A stretch of DNA of 43,353 bases from a virus, in IMG/VR virus record IMGVR_UViG_3300045921_000562, positions 1 to 43,353 of that record; one strand, written 5' to 3'. This document shows positions 1-43,353 of the stretch, piece by piece (within the stretch, counting starts at the first letter, position 1; every line of letters begins with the position of its first letter). Below the pieces are notes generated by a model. That model worked only from the letters and a program-made list of their open reading frames with translations, did not search any database and had not been told where the DNA came from. The translations under genes and the position numbers were made by a program.

Positions 1-1113
1 AGAGACCGACTACCCCTAAAAACAGCGGCCCTATCAGAAGAAGACTACCAGGCATTGCCGGATGCTCAAAAATCAGAATGGCAAAAAATAAAGGTACACC
101 CTGGATGCTTGAAATGTCCGCTTGTGTCTGTGTGCAAGGGTAGACTGGCCGATAAGCCTGCTCACGCTATAAGTAGTAAGACAAGTCTTTATAAGCCTAT
201 CAAAGCTACGATAAAGAATTTTAACAGGCTTCCTCCAGACATGGGTGAGGCTCAGCTTATGTGCTGGAGACCTTCAACCAAGGGTCTAATATATCCAAGA
301 TTCGAACCTAATCAGAACGGAAACGTAGTATCGCTTGATAAAGCATGGGAGATATTGACAGGGGATAAAAAAGAAAATGTCACCATGACAGAATTCGTGA
401 TGAAGCTTCACGAGCTAGACTCTAACGTATATGCTGGGTTGGACTGGGGATACACGCATGAATCTACCATTGTGATAGTTGCGGTAACTGCTTCTGGATA
501 CAGTTTTGTCTTAGATACGTATGCAAGCCCAGGGTTAGAGCCTCACGACTTTGCGGAGATAGCTCTTACATACCAGACAAAATACGGCATCTATAAATGG
601 TTCTGCGACCAAGCTGCTCCGGCAAATATCAAGACTTTTAAGAAAAAAGGCATGAGATGCCCTGACTTTAAAAAAGATGTGCTAGCTGGTATTGAAGCAC
701 TAAGAAGTCAGATAATAACCTCTGCAGGCGTTAGAAAATTTCTAGTCGTAGACACCCCCGAAAACCAGAAGCTGATACAGGGATTTAAGGTTCACCACTT
801 CAAACTGGATATGGCAGGAAATCCAACCACAACCCCAGACGACGAGGAATACGCAGACGTTATGGATGCCCTCAGGTATTTTGCCCAGAACGTATTTAAT
901 GTGCCTAATTCTAAGCCTGTTATAGGCGTAAACGTAAAGCCTACCGAAGCGATACATAGAGCAGCCGCCTCTAATCCTCTTGATACCCAGGTGTCAAACC
1001 AGGTCAATACAGAGCTTATGAAGCAGGAGGTACAAAAAAGGGTAGACACGCCGACAGCCAAGCCGGATGATGATAATAATAAGAAGAAGCGTGTGTTTTG
1101 GGATATGTCGTAA
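1..1113 (+). CDS. terL: terminase large subunit, C-terminal part (5' end outside window)
   Basis: The frame is open from base 1, so the gene begins upstream and only the C-terminal nuclease half is seen; the ATPase Walker motifs would lie outside. The RNase H-like nuclease core is recognisable. A first acidic residue lies in YAGLDWGYTHES (Asp codon 442-444), a second in WFCDQAAP (607-609), and a C-terminal acidic helix EEYADVMDALRYF holds Asp codons at 856 and 865. This domain cuts concatemeric DNA during headful or cos packaging at the portal. A cysteine cluster C-x2-C-x5-C (codons 106-135) precedes the nuclease, suggesting a small metal-binding insertion. The C-terminal 60 residues are low complexity and Lys/Asp rich. 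Portal and MuF-like genes follow on the same strand, as expected for a packaging module. The TTG at 55 is only an internal codon. Confidence 0.9.
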   Translation, partial: RDRLPLKTAALSEEDYQALPDAQKSEWQKIKVHPGCLKCPLVSVCKGRLADKPAHAISSKTSLYKPIKATIKNFNRLPPDMGEAQLMCWRPSTKGLIYPRFEPNQNGNVVSLDKAWEILTGDKKENVTMTEFVMKLHELDSNVYAGLDWGYTHESTIVIVAVTASGYSFVLDTYASPGLEPHDFAEIALTYQTKYGIYKWFCDQAAPANIKTFKKKGMRCPDFKKDVLAGIEALRSQIITSAGVRKFLVVDTPENQKLIQGFKVHHFKLDMAGNPTTTPDDEEYADVMDALRYFAQNVFNVPNSKPVIGVNVKPTEAIHRAAASNPLDTQVSNQVNTELMKQEVQKRVDTPTAKPDDDNNKKKRVFWDMS

Positions 1114-1114
1114 T

Positions 1115-1130
1115 GGCAATCTTATATAGG
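1115..1130 (+). promoter_or_regulatory. CAATCTT-type candidate phage promoter element
   Basis: The sequence GGCAATCTTATATAGG lies just after the terminase stop and 40 bases before the start at 1171. Close variants lie upstream of 14802-15188, 20448-21098, 25132-25575, 28475-30514 and 35136-36269. The element is a pattern seen in the sequence; promoter function is inferred. Confidence 0.4.
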
Positions 1131-1170
1131 AATACTTTTTATCTGAATGAACCCAGGAGAACCATATAAA

Positions 1171-2115
1171 ATGGGAAAACTCAATATTCTCGTATACTTA
1201 AACGCTTACAAGGATGCCAACGCATCAAATAACCCAAGCCTGAATAATTTCAAATGGACAAGAGAAGTTCAGGGTGTGGAAGCCGATAAGGCACAGAGTG
1301 TAGAATTTACACTATCCCCAGGAGAATCAAGGGTCCTTTTTAGCGGAGCAAGGGCGATACTGTCGGATAACACCACGGAATTCGCTTTTTCTTTAAAATC
1401 AGGCACAACCAACACCTATAAAATCTCCTATGTTTCAGGCCAGATCCCCGCGTTCAGGACCGGCAGGGCTATAGGCTCTGACGCCACAACCGTCGTTACC
1501 GTTACCACATCGGGCGCCCTAGCTACCTTCCAATCCACAGGCGGAACCATATATTCCATGTCCTCTGTTGTAGTTGGCGATGAGGTTAGTATAGGTACGG
1601 CGTTTGACGCAGCCAATCGTGGCAGGTTTAAGGTTTTAGCAAAAACAGCGGACAGTTTTACGGTAGAAAATACAAGCGCCGTCGCAGAGTCTGCTGTGGT
1701 TTTGGGGCCTACTTTTGCAGATGAGGTGCGTATATACTCTGCTTCTGGTGTTCAGGTAGGAGACAAGATTAAACTTGGCTCTGGTTTCAATCTTCTTAAC
1801 CAGGCAACCTATGAAGTTACAGGTGTTCAGGATAATCTAGTAGAGTTCTTTTCTGCCTCCACGCTTCCACCAGAGCCCTCTGTCACAGGACCTGACGTTA
1901 CAATATATTCATCAGCCAAAAAGGTCATGTATCTTGAAACAAATAAAAAGGTTGGTATTGAAATCAATGGACAGCAAGAATCAGGACTGGAACCGTTTAT
2001 CGAAGGGAACAACTCACTACCTGGAGTTCTCCTAAAAAGATCCACGATGTGGAGCGTAGAGGTTACTAACGAATCGACAGATATGGCAACCCTTTATTTT
2101 GCAAGCGTTGAGTAG
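1171..2115 (+). CDS. putative virion structural protein with duplicated beta domain
   Basis: A 314-residue protein of unknown exact role. I chose ATG 1171 because AGGAGA (1155-1160) sits 10 bases upstream; an earlier in-frame ATG at 1147 would overlap that ribosome site. The protein is rich in Val, Thr, Ser and Gly with alternating hydrophobic residues, as in beta-rich phage head or tail proteins. Two related segments occur in tandem: VVVGDEVSIGTAFDAANRG with following beta strands, and VQVGDKIKLGSGFNLLNQA, which suggests an internal domain duplication. It lies between terminase and portal, so a capsid decoration, fibre or head-completion role is plausible. No family could be named. Confidence 0.7.
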   Translation: MGKLNILVYLNAYKDANASNNPSLNNFKWTREVQGVEADKAQSVEFTLSPGESRVLFSGARAILSDNTTEFAFSLKSGTTNTYKISYVSGQIPAFRTGRAIGSDATTVVTVTTSGALATFQSTGGTIYSMSSVVVGDEVSIGTAFDAANRGRFKVLAKTADSFTVENTSAVAESAVVLGPTFADEVRIYSASGVQVGDKIKLGSGFNLLNQATYEVTGVQDNLVEFFSASTLPPEPSVTGPDVTIYSSAKKVMYLETNKKVGIEINGQQESGLEPFIEGNNSLPGVLLKRSTMWSVEVTNESTDMATLYFASVE

Positions 2116-2118
2116 GAC

Positions 2119-3225
2119 ATGTACGAGAGAAAGTGGTCACAGGAAAGCATAGAACAGGAAGCTGCCAAATACGGCACTTTTTGCGAATGGAGAAAAAAAT
2201 CTCCTTCTAGCTACGTTACCGCTTCAAGACTTGGGATGCTCAAATCATTTGTCGATAAGCTAAAAAGACAAAGAAACAAATGGACTAAAGAAAATGTTCT
2301 TTTAGACGCATTGCTATATACGTCGAAAACAGAGTGGAGAAAAAACTCCACGGCTTACCAGATTGCACACAAAAATGGTTGGATGAAAGAAGCTTGTCTT
2401 CACATGAAGAAGGCATCCGCTCACAATAAACTTTGGTTCAAAGAGAGTATACTAAAAGAGGCTAAAAAATTTTCGTCCAAAAAAGAATGGCGATTAAAAT
2501 CAATGTCATCCTATCAAGCCGCACAAAGACTTGGATTATTGGATATGGCTTCTGCCCATATGGAACTATTAAACAGGCCTAGGTGGGAAAAAGAGCAACT
2601 GCTAATGGACGCCAAAGGATTCAACAGTAGGTCAGAATGGAAGAGAAAATCTTCCGGAGCCTACAAGGCAGCTTTGAACATGGGAATACTTGATGAAGCA
2701 TGCTCCCATATGAAAAAAACACAAAAAAGATGGACAAAAAAACAGATATTTGAAGATGCTAAGAAATTCACAGATAAGGTTTCGTGGAAACAAAGCTCTT
2801 CTGGATATAAAGCAGCACAAAGAATGGGGTTGCTAGACGAAGCTTCAGCCCATATGGAAAAGGTCGGAGGGGTATCCTACCCTGAAAAGAACCTGATGTC
2901 CATCATACTGGAGAAATACCCAAAAGCTCAATCCTCATGGTTTAAGGTAAAAGACCCCGGTTTTTCCCCCGCAACGAGATTCCAGCTTGATATCTATATA
3001 CCAGAACTTAGAAAAGGAATAGAATTTAACGGGGAATACTGGCATAGTAGAGAAGGCCTAAAAAGAGGTCGACCCAACTGGAAGGATGATGATATTAATA
3101 ATTATCATGAGCTAAAAAAGCGTTTTTTTGAATTTAAAAAAATTAAGGTTTTTGAGGTTTGGGAAAAAGACTGGAAAAATAACAAAGATCAGGTCTTAGA
3201 AAGACTGATGAAGTTTTTGGAATAA
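2119..3225 (+). CDS. repeat-array homing-type endonuclease A (5 repeats + Vsr/PD-(D/E)XK-like domain)
   Basis: A 368-residue protein. Residues 1-250 are five tandem repeats of about 48 residues, each beginning with a Trp (KWSQES, KWTKEN, LWFKES, RWEKEQ, RWTKKQ). The repeats continue through an A-x-K-[FY] helix, an EW motif and S-x-Y-x-A-A-x-x-x-G, and usually end in HM. They are probably helical DNA-binding units (inference). After a PEKNLM linker comes a conserved nuclease-like domain with LDIYIPELRKGIEF and NGEYWHS (about residues 288-309), then EKDWK near the end; Asp, Glu and His there are the likely catalytic residues, resembling Vsr/EDxHD-type homing nucleases. The gene sits 3 bases after the upstream stop and 3 bases before portal, as a free-standing mobile gene. 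It is richer in AAA and AGA than its neighbours. Paralogues lie at 5040-5990 and 12542-13978. Confidence 0.8.
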   Translation: MYERKWSQESIEQEAAKYGTFCEWRKKSPSSYVTASRLGMLKSFVDKLKRQRNKWTKENVLLDALLYTSKTEWRKNSTAYQIAHKNGWMKEACLHMKKASAHNKLWFKESILKEAKKFSSKKEWRLKSMSSYQAAQRLGLLDMASAHMELLNRPRWEKEQLLMDAKGFNSRSEWKRKSSGAYKAALNMGILDEACSHMKKTQKRWTKKQIFEDAKKFTDKVSWKQSSSGYKAAQRMGLLDEASAHMEKVGGVSYPEKNLMSIILEKYPKAQSSWFKVKDPGFSPATRFQLDIYIPELRKGIEFNGEYWHSREGLKRGRPNWKDDDINNYHELKKRFFEFKKIKVFEVWEKDWKNNKDQVLERLMKFLE

Positions 3226-3228
3226 AAA

Positions 3229-5040
3229 ATGGCAGAAAATTCAAACAATAAAAAACAACAGATCGTATTTGCTTCGGGTGAGATTGACGCCGCTCTCTTG
3301 GAGGCCAACAATCTCGTAAAGAACGAGGGAGAAGGGCATCTCTCATACGCTATCAAGCAGGCCATGGGTACTGCTAAAAAAACAAGTACTCCTAGAATTG
3401 CCTTTACCGAGGACCCGGTAGGTGCCGATCACTATGCGGGTGTCTATAAATTAAAAAAGAGACTTTTGCCTGATTCCGTAATCAAGATGATCAGGACACA
3501 AAATCACCTGATCGCCAGTATCCTGCGAGCCAGAGCAAACACCATGTCAATGTTTGGACATATCAAGAAAGATAGGTTCGACATAGGTGTGTCGGTAGAG
3601 GTGAAGGCAGATTTTGAGCCTTATATAAAACCTGAGCAGATGGTAAAGGTTCAGGATAGGATCGAGCGTTTTAAGCGTATCCTGATAAATTGCGGAAGTA
3701 ATGAAGGGCTAAAAGATAACGAGAAGATGACTTTGTCAGAATTCTTCTATCTTCAAACAATAGACGGTATGTCTTTCGGTAGGTTTGCCACAGAGATCGT
3801 CTACGAAGAAAACGACAACGGAAATCCGCACGAGTTGTCGGACAGAGCCAAGAAATTTAACAGGTTTAGACCTGCAGATGCCGGAACGATGTATAAAACC
3901 GTAAAGAAGGGCGAATCCGCATCCAGCATCAGGGCTAGTGGAATCAGACAGCTACAGTCGGTTACGGGAAACAAGATCAGGGGCGACCTTTTTGAATCGG
4001 ATGAGTATGCCTGGGTACAGGTTATAGATGGCATGCCTAAACAGGCTTTTGCGTCGGACGAGATGGTGGTTTACAACCTTTTCCCGTCAAACGATATAGA
4101 TCATAATGGCTACCCGGTCACTCCGATAGACACATGTATCAGTTCAATCACCACACACCTATCTATCGACGCATACAACAAGTTATATTTTCAGAACGGG
4201 AGAGCATCCAAGGGAATACTTGTAGTTCAAAGCGAAGAGATTGACCAGAATACTATAAATTCTTTAAAACAGGAATTTATGGCATCTATCAATAACGTAG
4301 GCAATTCTTTCAGGGTCCCTGTATTTGGTGTGGGAACCCAGGACAACGTAAACTGGCTGCCAATGGTTTCTTCTGCCGGAGATGGGGAATTTCAGTTTCT
4401 ATATGACGCGGTAGCCCGGAACATACTATCAACTTTCAGTATGTCCCCAGACGAGCTACCTGGATACGGACATCTATCACGAGGAACCAATCAGCAGACG
4501 CTAAGTGAATCCAGCAATGAATTTAAGCTTACTGCCGCCAGGGATACAGGCTTAAGACCTTTAATTTTGAAATTTCAAGCTTTTATAAACGAGAAGCTAT
4601 TTCAGATAATAGATCCGGAGCTAGCACAGATCTGCACTGTAAGCCTTTCAGGATTAGATGCCCAATCAAAAGAGCAGGAATCCCTAAGACTTCAACAGGA
4701 TATGCCTATTCATATGACATATGACGAGGTACTTTCTGGTGTAGATAAGGAGCAGATAGGCGAACGTATGGGCGGAAAGGTTCCTTTCAACGAACGCTAT
4801 CAGATCATAGCTGACAAATATATGAACGTGTCTGATATGATGGCTGAGTACATGAAAGATCCATCAGCCCTTGCTGACCCTATGCTTAAGTATAAGCGAG
4901 ATCCTTTCTGGATTCAGTCTGCGCAAATTCTCATGCAGGTAAACCCTGCGGCGGTTAAGGCATACTATGCTACGAAGCCGTATACTCTTGATATATTAAA
5001 AATGATGGCTCAAGACTACATAGAAGAGAATGAAGAGTAA
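3229..5040 (+). CDS. portal protein
   Basis: A 603-residue protein with the features of a dodecameric portal, the ring at the capsid vertex through which terminase pumps DNA and onto which the neck assembles. The middle carries the typical portal run: DEMVVYNLFPSNDIDHNGYP, then Ser/Thr- and Tyr-rich helices (SITTHLSIDAYNKLYFQNG), then GILVVQSEEIDQN. The C-terminal third contains the helix LKFQAFINEKLFQIIDP. Size and position next to terminase and the MuF-like protein fit the family. Its start ATG is 3 bases after the endonuclease A stop; GGA inside the end of that gene is the only ribosome site. Its TAA overlaps the ATG of endonuclease B (TAATG), so both junctions are invaded by related nucleases. 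Confidence 0.88.
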   Translation: MAENSNNKKQQIVFASGEIDAALLEANNLVKNEGEGHLSYAIKQAMGTAKKTSTPRIAFTEDPVGADHYAGVYKLKKRLLPDSVIKMIRTQNHLIASILRARANTMSMFGHIKKDRFDIGVSVEVKADFEPYIKPEQMVKVQDRIERFKRILINCGSNEGLKDNEKMTLSEFFYLQTIDGMSFGRFATEIVYEENDNGNPHELSDRAKKFNRFRPADAGTMYKTVKKGESASSIRASGIRQLQSVTGNKIRGDLFESDEYAWVQVIDGMPKQAFASDEMVVYNLFPSNDIDHNGYPVTPIDTCISSITTHLSIDAYNKLYFQNGRASKGILVVQSEEIDQNTINSLKQEFMASINNVGNSFRVPVFGVGTQDNVNWLPMVSSAGDGEFQFLYDAVARNILSTFSMSPDELPGYGHLSRGTNQQTLSESSNEFKLTAARDTGLRPLILKFQAFINEKLFQIIDPELAQICTVSLSGLDAQSKEQESLRLQQDMPIHMTYDEVLSGVDKEQIGERMGGKVPFNERYQIIADKYMNVSDMMAEYMKDPSALADPMLKYKRDPFWIQSAQILMQVNPAAVKAYYATKPYTLDILKMMAQDYIEENEE

Positions 5041-5990
5041 TGGATAGAAGATGGACCAAAGAATCCATATTGAGTGAGGCAAAACAATTCGATTCAAAAA
5101 TCGAATGGAAAAGGACTTCTCCATCTTCATACAAAGCAGCAAGAAGAGAGGGCTTATTGGAAGAAGCCTCTAAGCATATGAGAGTTTTGTGGTCAAAAAA
5201 ATGGGACAAAGACTCTGTGCTTAATGAGGCCCTTAAGTTTAAGACTCGATCCGAGTGGTTTAACAGTTCTCCAAACAGCTACAATGCAGCACGAAGACTA
5301 GGCATCATGAGAATCTGTACGGAGCACATGTCTTATGTGTCTGAGCGAGGAAAGTGGACAGAAAAATCGGTAGTTGCCAAATCAAAAGAATTTGTCACCC
5401 TGACTGAGTGGGCGAGAAAATCGTCCGGCTCCTACGAGGCAGCAAAAAGATTAGGGGTGAAGACAGATTTTTCCCCATTGTGGTCAAGAAAATGGAGCAA
5501 GGCTTCCCTGGAAGAAAACGCTAAAAAATACGGAAGTATTACCGAATGGATGAGAGAAAATCCTGGGGCATATAAGGCTGCAAAAAAATTAGGTATTGTT
5601 GAGGATGTCTGCAGACATATGAAGGCTCTGGGCGGTAGATCTACTATGGAAAACGACCTGATGTCGTATGTTAAGAGTATCTTTCCTAAGGCTCAAAGGA
5701 TTGGATTTACGAACAAAGATATGAAATACGTAGCTAAACGCTTCTGTCTAGACATCTATGTTCCGGAGCTTCGCAAGGGTATTGAGTTTGACGGAGATTA
5801 CTGGCATAGTAATGAAGGGCTAAAAAGAGGCAGACCAAGCTGGACAGACGAGCAGATAGAAAACTACCATGCTTTGAAAGACTCTTTTTTTCAAGAAAGA
5901 GGGATAGGCGTTTTACATATACAGGAAAAGGACTGGAAAACTAAAAAAGATCAGTGTATAAAAGATATTTTAGAATTCTTAAAAGGATAA
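5040..5990 (+). CDS. repeat-array homing-type endonuclease B (4 repeats + Vsr/PD-(D/E)XK-like domain)
   Basis: A 316-residue paralogue of the 2119-3225 and 12542-13978 products. It has four W-led repeats (RWTKES, KWDKDS, KWTEKS, KWSKAS) over residues 1-200; the third is shortened and lacks the terminal HM. The nuclease-like domain (about residues 205-316) carries LDIYVPELRKGIEF, DGDYWHS and EKDWK. Its start overlaps the portal stop as TAATG, so translation is probably coupled to portal. It likely promotes its own spread into phages lacking the insert by cutting the portal region (inference from the family). Sequence divergence among its repeats argues against recent internal duplication. Confidence 0.8.
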   Translation: MDRRWTKESILSEAKQFDSKIEWKRTSPSSYKAARREGLLEEASKHMRVLWSKKWDKDSVLNEALKFKTRSEWFNSSPNSYNAARRLGIMRICTEHMSYVSERGKWTEKSVVAKSKEFVTLTEWARKSSGSYEAAKRLGVKTDFSPLWSRKWSKASLEENAKKYGSITEWMRENPGAYKAAKKLGIVEDVCRHMKALGGRSTMENDLMSYVKSIFPKAQRIGFTNKDMKYVAKRFCLDIYVPELRKGIEFDGDYWHSNEGLKRGRPSWTDEQIENYHALKDSFFQERGIGVLHIQEKDWKTKKDQCIKDILEFLKG

Positions 5991-5993
5991 ATT

Positions 5994-6557
5994 ATGACAA
6001 AAACACCAGGAATAGATTACAAGAAGAAGTACGAGGAACTTAAGGCTCGCTACATTCAAGCTCTAGATGTCGCCTTCAGGGCTGGTTATGAGCAGGGTTT
6101 TAACGAATCCCAGGTTCAGTCCATGGCTCAACAGGCTCAGATGGCGCAGCAACAGGCTCAGATGGCTGGCCAGGCAATGCCACAGCCTACAGAGATGGAA
6201 CAGCCTCAGGATCAAGGTCTTGCTGAGGATGAGCTAGATCAGGCTATCGCCCAACTAGAGCAGCTTGTCAACAAATCTGAGCCGTCTGTAGACGACCTTA
6301 AGAAGTCTATCGAGATGATCAAAAACGAAAGAATGCATAAAAAACTTTCTTCTAAGACCAAATCAATCGACATCACGCCTAAACAGTACTCCCAATCTTA
6401 CAAGCTCAATCTTTCTGAGAACTCAAAAGCATCAGTATCCATGCAGCAAAAGGTAGTAGACGATATTTTGAGAAAATGGGAATCAGAGTCTGCCAACTCC
6501 TCTAGGGACATCACTCAGATTTTGAGTACTGAGGCCTTAACTAAAAAAGAAAAATAG
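5994..6557 (+). CDS. Gln/Met-rich coiled-coil head protein, unknown
   Basis: A 187-residue hypothetical protein. Residues 1-40 are charged and helical (YKKKYEELKARYIQAL). Residues 42-70 are a Gln/Met/Ala-rich stretch (SMAQQAQMAQQQAQMAG), then an acidic segment, then one KSE (QLVNKSEPS), a motif that recurs in the internal proteins of this phage. The ribosome site AAAGGA lies before ATG 5994. It lies between portal and the MuF-like gene, which suggests an internal, scaffold-associated or portal-associated role. No family was recognised. Confidence 0.7.
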   Translation: MTKTPGIDYKKKYEELKARYIQALDVAFRAGYEQGFNESQVQSMAQQAQMAQQQAQMAGQAMPQPTEMEQPQDQGLAEDELDQAIAQLEQLVNKSEPSVDDLKKSIEMIKNERMHKKLSSKTKSIDITPKQYSQSYKLNLSENSKASVSMQQKVVDDILRKWESESANSSRDITQILSTEALTKKEK

Positions 6558-6559
6558 TT

Positions 6560-7327
6560 ATGAAGGGTATCAGCTCGTCTACTAAAACCAAGATATACGA
6601 ACTTGTTGACGAGATGTTTGATCGCATGGCGGTTGGCCTACTAGGCGAGATTCCCTCATTAAGGAATAAGAAATCAATTGTTTTTACATCAAGACCAGAC
6701 TACACTCTTGCCCATCTTTTCTTGAAATCGCTCGAATCAACCAGACCTCTTCCGGCTGAAGAGGAGGCGATGAAGAACATCCTATCTACAGCAGAGGAAT
6801 ATGTAAACTCGCTTAGAAGTAAGACGAAAGCACAGCTCGTAGAAAAAGTAGACGCCTACGTTCGAGAAAAACGAATGAAAGGGTTTGCCCCTAATAGCAT
6901 CGACATAAAAAATCACGTACAAGAAGCCTTTGGAACTGCGAAAAAACACTTTAAGGTGATAGCTGAAGCAGAAACAACCAAAGCACGCAACATGGGACGC
7001 GCCCTACAGATAGGGAAGGTGGCGTCAAGTCAGGGCGTTAGTGATCCAAATGTGTTTTTTGTAGTTATCAAGGACGGAGTGACGTGCGGAGAATGCATAC
7101 GACTTCATCTGATGCCGGATAAGGTGACCCCTAAGGTTTGGAAGCTTAGCGAGATTGGTTTTAACTATCACAAAAAAGGCGAAAACTTCCCTAAAATCGC
7201 GGGTTTACATCCAAGCTGTCGATGTTTTCTCACGTTTCTTGCACCTAATTTTGGCTTTAAAAATGGCCAAGTCGCCTATATAGGCGAAGGGCACGATGAA
7301 TATAAAGCTCAAAAAGGAGAAGGATAA
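6560..7327 (+). CDS. MuF-like (SPP1 gp7-like) minor head protein
   Basis: A 255-residue protein with the phage Mu gpF / SPP1 gp7 C-terminal domain. A helix AEAETTKARNMGRAL (about 135-149) is followed by DGVTCGECIRLH with Cys176 and Cys179, and by GLHPSCRCFLTFL with Cys220 and Cys222. This is the conserved Cys/His cluster of the family, probably metal-binding. Such proteins associate with portal and the prohead interior and help DNA delivery or head maturation. The length is normal for the minimal form. Its last codon overlaps the next start (TAATG), so it is coupled to the M15 peptidase gene. Confidence 0.82.
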   Translation: MKGISSSTKTKIYELVDEMFDRMAVGLLGEIPSLRNKKSIVFTSRPDYTLAHLFLKSLESTRPLPAEEEAMKNILSTAEEYVNSLRSKTKAQLVEKVDAYVREKRMKGFAPNSIDIKNHVQEAFGTAKKHFKVIAEAETTKARNMGRALQIGKVASSQGVSDPNVFFVVIKDGVTCGECIRLHLMPDKVTPKVWKLSEIGFNYHKKGENFPKIAGLHPSCRCFLTFLAPNFGFKNGQVAYIGEGHDEYKAQKGEG

Positions 7328-7881
7328 TGCCAAAAATACTACTAGAAATTATTAAAATGTTTGCGTCAACAAAAAAAGCACAAGCAGCGCCGCCGACTCC
7401 AGCACCTGCAGAACCAGAGATCAAGAGTACAAAGAAAATGTACATCACACTCAACGACTGGATAACCTCATCGGGCCGATATCCCGATAGGGCCAAATCT
7501 CCAGAACTGACTCAGGAAATAAAGCAGCAGGCACAAATCACCGTCGACTGTGTGAACAATCTTTTAAATGAGATAGCATGGCAGGAAGAGGTAAGCATCT
7601 CAAGTGGTTTCAGGCCTAGCAGCGCTAACGCAGCCGCTGGTGGTGCTAAGAAAAGCGCCCACATGACAGGTCTTGCGCTAGACATCTTCCAATCAAAGCC
7701 AATAAACAAGCTAGGACAGGCCATCAGAGCCCGTCAGAAGCAGGAAGGTGAAAAGGGTATACTAGGTCGTAACGGCCTGATGATGGAAGCCCTAGAAGTC
7801 ACCGTAGGCGCCAACTCCCTGTGGGTACATCTTGATAGGGTAAAACGCTCTGTGCGTCCAAGCATGGAATTTAAGCCTTGA
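7327..7881 (+). CDS. M15-family D-Ala-D-Ala carboxypeptidase/endopeptidase
   Basis: A 184-residue zinc peptidase that would cleave peptidoglycan cross-bridges. Zinc ligands are visible: SAHMTGLALDIF gives His112 and Asp119 in the SxHxxGxAxD signature, and LWVHLD gives His168. SSGFRPSSAN (residues 92-101) is the substrate-side motif. Residues 17-35 are an Ala/Pro linker and no signal peptide is evident. It starts by TAATG overlap with the MuF-like gene in the head module, away from the other lysis genes. A virion-associated wall-opening role is therefore as plausible as an endolysin role. The end of the gene also contains the tRNA promoter. Confidence 0.85.
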   Translation: MPKILLEIIKMFASTKKAQAAPPTPAPAEPEIKSTKKMYITLNDWITSSGRYPDRAKSPELTQEIKQQAQITVDCVNNLLNEIAWQEEVSISSGFRPSSANAAAGGAKKSAHMTGLALDIFQSKPINKLGQAIRARQKQEGEKGILGRNGLMMEALEVTVGANSLWVHLDRVKRSVRPSMEFKP

Positions 7882-7906
7882 CATCTTGATAGTATTCAGA
7901 TATGGT
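7878..7906 (+). promoter_or_regulatory. sigma70-type promoter of the tRNA
   Basis: A perfect -35 TTGACA (7878-7883), 17 bases, and a -10 TATGGT (7901-7906). Transcription would begin about 7 bases later, at the first base of the tRNA (7913). The -35 overlaps the stop codon of the M15 peptidase gene. Confidence 0.6.
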
Positions 7907-7912
7907 TATTAT

Positions 7913-7989
7913 GCGCCGTTAGCTTAGTTGGTTAAAGCATCCGGCTCATAACCGGAGGATCGGGGGTTCGAATCCCTCACGGCGTACCA
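7913..7989 (+). tRNA. tRNA with CAU anticodon (Met, or Ile2 if lysidine-modified)
   Basis: A complete cloverleaf can be folded. The acceptor stem is GCGCCGT/ACGGCGT with a first G-U pair. The D stem is GCTT/AAGC with an AGTTGGTTA loop, the anticodon stem is TCCGG/CCGGA with loop CTCATAA (anticodon CAU), and the T arm is GGGGG-TTCGAAT-CCCTC. An encoded A-CCA follows at 7986-7989. The first pair is G-U rather than the C/A mismatch of an initiator, so it is an elongator Met or AUA-reading Ile2 type; sequence alone cannot decide. AUA codons are common in this phage, which would favour Ile2 biologically (inference). Confidence 0.95.
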
Positions 7990-7994
7990 TAACT

Positions 7995-8249
7995 ATGATT
8001 GTAAGCTCATTCTACCTATCAGACGAATCGAACATACCCAAAGCTTTGGAACTTACCGGTCTTAATCTTGACGAGCTATCCAGTATTACTGGAAGGTTTG
8101 CCCGACACTCTCATAGGGCTGGACAGATGCGTGGCGAGGTTGTGGTGAAAGCCAACGGACAGGTGATCATAAGGCATCACTTCACCAAAAAACCCCTATG
8201 GAAGGGCGAACTAAGCGTTTCCTTTGAGTATCTTGACGAGCGCTTTTAA
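7995..8249 (+). CDS. small hypothetical protein
   Basis: An 84-residue reading frame directly after the tRNA, from ATG 7995 with no clear ribosome site. The protein has a predicted beta-rich second half (GEVVVKANGQVIIRHHF) and several His/Arg. Its 3' end overlaps the convergent Nudix gene by 39 bases. No family was recognised; a later start is possible. It could be read from the tRNA promoter transcript. Confidence 0.5.
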   Translation: MIVSSFYLSDESNIPKALELTGLNLDELSSITGRFARHSHRAGQMRGEVVVKANGQVIIRHHFTKKPLWKGELSVSFEYLDERF

Positions 8250-8627
8250 GCCTGAGTTCTCATCGGGTTTGATATGAAGTTCAGACGATGGAACGCGAAA
8301 CGGGTTCATCCAAAACAATGACTGAAATTCCATATCTGGGTCTTTTTCTAGGGTAGGGTTGCCGTCTATCTCTGCCAAATAGGTGTAAACAATTATGGGC
8401 TTATTATTGTCGTCCTTCTTATAGTTTACATCTACTAGCTTTAGATTTTTAGCTTGAAACCCAGTTTCTTCTCTAGTTTCGCGGGAAGCTCCTACTATGG
8501 GCTCTTCTCCGTGGTTTATACCACCGGCTGGGAAATTAATCTTACCGTTATCGCGACGTCTTCCCATGAGGTATTCTTGAGGATTCTCTGGATTCTTGAT
8601 GAGGATAACAGCATATCGACTACTCAT
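8211..8627 (-). CDS. Nudix hydrolase
   Basis: A 138-residue Nudix-fold pyrophosphatase. A full Nudix box G-x5-E-x7-R-E-x2-E-E-x-G is present (GGINHGEEPIV through SRETREETGF, about residues 35-57), binding the Mg2+ that drives hydrolysis of nucleoside-diphosphate-X substrates. The N-terminus SSRYAVILIKN and the later LEKDPDMEFQSLFW match the small single-domain form. The substrate cannot be inferred; house-cleaning of nucleotides or NAD/ADP-ribose turnover are options. Its ATG overlaps the end of the upstream gene by 8 bases, so it is the last gene of a minus-strand operon from about 15.2 kb. Confidence 0.88.
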   Translation of the reverse strand: MSSRYAVILIKNPENPQEYLMGRRRDNGKINFPAGGINHGEEPIVGASRETREETGFQAKNLKLVDVNYKKDDNNKPIIVYTYLAEIDGNPTLEKDPDMEFQSLFWMNPFRVPSSELHIKPDENSGLKALVKILKGNA

Positions 8628-10503
8628 TTTCTACTCCAGAGCACCACCCGCCGGTACGTTCCTCATCGCCACAAATTAAACACCTAGGATGCCCATTCGG
8701 ATGCGTGTATTTTGCTGGTTTAAACTTGTGCGGATTCTTAGCGGCAGGGGATTTTTTGTTTTCTCTTATTTTTTCTGTTTCAATCTCTGCTGCTTCGTTT
8801 TTGGTTAGTCTTGGTTTTTTCATATCCCGAACAATATCGCCAAGTTGTTTGAAATCCCGCTTAGCTTTTTCTTTATGTTCTTGAGGAGTTCCGGTTCTTG
8901 CGTATCCGTGGGCTATGGCCCCAGAAACCCTACTGTCACCACGCCTTACTTCAATACCTCGCTCACTAACTCCGGGTTTGGATGTGAGTTGCGCCTCTAA
9001 GGGATCGGTTGAAAATTTTCTTCTTTCCGCTCTATACTTTTGTCTCATGGCTGCTGGTAGAGATTTATCTTCCCTTGCTTTAGCCATCTCAGATGTTGCA
9101 AGTTTTTCTGGCTTCTCGGCCAGGTCTGGTCGGATATCGGCTAAAGAGATCTCCTTAGCACGATTGTAGGCTTTTTGGTGGCCCTGCTTTAATTTTTTTA
9201 TATGATCGCTGATTATCGAATCTTTACCGAGTCCCAGCTTGTTCTGGAGATAAGTTTTGAACCGTTCTCTTTTTATAGGATTTACCAAAATATCTCGGGC
9301 GTGGGTGATAAGCTCTTCATTGAAGCGAGGGCTTCTTTCATTGTAGTTCATGGTGTCTAGAACAAAATTTCTAACAGCGCCAATTGCTTCTGGATGATGC
9401 TGGCTGATCAGGTCCCTAACAAGGGTGCTTGACGCAACGGGTCCATACTTATTTTCTACGTGAGCCATAAGGTCATGAAAACCCTCGTGCTCTATCGTAG
9501 AGTCAACGGCTTTGCCTCTTAACGCCATCTTTTCGGGTGATAAGTCTTTGGTGTCTTTTAAGCTTTTGGCTGGACGTCTTGGTGCTTTGTATTTAGGTCT
9601 GCTGCCTACGTGATTCCAATACTCGGTAGAACCCGCAGGGAGCTGATCAGTTTTTTTTCTCCAGGCATCCATATCAGCCTGATACTTAGCTTGAGCTTCT
9701 GCGACGTTTGCTTTGTATGCGTCTAGCTTTGCCTTGTCAGTATCGTCACCCTCTTCAAACTTAGACCTAAGCCTTCCGGCTAATACGGCTGATTTTGGTC
9801 CCTGCGGCGTGTTGTAGCTGGTGCCTAAGACTGTTCGACCAAACTTTCCAGCAACTCTTTTTCCGTGCGCGTCTATCAGCTCGTTCTTAGAACGGATAGG
9901 GGTGCGGCTTCCTGATAATCTTACGGGTTTTTCTACCTTGCGATCCCTATGTTCTGCGTTTGCAACCTGTCGTCCGTATAGTTTTTTCTGTCTTTCGGTT
10001 TCTAGGAGCTTTACGTTTTGGTCTGGTCGATTGGTGATCTCAGGAAAGTTAGGAAAAGTGATGCGAGGACGAGACATCTTCTGCATGTCTGAGGATTTGT
10101 CGATAGGATGAATTCGGTCAGCTCGATGGTAGAATCCTTTTCTAGAATCCTTCTCACCCTCTGGAACTAACCAATGTGCAGGCTGTCCGTACTTTGACGC
10201 CCCATGTACGACGTATCTTTTGTCTTTATTGATTACGTTAGCGCCAGTTTTGGGATCAATAACGCCTGTTGAACTATGTCCAGTATCGCCTCTTTTAAAT
10301 TGTGGAGAACCTGCGGTGTCTGATTTTAAAATTCCCTTTGATTTAAGGTATAATTTGAGTTTTTCCTCATACTCTTTGCTGGCCGGAGCTGGTTTTCTGT
10401 TTGGACCTAATATTGGGTCCTTTTCGTGCGGTCGTTTTTTGACAGCACCCTTTTCAAGCTCAAATGAATCAGCTAGCGTCCGTCGATAGTGTTTGTGGTT
10501 CAT
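8620..10503 (-). CDS. large multidomain phage protein with HExxH motif and C-terminal Cys cluster
   Basis: A 627-residue, very basic protein. ATG 10503 is chosen because it overlaps the upstream stop (ATGA) with AAGG nearby; a GTG at 10512 is 9 bases earlier. An IEHEGFHDLM segment (HExxH at about 339-343; 9475-9489) suggests a zincin-type metallopeptidase. The helical region after it (NYNERSPRFNEELITHA) carries Glu residues that could complete the site. A Tyr/Trp-rich stretch YGQPAHWLVPEGE lies near residue 115. The C-terminus has CLICGDEERTGGWCSG, a probable zinc knuckle. Long disordered basic linkers resemble 'polyvalent' proteins delivered with phage DNA. Its neighbours are another multidomain protein and a Nudix hydrolase. 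Protease function is inferred from the motif only. Confidence 0.7.
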   Translation of the reverse strand: MNHKHYRRTLADSFELEKGAVKKRPHEKDPILGPNRKPAPASKEYEEKLKLYLKSKGILKSDTAGSPQFKRGDTGHSSTGVIDPKTGANVINKDKRYVVHGASKYGQPAHWLVPEGEKDSRKGFYHRADRIHPIDKSSDMQKMSRPRITFPNFPEITNRPDQNVKLLETERQKKLYGRQVANAEHRDRKVEKPVRLSGSRTPIRSKNELIDAHGKRVAGKFGRTVLGTSYNTPQGPKSAVLAGRLRSKFEEGDDTDKAKLDAYKANVAEAQAKYQADMDAWRKKTDQLPAGSTEYWNHVGSRPKYKAPRRPAKSLKDTKDLSPEKMALRGKAVDSTIEHEGFHDLMAHVENKYGPVASSTLVRDLISQHHPEAIGAVRNFVLDTMNYNERSPRFNEELITHARDILVNPIKRERFKTYLQNKLGLGKDSIISDHIKKLKQGHQKAYNRAKEISLADIRPDLAEKPEKLATSEMAKAREDKSLPAAMRQKYRAERRKFSTDPLEAQLTSKPGVSERGIEVRRGDSRVSGAIAHGYARTGTPQEHKEKAKRDFKQLGDIVRDMKKPRLTKNEAAEIETEKIRENKKSPAAKNPHKFKPAKYTHPNGHPRCLICGDEERTGGWCSGVENE

Positions 10504-12545
10504 TCGTGCCACCTTCCATTAATTATACTATCAGGCAGAAGGCCTGCTTTCTGTTCAGCGTATACGGTATTGTTGGGATTCTTTCTGTTGTTCTCACCAT
10601 GGGGACCAAAATTGACCCACTGATTTTGACCCATCGTCTCCGTAGCTAAAGCTTTTTGTGCTAATGGGCTAAAATCCTTCTTGTGGGTAAGGTAGGCCTG
10701 ATGTTCACCCTTAGGTCCGAAGGAGCTTTCACCGCCGAGATGATGACCGCGAAAATCATGTACAATTCTGAAAAGGTCATTGGCTAGTAGGGGCTTACCT
10801 TCATGTTTAAACTCTGTGGGCTGAAGCATTGGGTGGTTACTCGTTTTGGAATCTGTAGGTCCAAAACCTTGATCCGTAGGAAAAAAGTGCATGTGTTTAT
10901 TTTGCTTAATGTCTGCGTGCAGATCTTTTGAGGTTTTGTACGGATTCGCCTGATTTGGTTTAATTGAGGTAAACTTAAAACCCTGATCAAGCATGTCTTT
11001 AAATTGCTTCTTAGTTTCGTCAATTAGGGCGCCATACGCAGCTTTCACTTCTGGGTGCTCTGGGTCATGCTTCATGTTGTGATAGGCGTCGGCTATATAC
11101 TTACCATGCGCGGGGTTGATGTTGACTTGTGGTGCGGGATTAGAGATTGAAGGGCTGTCTTTCTTAGCAAGCTCACTAGCAGCCAATAGCCCCTTCTTCT
11201 CTGCAAGTTTTTTGCGTTCTTCTTTTGAATAAATCTTTACCGGGTTCTTCTTGCTTTTTTGCCTATCAATCCTGGCCTGCATCTCTGCCTGCTTGTTCTT
11301 GGTTGGACCAGCAAGCCTTACAGCCGCATTAGGACCTACAGCAATCTCTTCACCTGCTCTAGACATTTTTCTTCTAGCGTTATCCGCTTGCGAGTATAGG
11401 TCAAGTTTTTTAGGACCGTAGTTTGATTTGTCTATTTTCTCAGGTAAATCCTTACCTTTTGACTCTTTATCCCAGTGCCTTACCGCTTCTTTGCCGCCCA
11501 AGGCTTTTATTCCAGCAGGCGTATGCGCCCATCTTCTCTGCGCTTCTGAGGTGTAAGGTTTCATCAAGGGCTCGGATTTTTTGGTCTCAATTGTCTTAAG
11601 CTTATCGTAGTAGTTGGGATCTTCCGACAGGTGATCACGAGCAATCTCATCTGCGATCTGTGGGCTTGATGTGTGCTCCATCTCGACCTTTCGGCCCTGT
11701 AGGATTTTTAACTTAGGGAAATCTTTATTCGTTTTTTCCTCAGCCATTCCACCAGGTATCTTTTCAGATTTACCAAAAGGTCGATTAGGTTGCGACCAAA
11801 GTGCGCTTGCCTCTTTAGTTTGCATGCCTTGTCTTCCGATTTTTCTAGAAGTTTTTTGTTCTATGAGCGAATACGCTGCAGACGCAAGTCCTTTTCGTTT
11901 ATGTTCGGGATGCGTTTGCGCACTATTGACATTTATTAGGGCAGAATCGCCACCTTCATCTGGCCATTGAGAGAATTGGTAGTGCCCAACCTCTTGTCCG
12001 CTCGGCGAAAGCGCGGTTACATGGTGCGTTACAAAACCTGTATGCTTATCTCTAAAAACTTCTGGTATTACTTGATGCTTTAAAGTATACCCCTCTTTCT
12101 TCCAGTCACCACGGGCGCCCTTATTCATCTTTTCAGATTTGCCAAACCTATGAGTAAAGAAGGTGCCATCTGGCAATCGACTGTAAAAATCATCTGGTTG
12201 TTCTGGGTAAAAATCTGTACCCGTTCCAGTCTCTACCTGACCAGCGCGGTCGCCGTGATTGAAAAGCATCTTATGGTTTACACCATCGCTTTCAATGTGT
12301 GACTCCTGACCAGTCATGTGAGCAAGCTGTCGAGCCATATCGACCTGTTTATCTGAAGGATTACTGATGAAGATGGATCTCTCAGGATTTCCGTAACTAC
12401 CATCGATAGATAGAACCTTGCCAGTGCCTGCTGTTGAGAGTTTTTGGACAGCCTCTTCGTGAGAGATGTTCAGCTTGACCTTATCCGGGTAAGGCGAATT
12501 CTCGGTACTCATTATGATATGGGGCTGAGTTACTAGATGCTTCAT
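10500..12545 (-). CDS. multidomain phage protein with GNAT-like domain and H-D-x-x-G-H domain
   Basis: A 681-residue mosaic. Residues 40-135 form a domain around SYGNPERSIFISNPSDKQ, a pattern seen in phage proteins of unknown role. Residues 170-255 look like a GNAT acetyltransferase: strand pair GQEVGHYQFSQW, then the acetyl-CoA loop HPEHKRKGLASAAYSLIEQ. Near 327-368 is a small phage motif YTSEAQRRWAHTPAGIKALG. The last 200 residues hold a conserved-looking region with IVHDFRGHHLGG, FGPKGEHQAY and ATETMGQNQW, a probable metal-dependent site of unknown chemistry. KSE occurs at 136-138, 259-261 and 323-325, exactly between these blocks. ATG 12545 overlaps the endonuclease C stop (ATGA); ATG 12512 is an alternative start and may be the ancestral one. 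Confidence 0.72.
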   Translation of the reverse strand: MKHLVTQPHIIMSTENSPYPDKVKLNISHEEAVQKLSTAGTGKVLSIDGSYGNPERSIFISNPSDKQVDMARQLAHMTGQESHIESDGVNHKMLFNHGDRAGQVETGTGTDFYPEQPDDFYSRLPDGTFFTHRFGKSEKMNKGARGDWKKEGYTLKHQVIPEVFRDKHTGFVTHHVTALSPSGQEVGHYQFSQWPDEGGDSALINVNSAQTHPEHKRKGLASAAYSLIEQKTSRKIGRQGMQTKEASALWSQPNRPFGKSEKIPGGMAEEKTNKDFPKLKILQGRKVEMEHTSSPQIADEIARDHLSEDPNYYDKLKTIETKKSEPLMKPYTSEAQRRWAHTPAGIKALGGKEAVRHWDKESKGKDLPEKIDKSNYGPKKLDLYSQADNARRKMSRAGEEIAVGPNAAVRLAGPTKNKQAEMQARIDRQKSKKNPVKIYSKEERKKLAEKKGLLAASELAKKDSPSISNPAPQVNINPAHGKYIADAYHNMKHDPEHPEVKAAYGALIDETKKQFKDMLDQGFKFTSIKPNQANPYKTSKDLHADIKQNKHMHFFPTDQGFGPTDSKTSNHPMLQPTEFKHEGKPLLANDLFRIVHDFRGHHLGGESSFGPKGEHQAYLTHKKDFSPLAQKALATETMGQNQWVNFGPHGENNRKNPNNTVYAEQKAGLLPDSIINGRWHE

Positions 12546-13978
12546 GGGACACCCACAAAAATTCTTACAGATTTAAGGCAGCTAATCTTATCTGTTTTCC
12601 AGTCTTTTTCCCAAATTTGTAAAATTTCAATATCTTTATCTTTAAAAAAAGCCATTTTAATATCATGATATTTTTTTAAATCTTCATCTTCCCAGTTGGG
12701 CCTTCCTCTTTTTAAACCTTCAAAGCTATGCCAATAATCTCCGTTAAATTCTATTCCCTTTCTAAGCTCTGGAACATAGATATCTAACTCAAACTTCGAT
12801 GCCGGACTAAATCTTTTGTCATTCTTAGTAGAGAACCTGGCGGTGTGGGCTTTTGGATAAAACTTTCTAACTAGCTCTAATATTTGTTTTTCCGGATTTG
12901 AAGTTCCGCCCTTTTTTTTCATGTGGGCAGTAACCTCTTCTAGCCAGCCACGCTTGGGGGCTAGATTGTAACAACCGGGCGAACCTGCTTTCCAATCTGA
13001 ATAGGCGGAATACCCCTTAGCATCGTTCGCTATTGTCTCTTTGCTAATTTCTTGGGTTTTAGATGATCCCATGTGTAGCGTATTTGAATGTAAGGCGTTC
13101 TTTTTTATGGCTGCCGCATATGAGGAGGGTGACTTTTCTTTCCATTCTGATCTGGAAGAATATTTTAAAGCTTCTTTTTTTATCGCGTCTTCGGTCCAAA
13201 TAAAAGGTTTGGAGTAATTGCGCAAAAACTGCTCTAGCTCAGACATTAACCCTGATTTGTAGGCAGCCTGTAGGCTATTTGGACACTTTTTTGCCCATTC
13301 TTTTTTGTCTTCAAACTTAGACGCAATCTCAATCAATTCTTTTTTTGTCCATTTTCTGTTCAATCTTAAGTCTGCCATCATGTGGGAAGACGCTTCTTCT
13401 ATCCAGCCATTTCTATGTGCAGCGGAATAGGAGGCGCCAGAGCCTAATCGCCAGTCTTTTTTTGTGCTATATTTGATCGATTCAGATAAGACTTCGTTTT
13501 TTGTCCAGACAATTTTAGATTTAGGCTTGCGCATATGCTCACAAGCCAATTCTTTAATACCTCTTTTAAGGGCTGTAGCGTATGCGCTTGGAGAGCTTGT
13601 TTTCCATTCTTTTATTGATGTGTACTTTTTAGCGTCAGACAAAATTTCATCTTTTGTCCAAACTTTGTTTTTTTTCATGTGGGTGGTAGCTTCTTCTAAC
13701 CAACCGTTTTTTAAGGCAGCCTTAAGCGCCCCGCTTCCGGATTTTTTGATCCACTCTTGCTTTGATAAGTATCTAGAAGCATCCTTAATAACCAATTCCT
13801 TTGTCCACTTGGACAGGGGTGAGGATCTTTTGGGGAAAAGCTTATCTGCAATATCTTTTAGCCAACCTCTTCTTTTCGCAATAGAGTAAGAGTTGCAGCT
13901 ATTTGCCCACTCTGTTCTAGAGCTAAATTTTTTAGCCTTTTCTGTTATTTGCTCTTTTGTAAGGTTGTTTTTTTTCAT
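12542..13978 (-). CDS. repeat-array homing-type endonuclease C (7 repeats + Vsr/PD-(D/E)XK-like domain)
   Basis: The longest of three paralogues (478 residues). About seven repeats of ~48 residues cover residues 1-350: most open with W-T-K (KWTKEL, VWTKDE, VWTKNE, KWTKKE, IWTEDA), while the first and last are degenerate. Each has an EW/DW motif and Y/L-x-A-A-x-x-x-G. The C-terminal nuclease-like domain has PEKQILELVRKFYPKAH, FELDIYVPELRKG, NGDYWHS and EKDWK. ATG 13978 lies 2 bases after the upstream TGA; a TTG at 13984 overlaps that stop. Its stop overlaps the next ATG, so it was inserted cleanly between two minus-strand genes. The nuclease domain is the most conserved part across paralogues, while repeat number differs (4, 5, 7). 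Confidence 0.8.
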   Translation of the reverse strand: MKKNNLTKEQITEKAKKFSSRTEWANSCNSYSIAKRRGWLKDIADKLFPKRSSPLSKWTKELVIKDASRYLSKQEWIKKSGSGALKAALKNGWLEEATTHMKKNKVWTKDEILSDAKKYTSIKEWKTSSPSAYATALKRGIKELACEHMRKPKSKIVWTKNEVLSESIKYSTKKDWRLGSGASYSAAHRNGWIEEASSHMMADLRLNRKWTKKELIEIASKFEDKKEWAKKCPNSLQAAYKSGLMSELEQFLRNYSKPFIWTEDAIKKEALKYSSRSEWKEKSPSSYAAAIKKNALHSNTLHMGSSKTQEISKETIANDAKGYSAYSDWKAGSPGCYNLAPKRGWLEEVTAHMKKKGGTSNPEKQILELVRKFYPKAHTARFSTKNDKRFSPASKFELDIYVPELRKGIEFNGDYWHSFEGLKRGRPNWEDEDLKKYHDIKMAFFKDKDIEILQIWEKDWKTDKISCLKSVRIFVGVP

Positions 13979-13980
13979 CT

Positions 13981-14802
13981 TCAAATGTTTGTTATAAAAT
14001 ATTTTTGCCCAAAAACTCGTCTTAATTGCCCAAGAAGCGCAAGTTTTCTTTTTTCTAGCTCTGCCATTCTTGTTTGAAAAATCATAGGCCCAGGATTGCT
14101 GCTTGATTGGGAGATTCCATCTTGACCTAGACTTACGGACGTGTTTACATTATTTGGCGCAATACCGCTTAATATGTCTAGCGCAGCATAGATGCCTATC
14201 AAATTGTTGATCACAACGGGAACTTGCCCCGCATCTTTACAAAGACCTGCGGTAAATTCAATGGTCCAGTAGGAGGGGACAAAGTTCGCTTGTCTTTGTA
14301 TGATCAATAGGTATGCAATTCCGCCGGGAGCAACAGCGCCCTGGACACTCGTTGAGCCGTATGCGCCAAGCAGAGGGATAACATTTAGCTGACGCTGGTG
14401 AGCTTGGCCCATATCAATCCATTCTGGCGGGATTCTAAATAGATTGTTACCATCCGAACTGATAATGGAAAAATCTTCTACAGACAATATTGGTCCATGA
14501 CTTGTTCTGATGTGTATATAGTGCTTATATAGGTTATAGTCAAAAGGAACCCGTTCGCTGAATTGCTCAGCAAACACCGGAGATTTAAGCTCTAGCTCAA
14601 TATCGTTAATCGCTAGATTAATGCGATCTTTTAGCTCATCGTTAGAAAAACTTAAGGAGGGAAATTTCTCCAATATTCCTTTTAGGAACCTACTTCTTAA
14701 CTTCGCAGGAGTTATCAAGGGTTCGACTCTGGAGAGCAGTCCGGAAGTATTTTTAGCCTGTACCGGATAACCTTTTGTAGCTATCTCTTTTGGATAGGAC
14801 AT
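13981..14802 (-). CDS. putative head-tail connector/neck protein
   Basis: A 273-residue protein. ATG 14802 overlaps the upstream stop (TAATG); a TTG two codons earlier is less likely. Residues 50-75 form a helix (SNDELKDRINLAINDIELEL) reminiscent of connector proteins that dock under portal. The middle is beta rich with ILSVEDFSIISSDGNNLFRI, and the C-terminal helices MAELEKRKLALLGQLRRVF are amphipathic. The position between other structural genes supports a neck or tail-completion role, but the assignment rests on general character, not a firm family match. Confidence 0.6.
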   Translation of the reverse strand: MSYPKEIATKGYPVQAKNTSGLLSRVEPLITPAKLRSRFLKGILEKFPSLSFSNDELKDRINLAINDIELELKSPVFAEQFSERVPFDYNLYKHYIHIRTSHGPILSVEDFSIISSDGNNLFRIPPEWIDMGQAHQRQLNVIPLLGAYGSTSVQGAVAPGGIAYLLIIQRQANFVPSYWTIEFTAGLCKDAGQVPVVINNLIGIYAALDILSGIAPNNVNTSVSLGQDGISQSSSNPGPMIFQTRMAELEKRKLALLGQLRRVFGQKYFITNI

Positions 14803-15188
14803 TAGCAACCGCCCTGATTAAACATCTCAACTACCAGTCCCTGTTGTAGCACGAATCTGCGAGTTACGCCATTTTCAACCAGTACGAACTGTACGTTTCC
14901 TGAGCTTGGTTTTTCGGTCTCCAGAAGCGATACAGACCATAAAGATCCGTCTAGTGCTGAAACCTGGGTAGCTGTTTTGGTTATAATATTTGCAGAGCTA
15001 ACGGCTGGAAAGATTACCTGCAATGTGGCTCCTGGGGTGGTCGGTATATATCTAAGACCCTCCTGGTCTAGGTCTACAAGTTGCAGATAAAGAGTGTTGG
15101 CCTCATCAACCCGAATAGTCCACTCGGAACCAAAGTCGAAGCTATTGATATTTTGAAAGTTTTTTAAAGGTTTGGCTGATAGTCTCAC
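14802..15188 (-). CDS. small beta-rich structural protein, unknown
   Basis: A 128-residue protein starting at GTG 15188 with a strong ribosome site AGGAG 7 bases upstream. It is beta-strand rich (SEWTIRVDEANTLYLQLVDL, ATLQVIFPAV, NVQFVLVENG) with no catalytic motif. It is the first gene of the 15.2-8.2 kb minus-strand operon, with a CAATCTTTATAGG element 21 bases before the start. The context suggests a head or tail virion component. Confidence 0.65.
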   Translation of the reverse strand: MRLSAKPLKNFQNINSFDFGSEWTIRVDEANTLYLQLVDLDQEGLRYIPTTPGATLQVIFPAVSSANIITKTATQVSALDGSLWSVSLLETEKPSSGNVQFVLVENGVTRRFVLQQGLVVEMFNQGGC

Positions 15189-15208
15189 GATTTCTCCTAT
15201 GTGGGATA

Positions 15209-15224
15209 CCCTATAAAGATTGTC
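15209..15224 (-). promoter_or_regulatory. CAATCTT-type candidate promoter element (minus strand)
   Basis: The minus strand reads GACAATCTTTATAGGG 21 bases upstream of GTG 15188. It nearly matches the + strand element at 1115-1130. A perfect TATAAT also occurs on the minus strand at 15255-15250, without a good -35. Confidence 0.4.
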
Positions 15225-15225
15225 T

Positions 15226-15254
15226 TTGATGGCTGTATAACTCTATGATATTAT
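15226..15254 (+). promoter_or_regulatory. sigma70-like promoter candidate for thymidylate kinase
   Basis: TTGATG (15226-15231), a 17-base spacer and TATTAT (15249-15254) give a plausible promoter about 50 bases before the kinase start. It overlaps the minus-strand TATAAT, so the intergenic region 15189-15310 is a divergent promoter region. Confidence 0.4.
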
Positions 15255-15310
15255 ACCATATAGGACAATAAATCGATAAAAATAATGTAAGAATTACAAA
15301 AGGAGATTAG

Positions 15311-15952
15311 ATGAGGAAGGGTCTTAGAATCGAGATTTCTGGCACTGACGGAGCAGGTAAAACGACAGGGCTTAAATACCTAATAGGATTAGCTGAAAGC
15401 GAAGGATTAAGCGTTCTAGAGACTAGGGAAGTGGGAAGTCCTCACATACCGGTGTGTGTTAAGCTTCGAGAGCTTGTCCTGTCTACCGACTCCAATATGG
15501 GAGGAGAAGCCATGGAGCTTATCTTCTCTGCGATGAGGCTTGAGAACGATAGATTTTACAAATCAGTTGAGGACAAATACGACCTGATCGTATCCGACAG
15601 GGGTTGGTTTGATCATCTCGCATATACCGACCACAACGTGTCAGAATCGTTCACAAAATCCCTCTACAATGATTTCGTAGGAAACATGACCGCACTTCCT
15701 GATATCGCGATCTACTTCAAGGTGGACCCGCAAACAGCTTTAAAACGCAGGGTTCGACGTGGAGAAACTATGGATGCGATTGAGATAAAGGGTGTGGCTT
15801 TCCAGGATTTGGTTAGAAAGTCTTTTGATAAATATATCGAAGAATACCAGAACAAGTTCAAAATCTACGTAGTTGATGCCAATCAGGATATCGAAGGCGT
15901 CAGAACACAGCTTGTCGATATTTTTAAAGAGATCAAGTCTGCATATAGATAG
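15311..15952 (+). CDS. tmk: thymidylate (dTMP) kinase
   Basis: A 213-residue P-loop kinase that phosphorylates dTMP to dTDP, raising dTTP for phage replication. The P-loop GTDGAGKTT is at residues 11-19. The DR(Y/G) signature SDRGWFDHLAYT lies near residues 96-107, and an Arg-rich lid follows (LKRRVRRGETMD). Length and motif order are normal for TMK. The ribosome site AGGAG lies before ATG. It is a lone plus-strand gene between two minus-strand blocks, with its own promoter candidate and a hairpin just after it. Confidence 0.9.
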   Translation: MRKGLRIEISGTDGAGKTTGLKYLIGLAESEGLSVLETREVGSPHIPVCVKLRELVLSTDSNMGGEAMELIFSAMRLENDRFYKSVEDKYDLIVSDRGWFDHLAYTDHNVSESFTKSLYNDFVGNMTALPDIAIYFKVDPQTALKRRVRRGETMDAIEIKGVAFQDLVRKSFDKYIEEYQNKFKIYVVDANQDIEGVRTQLVDIFKEIKSAYR

Positions 15953-15966
15953 CCTTTAAAATAAAA

Positions 15967-15987
15967 AACCCGCCTTTTGGGCGGGTT
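15967..15987. terminator. bidirectional hairpin terminator
   Basis: AACCCGCC-TTTTG-GGCGGGTT forms an 8-bp GC-rich stem. On the minus strand it is followed by TTTTTTATTTT, a good intrinsic terminator for the minus-strand genes from 17 kb. On the plus strand the following T content is weaker, but it directly follows the kinase stop. Confidence 0.75.
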
Positions 15988-16011
15988 CATATTATTGCTA
16001 ATAATAATAGG

Positions 16012-16185
16012 CTAATCCAAATAGTATTCTATAGTGCTTTCAATGGGCGCTCTCATCTTATAAGCTATCTTTTGATTGGCAACTGTGTGTACCAGTCTTA
16101 GTTTTGTTTCTTTGCTAAGCTTTTTATCCCCTAAGGGAATTATATTACTTATAATACTGTCTCTCTTAAAGAGAGGTGAACCATC
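16012..16185 (-). pseudogene. orphan 3' reading-frame remnant without start codon
   Basis: A 57-codon open frame, bounded upstream by TAA (16186-16188) and ending at TAG (16012-16014), has no ATG, GTG or TTG near its 5' end. It encodes a protein-like sequence (DGSPLFKRDSIISNIIPLG, then KLRLVHTVANQKIAYKM and ESTIEYYLD). Its first 20 bases overlap the end of the nuclease-GNAT gene in another frame. It may be the 3' piece of a gene disrupted by that mobile gene, or a small gene with a non-standard start. Chance is not excluded at this length. Confidence 0.35.
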
Positions 16186-17005
16186 TTATCTTGCCGCAGT
16201 CCCAAATACGCGAAAAACCTAAAGATTTTGCCATTTCTAGCTCCGTATTGCCTATTCCGCCTTTTTTAGCTAGGTTTTTCTTTTGACAGGATTGCTTAGA
16301 AAGGCGTTTTTTAGATCCTTCTTTTACATAAGAATAGTCCGGAGGAAGCTTTTCTGGTGTCATGCCTAGCTTCTCATACACTCCACCATCGCTCCACCTA
16401 TTATCCGACCAGGAAACCAAGAAGCTAAAACCTAGCTTTTTAGCCTCAATGATAAGGCCTTCAAAAAGCTTGCTTGTTCCACCAACAACCGCCCAATCAG
16501 CAAAGCACACCCTGCTAAGAACAGCCTCATTCCTATTAGGTCTATGATGTTTTGACAAGGTTGCGCACCCTACAATCTGCCCTTCTAGCTCAAGTCCCAA
16601 GGTAAGCAAAAAATTGCAAGATCCTTGGAGGTGATTTTTATTCAAAAAATCAATAGCCGCCTTTTTTTCTAATACAACAAGACTTGTCTTTCTGGCATAA
16701 ATTTTAGGCAAAAGTCCTAGCTTTGCTCTCAGTATGTTTTTAATTTGATCCTGACGCTCAAGCCACTCATCTTCAAAAATGGTAATAAGTTGGATACCCT
16801 TTTCTTTACAAGTGACGTGCTTAGTATGATTATAATCTTTTGGTTTTTTACTCTCAGAATGGCCATACAAATCACAATATTCTATTGCGATATTCTTATC
16901 GCGTATTAGGATATCTATCTCTTGACCTTCTAGGATAGACCTGTTTTCGGTTTCCACACTTAGGCCTAGACTTTTGATAAAATTCACAACTGCGGTCTTA
17001 CCCAT
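16166..17005 (-). CDS. nuclease-GNAT-like mobile endonuclease (short form)
   Basis: A 279-residue protein. I start it at ATG 17005 (MGKTAVVNFIKS). An in-frame start at 17062 would translate through the terminator of the tail tube gene. N-terminal half: a Vsr/PD-(D/E)XK-like domain with EGQEIDILIRDKNIAIEYC and LYGHSE, then LITIFEDEWLER. C-terminal half: a GNAT-like fold, with a ligand-side HLQG, hydrophobic strands (GQIVGCATL) and the signature SWSDNRWSDGGVYEKLGM. It ends with IWDCGKIRWFTSL. The 33514-35067 product shares all these motifs but has extra N-terminal HTH and zinc domains. A near-match of the promoter element (CAATCGTATATG) precedes the start. The function of the GNAT-like part is unknown. 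Confidence 0.75.
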   Translation of the reverse strand: MGKTAVVNFIKSLGLSVETENRSILEGQEIDILIRDKNIAIEYCDLYGHSESKKPKDYNHTKHVTCKEKGIQLITIFEDEWLERQDQIKNILRAKLGLLPKIYARKTSLVVLEKKAAIDFLNKNHLQGSCNFLLTLGLELEGQIVGCATLSKHHRPNRNEAVLSRVCFADWAVVGGTSKLFEGLIIEAKKLGFSFLVSWSDNRWSDGGVYEKLGMTPEKLPPDYSYVKEGSKKRLSKQSCQKKNLAKKGGIGNTELEMAKSLGFSRIWDCGKIRWFTSL

Positions 17006-17041
17006 ACATATACGATTGTTTCTTATATGAGTATAAAAGTA

Positions 17042-17059
17042 AAGCCCCAAAAGGGGCTT
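17042..17059 (-). terminator. intrinsic terminator after tail tube gene
   Basis: AAGCCCC-TTTT-GGGGCTT hairpin followed on the minus strand by TACTTTT. It lies 31 bases after the tube stop codon (17090) and shows that the longer nuclease start at 17062 is improbable. Confidence 0.75.
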
Positions 17060-17089
17060 CACTAATAAAATTAGAAATAGTTGAAATTA

Positions 17090-17536
17090 TTAAGGAAGAT
17101 CTGTTGCGCCAGCTTCTTCTTGATCACCAGACTCGTCAGTTACCTTCAGTCCGATATAGCTAACCTGTACCCTAGATGTAGCTCTTGCGTTAACTCCAGT
17201 GCTGTAGCTGTTTGGTATACAGCCAATTGCAGTCATGATCAATTCGCCGGTCTGTCTATCTCTGATAGAGATGGTCACAGGACCAAGATTTAAAAGATCT
17301 TGAAGTCTTGGAAACTTAGGTAGGATATGGGCTCCCTGGCCAACAACTCTAAAGCCGGAACAGTTGATCGAAACCGCCTCATAGCTTGTAGGTGTGATCT
17401 CAGTTGGTCCAAAACGCCCAAGAATATGAATTGGTTCGGTACCAACATTAGCGCCGTATGTACAGCTTTCAAATAACCCCACGATCTGGTTGTCTACACT
17501 GACTACCGCCCTGGGGCCTGTAAGAACTTTTGCCAT
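17090..17536 (-). CDS. tail tube protein
   Basis: A 148-residue protein directly downstream of the tail sheath, in the usual sheath-tube order of myoviruses. It would stack as hexameric rings forming the inner tube through which DNA passes. It is beta rich (RAVVSVDNQIVGLFESC, PVTISIRDRQTGELIMTAIG, SRVQVSYIGLKVTD), fitting the tube/Hcp-like fold. AAGGAG lies about 10 bases before ATG and a hairpin terminator follows. Assignment is by size, fold character and neighbour. Confidence 0.8.
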   Translation of the reverse strand: MAKVLTGPRAVVSVDNQIVGLFESCTYGANVGTEPIHILGRFGPTEITPTSYEAVSINCSGFRVVGQGAHILPKFPRLQDLLNLGPVTISIRDRQTGELIMTAIGCIPNSYSTGVNARATSRVQVSYIGLKVTDESGDQEEAGATDLP

Positions 17537-17561
17537 TTTTTAATTCTCCTTATCTAAAATA

Positions 17562-19706
17562 TTAAGCCGATTGTTGAACCTGAGAAATCTCTAGGCTGAT
17601 CGGGATGAAAAAGATGGTTGTGGCGAGCTTAATCTCAACTTTAACATCCATAATAGGTCCGTTAATCTTAACGTCTTCATTTTTATAGCCAAGAGGAGCG
17701 TCGTCACTAGCAGCAATCAGCTTGAGCTGTCGATAAATCTGCATCTTGTTCGCTAGGAAAGCTAGTGCTGTTGCTCGATCTACGTCTGCAAGAGACTGAC
17801 CAACAAACGCAGTCTGGAAGCTGTCAGCAAGATCTAGCGCCAGAACATCAGCGGCGTATACGGCTTGCAGGCTATTGTAAACAAAGTTAGAATCGATTCC
17901 GTAAGTAGATTGATCACTAACCCATTTAACACCGGCAGTTGCTGACTGTAGGGTCATCAAGCCTGCAAGTAGGGCAGTCTCAACATCTCCAGGAGAACCA
18001 CTATCAAAACCAGCAGGATCTCTGTAGCTGATTACGTTAGCTAATTTGTTTGTGAAGCTTTTGTAGAATCCTGCAGCCTGCATACCAGCTCCGATAGTCG
18101 CAGAATACCATGGTTGGTAGGTCTTTATCTCTCCCTGAGAGTCCACCTGGTCAACATCCTGGAAAGCCAGATATGTTCTAAAACTAGCCAATGAAGCAGC
18201 TTTAGCCTGAGCTTGAGAGAAGGTGCCTTTATATGACAACATGGCTACGCGATGGCGCTTAAGCTTAGGAGTACTCATTTTTAGTACGTGGCTTTTGGTC
18301 GCAGCGTGAACAGAATCAATTGTATATGTAGAACCAGACTCTGTTAAACCATCAAGGATGTCTTCAGAAGCGTCTCTGCTGAACAACGGAACCACAAAGT
18401 TTGTAGCAATACCTTCTAGTTTAGTCAAAGCATCTACATAGTTAGCTGCCGTAGTTGATCCCTTGACACCACCTGACAAGAAAACGCCTGTAGACATCGG
18501 AGAAGGTAAGCCTTCAACCTCTATAGCTACAAATTCAACGGCAGAGCTTGTGCTTAATGCATCTTTAAAATTTTTCAAAGATCGTTTTACGCGACCAGGT
18601 CGAAGTCCAGCTCCGGTAGAGCAGATTCCGATTGCAGTTACCTTATCCATATCGCGAGGAGACATCTGCGCACTTGCTGTAGTCGCGTTAGCAGTGTATC
18701 CTGCCTGAGAAGAGATAAAAGCTGCAAGATCAGTTACGGTAACGTACTGAGTTAAATCTACAGACAGGTTAGCACCCGATCCACCGGTTACGGTAGTTGT
18801 TAGGGTGTTTCCAGAAATTGACATCGTTGCGGTTGTTCCTGCATACCCAATCTCTAAAGCGATCTGACCAGCAACTTCTAAAGTTTCGTTAAGACCAATA
18901 TCAGAACGAGTAACGGAAACTTCAATTTCAGACTCAGCTCCTGATCTGTACAGTCCAGCCAAAAGGTTTAGCTTGGCAAGGTCGCCAGGAGTAGAATCTA
19001 TAAGCTCCAAAGTCTTTCCGAAGCCCTTTCTAAAATTTGCGGGATCTGCGTCGATAGTGAGCTTAAAAGAATTTGAGGCATCACCAGGGGATGCTGTGAT
19101 ACCAGCAGGAAGTAATGTGTTAAGTTCGATAATAAGATCAGTAATAGTAGCGTGGTCTGTAGGAACGTTGCTAAGAGTGATGACCGTAGAAGCGCCTCCG
19201 TTAATACGCAGAGAAAAACTAGCATCATCCAAAGCAGCTCCAAAAGCAGGAACTACTCCCGAAATAGCCTCTGGGGCAACCTCAGCCTGACTAGCCGTTA
19301 CCTGATACTTGATCTTATTTCCATCTTTTCCCCAATTGTTAGAGCGAAGAGTGCCGTAATCTGTATCAACAGTAGCCTGAGCCTTTGCTCCTGAATTTGT
19401 CTTTAGGATGTAAATTCTGTTTACAGAACCTTGGATTCCGGTGTCTGCCGATGGGGCGCTTAGCGCACCAAACGCATCAACAATTGGTCCTGAGATGTAC
19501 TTGTTTTTTACCTGCGCTAGCTGATCTGGAGAAAAGAAATTTTCTTTTAGGGCTTCGTTTGCAAAGCTCTCTCCACCCTCGGCTTCACCGATGATAGTGA
19601 CTACTCCAGTTGCTCCGATACCTACGGGCGTAGATCGAACTAGTTGTTCGAAGTAACTTCCAGGAACTGCGGTCGATACGAAAGACCTTGTTAATCTAAT
19701 TGCCAT
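17562..19706 (-). CDS. contractile tail sheath protein
   Basis: A 714-residue tail sheath, the contractile outer cylinder of the tail. The N-terminus RSFVSTAVPGSYFEQLV followed by GATGVVTIIGEAEGG is typical of sheath proteins. The C-terminal domain carries SYRDPAGFDSGSPGDVETA and a closing region (KINGPIMDVKVEIKLATTIF) that forms the interlocking strands between subunits. Domain insertions in the middle (residues 110-330) explain the large size. Its ribosome site AGGAG precedes ATG. This gene establishes the phage as a myovirus. Confidence 0.9.
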   Translation of the reverse strand: MAIRLTRSFVSTAVPGSYFEQLVRSTPVGIGATGVVTIIGEAEGGESFANEALKENFFSPDQLAQVKNKYISGPIVDAFGALSAPSADTGIQGSVNRIYILKTNSGAKAQATVDTDYGTLRSNNWGKDGNKIKYQVTASQAEVAPEAISGVVPAFGAALDDASFSLRINGGASTVITLSNVPTDHATITDLIIELNTLLPAGITASPGDASNSFKLTIDADPANFRKGFGKTLELIDSTPGDLAKLNLLAGLYRSGAESEIEVSVTRSDIGLNETLEVAGQIALEIGYAGTTATMSISGNTLTTTVTGGSGANLSVDLTQYVTVTDLAAFISSQAGYTANATTASAQMSPRDMDKVTAIGICSTGAGLRPGRVKRSLKNFKDALSTSSAVEFVAIEVEGLPSPMSTGVFLSGGVKGSTTAANYVDALTKLEGIATNFVVPLFSRDASEDILDGLTESGSTYTIDSVHAATKSHVLKMSTPKLKRHRVAMLSYKGTFSQAQAKAASLASFRTYLAFQDVDQVDSQGEIKTYQPWYSATIGAGMQAAGFYKSFTNKLANVISYRDPAGFDSGSPGDVETALLAGLMTLQSATAGVKWVSDQSTYGIDSNFVYNSLQAVYAADVLALDLADSFQTAFVGQSLADVDRATALAFLANKMQIYRQLKLIAASDDAPLGYKNEDVKINGPIMDVKVEIKLATTIFFIPISLEISQVQQSA

Positions 19707-19718
19707 TTTAATCTCCTA

Positions 19719-20006
19719 CTATTTCTTTAATCCAAAATGTTGCAAACCTTTTTCAAAAAGCTCTGGCTTATCGTTACCAGTTGCTTTCAAGTGAGCCCAC
19801 AAAACATCTTCCAAATCTTTAGATTTTTTATATTCTTTTTTAGCGGAAGCCCAAAAAATTCTAAAACTCTCCCTGGAGCTTATAGAGCTTAAAGGCGCCT
19901 CGAAGTTAGATTGCCTAGCAGCAACAAACTCTTTCTGCTCTTTTTCCAAAGACTCTCTTACGATCTCTTCGGTTGTCTTTTTATCGGGATTCTTCTTTCT
20001 TCCCAT
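19719..20006 (-). CDS. small charged hypothetical protein
   Basis: A 95-residue helical protein, start overlapping the upstream stop as TAATG. It is Lys/Glu rich (ESLEKEQKEFVAARQSNF, SAKKEYKKSKDLEDVLWAHL). The position just before the sheath gene suggests a virion assembly or internal protein. No family was recognised. Confidence 0.65.
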   Translation of the reverse strand: MGRKKNPDKKTTEEIVRESLEKEQKEFVAARQSNFEAPLSSISSRESFRIFWASAKKEYKKSKDLEDVLWAHLKATGNDKPELFEKGLQHFGLKK

Positions 20007-20389
20007 TATTTACCTTCTTTCTTAGCCATCTTTTTAGCCATGCATTTTTCCATAAACTTCTTAAGTTGAAGTGGCTGTTTTGCGATAGCTTTTGGCTGAG
20101 CCTCAGGAGCCTTTGGTTGAGGAATCTTAACTTCTGCCATCTGTGCAGAAGTTTGATTTTCTGGGCTAGCCTTATCCATTCTAAGTTCTTTCAGTACATC
20201 ATCTCTTTTATCGGGAGACACCTTAGGGAGGACCTCGTTAACTTTTTTATCGCCCTTGATCTCTTTGGCGGCTTCCTTTGCAGACATCTCTGCCTTTTCA
20301 AGAGCGTCTTTTGTAAGCTCTCTAGCCTTTGCCAAAATTGCTTCGGCCACTTCCTTTGCTGTGTATTCTTTTTTATCCTTCTCTTTCAC
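20006..20389 (-). CDS. basic helical internal-protein candidate
   Basis: A 127-residue Lys/Ala/Glu-rich protein. GTG 20389 is chosen because GAGGAG lies 7 bases upstream; an ATG at 20434 has no such site. It is almost wholly helical (KEVAEAILAKARELTKDALE). The last 25 residues contain LKKFMEKCMAKKMAKK, matching motifs in three neighbouring proteins (LRKFIEKCEMKK, LKEFLEKKEAKK, LRQFMTKVENKR). It resembles capsid-internal or DNA-associated proteins. A CAATCTTTGTG element lies upstream. Confidence 0.65.
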   Translation of the reverse strand: MKEKDKKEYTAKEVAEAILAKARELTKDALEKAEMSAKEAAKEIKGDKKVNEVLPKVSPDKRDDVLKELRMDKASPENQTSAQMAEVKIPQPKAPEAQPKAIAKQPLQLKKFMEKCMAKKMAKKEGK

Positions 20390-20447
20390 TTTGAACTCCT
20401 CAACACAAAGATTGAGTCTTAAAAAAATATTCAATAAATTCAGGCAC

Positions 20448-21098
20448 TTACTTCTTCAGTATCTTCCCAAGTTTTTCCGATTTTGGTAAATTTGGCTTAG
20501 ATTCAGACCTTAACTGTGACAATTTCTTTTGGTGTATTTTTTTAGCCTCAGCAACCTTTCCTTGCCGAACCCTTACGCCCGCAAGACTTTCTTGATGCAT
20601 TCTGCCCAACTTGCCATCCTTCACATCGCTATATTCTCGAATTGGAGGATTTGCATCTTCAGACTTAGGAGACCTGCTGGTAATCTCGTTACCGGCCTGA
20701 GTTTTACCCCGAGCTGCAGGACCTTTCTGAGATTTCTTCATCTCGCACTTTTCTATAAACTTACGCAGCCTATCTATGCCTCTTTCCGGTTTATCCTCAG
20801 AGGCCATCATCGTTGCGGCATTTACCTTTTTCATTCCGGCGCCAGATTGACCAGGTCTCATGCCCACCTTTGCTTCCGCCTGGGCTTGTTTTTGTTGATG
20901 TAGCTCGGAAACGGAGACGTCTTTATGTAAGGTTGAGGAGCCAGAAGCTGGTAGGTGGCTTTCGGGCATCTGAGCACTCATATTGTTATCGGCAAGATCG
21001 GCAACCGCATGATTTGCAGCATGCTGCTTGCCTTCTTTGGACCCAAGGGCCTTCATAACAGCTTGGTAGAGAGACTTTTTTAGATCTGAATCTTTCAT
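20448..21098 (-). CDS. basic disordered internal-protein candidate with KSE sites
   Basis: A 216-residue basic protein with low complexity. The N-terminal helix KKSLYQAVMKALGSKEGKQ is followed by Gln/Ala-rich linkers. The shared helix RLRKFIEKCEMKKSQKG lies near residues 103-119. KSE occurs in RSPKSEDANPP and near the C-terminus in LPKSEKLGKILKK. There is no catalytic motif. The CAATCTTAAGAATA element sits directly before ATG 21098. It is likely packaged or scaffold-associated (inference from the shared motifs and neighbours). Confidence 0.65.
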   Translation of the reverse strand: MKDSDLKKSLYQAVMKALGSKEGKQHAANHAVADLADNNMSAQMPESHLPASGSSTLHKDVSVSELHQQKQAQAEAKVGMRPGQSGAGMKKVNAATMMASEDKPERGIDRLRKFIEKCEMKKSQKGPAARGKTQAGNEITSRSPKSEDANPPIREYSDVKDGKLGRMHQESLAGVRVRQGKVAEAKKIHQKKLSQLRSESKPNLPKSEKLGKILKK

Positions 21099-21111
21099 AT
21101 TCTTAAGATTG

Positions 21112-22107
21112 CTACTCCTGGTGGTCGTCTTCTTTGGTTAGCCAAGCCTGATCTTCATTGTCCAGGCTTGGAGGAGTATCTATATTAGATAGGATTTTTA
21201 TGCCGGTCTTTAGCCCATCCTCTTCTTCTGTTGTAATTTCTACAGCCTCTATAACTCTTTTTGGAGACTTCAACCATGTATTTTCTACCATACCGGTAAG
21301 TGTTATATATCTGCTGTATACATTGTCCCCTCCAGGCCCTTCAAAATTGGCATTCGGGACGATGTCGGAGCTGGATATGGAACTTTGCGTGAAGCATTTT
21401 GACTCTAAAAGGCTTTCCCTATATCTCAGGATGCAATAGACAGTTATGGCGTGAAGCCAAAGCAAAGGAGCTACGTCCCCATGGACATGGCACCCTATGG
21501 AGTAGGACTCGCTAAAAAATGTATGCTCCCTCCTGGCTCTATAAAACTGATATCTAGGTACGATACCTGCTTTTTTTAAGTCCAGCTCAGTATCTATCTG
21601 TATCCTAACCCCTTCTGGAACAATCTCTTCTATCACATACCCATTTCCGGTATCTGGATCTACCAATATCTGGCCCGCCCTAACACCTCTAAGTCTTACC
21701 GTCTTCGGAATGGACAAAACACCCGTATCTGGGTCATATGATGTGGGTACGAATGGCTTTACAATATAAGGAATAGGCTTACCTATCTGACCAGGCATAA
21801 GAGTCTCCACCTCTGTGGATAAATCCCCAAGGTGTTTCATGTCCTCCATCTCACTAGAATTGCCAAGGGCGATGGTGATCAGAGGGAAACTGTCTTTGTC
21901 TTGCCTATACCGCATAGAAACTTCTATTTTATTGTTTAAAAACCAGTCTCTAGCGTTATCTATTTCTTTCTGGCCATACTTTTCTTTCAAGGCTGGGTCG
22001 GTAGCAAAAGAAGAAAAGATATCATCGATGATCCAAGGATTCTTCCTCATATCATCAAGACCCTGTCTTATCGCCTCAGCTATTATGACATCGCCCGCAA
22101 AAATCAT
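21112..22107 (-). CDS. putative neck/tail-completion structural protein
   Basis: A 331-residue protein. It begins with a helical segment (IIAEAIRQGLDDMRKNPWII) and continues beta rich (MRYRQDKDSFPLITIALG, LRGVRAGQILVDPDTGNGY), with a central block HVHGDVAPLLWLHAITVY. The overall form resembles tail-terminator or neck proteins of large myophages, but I cannot name a family. It starts 2 bases after the upstream stop and is translated in line with 22110-22868. Confidence 0.6.
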   Translation of the reverse strand: MIFAGDVIIAEAIRQGLDDMRKNPWIIDDIFSSFATDPALKEKYGQKEIDNARDWFLNNKIEVSMRYRQDKDSFPLITIALGNSSEMEDMKHLGDLSTEVETLMPGQIGKPIPYIVKPFVPTSYDPDTGVLSIPKTVRLRGVRAGQILVDPDTGNGYVIEEIVPEGVRIQIDTELDLKKAGIVPRYQFYRARREHTFFSESYSIGCHVHGDVAPLLWLHAITVYCILRYRESLLESKCFTQSSISSSDIVPNANFEGPGGDNVYSRYITLTGMVENTWLKSPKRVIEAVEITTEEEDGLKTGIKILSNIDTPPSLDNEDQAWLTKEDDHQE

Positions 22108-22109
22108 AA

Positions 22110-22868
22110 CTATTCCCTGCCAAACTTTTCAAGTATCGCAGGCAGTATTTCCTTATCCCATATATCGGAAGCCCAGTTAAAAGCCTCATCCATAAGATTC
22201 TTAGCAGGTAGGCCTGGGTGAATCCATTTTGAGCCTTTGTGCTTGGAGCTAACTACCCTAAAGGTCATTATATCACGCCGTACATTTCCGCTAGGAGTTT
22301 TAGTCTGATATATATTAAGGCCCGAAAGCGCTGGAAAGCTTGCTCTTGAAGTAGGTCTTGCGCTATCGATATTTATGGTGTGAAGTCTACCTATTCTTGG
22401 ACTACCGTCTTGATTGTATTCTAGTTTTTTGAAAGGTATTTTTCTGGCCTTAAGCTCATTTTTTACTTGATTTACAAATTGTTGCGCGGATCTGGGTGTT
22501 TGAGAAGGCGCCTTTGCTTGGTCAAAAGGAATGGCCTTATATCTAGATCCGTCTTTTGCAGTCTTAGCGTTTTTCTTTAGGAGATCCTCTGTCATATCTC
22601 CCGATTTTCTACCCTCTTCTATCCACAAAGCTTTTTCATCAAGGCTTACGACCCATATCCCTGAAGCAATTTCTTTAAAATCCAGATTGTCGAGATATGT
22701 TTTCCTGGTGGAATGAAGCTTTGAGTTGGCCAATTCTTGAGTCTTGGCATACGTCATACTAGCAATCTGCTTAACGCCTTGTTCGATAGCCTGTGCTACC
22801 TGCTCTTTCAGCTCTTTAAATTCTGAAGCCAAAGCCTGGGCGTCTACAAAAAATCTAAGGTTTGCCAT
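22110..22868 (-). CDS. putative head-tail joining protein (HK97 gp10-like character)
   Basis: A 252-residue protein. ATG 22868 overlaps the stop of the small upstream gene (TAATG); ATG 22874 is two codons earlier. The N-terminus is a long helix (ALASEFKELKEQVAQAIEQG) followed by KLHSTRKTYLDNL, a layout like HK97 gp10-type tail-completion proteins. The C-terminus has KWIHPGLPAKNLMDEAFNWA, another feature of that class. It probably acts at the neck between head and tail. The family match is tentative. Confidence 0.62.
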   Translation of the reverse strand: MANLRFFVDAQALASEFKELKEQVAQAIEQGVKQIASMTYAKTQELANSKLHSTRKTYLDNLDFKEIASGIWVVSLDEKALWIEEGRKSGDMTEDLLKKNAKTAKDGSRYKAIPFDQAKAPSQTPRSAQQFVNQVKNELKARKIPFKKLEYNQDGSPRIGRLHTINIDSARPTSRASFPALSGLNIYQTKTPSGNVRRDIMTFRVVSSKHKGSKWIHPGLPAKNLMDEAFNWASDIWDKEILPAILEKFGRE

Positions 22869-23044
22869 TACCATCTCTCGTGGGTAACGTCCCCACCATT
22901 ATCTAGAGCGGCGCCTATTTTCATATCAACATATTTTATGCGCCCGGTCTGCTTGTCTCTTACTTTTTTAAAACCGCGAGAATTCACAGCACCCTCAGGC
23001 AATTTGGGCTTGGAGACATGTCTGGTAGTTTCTTTGGCTGGCAA
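22868..23044 (-). CDS. small gene with TTG start
   Basis: A 58-residue reading frame filling the gap between two genes. It starts at TTG 23044 with CAGG just upstream, 20 bases after the previous stop, and ends in TAATG overlap with the next gene. The product (LPEGAVNSRGFKKVRDKQTG, then RIKYVDMKIGAALDNGG) has coding character: few rare residues, no stops and exact junctions on both sides. It is basic and its function is unknown. A longer upstream start is not available as ATG or GTG. Confidence 0.6.
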   Translation of the reverse strand: MPAKETTRHVSKPKLPEGAVNSRGFKKVRDKQTGRIKYVDMKIGAALDNGGDVTHERW

Positions 23045-23064
23045 GCGACCTGTTCTTATGCCTG

Positions 23065-24222
23065 TCAGCCGCTCTGCTTTGGGAGGGATTCTTCCTCCAT
23101 AGGTACTTCTTCTGAGGACATTTCTTCTGGAGACATTTCTTGCGGCTGCTCTTCAGAAACAAAGCTAGGATCAAGAATCTTTGCAAGGTCTATCATGTTT
23201 TGCAACAGTCCAAGAATACTTTGATAAAGATCAGGCTTTGCCTGCTTTATTTGTTCCATCAGCTCCCGATTTTGCTTGAAAGCATCTAGGTTAGCGGCAA
23301 TTCTCTGTAGAATCTCCTCTCTTCCTTCGTCATCAGCAAGGTCGGCCTCTAGCATCTCAGGGTCTTCTATCATATCAGAACCTTGTTCTGTATCTTCACC
23401 GGACAATTCTTCATCGGCAGCTTCGGATATCATCTCATCGGCCTTTTTAGAATCTTCGTCTTCACCAGTATCAGTAACGGAGTTGGAGGTGTCTAGCTCG
23501 ATTGGTTCCTCTGACTCAAAATCAGACTCTTCTTCAGGCATCATCTCTTGATCCTGAGCGAGAGATTCTTCTGCAGGCATCTCTTCCACGCCATCCGGAT
23601 GCATCGGTATGTCAGCAGATTCGCCTATGATCTCTTCTTGATCTTGATCAAAATCCATATCAGAAACCTCCTGATCTTCAGGAAGCATCATCAAATCTTC
23701 TTCATCAGAAGATTCCGCAGACGGATCTTCTTCATAGTACTCATGGCCTTGATCCTCGCCCATAGTAGCGTCAAGGTAATGATCACTCATTTTTTGCTGC
23801 TCTTCGTCGGCAGTACCTGCCATAGAAGCTTCGTGAGCTTCTCTTAGGATATCTTCTACAGATTCGTCATATTTTAAAATTTGATCTTTTCCGCTAAGTT
23901 TTCCGGCAATCAAAGATTTTCCCGCCTGACTTAAAGAAAACCCCACTCCGACAGTCGCAGAGAAACCAGTAATTTCTTGGTATTTGGCCCTTAAATCCTC
24001 AAGCTCGGGTTCGAAACTCGGATCAATTACGAAAGTCCCCTCATCTCCGCCAGAGCTTATCATCTGACCGCCCTTAGATTGAACCCAAGATCTTACAAGC
24101 TCGCTACCTGCGTCTATACTTGCAGAGATGTCGTGAAGTTTCTGAACATCGTCCATAAGGACAGCCTGCCCAATGTGCTGACCAGCATTGTCTCCGTCAA
24201 ACGCTACAAATATTCTGTTCAT
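23065..24222 (-). CDS. mCpol/minimal GGDEF-like nucleotide polymerase domain with long acidic tail
   Basis: A 385-residue protein. Residues 1-118 match a minimal palm-type polymerase of the mCpol/GGDEF group. The first metal motif is IFVAFDGDNAGQHIG (Asp9, Asp11), the next helix is KLHDISASIDAGSELV, the second metal motif is SSGGDEGTF (GGDE at 58-61), and GKLSGKDQI closes the fold. Both metal sites look intact, so synthesis of a cyclic or linear oligonucleotide is possible. Residues 120-320 are extremely acidic and Ser/Met-rich, probably disordered, and a short helical region (LMEQIKQAKPDLYQSILGLL) ends the protein. It is embedded in a run of head and internal protein genes, coupled by ATGA to the gene upstream. 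Whether it makes a signal molecule or is a structural relic is unknown. Confidence 0.72.
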   Translation of the reverse strand: MNRIFVAFDGDNAGQHIGQAVLMDDVQKLHDISASIDAGSELVRSWVQSKGGQMISSGGDEGTFVIDPSFEPELEDLRAKYQEITGFSATVGVGFSLSQAGKSLIAGKLSGKDQILKYDESVEDILREAHEASMAGTADEEQQKMSDHYLDATMGEDQGHEYYEEDPSAESSDEEDLMMLPEDQEVSDMDFDQDQEEIIGESADIPMHPDGVEEMPAEESLAQDQEMMPEEESDFESEEPIELDTSNSVTDTGEDEDSKKADEMISEAADEELSGEDTEQGSDMIEDPEMLEADLADDEGREEILQRIAANLDAFKQNRELMEQIKQAKPDLYQSILGLLQNMIDLAKILDPSFVSEEQPQEMSPEEMSSEEVPMEEESLPKQSG

Positions 24223-25127
24223 TTTCTACCTCTGTTGTTCCTTTCACGAAGAACCTCAAGCAACATTTCAATGTTCTCAGCATCCCAAGTTTTAGAAAAA
24301 CTTAAAGATATTCCGCCTTCGCTTTTTCTTATATGAATCTTTTTATTTCTATCAGGCCCAAAACATACACATCCAGAAAAACCTGAATTGTCAAATATCT
24401 TTTTTTTGCAGTCCGGACAAGTAACGTTCTCGCTTTTTTCTATCTTAATCTCATAAACGGCAGCTTTTTTCTTGGCTTCTTTTTTTTCAAGAAACTCTTT
24501 AAGCTTTAAAGGTTTTTTTACTGGTTTGTCCGACACCTGAATCTCTTCCTTCTTGTTTTCAGACTCGACTAACATCTGAGAAAGTCTAAGCCTTATCATC
24601 TGATCTATAGCCTCCCTTTCGGAAAGCTTCTGATCAACAACTTTAGAAACAAGATCTCTTACCCTCAATTTTTCATCGATAAGGTCTTGAATAACTTTTT
24701 CTTCCGCACCAAAATCTTGCTTGCCCATATGGCTTAGATCGCTGATATCGTATAACTCGAAAGCCGACACCAGGACTAGTCCTACCCCAGGCAAGGACCT
24801 GTATCTAAAAGAACTTACTACTTTGCCGGATTGAATAACCTCTCCGGAGTATACATCGTTTGCAAACTTTGTAACCTGTAAGTAAGCTTCTGTTTCTACA
24901 GGTATTTTAATTTTTTTACCCTCATCCTCCTTCATCGAACCTAGCTCTTTTTGTAAAAAAGAAAGGATCGTTCGGGGGACAATCTGAAGAGCGATTTTCA
25001 TCTCTTCAGGATCAAGTACAGTATTAGTCTTTTTCTTGAAAAGCTCAACTGTTTTGTTAAGCTCTTCAAAGCCATCCCTACCTAAAGCTTTGGATAAAAA
25101 TTCTATAGCCTTAGGCTTTAAGGACAT
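24219..25127 (-). CDS. internal-protein candidate with zinc ribbon and KSE sites
   Basis: A 302-residue protein. Residues 1-190 are helical and include a beta core (VVSSFRYRSLPGVGLVLVSA). The helix KLKEFLEKKEAKKK (about 204-217) is shared with neighbouring proteins. Near 234 comes a C-x2-C pair (CPDCKKKIF), followed by GFSGCVCFG, giving four cysteines for zinc. KSE appears on both sides of this ribbon (IEKSENVTC and IRKSEGGIS). Its stop overlaps the mCpol start (ATGA). The role is unknown; shared motifs suggest prohead packaging. Confidence 0.65.
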   Translation of the reverse strand: MSLKPKAIEFLSKALGRDGFEELNKTVELFKKKTNTVLDPEEMKIALQIVPRTILSFLQKELGSMKEDEGKKIKIPVETEAYLQVTKFANDVYSGEVIQSGKVVSSFRYRSLPGVGLVLVSAFELYDISDLSHMGKQDFGAEEKVIQDLIDEKLRVRDLVSKVVDQKLSEREAIDQMIRLRLSQMLVESENKKEEIQVSDKPVKKPLKLKEFLEKKEAKKKAAVYEIKIEKSENVTCPDCKKKIFDNSGFSGCVCFGPDRNKKIHIRKSEGGISLSFSKTWDAENIEMLLEVLRERNNRGRK

Positions 25128-25131
25128 CTTA

Positions 25132-25575
25132 CTACCCCTGACTAGTTATGTAGGTCTCATCTTTTATGATGTAAACCAATAAAGCAGCGTTTGTAGATCT
25201 TACAAAACTTTTTTCATCAGAGTTAAAATAAGTCCAATCATTAGGTCTGCAGGCCAATCCCACATTTCCATTGACATCAGTAGTCCCAGCGGCCAAAGCT
25301 GCTATAGTATTATTATCACCAAAAGTGATCGCATGTAGGGAAGTACTGTTGTTGTAGACAGCGACGATAGAGCCTTTTCTGATAGCTCTCGCTGTGGTTG
25401 CATCCGTAGTAAAGCCCCCTATTCCATTGTTCAGCGGAAGGAGGAAAGGACCTACGCTCAGGTTCTTTTGTCCCCCAGAAGCTTCGTTGAAAGTTAAATT
25501 TGCAATATTTGCAGGGTCTTCCACACCCCTGCCACTCATCTGCCGTATCTTCTTATTTGGTCTATTGACTGCCAT
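25132..25575 (-). CDS. small capsid-type structural protein, unknown
   Basis: A 147-residue protein with ribosome site TAGGAG before ATG. Gly/Asn/Thr-rich beta character (GPFLLPLNNGIGGFTTDATT, RKGSIVAVYNNSTSLHAITF) is typical of head decoration or spike proteins. No Cys cluster or catalytic motif. A CAATCTTTAATTT element lies 15 bases before the start, so it may be transcribed separately from the upstream chain. Confidence 0.62.
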   Translation of the reverse strand: MAVNRPNKKIRQMSGRGVEDPANIANLTFNEASGGQKNLSVGPFLLPLNNGIGGFTTDATTARAIRKGSIVAVYNNSTSLHAITFGDNNTIAALAAGTTDVNGNVGLACRPNDWTYFNSDEKSFVRSTNAALLVYIIKDETYITSQG

Positions 25576-25589
25576 TTTAAGCTCCTATA

Positions 25590-25606
25590 CTAAATTAAAG
25601 ATTGTC
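25590..25606 (-). promoter_or_regulatory. CAATCTT-type candidate promoter element (minus strand)
   Basis: The minus strand reads GACAATCTTTAATTTAG between the stop of 25605-26519 and the ribosome site of 25132-25575. It matches the first ten positions of the element at 15224-15209. Confidence 0.35.
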
Positions 25607-26519
25607 ATTCTTCGACGATATCGTCCATATTAACCTTTATTTGCTTTCCATTAGGGTCAATACCGGGATTTGGTTCTTCTCTAACCCTTCTAGGCTCGTC
25701 GGATTGCAAATTTGATGTTTTGGAATTTATCTGGTTCTGGTAGACATACTCTCGCTGAATAACGGCATATTGGGGCATCCGCTCTGGCGACCTAACGCCA
25801 TTGGTGGTGACGTTTGTAATCCTTACCTCGTTTGGTATAGTTAGGACATACCAGAAAGCCCTATAAAGATATCTTATGGAATATATACGACCTTTTTTGG
25901 TGTCAGGGTCTATTCCTGGGTTGGTGCCGCCCGGTAACCATTTTATGCTTCCAGACGCAGTAATCTCAAAATCTAATCCTTCCTGAAAAGACCTGCCCTG
26001 ACTATCATCGATGAACTCAATCTTGCATATAGGGAACATAGGCCTATTTTCCTGATTTTCTTCATATTCCATTCTTTGAAAATTTGGAACTAATACATCG
26101 GCGTTAGGGTCGGCGATGTAAACCCTATCTCCCGGAGCTATATATATCCTGTCGCCCTTAGCGACATCCTGTCCTTTATCGTAGAATCTAGGCATTATCA
26201 TTCTTGCCATAGAATCGTCTAAAAGGCCTCCGTCTGACCTTTTTTGATTTCTAGAGTTACCTACGACCGTGGCGGTAAAGCATCCGGATCTCTTATACAG
26301 AAAACCGTTAGAGCTTAAGGTGTCTACACTATCACTTCTTCGATAGTCACCCTTATCCTTTAGACCAATAGGAGAGGGAATGGCTTTCCAATGAACAAAC
26401 TGGACCCCCAAAGAGGTTACGAACTGATCTTGCTTATTAAGGTCAAAAGAAGCCTGAAAAAGGTCTCCCTCCCTGTTTATGGTGTCCGTCTGCTGGCCTT
26501 TAGGGGTTCTTTTTGGCAT
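25605..26519 (-). CDS. virion structural protein, unknown
   Basis: A 304-residue beta-rich protein with many Arg/Asp and paired Pro-Gly loops (LPGGTNPGIDPDTKKGRI, GDRIYIAPGDRVYIADPNAD). The core phrase IKWLPGGTNPGIDPDTKKG with YRAFWYVLTIPNEVRI suggests a neck or baseplate-type protein of large myophages, but the family cannot be named. Its start overlaps the upstream stop (TAATG). Low-complexity ends suggest exposure on an assembled particle. Confidence 0.6.
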   Translation of the reverse strand: MPKRTPKGQQTDTINREGDLFQASFDLNKQDQFVTSLGVQFVHWKAIPSPIGLKDKGDYRRSDSVDTLSSNGFLYKRSGCFTATVVGNSRNQKRSDGGLLDDSMARMIMPRFYDKGQDVAKGDRIYIAPGDRVYIADPNADVLVPNFQRMEYEENQENRPMFPICKIEFIDDSQGRSFQEGLDFEITASGSIKWLPGGTNPGIDPDTKKGRIYSIRYLYRAFWYVLTIPNEVRITNVTTNGVRSPERMPQYAVIQREYVYQNQINSKTSNLQSDEPRRVREEPNPGIDPNGKQIKVNMDDIVEE

Positions 26520-26884
26520 TAAGTTTCCTTTTCGTGTTTCATCTGCGAAATAATATTAGCAAGTCTAATGTCTAGCCTTCTTTGGAAACTGGTAAGCTCT
26601 CTTATTATCCAATATAGGGCCAGGCTTTTCTTAAGACTTTTTGCGCTTCTGGCTATCCTAGCTCCATTTATGGTGTTGCCCATCTCTACCCGTATATCTA
26701 TAGGAGGTATCGAGGTATACTTAGATGCTTTTCTAAGCTTTTCTAAAAACTCAACAGCCTTTTTTCCGTTGTCAAGACCCACTTCTAGGTGGACGTGACT
26801 AGCATTCTCAATCTGACTCTCTATAGATTCAGTGCTACAGAAATCTTTTATTTTGCCCTCTTTGTTGCAAATCTTGACGCTCAT
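26519..26884 (-). CDS. small hypothetical protein
   Basis: A 121-residue protein. Its ATG overlaps the upstream stop (ATGA) and its TAA overlaps the next ATG. It is mixed alpha/beta: a beta pair HVHLEVGLDNG, then helices (AVEFLEKLRKASKY, SLKKSLALYWIIRELTSFQ). There is no recognised domain. Tight coupling on both sides implies it acts with the adjacent head proteins. Confidence 0.6.
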   Translation of the reverse strand: MSVKICNKEGKIKDFCSTESIESQIENASHVHLEVGLDNGKKAVEFLEKLRKASKYTSIPPIDIRVEMGNTINGARIARSAKSLKKSLALYWIIRELTSFQRRLDIRLANIISQMKHEKET

Positions 26885-27435
26885 AACTTTTCTAATACCG
26901 ATTTGGCATTGTACCTATTATTTTCGTGAACGATACTGCTTTTTCCTTCTTCCACAGCGATTATCGCCGAAGCTATTGTTGCGGCTTTTGCAACCTTAAC
27001 CGTGTCTTTTGTAAGCATCTTGTTGGGCTTACCTACAACCAGCTCATCGGAAAGCAAAGACCCTTCATATTTTAAAATCTCTATATTTGACTTAGTAAGC
27101 ACCATGTCTACTTGATTAGATTTTTTGATAACATAAAAATCATAACCTTTATTCTGCATATCTTCAGGTAAAAGCTCCGACATGCCAGACACAAATTCTT
27201 GCATCTCAGACTCACTTTTCATTAAAGATGGCTGAAAATTCCTAAAAGACTTTTCTATGTTGTATCTTACAATAGCAGGATGTGAGCCTGCAGCAAGCAC
27301 TTCCTGACTATCCTTATTTTTAAGCTTGGCTATGGCGATATATAGACCACCATTAGTCCTAACTAGCTTAACCTCTTCTCCATCAATAATGCCTAAAGAA
27401 TCGACATCTGATATCTCGGACGGTTTTATTTCCAT
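26881..27435 (-). CDS. hypothetical head-cluster protein
   Basis: A 184-residue protein. ATG 27435 (TAATG overlap, GGGGGA upstream) is preferred to a GTG at 27447. The N-terminal part is beta rich (EEVKLVRTNGGLYIAIAKL). A single KSE lies in LMKSESEMQEF, followed by a second alpha/beta part (YDFYVIKKSNQVDMVLTK). The hydrophobic stretch VAKAATIASAIIAVEEG near the C-terminus is too short and mixed for a clear membrane segment. Function unknown. Confidence 0.6.
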   Translation of the reverse strand: MEIKPSEISDVDSLGIIDGEEVKLVRTNGGLYIAIAKLKNKDSQEVLAAGSHPAIVRYNIEKSFRNFQPSLMKSESEMQEFVSGMSELLPEDMQNKGYDFYVIKKSNQVDMVLTKSNIEILKYEGSLLSDELVVGKPNKMLTKDTVKVAKAATIASAIIAVEEGKSSIVHENNRYNAKSVLEKL

Positions 27436-28160
27436 TATTTCCCCCACACTTCATGTTCTTCAGACACTGGTTGCGAATGATATAGTGCAACCACGCCTCT
27501 CATTTCTTCTCTCTGGTGATTTGGCGTATGAAAACCATGAAAACCAGCTTCTTTTATTTTATCATGCAACATATCAGGATTAAACGCTCCCTGATTCTCT
27601 TCCCTAACCTTTGCCTTAAAACCCATAGGGTCCGCACTAAGATCATAAAGGGAGGCTTCTTCAGGAATCTCTACTATATATTTAGATTTAGCAGAGCCAG
27701 TGACGAGATCTTCTTTTATGGCGCCTGGCTTGTAGTAGAAGCTATACTGATGTCCGGCGTTTCTTTCCTGCCTAGAACCAAGCCCTGTGCCTATATGCTT
27801 TGGATCTATATTTTTTAGACCTGTCTTCTGAGAATAATGCTCTAGTCTTTGTCTCTTATTTTCAACCTTAGTCATAAATTGGCGTAGCCGTTCCGACTTA
27901 GACATCTCTTCTGACTTAGAGCAGCGCCATCGTTTTCTTGCTAAGCAAGCTCTTTTTTCCGGAGTTTTTCGACAATCGATATTGTGCATTTCAATTTGGC
28001 CCTTGTTTCTAGCACAAAAAGATTTTTTTCTTGGACCGCCTTCTGGTTGTGGTCTTTTCAAATTTGAGCCCGTTTCTCTGTTGTATGATTTTCTGCCAGC
28101 CTCAGTGAGGCCACCCTTTTTAGATTTATGTTTAGATTTTAAATTAAAAGAATCACCCAT
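27435..28160 (-). CDS. DUF6321-type protein with C-terminal ADP-ribosyltransferase-like region
   Basis: A 241-residue protein. ATG 28160 is chosen for the strong GGGAGG 8 bases upstream. Residues 15-80 match a small basic phage domain I recognise as DUF6321: KKGGLTEAGRKSYNRETG, RKKSFCARNKG and a terminal KRWRC. Then come two KSE sites (SKSEEMSKSE) directly followed by the shared helix RLRQFMTKVENKR. The last 130 residues (LEHYSQKTGLKNIDPKHIG, then YIVEIPEEASLYDLSADP) resemble ADP-ribosyltransferase-like domains of phage polyvalent proteins: an H-Y-S start, a GTG loop and a beta-strand pair. The ART reading is tentative. Its stop overlaps 26881-27435. Confidence 0.6.
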   Translation of the reverse strand: MGDSFNLKSKHKSKKGGLTEAGRKSYNRETGSNLKRPQPEGGPRKKSFCARNKGQIEMHNIDCRKTPEKRACLARKRWRCSKSEEMSKSERLRQFMTKVENKRQRLEHYSQKTGLKNIDPKHIGTGLGSRQERNAGHQYSFYYKPGAIKEDLVTGSAKSKYIVEIPEEASLYDLSADPMGFKAKVREENQGAFNPDMLHDKIKEAGFHGFHTPNHQREEMRGVVALYHSQPVSEEHEVWGK

Positions 28161-28470
28161 TTTTAAACCTCCCAATCCAAGCCTTATAAATGTCTCCCAT
28201 TCCTTGCTTGATAGATTCAAAATGTTGGTCCATAGGATGTTCACTAACTTCGGTTTCTGCTATCATTTCTCCGTCTTCTGCATCATAGATACAGACGTGA
28301 GAGCCATCTTCATGATGGCAAATTTCCAATACCAAAGGTCCTACGTGGATATGGTCGACATCGCATTCGCTATGATCGTCTTCGTTATCGGAATACATAT
28401 CATAGGATGACTGTTTAGGAAAGCTAGTTGTGTTATCATAGCTAGTCCCTCTAGAATAGTCTGAGTACAT
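28153..28470 (-). CDS. small acidic His-rich protein
   Basis: A 105-residue protein. ATG 28470, 4 bases after the upstream stop, is preferred; an earlier ATG at 28536 would overlap the protease gene by 62 bases. It is Tyr/Ser/Asp rich at the N-terminus (MYSDYSRGTSYDN) and acidic with His (DHIHVGPLVLEICHHEDGSH), so possibly metal binding. It overlaps the next gene by 8 bases. Function unknown. Confidence 0.6.
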   Translation of the reverse strand: MYSDYSRGTSYDNTTSFPKQSSYDMYSDNEDDHSECDVDHIHVGPLVLEICHHEDGSHVCIYDAEDGEMIAETEVSEHPMDQHFESIKQGMGDIYKAWIGRFKNG

Positions 28471-28474
28471 ATCT

Positions 28475-30514
28475 TTATTCTTTTTCACACGAACCCTTCG
28501 AGTATGGTTTTTTTCCAGGAACTGGCCTGTATCCATCCCAGCAGCGTTTGTATAAAGAGTTTTTGCTCATAATGCTTAAAAAATTTTCGCTTGCTGCAAG
28601 TTTTTTCGGGGCTGCGTTTTGCGCATATCTAGCCTGAGCACGAGCTTTTGCCTCATCGACCTGACCACGACCCCGCAGATTAATAAGAGCATCTGGGCTG
28701 GTTTCTTTAAACCATCCTTTTTCAGGATGAAACTTTAAAGTTCCTTCTCTAACCTGCTGCACACGTTCTTTTGTTTCGGGCGTTGAAAGTCTAGACTGAC
28801 GATCATAAAACACTTTTTTACCCTTAGCGTCCTTGCCTTCTACAAACCGATCACCCTCATAATCAAGCGCTCGCTCCTGTTGTTTTACGGGTTTTGTTGT
28901 TCGATTGGCTGGCAAACCCAATTCTCGGCGGATTGGATTTTCAATAGACATAGGCTGAATTTCGCCTGAGGTCTTTTTTTGTTGCATATGTCCAAATTTT
29001 GATTGAGATTCGCCCCATAGTCTATCCATTTCTTCTTGAAAAATGGCCGGACTCATTCCCTCTGGCGCCAAGTATACGTGTGCCATTTCATGGACAGCAG
29101 CGTCTGGTGACGGCTGGGTTTCAAGTCTTCCAGATCTCCAGTCGGGTTTTGGATCAGTTCTTTTGATACCTTTCTTTTTGTACTGAGCTAATAGCTTTTT
29201 CTCTTTTTCAACACCCTCAGGACTGAAAACATCGTATGCGGGCTGATTATCCTTATCCGTACGGATCTTTCCCGACTCGTCTCTTTTACCTTGAGCAACC
29301 TCCATAGGCATACCGAAACGCTTTTCGGCAAAGTTTTTTATCTGCTGCATCATTTTTTGTCGGCGCTCTGATGTCCGTGGGGCATTTGGATCTGTGCCGA
29401 ATATTCTCTTTTTCTGCTCTCTGACATTTTTAGACTTATCTAGCTGCATCATCTTTTCAAGACTCTCTTCAGCTCTGGCAAGCTGTCTTGCTGTCATATA
29501 TTTAGCCATAGCGTCGGCTTCGTCTTTCGTCATTTCAGGATATCTCGAACTTATAAATTTTAAAAATTTTGGATATTCTGAACTTTTTACAATCTGAGAC
29601 ATAAGACTCTGCTTAGACAGAGCATCGGAGTCAACTTTATTAGAAGGCGCAGACATTCCAGAGCCTGCCGTAATGGCCTTGCTTATCCCTGGCCTAAAAA
29701 GCTTATTTGAAGGAGCCATCGTCTGCGGGCCAGACTGAATAGGGGCGCTTGGTTTCTGAGCGGTGGTACCTATATTACCCGAAAGTCCTGCAGCGGACTG
29801 CCTATCCATCATCTTATTTTTAGATCTCCAAGCAGCCATTTCCTCTTTAGATTCAAAGGGATACGGTACTTTAGCTTTTTTATTTGGAGTCGATGCTGTT
29901 GTTGTGGTCTGGGGCAGCTTGAATATTTTTGCATTTTTCTCTAACATTTCTACACCTGATTCTTCTGATTTGGCAAAATCTAATAGGCTTTCTTCTTTTC
30001 GTGAAGACGGACTTAACATCTCAGCCACCGCAACCTTGTTACAGGCGGCTGTGGTTATCGTAACCTTCCTAGCAAGAGATCTGGTAATTTCTTGGCCTTC
30101 TTTATTAAGCTTGGAACCCTCTATTGAAAAATTTATAACGTTCATCCCTGGGCGACCATTCTTTTTCGCAAGGGTGTCGTATTTTAACATGGCAGCTATT
30201 TCCTGAGCACCCTTATGTCCAACTCCGTCAAAAAGCTCGCCCATAACATAGACATAGGGAGCCTGAGACTTTTTCCAAAAATAAAGCTCTTCTGCTGTCT
30301 CACAATCTTTTTCGTCAAATATTTTCTTGGCTTTTAGCACCTTTCCAACTATTTGAAATGATTGATCATTTTTGTGTTCCCAGTTAAAAACCCCGTCCTT
30401 AGGAAGGGAGCTTATATCCAAACCTTTTATAGAAATTCTTTCTCCTGAGCTGTCTAAGTGTTCAGAAGCTGCGATGCCGTGTATCAAAGTGCCAAGGGGC
30501 TTAAAATTATCCAT
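28475..30514 (-). CDS. prohead protease fused to a zincin-like (HExxH) domain
   Basis: A 679-residue fusion. ATG 30514 follows GGAG; a TTG one codon earlier is less likely. Residues 1-170 are a caudoviral prohead (S78/U9-like) serine protease with FNWEHK (His47), NVINFSIEG (Ser130) and the strand RKVTITTAACN. It would cleave scaffold and capsid targets during maturation. A KSE lies at 182-184 immediately after this domain. After a disordered linker, residues 470-500 carry DAAVHEMAHVYL (HExxH at 475-479; 29078-29092) and downstream Glu residues, a metallopeptidase-type site. The C-terminus has a compact CWDGYRPVPGKKPYSKGSC tail found in other phage proteins. It is the first gene of the 30.5-15.9 kb minus-strand block. 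The fusion is unusual; the second activity is inferred from the motif. Confidence 0.85.
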   Translation of the reverse strand: MDNFKPLGTLIHGIAASEHLDSSGERISIKGLDISSLPKDGVFNWEHKNDQSFQIVGKVLKAKKIFDEKDCETAEELYFWKKSQAPYVYVMGELFDGVGHKGAQEIAAMLKYDTLAKKNGRPGMNVINFSIEGSKLNKEGQEITRSLARKVTITTAACNKVAVAEMLSPSSRKEESLLDFAKSEESGVEMLEKNAKIFKLPQTTTTASTPNKKAKVPYPFESKEEMAAWRSKNKMMDRQSAAGLSGNIGTTAQKPSAPIQSGPQTMAPSNKLFRPGISKAITAGSGMSAPSNKVDSDALSKQSLMSQIVKSSEYPKFLKFISSRYPEMTKDEADAMAKYMTARQLARAEESLEKMMQLDKSKNVREQKKRIFGTDPNAPRTSERRQKMMQQIKNFAEKRFGMPMEVAQGKRDESGKIRTDKDNQPAYDVFSPEGVEKEKKLLAQYKKKGIKRTDPKPDWRSGRLETQPSPDAAVHEMAHVYLAPEGMSPAIFQEEMDRLWGESQSKFGHMQQKKTSGEIQPMSIENPIRRELGLPANRTTKPVKQQERALDYEGDRFVEGKDAKGKKVFYDRQSRLSTPETKERVQQVREGTLKFHPEKGWFKETSPDALINLRGRGQVDEAKARAQARYAQNAAPKKLAASENFLSIMSKNSLYKRCWDGYRPVPGKKPYSKGSCEKE

Positions 30515-30534
30515 CAAAATCTCCGCATAGTTTT

Positions 30535-30550
30535 CAATATAAAGATTACC
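30535..30550 (-). promoter_or_regulatory. CAATCTT-type candidate promoter element (minus strand)
   Basis: The minus strand reads GGTAATCTTTATATTG 21 bases upstream of ATG 30514, the same distance as the element before GTG 15188. It would drive the long minus-strand chain starting with the prohead protease. Confidence 0.4.
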
Positions 30551-30646
30551 GCACAGCCTAGTTTTATCTGAATAAATGACACCTTACAGTAATTTTGAAC
30601 AAATTACAAGACAACTAATTGAAATCATTATGCTTTTTTTTCAAGA

Positions 30647-30667
30647 GACAAGCTTTTATATATAACC
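30647..30667 (+). promoter_or_regulatory. CAATCTT-related candidate promoter element
   Basis: GACAAGCTTTTATATATAACC on the plus strand, 58 bases before ATG 30725, differs from the CAATCTT element at one core base and has an extra T. It would drive the scaffold and capsid genes. The 30518-30724 region holds no gene and is a divergent promoter region. Confidence 0.35.
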
Positions 30668-30724
30668 AACGGGAATCCTTGGCATTTTGCTAAATCCCAT
30701 TAACCAAACAGAAGGAGCTAAAAG

Positions 30725-31195
30725 ATGGCAATCAAATCACTTGCTAAAGCCGACGCTCTCATCCGTGATCTAAAAGACATGCTAGAAAAGCGTACAAAAA
30801 ACGCTGATGCCGGTCGTGTAGACACTGTACGAGAAGCTAGGGACTCTGAAGGTTCACCACTACTTGTGTTGTCGGACGCCGCCAACGAAGCAGCAGGTCA
30901 ACCTGTGATTCTAATCCGCATCAAACAAATCGATGCAGTTTCAAAAGACGTTTTCGGAAACGACTTGAAAGCTTACGCACCCCATACGTGCGAACTTGCT
31001 TATGAGTTAGACGGAACTGAAGCTGAACCTTCTCGACTTGACATCATCATGGTCATGTTTGAGTTGGCAAAACTTGGAGTAAAAATTCAAGTTAAGCAAA
31101 TCGCAGACGGTACAGCAGTTACTGCAGCTAATGCTGATGCTACAGCCGTAGCCGAGGAACTTGACTGGATTCACTGGCCTACTAAGGGCGTTTAA
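30725..31195 (+). CDS. small head-module protein, unknown
   Basis: A 156-residue protein with the ribosome site AAGGAG before ATG. It is helical at the N-terminus (KADALIRDLKDMLEKRTKN), then mixed alpha/beta (LVLSDAANEAAGQPVILIRI), ending in WIHWPTKGV. Gene order before scaffold and capsid suggests a head decoration or assembly protein. Arginine is mostly CGN, as in the capsid gene, suggesting high expression. No family was recognised. Confidence 0.65.
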   Translation: MAIKSLAKADALIRDLKDMLEKRTKNADAGRVDTVREARDSEGSPLLVLSDAANEAAGQPVILIRIKQIDAVSKDVFGNDLKAYAPHTCELAYELDGTEAEPSRLDIIMVMFELAKLGVKIQVKQIADGTAVTAANADATAVAEELDWIHWPTKGV

Positions 31196-31215
31196 TTAAC
31201 CTTTAGGAGGCTGAG

Positions 31216-31962
31216 ATGAATAAGACCTTTACAAAAGAAGAATTCCAAGAAATGGTCGCCCAGCTTGAGTCTGAGTTTCATTCAATCATGAAATCAGAGC
31301 AAGAAGAGTCTGCTCAGCGCTTGGCTAAATCTGAAGATGAAGCCAAGGAAGAGGATAAGAAAGAGGAAAAAGAAGAGCCGAAAGATGAAGCCAAGGAAGA
31401 ATCTAAGGAAGAATCTAAGGAAGAGGACAAAAAAGAAGATGAATCGCACGGATACGATGAAGAAGATTTGGAAGAAATGCACAAAATGTATTCTGCCATG
31501 TCGAAAGCTGAGCGCGAAGCTCATAAAGCTGCTATCGAAAAGTGCGGCGAGATGTCTCAAATGGCTAAATCAGAAGAAAAATCTGTTGAAGTCGAAAAAG
31601 AAGAGGTTGAAGTTAAGACTGAGACTAATTCTGAAGACACTACCCTTCTTAAGTCTGAGATCGAAACAATCAAAAAGGAAAACGAAGAACTCAAGAAAAA
31701 TATTGAGGGACTTGTAGCCGCTATGAATGTTTACGTCGCAAAAAAGGCTCCAGCTCGTAAAGCTATTACTGAAATCGAATTTGTAAAAAAATCCGAAGAA
31801 GGTAATTCTGAAGAGAAGCCCCTTTCTAAATCTGAGATCGATAAGATCTTAGCTAAAAAAGTAGTAGACCCTTCGCTATCTCGTACTGATCGAGAAGCGA
31901 TCAATTCATTTTATTTAACCAATGCCGGTGTTGAAAAAATCAAGCACCTGCTAAAGCAGTAA
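31216..31962 (+). CDS. scaffold (core) protein candidate
   Basis: A 248-residue highly charged coiled-coil protein directly upstream of the major capsid gene, the usual scaffold position. Residues 40-80 are Lys/Glu repeats and residues 140-170 a coiled coil (LLKSEIETIKKENEELKKN). KSE occurs six times (residues 26, 38, 118, 146, 192 and 205), far more than expected, so cleavage by the prohead protease into short peptides is likely (inference). TAGGAGG lies before ATG. The role is to shape the prohead and recruit internal proteins, then be removed before packaging. Confidence 0.8.
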   Translation: MNKTFTKEEFQEMVAQLESEFHSIMKSEQEESAQRLAKSEDEAKEEDKKEEKEEPKDEAKEESKEESKEEDKKEDESHGYDEEDLEEMHKMYSAMSKAEREAHKAAIEKCGEMSQMAKSEEKSVEVEKEEVEVKTETNSEDTTLLKSEIETIKKENEELKKNIEGLVAAMNVYVAKKAPARKAITEIEFVKKSEEGNSEEKPLSKSEIDKILAKKVVDPSLSRTDREAINSFYLTNAGVEKIKHLLKQ

Positions 31963-31983
31963 ACAATAAGGAGCAAAAAAAAT

Positions 31984-33372
31984 ATGCTTACAGAAAATCT
32001 GCAATCCCTAATGAAGGCGTTGGAGGCAGGCAGCCAAAATGCAGCTCCTAGTACGCTTGTACAAGGTGCAGCATTACAGGTTGAGGACCTCTCAAACGTG
32101 ATGCAAAATGTTACTTTCAGCGATCAGCACATCAAAATGCAAAAGTCGTTGTCAGTAAAAGATGCTAAATCTCAGTTGGTACAGTTCAATCGCCAACTTG
32201 ACTACGGTATCTTTGGTGGTTCCGCCCAGTTCGAAGGTGGAATCGGTGAAGAGGACACTAGTTCGTTTGTACGAGCGGTGGTTCCGATGTCATACTACAG
32301 CACAACTCGTCGTGTAACCGTTGCTGCCAACATGATTGGCGCATTTGACGGTGTCAAGGCTGAGGATCGCGCTGCTGACGATGCTACCAAGAAATTGGCT
32401 GGCGACGTCGAGTTCGACATCTTCCACGGTCAAGCACATTTTTCAAACGCTGGTGCGTTTGATGGTAACGCTTTGGTTGTTGCGCAAATTCCAAACATGA
32501 TCGGTATCGATCAACAGATCCGTCAATCAGACGAGCAAGCTAACACTCAAGATTTAATGTTTGCTGAGTTCGGTTCTGATCAGTCCGTAGTTCTTGCGGC
32601 TAACGGTTCTTTGACTCAATCAATCATCGAGGACGCTGCTGTTCGTTCAGCTATGAACATGGGTGCCGCTGACAGTCTACACCTAGACCCAATCAGCCTA
32701 AGTGCCTACAACAAGATCGCCTACGCAAAAGAGCGTATCGTTCTTGCTGGTTCAGCGCAAGAAGCTTCTGGTGCCAACCTACGTCGTCAGTGGACATCTG
32801 CTGGTGAGATCGCTCTAGAGCCAAGCCGTTTCCTTTCTGGGAAAACTCGCGCTGCTCGTAGCCGTCCTGGTAGCCCCGCTGCTCCTGCTGCTCCTGCTCA
32901 AGCCGCTTTGGTAGGCGCTGGCTCTCTTTTAGAGGCTGGTACCTATCAATACCGCGTTACTGCAGTCAGCATGCGTGGTGAGTCTGTACAGTCTGCTGCT
33001 ACAGCCTCTACAGTAGCTTCTGATGGCGATGGCGTTCAGTTGACAATCACTCCTGTATCTGGCGCTCAGTACTACAACGTATACCGCTCTGCTAAAGACG
33101 GTAGCGCTGCTGATGTTAAGTTCATCGGTCGTGTACGTCAGGGTGCTGGCAACGCAGTGTTTATCGATCTTGGAAACAAATCTCCTGGATTCGTAAACGC
33201 CTACTTGCTACAGAAAGACACTATGGCTCTACATCAGCTTGCTCCATACAGCAAATTGAAGTTGGCTATCAGCGACCTTTCTCTTCCCGAGGCGCACTTT
33301 CGGTTTTTATGTTTAGCGATGTACCAACCTCGCAAAAACGTAGTTATCGACAACATCACTGGTCAACAGTAA
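31984..33372 (+). CDS. major capsid protein with inserted Fn3/Ig-like domain
   Basis: A 462-residue HK97-fold-type major capsid protein, downstream of scaffold and followed by a strong terminator. Typical capsid segments are the N-arm (residues 1-60), VVPMSYYSTTRRVTVAANM, FDIFHGQAHFSNA and, at the C-terminus, APYSKLKLAISDLSLPEAH with YQPRKNVVIDNITG. Residues about 295-400 are an inserted fibronectin III-like domain after a Pro/Ala linker: TYQYRVTAVSMRGE, SDGDGVQLTITPV and QYYNVYRSAKDG. The capsid fold then resumes, so the domain would be displayed on the capsid surface. All arginine codons are CGN (no AGA or AGG), unlike neighbouring genes, consistent with very high expression. AAGGAG lies 11 bases before ATG. 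Confidence 0.9.
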   Translation: MLTENLQSLMKALEAGSQNAAPSTLVQGAALQVEDLSNVMQNVTFSDQHIKMQKSLSVKDAKSQLVQFNRQLDYGIFGGSAQFEGGIGEEDTSSFVRAVVPMSYYSTTRRVTVAANMIGAFDGVKAEDRAADDATKKLAGDVEFDIFHGQAHFSNAGAFDGNALVVAQIPNMIGIDQQIRQSDEQANTQDLMFAEFGSDQSVVLAANGSLTQSIIEDAAVRSAMNMGAADSLHLDPISLSAYNKIAYAKERIVLAGSAQEASGANLRRQWTSAGEIALEPSRFLSGKTRAARSRPGSPAAPAAPAQAALVGAGSLLEAGTYQYRVTAVSMRGESVQSAATASTVASDGDGVQLTITPVSGAQYYNVYRSAKDGSAADVKFIGRVRQGAGNAVFIDLGNKSPGFVNAYLLQKDTMALHQLAPYSKLKLAISDLSLPEAHFRFLCLAMYQPRKNVVIDNITGQQ

Positions 33373-33411
33373 TCTCAAAATATTCTAATTATTTTAAATA
33401 GTTAGATTAAA

Positions 33412-33442
33412 AACCCCAGGTAGAAATATCTGGGGTTTTTTT
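33412..33442 (+). terminator. strong intrinsic terminator after capsid gene
   Basis: AACCCCAG stem, a 10-base loop and CTGGGGTT followed by TTTTT. It begins 40 bases after the capsid stop and ends the head transcript. Confidence 0.85.
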
Positions 33443-33466
33443 ATACCTTAAAAGAGCAAATATCTA

Positions 33467-33494
33467 TTGTATTTTACAAAAATACAGGCATAAT
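33467..33494 (+). promoter_or_regulatory. sigma70-like promoter candidate for nuclease-GNAT gene
   Basis: TTGTAT (33467-33472), a 16-base spacer and CATAAT (33489-33494), followed by AAGGAG and ATG 33514. It lies after the capsid terminator, so the mobile gene appears to carry its own promoter. Confidence 0.4.
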
Positions 33495-33513
33495 AAAGTC
33501 AAGGAGTGCAATT

Positions 33514-35067
33514 ATGCCAAATCACAATCGTATTACTGGAGAACTAGAGCACAAGGTTAGAGCGCTATGCGAAAAAGGATACAATGCTACTTATATAAGC
33601 AAGCAGTTGAAAGGCGAGGTCTCTAGGGAAACCATCAAAAAATGGGCGTTGAAACATAACTATACGTTGAACAAAAAAATATCCTCCAAGACCATAGACA
33701 TAAGACCTTATGTAGTTGATTGCTTAAAACAGGGGATGAATAGAAAACAAGTTCAAAAAAAATTCAAAATTAGCTTCGACATCGTCCGAAATATCTGTCT
33801 AGAAGAGGGCATCCTAATCAGAAATCGTTCCGCTGCAGCACTGGACAAGATCTTATCTAACGAAGAAGCAAGCTCTAAGCTTCCGGAAGGTAACGGTAAA
33901 GTTATAGGCTATAGTAAAGAAAGTAAAAAATACATAGTAAAAACCGACGATGGGTTTATATACTACAAATCTTCTGGTAAATTATTTCAAGGTGATCCAA
34001 GAAACAAGAGCGGTAAAAAAATTACCCTGGAGGACGTAAAAGCTCAACTCGATAAAATCGGATACGATTACTGCGATTCCTGGACGATTAAAAGAGAGCC
34101 ACTTAGGGCAATTTGTAGAAATTGCAAAAATATCAGACAAAACAAGCTAGCAAATTTCTTTTGGCAGCAGTGCCCCACATGCTCAAACAACGGCTCGTCA
34201 AAGACAGAACTGGAGATCCTTTCATGGCTTAAGGGCTTTTATCCAAATGTTTCTAAATTTTATTTTCCAGAAAACAAGACCAGACCAAAAGAAATCGATA
34301 TATACATTCCAGAGCTTAAGCTTGGTATAGAGTATTGTGGACTTTATTGGCATTCGGAGGAGCTGGAACAAGATAAGGCGCCTGAAAACAAACATTACCA
34401 AAAAATGCTTGCAGCTAACAAACTTGGAATAAGGCTAATAACCATTTTTGAAAACGAATGGAAAGAAAAAGAATCTCAAATCAAGGGCTTTCTGCTTTCA
34501 GCTATAGGTAAAAACTCAGAGAAGGTATACGCAAGAGACTGTACTGTTTCTGAGATCCGAATAAAAGAATCTGAAGAGTTTTTTGATAAGTACCACATAC
34601 AGGGTGCTCCTTCGAATTCTTACGTAGTTTTTGGAATATTTTACAAAGGTGAGCTTGTGGGCGCTATGGATGGCGGTGGACACCCTAGAAAGCCAACTAA
34701 GGACAGGGATACTCTATATCTCAATAGGTTGTGCTTTAAAAGCGATCTTACTGTGACCGGTGGGTCGTCAAGGCTTTTTTCTGCGTTAAAAAAATATGCT
34801 AGAAAAAATGGATACAAAAGGGTCATCTCCTGGTCGGACAACAGGTGGTCAGAGGGAGCTGTGTATACTAAATTAGGGTTTAGGTTCGATTCTCAAAAGC
34901 TGAAGGGAAGGGGTCTTATGGACGGTTCTATTTGGCCTGATTTCCATTACGTTTTAAACGGTAGGCTTTATCCTAGATCTCTTCCTGCCAACCTAGGGGT
35001 GATCAATAAGGAAGACCTACCAAAGATATACGATTGCGGCAAGAAACGATGGGTTTTCGACCTATAG
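33514..35067 (+). CDS. HTH-zinc-nuclease-GNAT mobile endonuclease (long form)
   Basis: A 517-residue multidomain protein. Domains in order: a resolvase-type helix-turn-helix (5-48), a second HTH (65-105), a linker, a zinc ribbon with Cys201, Cys204, Cys220 and Cys223, and a Vsr/PD-(D/E)XK-like nuclease (225-350). The nuclease has EIDIYIPELKLGIEYC (Asp262, Glu273), LYWHSE (His280) and ITIFENEWKEKE. A GNAT-like domain follows (360-480) with KYHIQGAP, TLYLNRLCF and SWSDNRWSEGAVYTKLGF. The end IYDCGKKRWVFDL matches the 16166-17005 product. It has its own AAGGAG and promoter candidate, and lies after the capsid terminator. Nuclease and acetyltransferase-like activities are inferred from motifs. 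The fusion could give target cutting plus a modification, as in Mom-type GNATs, but that is speculative. Confidence 0.78.
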   Translation: MPNHNRITGELEHKVRALCEKGYNATYISKQLKGEVSRETIKKWALKHNYTLNKKISSKTIDIRPYVVDCLKQGMNRKQVQKKFKISFDIVRNICLEEGILIRNRSAAALDKILSNEEASSKLPEGNGKVIGYSKESKKYIVKTDDGFIYYKSSGKLFQGDPRNKSGKKITLEDVKAQLDKIGYDYCDSWTIKREPLRAICRNCKNIRQNKLANFFWQQCPTCSNNGSSKTELEILSWLKGFYPNVSKFYFPENKTRPKEIDIYIPELKLGIEYCGLYWHSEELEQDKAPENKHYQKMLAANKLGIRLITIFENEWKEKESQIKGFLLSAIGKNSEKVYARDCTVSEIRIKESEEFFDKYHIQGAPSNSYVVFGIFYKGELVGAMDGGGHPRKPTKDRDTLYLNRLCFKSDLTVTGGSSRLFSALKKYARKNGYKRVISWSDNRWSEGAVYTKLGFRFDSQKLKGRGLMDGSIWPDFHYVLNGRLYPRSLPANLGVINKEDLPKIYDCGKKRWVFDL

Positions 35068-35071
35068 AGCC

Positions 35072-35086
35072 CTAATCTTAACTATG
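35072..35086 (+). promoter_or_regulatory. CAATCTT-type candidate promoter element
   Basis: CTAATCTTAACTATG follows the nuclease-GNAT stop and precedes ATG 35136 by about 50 bases. It shares AATCTT-A/T-A with the elements at 1115-1130 and 30550-30535. Confidence 0.35.
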
Positions 35087-35135
35087 TAGCAGTTTGCTAC
35101 CTTTCCCTGGATGGCTAGGGAACGGAAGGTTAGGT

Positions 35136-36269
35136 ATGTTTATAGAGAAAAAACGCAAAGGCGTCTCTCCACGCCCACTTACGTCTGATGGAACCACAAA
35201 TGGTGTCATCACTCTTGCCGACACCTCTGACCTATTTGTCAAACAAATCATCTTCCTAGTCTCAAACACCCAACAACCCAGAGAACTTGAGATAAAGCGG
35301 TTCATAAATCGCACCACGTTCAAGGTGGGGCCTAAGGGTTCCAACATACAGTCCTATTCAGACGTTTCAGACTTCTTAGTTTCTGATGGCGCCATACTTT
35401 CAGCTCCCGAACAGGATAGGCCTGCGATCACCGAAAAAGAGCACGAAAGGGCAGTGTACGCAGAAGAGCCCATCGTAGCTAAGCGTTCTGTCCTTGTAGA
35501 TGATTTTGGCGATTATTACAATACTGACAATAGGCTCCCTGTAGATATAGGAACCAACATATCACTAGAAGGTGATCTGGCGGTGAACCTAGATGCGGTT
35601 GAAAACACGGTCAACCCAGACAACGTGTTCATGGTGGGGTCCGAGAATGGTACCAAAAACGGAGTAAGGCACGTTGCCAGAGTCGATTCCGAACTCGACC
35701 TTAGGGTTGGCATAAGCGATGGAAACAATAAGGCCACAGTAAACGGAAGTGGAGAACTTCTTGTCACAGACTCTGCGGTAGCTTTAACACTTTCTTCTAT
35801 AGCTACGCTTCTAACAAGTATCGATGCTGGCATCCCTGTGAGTTTAGGCCAAACAACAATGGCAAACTCCATGCCTGTTACTATAGCTTCTGATCAAACC
35901 GCAATCCCGGTAACTGGACCGCTTACAGATGCGGAGCTAAGGGCATCTCCCATAGAAGTAACGGGTGATTTATCTGTCGTTTTGACAGATGAGCCTATAA
36001 AAATATCAGGAACAGAGAATGGGCAACCTAACGGACCCGAGTTTCCTTTTGTAAATAATTTAGTTCAACAAATTTTGAAAGCAAAAGATAGGACTGGGAC
36101 GATTTCATACGCTGACTTTGGAACAAAAAATCAGCGAATCACGAGCCTAACATACACAGCGCCTAGTATTGGCGTAGGCCCTGGGTTTACAGCGGTTAAA
36201 ACTTTTACATACACACTAGTCGGGAACAGATATCGAAGAGATACACCCGGCGATTGGTCTTTAGTTTAA
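35136..36269 (+). CDS. virion structural protein, tail or baseplate type
   Basis: A 377-residue protein. ATG 35136, with GGAAGG upstream, is chosen over a TTG at 35094. The N-terminal part is beta rich (GTTNGVITLADTSDLFVKQ, IIFLVSNTQQPRELEIKRF). The middle is a region with Val/Thr/Ser/Asp repeats (SLEGDLAVNLDAVENTVN), typical of phage fibre or baseplate proteins. The C-terminus is RTGTISYADFGTKNQRI and TFTYTLVGNRYRRDTP. No catalytic motif. It opens the 35-40.7 kb structural operon. Confidence 0.65.
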   Translation: MFIEKKRKGVSPRPLTSDGTTNGVITLADTSDLFVKQIIFLVSNTQQPRELEIKRFINRTTFKVGPKGSNIQSYSDVSDFLVSDGAILSAPEQDRPAITEKEHERAVYAEEPIVAKRSVLVDDFGDYYNTDNRLPVDIGTNISLEGDLAVNLDAVENTVNPDNVFMVGSENGTKNGVRHVARVDSELDLRVGISDGNNKATVNGSGELLVTDSAVALTLSSIATLLTSIDAGIPVSLGQTTMANSMPVTIASDQTAIPVTGPLTDAELRASPIEVTGDLSVVLTDEPIKISGTENGQPNGPEFPFVNNLVQQILKAKDRTGTISYADFGTKNQRITSLTYTAPSIGVGPGFTAVKTFTYTLVGNRYRRDTPGDWSLV

Positions 36270-36281
36270 AAAGGAGAATTT

Positions 36282-38360
36282 ATGAAACTTTACAAAGCAG
36301 ATCTTTTAAATGACGTAGTTAGTGTTTACGACCAAACAAAGACTACGATACAGGGTCGAGTATTTCAAAAAACAATAAACGGAACTCCGGTTTTGGGTCC
36401 TCCCGTATCAAAATTTATAGATGTCCAAACCGATGCTGCTGAAAACCCTTCTCAGATTTATTGCACAGAAAACGGAAGGTTGTTTTCTACTGGAGCAATC
36501 GTAAATGGTGGAACTTACGACACTTTGCCATTAATTCTTCATTCGTTTGATTTTAATACAGGAACGTATAACTATATAGGTAAGATAATTATTCAACTTC
36601 CTAACGTTGCCGCCCAGGTTCACACCATTAGATCTATCAAAGCTATAGATACCGGAAATACTGGTTGGAAAATTTTCATAACGACCACATCTACCGTTGC
36701 GATATCTGGTGGTACGTTTTTGGTAAATAATATTGATCTAGCGGATTTTGTTCAGGTAGGATTTCCAACAATCCCTATGGCAACTTCTTCAAATGCTAAA
36801 GCTGTATACCTACTACAAGATCCAGCCAATATTGGAGTAAACCAACTTCAAATTGCGTCAGTAGGTTCAGTATTAAGCCAATCCACCAATAGGCTTTATG
36901 TTCATAACGGTACGGCGACAACACACCAATATTATGTATATAGTACGAACACTGCACCAACTTACACCTCTAGCTCAGTTACGGTGTCAGTTGGATCTCC
37001 AGGAGTTGTTTCTCATGCTGGACATACGTTTCTTAATAACGCCCCCTTGGTTTTTTCAGCAGGAACTCTGCCTACCGGACTTACTGTAGGAACTATCTAT
37101 TTTGCAAGAAACGTAGTTGCTGGAGTTAGCTACGAACTGTCAGCAACATCTGGCGGAGCTTCAATTAATACTACGGGATCACCTTCTGTTGGCGCTGTGA
37201 TTGGTAGGGCCTGGGGAACTACAGGATCTAACTGGGTTCACAAAACAGGAAACCTTCCTGCTTTATCTGGAACACTTCTATCTAACGATTCAGAAGATTT
37301 AGCTATTCCAACTAACGCTCCTGTAAATGGCGGAACGCTAAATGGTAACGAATGTGCGTTTTTCGCATCTACAAACAGTCTTTATTTAGGTTTATTGTCA
37401 GAGTTAACTTCCGGAGCTACATCCTGGCCTTCATTAACTACGTCTAATATTTTAGGAACATCAAATCAAATCACCGCACCTACAGCAACTTTTGCATCGT
37501 GGTCTTCTGTATTAGATGCTGCCACATACAGTACGAACGTATCGAAGTTTATTACAAAACAGGTACAAAATAACGTGATTATATCGAATACGGGAGAACT
37601 TAATAACCAATACTACGAAGGCTTCAATCCTCCTACAGTAAATTTGGGATTAGTAACAGTTACTGGTATGGATAATGCTAATGGTTGGCTTTTTGTATCT
37701 GGTGGAACTGCAGGACAAAGAGGAATTATTGCAGTCGATTTTAGGTCCGATACAGAATACAACTATTCGTATATTGTTACAAAAGTGTTCAGCAATCCAT
37801 TTACCGCACTAACAGCAATTTCTTCTTATGAGGAGCTATGGGATCTCACTGGTAACGTGCGGGTTCAATATCGAACTTCTGGTTTTGCATCTATCTCAGG
37901 CGGCTGGACTGATCTAACTAGCTATTCTGAACTTAATGTTGCGATTACATCTCAAATTCAATTTAAAATAAGTTTTAGGATGCAATCTGAGGGTAGCTCA
38001 TCTCCTGCTCAAATCAAAGAATTGTTGTACGGAATTATGAATGATTCTGAAATTTCAGATAATTGGGAATTTTCTCAAGCCAACTCTAGCGGCAATGTTC
38101 CAACAAGATCAGCATTTAGGCTTAAAAAGGTTTATTCTTCTGCAGTACCTCAATTGTTTTTTAGGGCAAGAGATTTATCAAATGCTTTATTGATTACAAA
38201 CAACACGGTAGCAAATGCTGCAAATTTTGAATATTCAACTGACAATGGTGTTACCTGGTTACCTTTGGGAACAATTCCAAACGTAGTAGGGACTTTACTT
38301 CGATATAGCTTTACAACTCCTCCTGGCGTAGATGTTAGGCCATCCATTAGAGAGAGCTAG
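36282..38360 (+). CDS. large tail-fibre or baseplate-like structural protein
   Basis: A 692-residue beta-rich protein with Thr, Ser, Gly and Asn abundance and AAGGAG upstream. It contains a region typical of phage structural proteins: SHAGHTFLNNAPLVFSAGTL, then LPTGLTVGTIYFARNVVAG. Several repeated short loops suggest beta-helix or carbohydrate-binding folds. The C-terminal part has Asn/Tyr-rich strands (FQISFRM-type and NFEYSTDNGVTWLPLG). It likely contacts the host or forms a baseplate wedge component. The family could not be named. Confidence 0.65.
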   Translation: MKLYKADLLNDVVSVYDQTKTTIQGRVFQKTINGTPVLGPPVSKFIDVQTDAAENPSQIYCTENGRLFSTGAIVNGGTYDTLPLILHSFDFNTGTYNYIGKIIIQLPNVAAQVHTIRSIKAIDTGNTGWKIFITTTSTVAISGGTFLVNNIDLADFVQVGFPTIPMATSSNAKAVYLLQDPANIGVNQLQIASVGSVLSQSTNRLYVHNGTATTHQYYVYSTNTAPTYTSSSVTVSVGSPGVVSHAGHTFLNNAPLVFSAGTLPTGLTVGTIYFARNVVAGVSYELSATSGGASINTTGSPSVGAVIGRAWGTTGSNWVHKTGNLPALSGTLLSNDSEDLAIPTNAPVNGGTLNGNECAFFASTNSLYLGLLSELTSGATSWPSLTTSNILGTSNQITAPTATFASWSSVLDAATYSTNVSKFITKQVQNNVIISNTGELNNQYYEGFNPPTVNLGLVTVTGMDNANGWLFVSGGTAGQRGIIAVDFRSDTEYNYSYIVTKVFSNPFTALTAISSYEELWDLTGNVRVQYRTSGFASISGGWTDLTSYSELNVAITSQIQFKISFRMQSEGSSSPAQIKELLYGIMNDSEISDNWEFSQANSSGNVPTRSAFRLKKVYSSAVPQLFFRARDLSNALLITNNTVANAANFEYSTDNGVTWLPLGTIPNVVGTLLRYSFTTPPGVDVRPSIRES

Positions 38361-38362
38361 TT

Positions 38363-39715
38363 ATGGCTATTGATTTTTTAGTAAACAATAATTTTTATCA
38401 ACCAACAAGCGAAGCGTGTATCGTAGATCTCACTCCTCCTACTTTTTCTGGGATCAACTTCCTAGATGTAGAATCTAGAGGGCAGATTAGGGCAGGATGG
38501 TCCGCAGCAAGTGACAGCACTCCTCCTATTCGGTACGAAGTTTACATTCAGGCCACAACACCGACCGGTTTGTTTAGCTTGAGCAATATCATAGCCTCGA
38601 CTCCCAACCTACAATATGACATATTTACCCTTCCAGATGGATCATTTCTTCAAAACGGGGTCACATATTTTGTAGGAGTTAGGGCTGTAGATGGAGTGGG
38701 AAACAGGGACAACAATACTGCAAGCCAAAGCGTCATTTCAACAGGCGTTCTTACCTCTATTGACACCTACGAAGTGGATGGTACTTTTGCTGTAGATGGA
38801 AATAACAATTTTACACTTAAAGTCTGGGGAAATAAAAACGGAAGTTTGGCCATATCTCCAAGTGCAGTCTTAGGAGCAGCTAGCTACCAAGTTTATGACG
38901 GTGATGGGAACGCAGTTATCGGAATGAGCGGATCTGACCCTTCTCCTAATTCAGAGGGTTTATATGTTTTTTCTCCAGTACCGAATCTGCTAGATAGACT
39001 TAACAATAGCTACAGTGTGAGAATTTCAATCAGTATAGATGGTGAAGATAGGGTTAACTTCATACCAATACCATCTTTTGAAAAACACTACATGATTGAT
39101 GGCGTGGCTGATATTAATGACTCTGGACAGATACTAGGTTCTTTTTGGGTTAGTAGGAATGGTTTGATAGTAACCACAGGCCTAGGTACAGGCTCATATC
39201 AGCTATATGATTCTGAGGGAAATCTGATACCAGTCTCTGAGACAGGAATAATTCCAGACGCTAATGGATTCTTTGTAATATCTCCAGTAACCTTTCCTGG
39301 CCCACTGGACACGAGCAAGGGATTCGTGGCTAAGGTTACGCTGACGGTTGACGGAGTAACCCATACGCAAAATCTAGTGTTAGGAAATGATCCAGAAGTT
39401 TACGACAATAAGGCAGTATTTTCTATCAATGCTTTAAATCAGCTAAGAGCTACTTTTTGGACCACAAAAAACAACCAACAGTTGTCTGGCGCCACCTTAG
39501 GAACTGCTAGCTACCAAATTTACGACGCTAGCGGGGCGCCTGTTGCAGGTTTGACTGAATCGGGTATTGCTGCCGATTCTAATGGATATTATCACATAAC
39601 ACCGGTACTCGCTACGCTGATCACAGATCTAACACACTACACGGCTAAGATCACGATAGTTGTGGCTGGACAAGATAGGGTATCAACCAGAGCGTTTACG
39701 TTGTTGGGGACTTAA
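38363..39715 (+). CDS. structural protein with Fn3-like domain and three tandem beta repeats
   Basis: A 450-residue protein. Residues 20-125 look like a fibronectin III-like domain (RAGWSAASDSTPPIRYEVYI, TYFVGVRAVDGVGN). Residues 130-448 comprise three tandem repeats of about 105 residues. Each starts near Y-x-V/I-D-G/N, carries SYQVYDGDGN / SYQLYDSEGN / SYQIYDASGA and ends in beta strands with V-x-I/L-x-V. Such arrays are typical of phage fibres or adhesins. It is preceded by a 2-base gap and followed by a TAATG overlap. The binding target is unknown. Confidence 0.7.
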   Translation: MAIDFLVNNNFYQPTSEACIVDLTPPTFSGINFLDVESRGQIRAGWSAASDSTPPIRYEVYIQATTPTGLFSLSNIIASTPNLQYDIFTLPDGSFLQNGVTYFVGVRAVDGVGNRDNNTASQSVISTGVLTSIDTYEVDGTFAVDGNNNFTLKVWGNKNGSLAISPSAVLGAASYQVYDGDGNAVIGMSGSDPSPNSEGLYVFSPVPNLLDRLNNSYSVRISISIDGEDRVNFIPIPSFEKHYMIDGVADINDSGQILGSFWVSRNGLIVTTGLGTGSYQLYDSEGNLIPVSETGIIPDANGFFVISPVTFPGPLDTSKGFVAKVTLTVDGVTHTQNLVLGNDPEVYDNKAVFSINALNQLRATFWTTKNNQQLSGATLGTASYQIYDASGAPVAGLTESGIAADSNGYYHITPVLATLITDLTHYTAKITIVVAGQDRVSTRAFTLLGT

Positions 39716-40260
39716 TGGCAATATCGAGAAAGCTCATAGCTCATGACGATACTCAGACGGCTCAGTGGTTGAAAACCGACCACTCAAGCCGGTATATAGA
39801 AAATCACAATGAGGAGTGGCAATTCTTGTTTGGGCCAGATAGTGCTCTAAATAACGCAACACAGATCGTGAAGCTTGCGGCTAAATTTGATGAGAATAGT
39901 TTTGATAACATCCAGATAGCAGCATATCTTTACGATGCAAAAAACAATGCAATATCTAACGCCGCTAGCTGCCAGTTCGATATATTTGTAGTTTCGGCCC
40001 CTGATTGGACAGAAAACTTCCTAGTAAGTCTTAGTGGTTCGCAGCTTCCTAACTCCTACTACTATGCCAACCCTACCCTATCCGGGATAGGAAGTCTAGA
40101 TTTTTTTGGTGGAGACACCCTGATGATTCAGGCGACCATGGTAAGGCTTGGCATCACATATAGAGAAAGAATCTACGTAAATCATCTGGGTATTTTTGAC
40201 AACATTACAAGACTTAGGGGTGATGTTGAGTTTTTAGAAGTGACTAAAAAGGACGAGTAA
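39715..40260 (+). CDS. fibre-module hypothetical protein
   Basis: A 181-residue protein whose ATG overlaps the upstream stop (TAATG). It is beta rich with Asp/Asn/Ser (LAAKFDENSFDNIQIAAYLY, DWTENFLVSLSGSQLPNSYY). A receptor-binding or fibre tip role fits its place after the Fn3-repeat protein. No family was recognised. Confidence 0.6.
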   Translation: MAISRKLIAHDDTQTAQWLKTDHSSRYIENHNEEWQFLFGPDSALNNATQIVKLAAKFDENSFDNIQIAAYLYDAKNNAISNAASCQFDIFVVSAPDWTENFLVSLSGSQLPNSYYYANPTLSGIGSLDFFGGDTLMIQATMVRLGITYRERIYVNHLGIFDNITRLRGDVEFLEVTKKDE

Positions 40261-40261
40261 G

Positions 40262-40741
40262 ATGAGAAAGTATGCCATAATTTACAATGATGTGGTTGCT
40301 GCGATTGAACAGATTAAAGACGAAGATGTAGCCAATCGAGCAAAAGAAGTGCAGATGCTTATTGATGTTGAAGATATGGTTCCTGCCCCGTCAGTTGGTT
40401 GGGTGCTTAACGGAAATAAATTGGAGATTCCGCAAAATCTTGGTCATCGCGAGATTTTTGAGATCGATCTAAACCGTAGAAAGTCTAAGTTTGGATTGGA
40501 GCTTGCTCAGAATGCGGTAGACAGAATGGGGGCTAGAAATAAGATTTTAAACAAAACCGGATCACAGGTATCAGCACTACTTAATTCTCTTCTTGTCGTA
40601 AAGTCTCTGATGGAGACAGGAGCATTGGGGACAGCTAGGGGCATGTGCTCTCAGCTAAAAGCTCCATATTCTGAGTATGCTGACATATTCGATTTTGTTA
40701 TAGAGCAGATAAACTGGTTTGAAGGTAATTTTGGACTATAG
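40262..40741 (+). CDS. fibre-assembly-like hypothetical protein
   Basis: A 159-residue protein. The N-terminal part (RKYAIIYNDVVAAIEQIKDE) and AVDRMGARNKILNKTG give a mixed alpha/beta protein, with a helical C-terminus (YSEYADIFDFVIEQINWFEG). Its position at the end of a fibre module suggests an assembly chaperone or baseplate accessory protein, but no motif supports a firm call. Confidence 0.55.
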   Translation: MRKYAIIYNDVVAAIEQIKDEDVANRAKEVQMLIDVEDMVPAPSVGWVLNGNKLEIPQNLGHREIFEIDLNRRKSKFGLELAQNAVDRMGARNKILNKTGSQVSALLNSLLVVKSLMETGALGTARGMCSQLKAPYSEYADIFDFVIEQINWFEGNFGL

Positions 40742-40742
40742 G

Positions 40743-41246
40743 ATGAATGTAAAAGTTTCAATTCTTTTTTCTAAAAACCACAAGGTCGGGTCCAAGATCA
40801 TCGCACAGGGAACAAAGCATCTAGATAAAGACCTTTCTTCTAAAGGCATGGCTACAAGCCACGTAGCTATACTGGTTGACGACAGGTGGGTGCATGAATC
40901 CACGCTAGAAAGCGGTATAAGGGTTATATCCTACAATAAGTGGCTTGATATCAATCAGGAAGTCGCCAAAGTCCCATACTGCAATATTGAATACTCTGTG
41001 ATAAAAAAACATTTCAAAAATCTTAAAAACAAAAAATATGACTGGTTAGGTGTAGCATACCTGGGTTTTTGGATAGGAATAAAATTACTCATTCCTTTTG
41101 TAAAAATTCCAGAAAACAACGCTATGGAATGCCCTTCTAAGTATTTCTGCTGCGAAGTCGTTGGCGAACTTATTGACAAAAATTTGGACATGAAGTCGCC
41201 CATCGAAGTGTTACGCCTAGTCCTTAGTGGCAACCATAATAGCTGA
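40743..41246 (+). CDS. permuted papain-like (YiiX/NlpC-P60-like) hydrolase candidate
   Basis: A 167-residue protein. ATG 40743, one base after the upstream stop, is preferred to TTG 40719. The order of motifs fits a circularly permuted papain-like amidase: ATSHVAILVDD (His40), then WVHESTLESG (Glu52), then YFCCEVVGELIDK (Cys136 or Cys137), with a helix PIEVLRLVLS at the end. A hydrophobic stretch around 104-121 may bind membrane. It could cut a peptide or lipid-linked amide and may act in lysis or entry. Its 3' end overlaps the convergent transglycosylase by 30 bases. Confidence 0.65.
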   Translation: MNVKVSILFSKNHKVGSKIIAQGTKHLDKDLSSKGMATSHVAILVDDRWVHESTLESGIRVISYNKWLDINQEVAKVPYCNIEYSVIKKHFKNLKNKKYDWLGVAYLGFWIGIKLLIPFVKIPENNAMECPSKYFCCEVVGELIDKNLDMKSPIEVLRLVLSGNHNS

Positions 41247-41699
41247 CTCGTCTAAACAGCTAAGCTTTATTTGTGCCTTAGACCCCTGCGGAGCATTGTC
41301 TTTTACTTTTTTTACATATTTCCAATTAAAAGGAATTCCTGGATATTTAGAGCTTTCCTTGAAGCTACCTGCATTATAGGCTGCTACGGCCTTACAGGCG
41401 TCGTCTTGATATCTCTGGAGCTGATACTTTAGGTAGAGAGCAGCAACCTTGGCATTGTTTCTAATCTTCCTCATGTCGTCTTTTGTAAATTGTTGTATGT
41501 ACTGTTTTTTGTGTACCTTGCCCATCCACCTAGCAGTTTCAAGCTTAACCTGACAAACTCCATAACTGGGAGTGCCGCCATCATTTAAGACGTCAACATT
41601 CTGTAGGTTGGTTTCTGTCATGCATACTGCAATCAGTAGGCCTGGGGGTATGCCAACCATCTTTGCCGTAGTAGTGAGAATTGAAATAATTTCACCCAT
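41217..41699 (-). CDS. lytic transglycosylase (SLT/GH23-like)
   Basis: A 160-residue enzyme that cleaves the MurNAc-GlcNAc bond of peptidoglycan with formation of an anhydro end. The catalytic Glu is in VCMTETN (about residue 29). Substrate motifs are SYGVCQVKLETARW and, later, AVAAYNAGSF, the usual GH23 order. There is no signal peptide, so release would need a holin or membrane partner. No ribosome site precedes ATG 41699, but a promoter starts transcription near the ATG. It lies next to two small membrane proteins at 41763-42460. Confidence 0.82.
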   Translation of the reverse strand: MGEIISILTTTAKMVGIPPGLLIAVCMTETNLQNVDVLNDGGTPSYGVCQVKLETARWMGKVHKKQYIQQFTKDDMRKIRNNAKVAALYLKYQLQRYQDDACKAVAAYNAGSFKESSKYPGIPFNWKYVKKVKDNAPQGSKAQIKLSCLDESAIMVATKD

Positions 41700-41705
41700 A
41701 GACTA

Positions 41706-41734
41706 ATGATAGCATCTATGGGATGGTCGGTCAA
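41706..41734 (-). promoter_or_regulatory. sigma70-type promoter for transglycosylase; leaderless start
   Basis: On the minus strand, TTGACC (41734-41729), a 17-base spacer and TATCAT (41711-41706). Transcription would begin about 7 bases later, at or next to ATG 41699. The absence of a ribosome site fits a leaderless mRNA. Confidence 0.5.
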
Positions 41735-41762
41735 CGTTTTTAAACTTAATAAAATCAAATAC

Positions 41763-42152
41763 TTAGCGATTAATTTGACCTGCGGCCCATACTGATACAA
41801 CAGTCATGATAACCCCAAGACCAAATGAAGTCCACCTGTCAGTCGCCTTAAGGCTCTCGTATGTTTGCAGCCTGTCATTTAATTTAAAAGAAGTGTCCAT
41901 CCATAGCTGCGCCCTATCATCGTACCTGGTTATCATCAAATCCTTAAGCTCAAGTTTTTTCTCAAGGCCCAGGATTCTTTCTTCCATGATAGAAACACTG
42001 TTTATGGCCTTACCTGCTTCTATGTGGCAGGCCCGACTGTAGGTGAACGATCCATCTGGGTTAGATCTGATGTCTTTGGAGAAATCACAAGAAGCGTAAG
42101 CTAGTGAAGTAAAAAGAAAAAATGTGAAAGCTGTAAATATTTTAAATATCAT
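41763..42152 (-). CDS. secreted coiled-coil protein with C-terminal membrane segment
   Basis: A 129-residue protein. An N-terminal signal sequence (FKIFTAFTFFLFTSLAYA) could be cut before SCDF; a lipobox is not clear. The middle is a coiled coil (SVSIMEERILGLEKKLELKD) and the C-terminus a membrane span (FGLGVIMTVVSVWAAG). It overlaps 42149-42460 by ATGA, so the two are translationally coupled. Together with the transglycosylase it forms a likely lysis cassette; spanin- or holin-accessory roles are inferences. Confidence 0.65.
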   Translation of the reverse strand: MIFKIFTAFTFFLFTSLAYASCDFSKDIRSNPDGSFTYSRACHIEAGKAINSVSIMEERILGLEKKLELKDLMITRYDDRAQLWMDTSFKLNDRLQTYESLKATDRWTSFGLGVIMTVVSVWAAGQINR

Positions 42153-42460
42153 TTTTTTCTCTTATGCCAGTTTTCATCTACGCTGTTTCTTACATCCTGT
42201 AGATGTTTTTTCAAATCATTGTCTTTGCTGGAGATTTCATCTATTTTTTTCTTATAGCCATCAATCTCATCCAATAGCTTCTTGTCCTTTGCAGAACTAT
42301 CTGAAAGCAGTTTTCTGGCTGAGGATGCAAGCCAAGATCTTGCTGCAGAAGAGAAAAGGCTTATGAGGATTAGCACCACTGCTGGTACAATAAGGAGTAG
42401 CAGTAGCAAGTAATACAGGAGAGGTTTTTTGTTTTTATACTCTAAAATTTTATCTATCAT
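42149..42460 (-). CDS. single-span membrane coiled-coil protein (spanin-like)
   Basis: A 103-residue protein. An N-terminal transmembrane helix (PLLYYLLLLLLIVPAVVLIL) is followed by a long charged coiled coil (DEIDGYKKKIDEISSKDNDL). This layout matches inner-membrane spanins, which span the periplasm, but a partner lipoprotein is uncertain. A -10 TATAAT on the minus strand (42496-42491) lies about 30 bases upstream. It overlaps the next gene by ATGA. Confidence 0.65.
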   Translation of the reverse strand: MIDKILEYKNKKPLLYYLLLLLLIVPAVVLILISLFSSAARSWLASSARKLLSDSSAKDKKLLDEIDGYKKKIDEISSKDNDLKKHLQDVRNSVDENWHKRKK

Positions 42461-42479
42461 GTAAAAATTACACTTTCTC

Positions 42480-42617
42480 TATACATTAGCATTATACATT
42501 AAACATTTAGCAGATACTATACATCAAATGATATCATAAAAAATAACAAATGTCCCAAAAAATAGCAAAAAAAGTTAACAATTGACAAAATATTTTTTTA
42601 GTGCAAATATACATGCT
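42480..42617. promoter_or_regulatory. divergent promoter region with TATACAT repeats
   Basis: The 157-base intergenic region between 42460 (-) and 42618 (+) has four TATACAT words: TATACATTA at 42480 and 42493, TATACATCA at 42518 and TATACATGC at 42608. Also present are the minus-strand TATAAT and, on the plus strand, TTGACA (42582-42587) with a weak -10 AAATAT (42605-42610). The repeats may be operator sites (inference). No gene lies in the region. Confidence 0.4.
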
Positions 42618-43094
42618 ATGAAAGTACTTTTTCTTGGGCAAAATCCCTCCTCTGCTGCACCCAATTCGGTATTCGTAGGCACAAAATCAGGTATTTTGTT
42701 GCAAAAACTGATAGAGGATGCAAAAATTCCTATGCAGGATATATCGTTTGCTAACTGTTTGGCTACCCCATCCTCAAAACCATTGCCAAGATCAATGTTT
42801 GATAAAAAAGGTAAGGAATCAAGCTTTGCTCTGTTTCTTCTTAATTTCGACCTGGTTTATGTTTGTGGTTCCATGGCTAAGGTAGCTATTGATAGGGCTA
42901 GGAATCATCATTTTCTGGGTAGGATAGTTTTTGTCGAGATACCGCATCCTTCGCCCAGAAATAGATTTTGGAACGATAAAGATTCTTTTAATAAGGTTTC
43001 GGATATGATAAGGTTGGGATATGAAAGCGCTGTTACTAAAAAGATGGAAAAAATTTCAAAAAGGAAGCATCCACAGCATATTGTCGATAGATGA
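42618..43094 (+). CDS. uracil-DNA-glycosylase-like protein
   Basis: A 158-residue protein. ATG 42618 is preferred to TTG 42582, which is part of the -35 box. Two motifs of the uracil-DNA glycosylase superfamily are seen: LFLGQNPSSAAPN (residues 4-16) and IPHPSPRNRFW (residues 108-118), with a middle YVCGSMAKVAI. This fold removes or recognises damaged bases, but which base is acted on cannot be told. The start has no ribosome site and is 8 bases after a weak -10, as at 41699, so a leaderless transcript is possible. It may also be a DNA-modification protein of the same fold. Confidence 0.65.
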   Translation: MKVLFLGQNPSSAAPNSVFVGTKSGILLQKLIEDAKIPMQDISFANCLATPSSKPLPRSMFDKKGKESSFALFLLNFDLVYVCGSMAKVAIDRARNHHFLGRIVFVEIPHPSPRNRFWNDKDSFNKVSDMIRLGYESAVTKKMEKISKRKHPQHIVDR

Positions 43095-43242
43095 AACCTT
43101 CTACAAGGGTTCCTCCTACACATGTGTCGTGGTTAAACACTCCGGGAATGAAAATTTGGTGGACAAAATACCTCTACATTTTGTACAAATTTTACTTTCC
43201 AGCCATACTCCTGAGCATAGCTTGAAGGTGAGTAAGAGATGA
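43021..43242 (+). CDS. small hypothetical protein overlapping UDG-like gene
   Basis: A 73-residue frame from ATG 43021, overlapping the end of the glycosylase-like gene by 74 bases. AAGG precedes it. Its stop overlaps the next start (ATGA), and the part beyond 43094 (YKGSSYTCVVVKHSGNENLV) has protein-like content. A shorter start at TTG 43081 would avoid the overlap. Function unknown. Confidence 0.55.
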   Translation: MKALLLKRWKKFQKGSIHSILSIDETFYKGSSYTCVVVKHSGNENLVDKIPLHFVQILLSSHTPEHSLKVSKR

Positions 43243-43353
43243 AGATCAACGTAAAGAAATACAAGAAGACTCTCGATAGGTTTAAGCACAGGATGTCTCA
43301 GATCGAGGAAGGTAAAAGGGATAAAAGTGTAGCCAATATGTCATTTATCACAC
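43239..43353 (+). CDS. partial CDS at window end
   Basis: A frame from ATG 43239 (overlapping the upstream stop as ATGA) runs open to the last base. The first 38 residues are basic and helical (MKINVKKYKKTLDRFKHRMS). Too little is present to name a family. Confidence 0.6.
   Translation, partial: MKINVKKYKKTLDRFKHRMSQIEEGKRDKSVANMSFIT

Follow-up and report, generated by a model that had tools for sequence, protein, structure and literature searches.

In many homing endonucleases, recognition and fold are merged, so that specificity is difficult to decipher and to re-engineer. The repeats of TAL effectors (TALEs) form a continuous superhelix of near-identical units of 33-35 residues. The concept of a bead-like repeat is already known from the T5orf172 homing endonucleases, whose zinc-finger repeats are arranged as beads on a string and recombine with one another, whose arrays and nuclease domains are exchanged, and whose genes lie beside essential genes (PMC10448857). 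Another close system is I-Bth0305I, an intron-encoded enzyme from a phage setting with an extended multi-domain DNA-binding part (PDB 3r3p; PMC3943268). Here, we analyzed a 43 kb viral fragment from IMG/VR (the whole stretch of 43,353 nucleotides, hereafter the window), in which three putative homing endonuclease genes (HEGs) encode arrays of helical repeats joined to a nuclease domain. The window portal protein is 45% identical to the portal of Myxococcus phage Mx1, and the host genome of the three HEGs is an Mx1-like phage.

Putative homing endonuclease genes at gene junctions

The initial annotation had described three ORFs with five, four and seven copies of one repeat followed by a common C-terminal nuclease-like domain. 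These ORFs (HEG A, HEG B, and HEG C; Table 1) are real and were confirmed in the window, and a repeat profile retrained on relatives counted exactly five, four and seven repeats, scoring 40-67 bits each. The start codon of HEG C is either TTG (ORF 12542-13984) or an alternative ATG at 13978.

Table 1. Features of the five Vsr-like nuclease genes in the window.
Feature	Coordinates	Strand	Description
HEG A	2119..3225	+	368 aa; EDxHD/Vsr-like nuclease behind 5 repeats; flanked by g1147 (1147-2115) and the portal gene (3229-5040)
Array A	2131..2856	+	five repeats, ~2131-2250, 2278-2406, 2434-2562, 2581-2712, 2728-2856; repeat profile
Nuclease domain A	2875..3222	+	nuclease profile
HEG B	5040..5990	+	316 aa; nuclease behind 4 repeats; start overlaps portal stop; end immediately 5' of g5994
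Array B	5049..5621	+	four repeats, ~5049-5180, 5199-5330, 5352-5471, 5490-5621; repeat profile
Nuclease domain B	5640..5984	+	model residues 199-316; VIA-align fold matches
HEG C	12542..13984	-	478-480 aa; 7 repeats + nuclease; overlaps neighbours g13981 and g10500
Array C	12920..13960	-	seven repeats, ~13960-13844, 13810-13676, 13660-13532, 13507-13379, 13354-13235, 13198-13070, 13045-12920
Nuclease domain C	12551..12901	-	nuclease profile; 3r3p Z 10.3 (predicted model)
HEG D	16166..17062	-	Vsr-like nuclease, zero repeats; C-terminal part similar to HEG E; PF18741 1.5e-5, below Pfam's cut-off
HEG E	33514..35067	+	Vsr-like nuclease fused to Mom-family domain; zero repeats in window copy

The gene pairs g1147/portal, portal/g5994, and g13981/g10500 abut in relatives devoid of these HEGs (L008, L009, L018, L019), and the window HEGs fill the junctions almost exactly, with stop and start codons that overlap or are closely spaced. 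The intercistronic insertions are absent from close relatives, the junctions being closed in L008, L009, and others. Free-standing homing endonuclease genes are arranged in this way, and HEG A, HEG B, and HEG C are probably such genes, with products that would cleave DNA and promote homing. In L047 and L068, the g1147/portal junction is occupied by a different HEG with five repeats. Inspection of the junction DNA for a target yielded a single feature, a conserved DYKxKYxDLK stretch encoded at the start of g5994 (5' end).

Two further genes in the window resemble each other in sequence (HEG D and HEG E; Table 1). The C-terminal domain of HEG E belongs to the Mom family (PF25680, 9.8e-11), which is linked to DNA modification and has a GNAT fold, and such a fusion of a cutter with a DNA modifier could shield its own genome. 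A tRNA-Met gene (anticodon CAT; 7913-7989) lies amid the phage structural genes. Among the relatives, a supposed duplication of the portal gene in L022 and others proved to be an intein: the portal gene at L022:10001-13138 (also in L018, L019, and L034) encodes a 1045 aa product including the intein, and the window portal has none. The head-morphogenesis gene homologous to window 6560-7327 is interrupted by an intein at about residue 220 in the relatives L009 (9652-11595) and L011.

Predicted fold of the nuclease domain and of the repeats

The C-terminal domains of the HEGs are 51-55% identical to the HEG B domain and match PHROG families named homing endonuclease and HNH endonuclease. Their likeness to Vsr/EDxHD enzymes, proposed earlier on the basis of similarity, is borne out by the predicted structures, as the modeled HEG B nuclease domain matches I-Bth0305I (3r3p; Z 11.3, rmsd 2.5, 93/97 residues) and Vsr (1cw0; Z 10.0) in VIA-align, and the HEG C model reproduces the Vsr-like match (Table 1). 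Within this domain an E, a D (LDIY), and an H (YWHS) are invariant and are candidates for the E, D, and H of the EDxHD active site; a further E, Y, and K are invariant as well. A search of PDB sequences with the nuclease profile returned no match, so that the comparison with 3r3p is one of fold.

The repeat unit follows the pattern W-T-x-E-x(4)-E-A-x-K-Y-x(5)-[WF]-x(7)-Y-x(2)-A-x(3)-G-x(7)-HM and spans 43-44 residues, with linkers of 5-10 residues between units; the final HM is absent from several repeats (A1, B3, C1, and C5). AlphaFold models of HEG B (mba13359d7b7d) and HEG C (mf0c627e09d32), both with a mean pLDDT of 88 and with pTM values of 0.43 and 0.36, respectively, render each repeat as four short helices of about 8, 7, 9-10, and 4-8 residues, which supports the reading of each repeat as one helical unit, a check suggested in the initial annotation. 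Model confidence falls at the linkers, and the arrays are thus predicted to be beads on a string, that is, separately folded units joined by linkers, and not a TALE-like superhelix. Helices 2 and 3 are predicted to be connected by a turn, with the variable positions described below pointing outward, and the repeats may be helix-turn-helix (HTH)-like. The modules are most likely DNA readers. Structure searches were run with the full HEG B and HEG C models, and the resulting match lists were dominated by the nuclease domain.

The arrays of HEG A, HEG B, and HEG C match PHROG 20046 (302 positions; E values of 9.8e-52, 2.6e-30, and 2.3e-63, respectively), a family annotated with no function and with neither a repeat nor a DNA-binding label, which gains a functional hypothesis from this analysis. 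A Pfam search found no model matching the repeat, NUMOD included. The HNH_repeat model (PF18780) was considered and set aside, having no match in the window record and none over the cut-off in eight records. Likewise, PDB sequence matches of the repeat profile were chance hits (designed toroids with a common AYxLAxxLGI), and Pfam matches to Insulin and SusF on Vibrio phage arrays were artefacts of repeat composition.

The mean identity between repeats is 0.37-0.44 within one protein versus 0.38-0.42 between the three proteins. Since repeats within a protein are no closer than those of different proteins, and a search of the arrays for tandem repetition at the DNA level found none, the arrays are old. 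The architecture is not a product of chance, as about 55 relatives have a matching build.

Array length and reuse of arrays and nucleases

Relatives were gathered by scans of viral contigs and a whole-record search, yielding about 55 distinct proteins of the same build with two to seven repeats: two repeats in 4, three in 21, four in 23, five in 4, and seven in the window HEG C only. The initial annotation had suggested that the array sets target length or specificity; the distribution of array sizes lends no support to a link between array length and target length. The portal/g5994 junction is occupied nine times by arrays of 3 or 4 repeats, g14802/g13981 four times (2, 3, 3, and 4 repeats), and g13981/g10500 by arrays of 4, 4, 4, and 7 repeats (the junctions of window HEG C and of L183 were assigned by hand, as the automatic choice of neighbours skipped one gene); a single locus in related Vibrio phages holds arrays of 3, 4, 5, or 6 repeats. 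Repeat number is therefore not fixed by the junction.

Proteins at the same junction mostly do not form one clade in the nuclease-domain tree, on which junction requires 22 changes versus 24.4 in shuffles (equally low in 11 of 200). Because the tree does not group proteins by junction, nuclease lineages move among junctions, and the nuclease tree and the insertion site are largely uncoupled.

The observation that arrays vary on a constant nuclease holds across relatives, with two to seven repeats on one nuclease type, and extends to reuse of the repeats with other nucleases. Repeats precede or flank a GIY-YIG nuclease in Vibrio phages, Rhizobium phages, and L199, and occur with Endo VII in L202 (PF02945, 1.3e-24) and with MUG113 in BcepSauron; in L194, L195, and L198, 2-4 of the helical repeats stand in front of a Mom-fused Vsr nuclease related to HEG E. 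Conversely, the window-type nuclease is found behind two or four zinc-finger-like repeats (L100:3623-4375 and L197:2396-3496, the latter with a DUF4379 match). Modularity also shows in pairs of proteins: at one junction, L172 and L140 have nucleases 72% identical but unrelated arrays; the L172 and L092 arrays are in register, with nucleases just 54% identical; and L156 and L186, both from one phage, combine nucleases 80% identical with arrays that differ.

The Vibrio locus, found in phages Va3, R10Z, XZ1, VH1_2019, phi-Grn1, phi-ST2, and VH7D (L323, L326, L343-L348), encodes a GIY-YIG protein flanked by repeats on both sides, is present in two consecutive copies in Va3, and is annotated throughout as hypothetical protein. 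In Vibrio phage EniLVp02_71, a 563 aa protein (L330:958-2649) has about seven near-identical repeats ending in FPGLLDELF after an unassigned N-terminal domain, which looks like a young array.

A predicted hypervariable face on helices 2 and 3

Numbered from the first Trp, repeat positions 31, 28, 17, 7, 20, and 24 vary most in the Mx1-like family, and positions 31, 20, 28, 24, 17, and 32 vary most in 35 repeats of the Vibrio GIY-YIG arrays. The variability ranks of the two families agree (Spearman 0.71, p 8e-8), and five of the top six positions are common to both (p 4e-5 if positions are independent). Among the 16 repeats of the window, position 31 is the most variable and the remaining ranking partly matches the families. 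Positions 17 and 20 fall on helix 2 and positions 24, 28, and 31 on helix 3, with a spacing that would place them on one helical face; the search for hypervariable positions suggested by the initial annotation thus yielded five, on one predicted face, in two independent families whose nucleases differ.

Helix 1 and the tail of the repeats are near-constant in protein in the Vibrio arrays while codons vary (dN/dS 0.18 and 0.15). At the five positions, a set refined with knowledge of both families, dN/dS is 1.15 (bootstrap 0.87-1.46) versus 0.25 elsewhere on helices 2 and 3, at a synonymous divergence (pS) near 0.5 per site that approaches saturation. When positions were picked from the other family alone, the values were 0.87 (six positions) or 1.37 (top four) versus 0.20 for the rest. 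This corresponds to relaxed to diversifying change at the five positions and falls short of strict proof of positive selection.

We then compared these residues between pairs of arrays. L184 and L076, which occupy one junction and have scaffolds 63% identical, agree at 14 of 20 hypervariable residues (70%; background 11%) and are the only non-trivial pair of array orthologues with strong conservation; the second such pair, L172 and L092, agrees at 6 of 20. L156 and L186, at different junctions, keep at most 3 of 15 with scaffolds about 60% identical, and across pairs from different junctions with scaffolds about as alike, 0-33% of the residues are retained. The expectation that the same junction means the same hypervariable residues was mostly not borne out, as the residues are unrelated, at background, in the same-junction pairs L063/L115, L111/L187, and L118/L133. 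The array therefore tracks its target in part and does not simply track the junction; given the several pairs at background, recurring junctions may be places that tolerate insertion rather than common targets.

Possible roles of the arrays

We consider it probable that the HEGs encode homing nucleases of the Vsr/EDxHD fold tethered to a string of HTH-like modules, the string as a whole giving specificity. Each module would present the face of helices 2-3 (positions 17, 20, 24, 28, and 31) to DNA, the nuclease would cut the HEG-less allele, and repair would copy the gene in; arrays would evolve as repeats are gained and lost, as hypervariable residues change, and as nucleases exchange arrays. 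Modular DNA reading is supported by the reuse of the repeats and by the hypervariable face. A broader proposal, in which the five residues of each module help to specify a short base string within a general, evolvable reading system with a decipherable residue-to-base code and at least four kinds of nuclease, is rather doubtful.

A code of the TALE type would assign a fixed number of bases to each repeat, read in continuous register, so that target length is proportional to repeat number. The young Vibrio arrays, with a constant scaffold and few hypervariable positions, and the occurrence of two to seven repeats on one nuclease type would suit such a code, but array sizes differ at the same junction and range from 3 to 6 repeats at the same Vibrio locus, the window repeats are divergent, and the low-confidence linkers and low pTM of the models suggest no continuous superhelix. 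A strict TALE-like register is unlikely, and we regard the code as a whole as very improbable. Alternatively, the array could be a DNA tether or scaffold of low specificity, in which case the nuclease domain would determine specificity and the variable residues would simply be exposed and free of constraint. For I-Bth0305I, the roughly 14 bp surrounding the cut reportedly account for most of the specificity, which would favour this possibility, as would the frequent differences between arrays at one junction. However, helix 1 also has exposed positions yet is near-invariant in the Vibrio arrays, where synonymous change is normal, and the insertion site is not tracked by the nuclease domain, so that we find a mere tether unlikely.

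Some of the enzymes might serve competition with other phages or with satellites instead of homing, with arrays at a fixed locus diversifying to follow moving targets. The Vibrio locus, at which the gene persists but differs in array size and in hypervariable residues, is consistent with this role, for which the nuclease Odn of phage ICP1 is a precedent (PMC8263062). In contrast, the HEGs of Mx1-like phages are patchy, occupy many junctions, and are missing from close relatives, which fits homing and leaves competition a quite unlikely explanation. These homotypic arrays, with their constant scaffold, few hypervariable positions, and natural swaps, form a data set that could allow residue-to-base rules to be learned, and they illustrate how selfish genes borne by phages change target.

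Comparison with known systems

Vsr (1cw0) has the same predicted fold as the HEG nuclease domain but lacks an array and acts in mismatch repair. I-Bth0305I is similar to the HEGs in nuclease fold, phage setting, and extended DNA-binding part; the window HEGs, unlike it, are free-standing and carry tandem arrays of 2-7 like modules, of which the accessible text of PMC3943268 describes none for I-Bth0305I. NUMODs are likewise small DNA-binding modules common to several homing nuclease families (PMC3943268 and PMC1564403), whereas the repeats have no Pfam NUMOD match and form homotypic arrays of up to seven. The T5orf172 enzymes share with the HEGs bead-like DNA-binding repeats, domain swapping, and sites by essential genes, but combine a nuclease of the GIY-YIG superfamily with zinc fingers (CapR, DUF723/4379), in contrast to the all-helical repeat, Vsr-like nuclease, and mapped hypervariable face of the HEGs (PMC10448857). 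The passages searched, in largely open-access papers on tandem HTH endonucleases and on enzymes of the EDxHD type, did not describe the HEG repeat; within them, the all-helical repeat, its pairing with Vsr-like and other nucleases, and the mapping of a variable face seem to be new.

Finally, the comparison with TAL effectors drawn in the initial annotation stands for modularity and for a constant scaffold with few hypervariable residues. It does not extend to structure, as the HEG arrays consist of divergent 44-residue units (37-44% identical), predicted to have four helices, to be separately folded and joined by linkers without a continuous superhelix, and to present five variable positions on helices 2-3.
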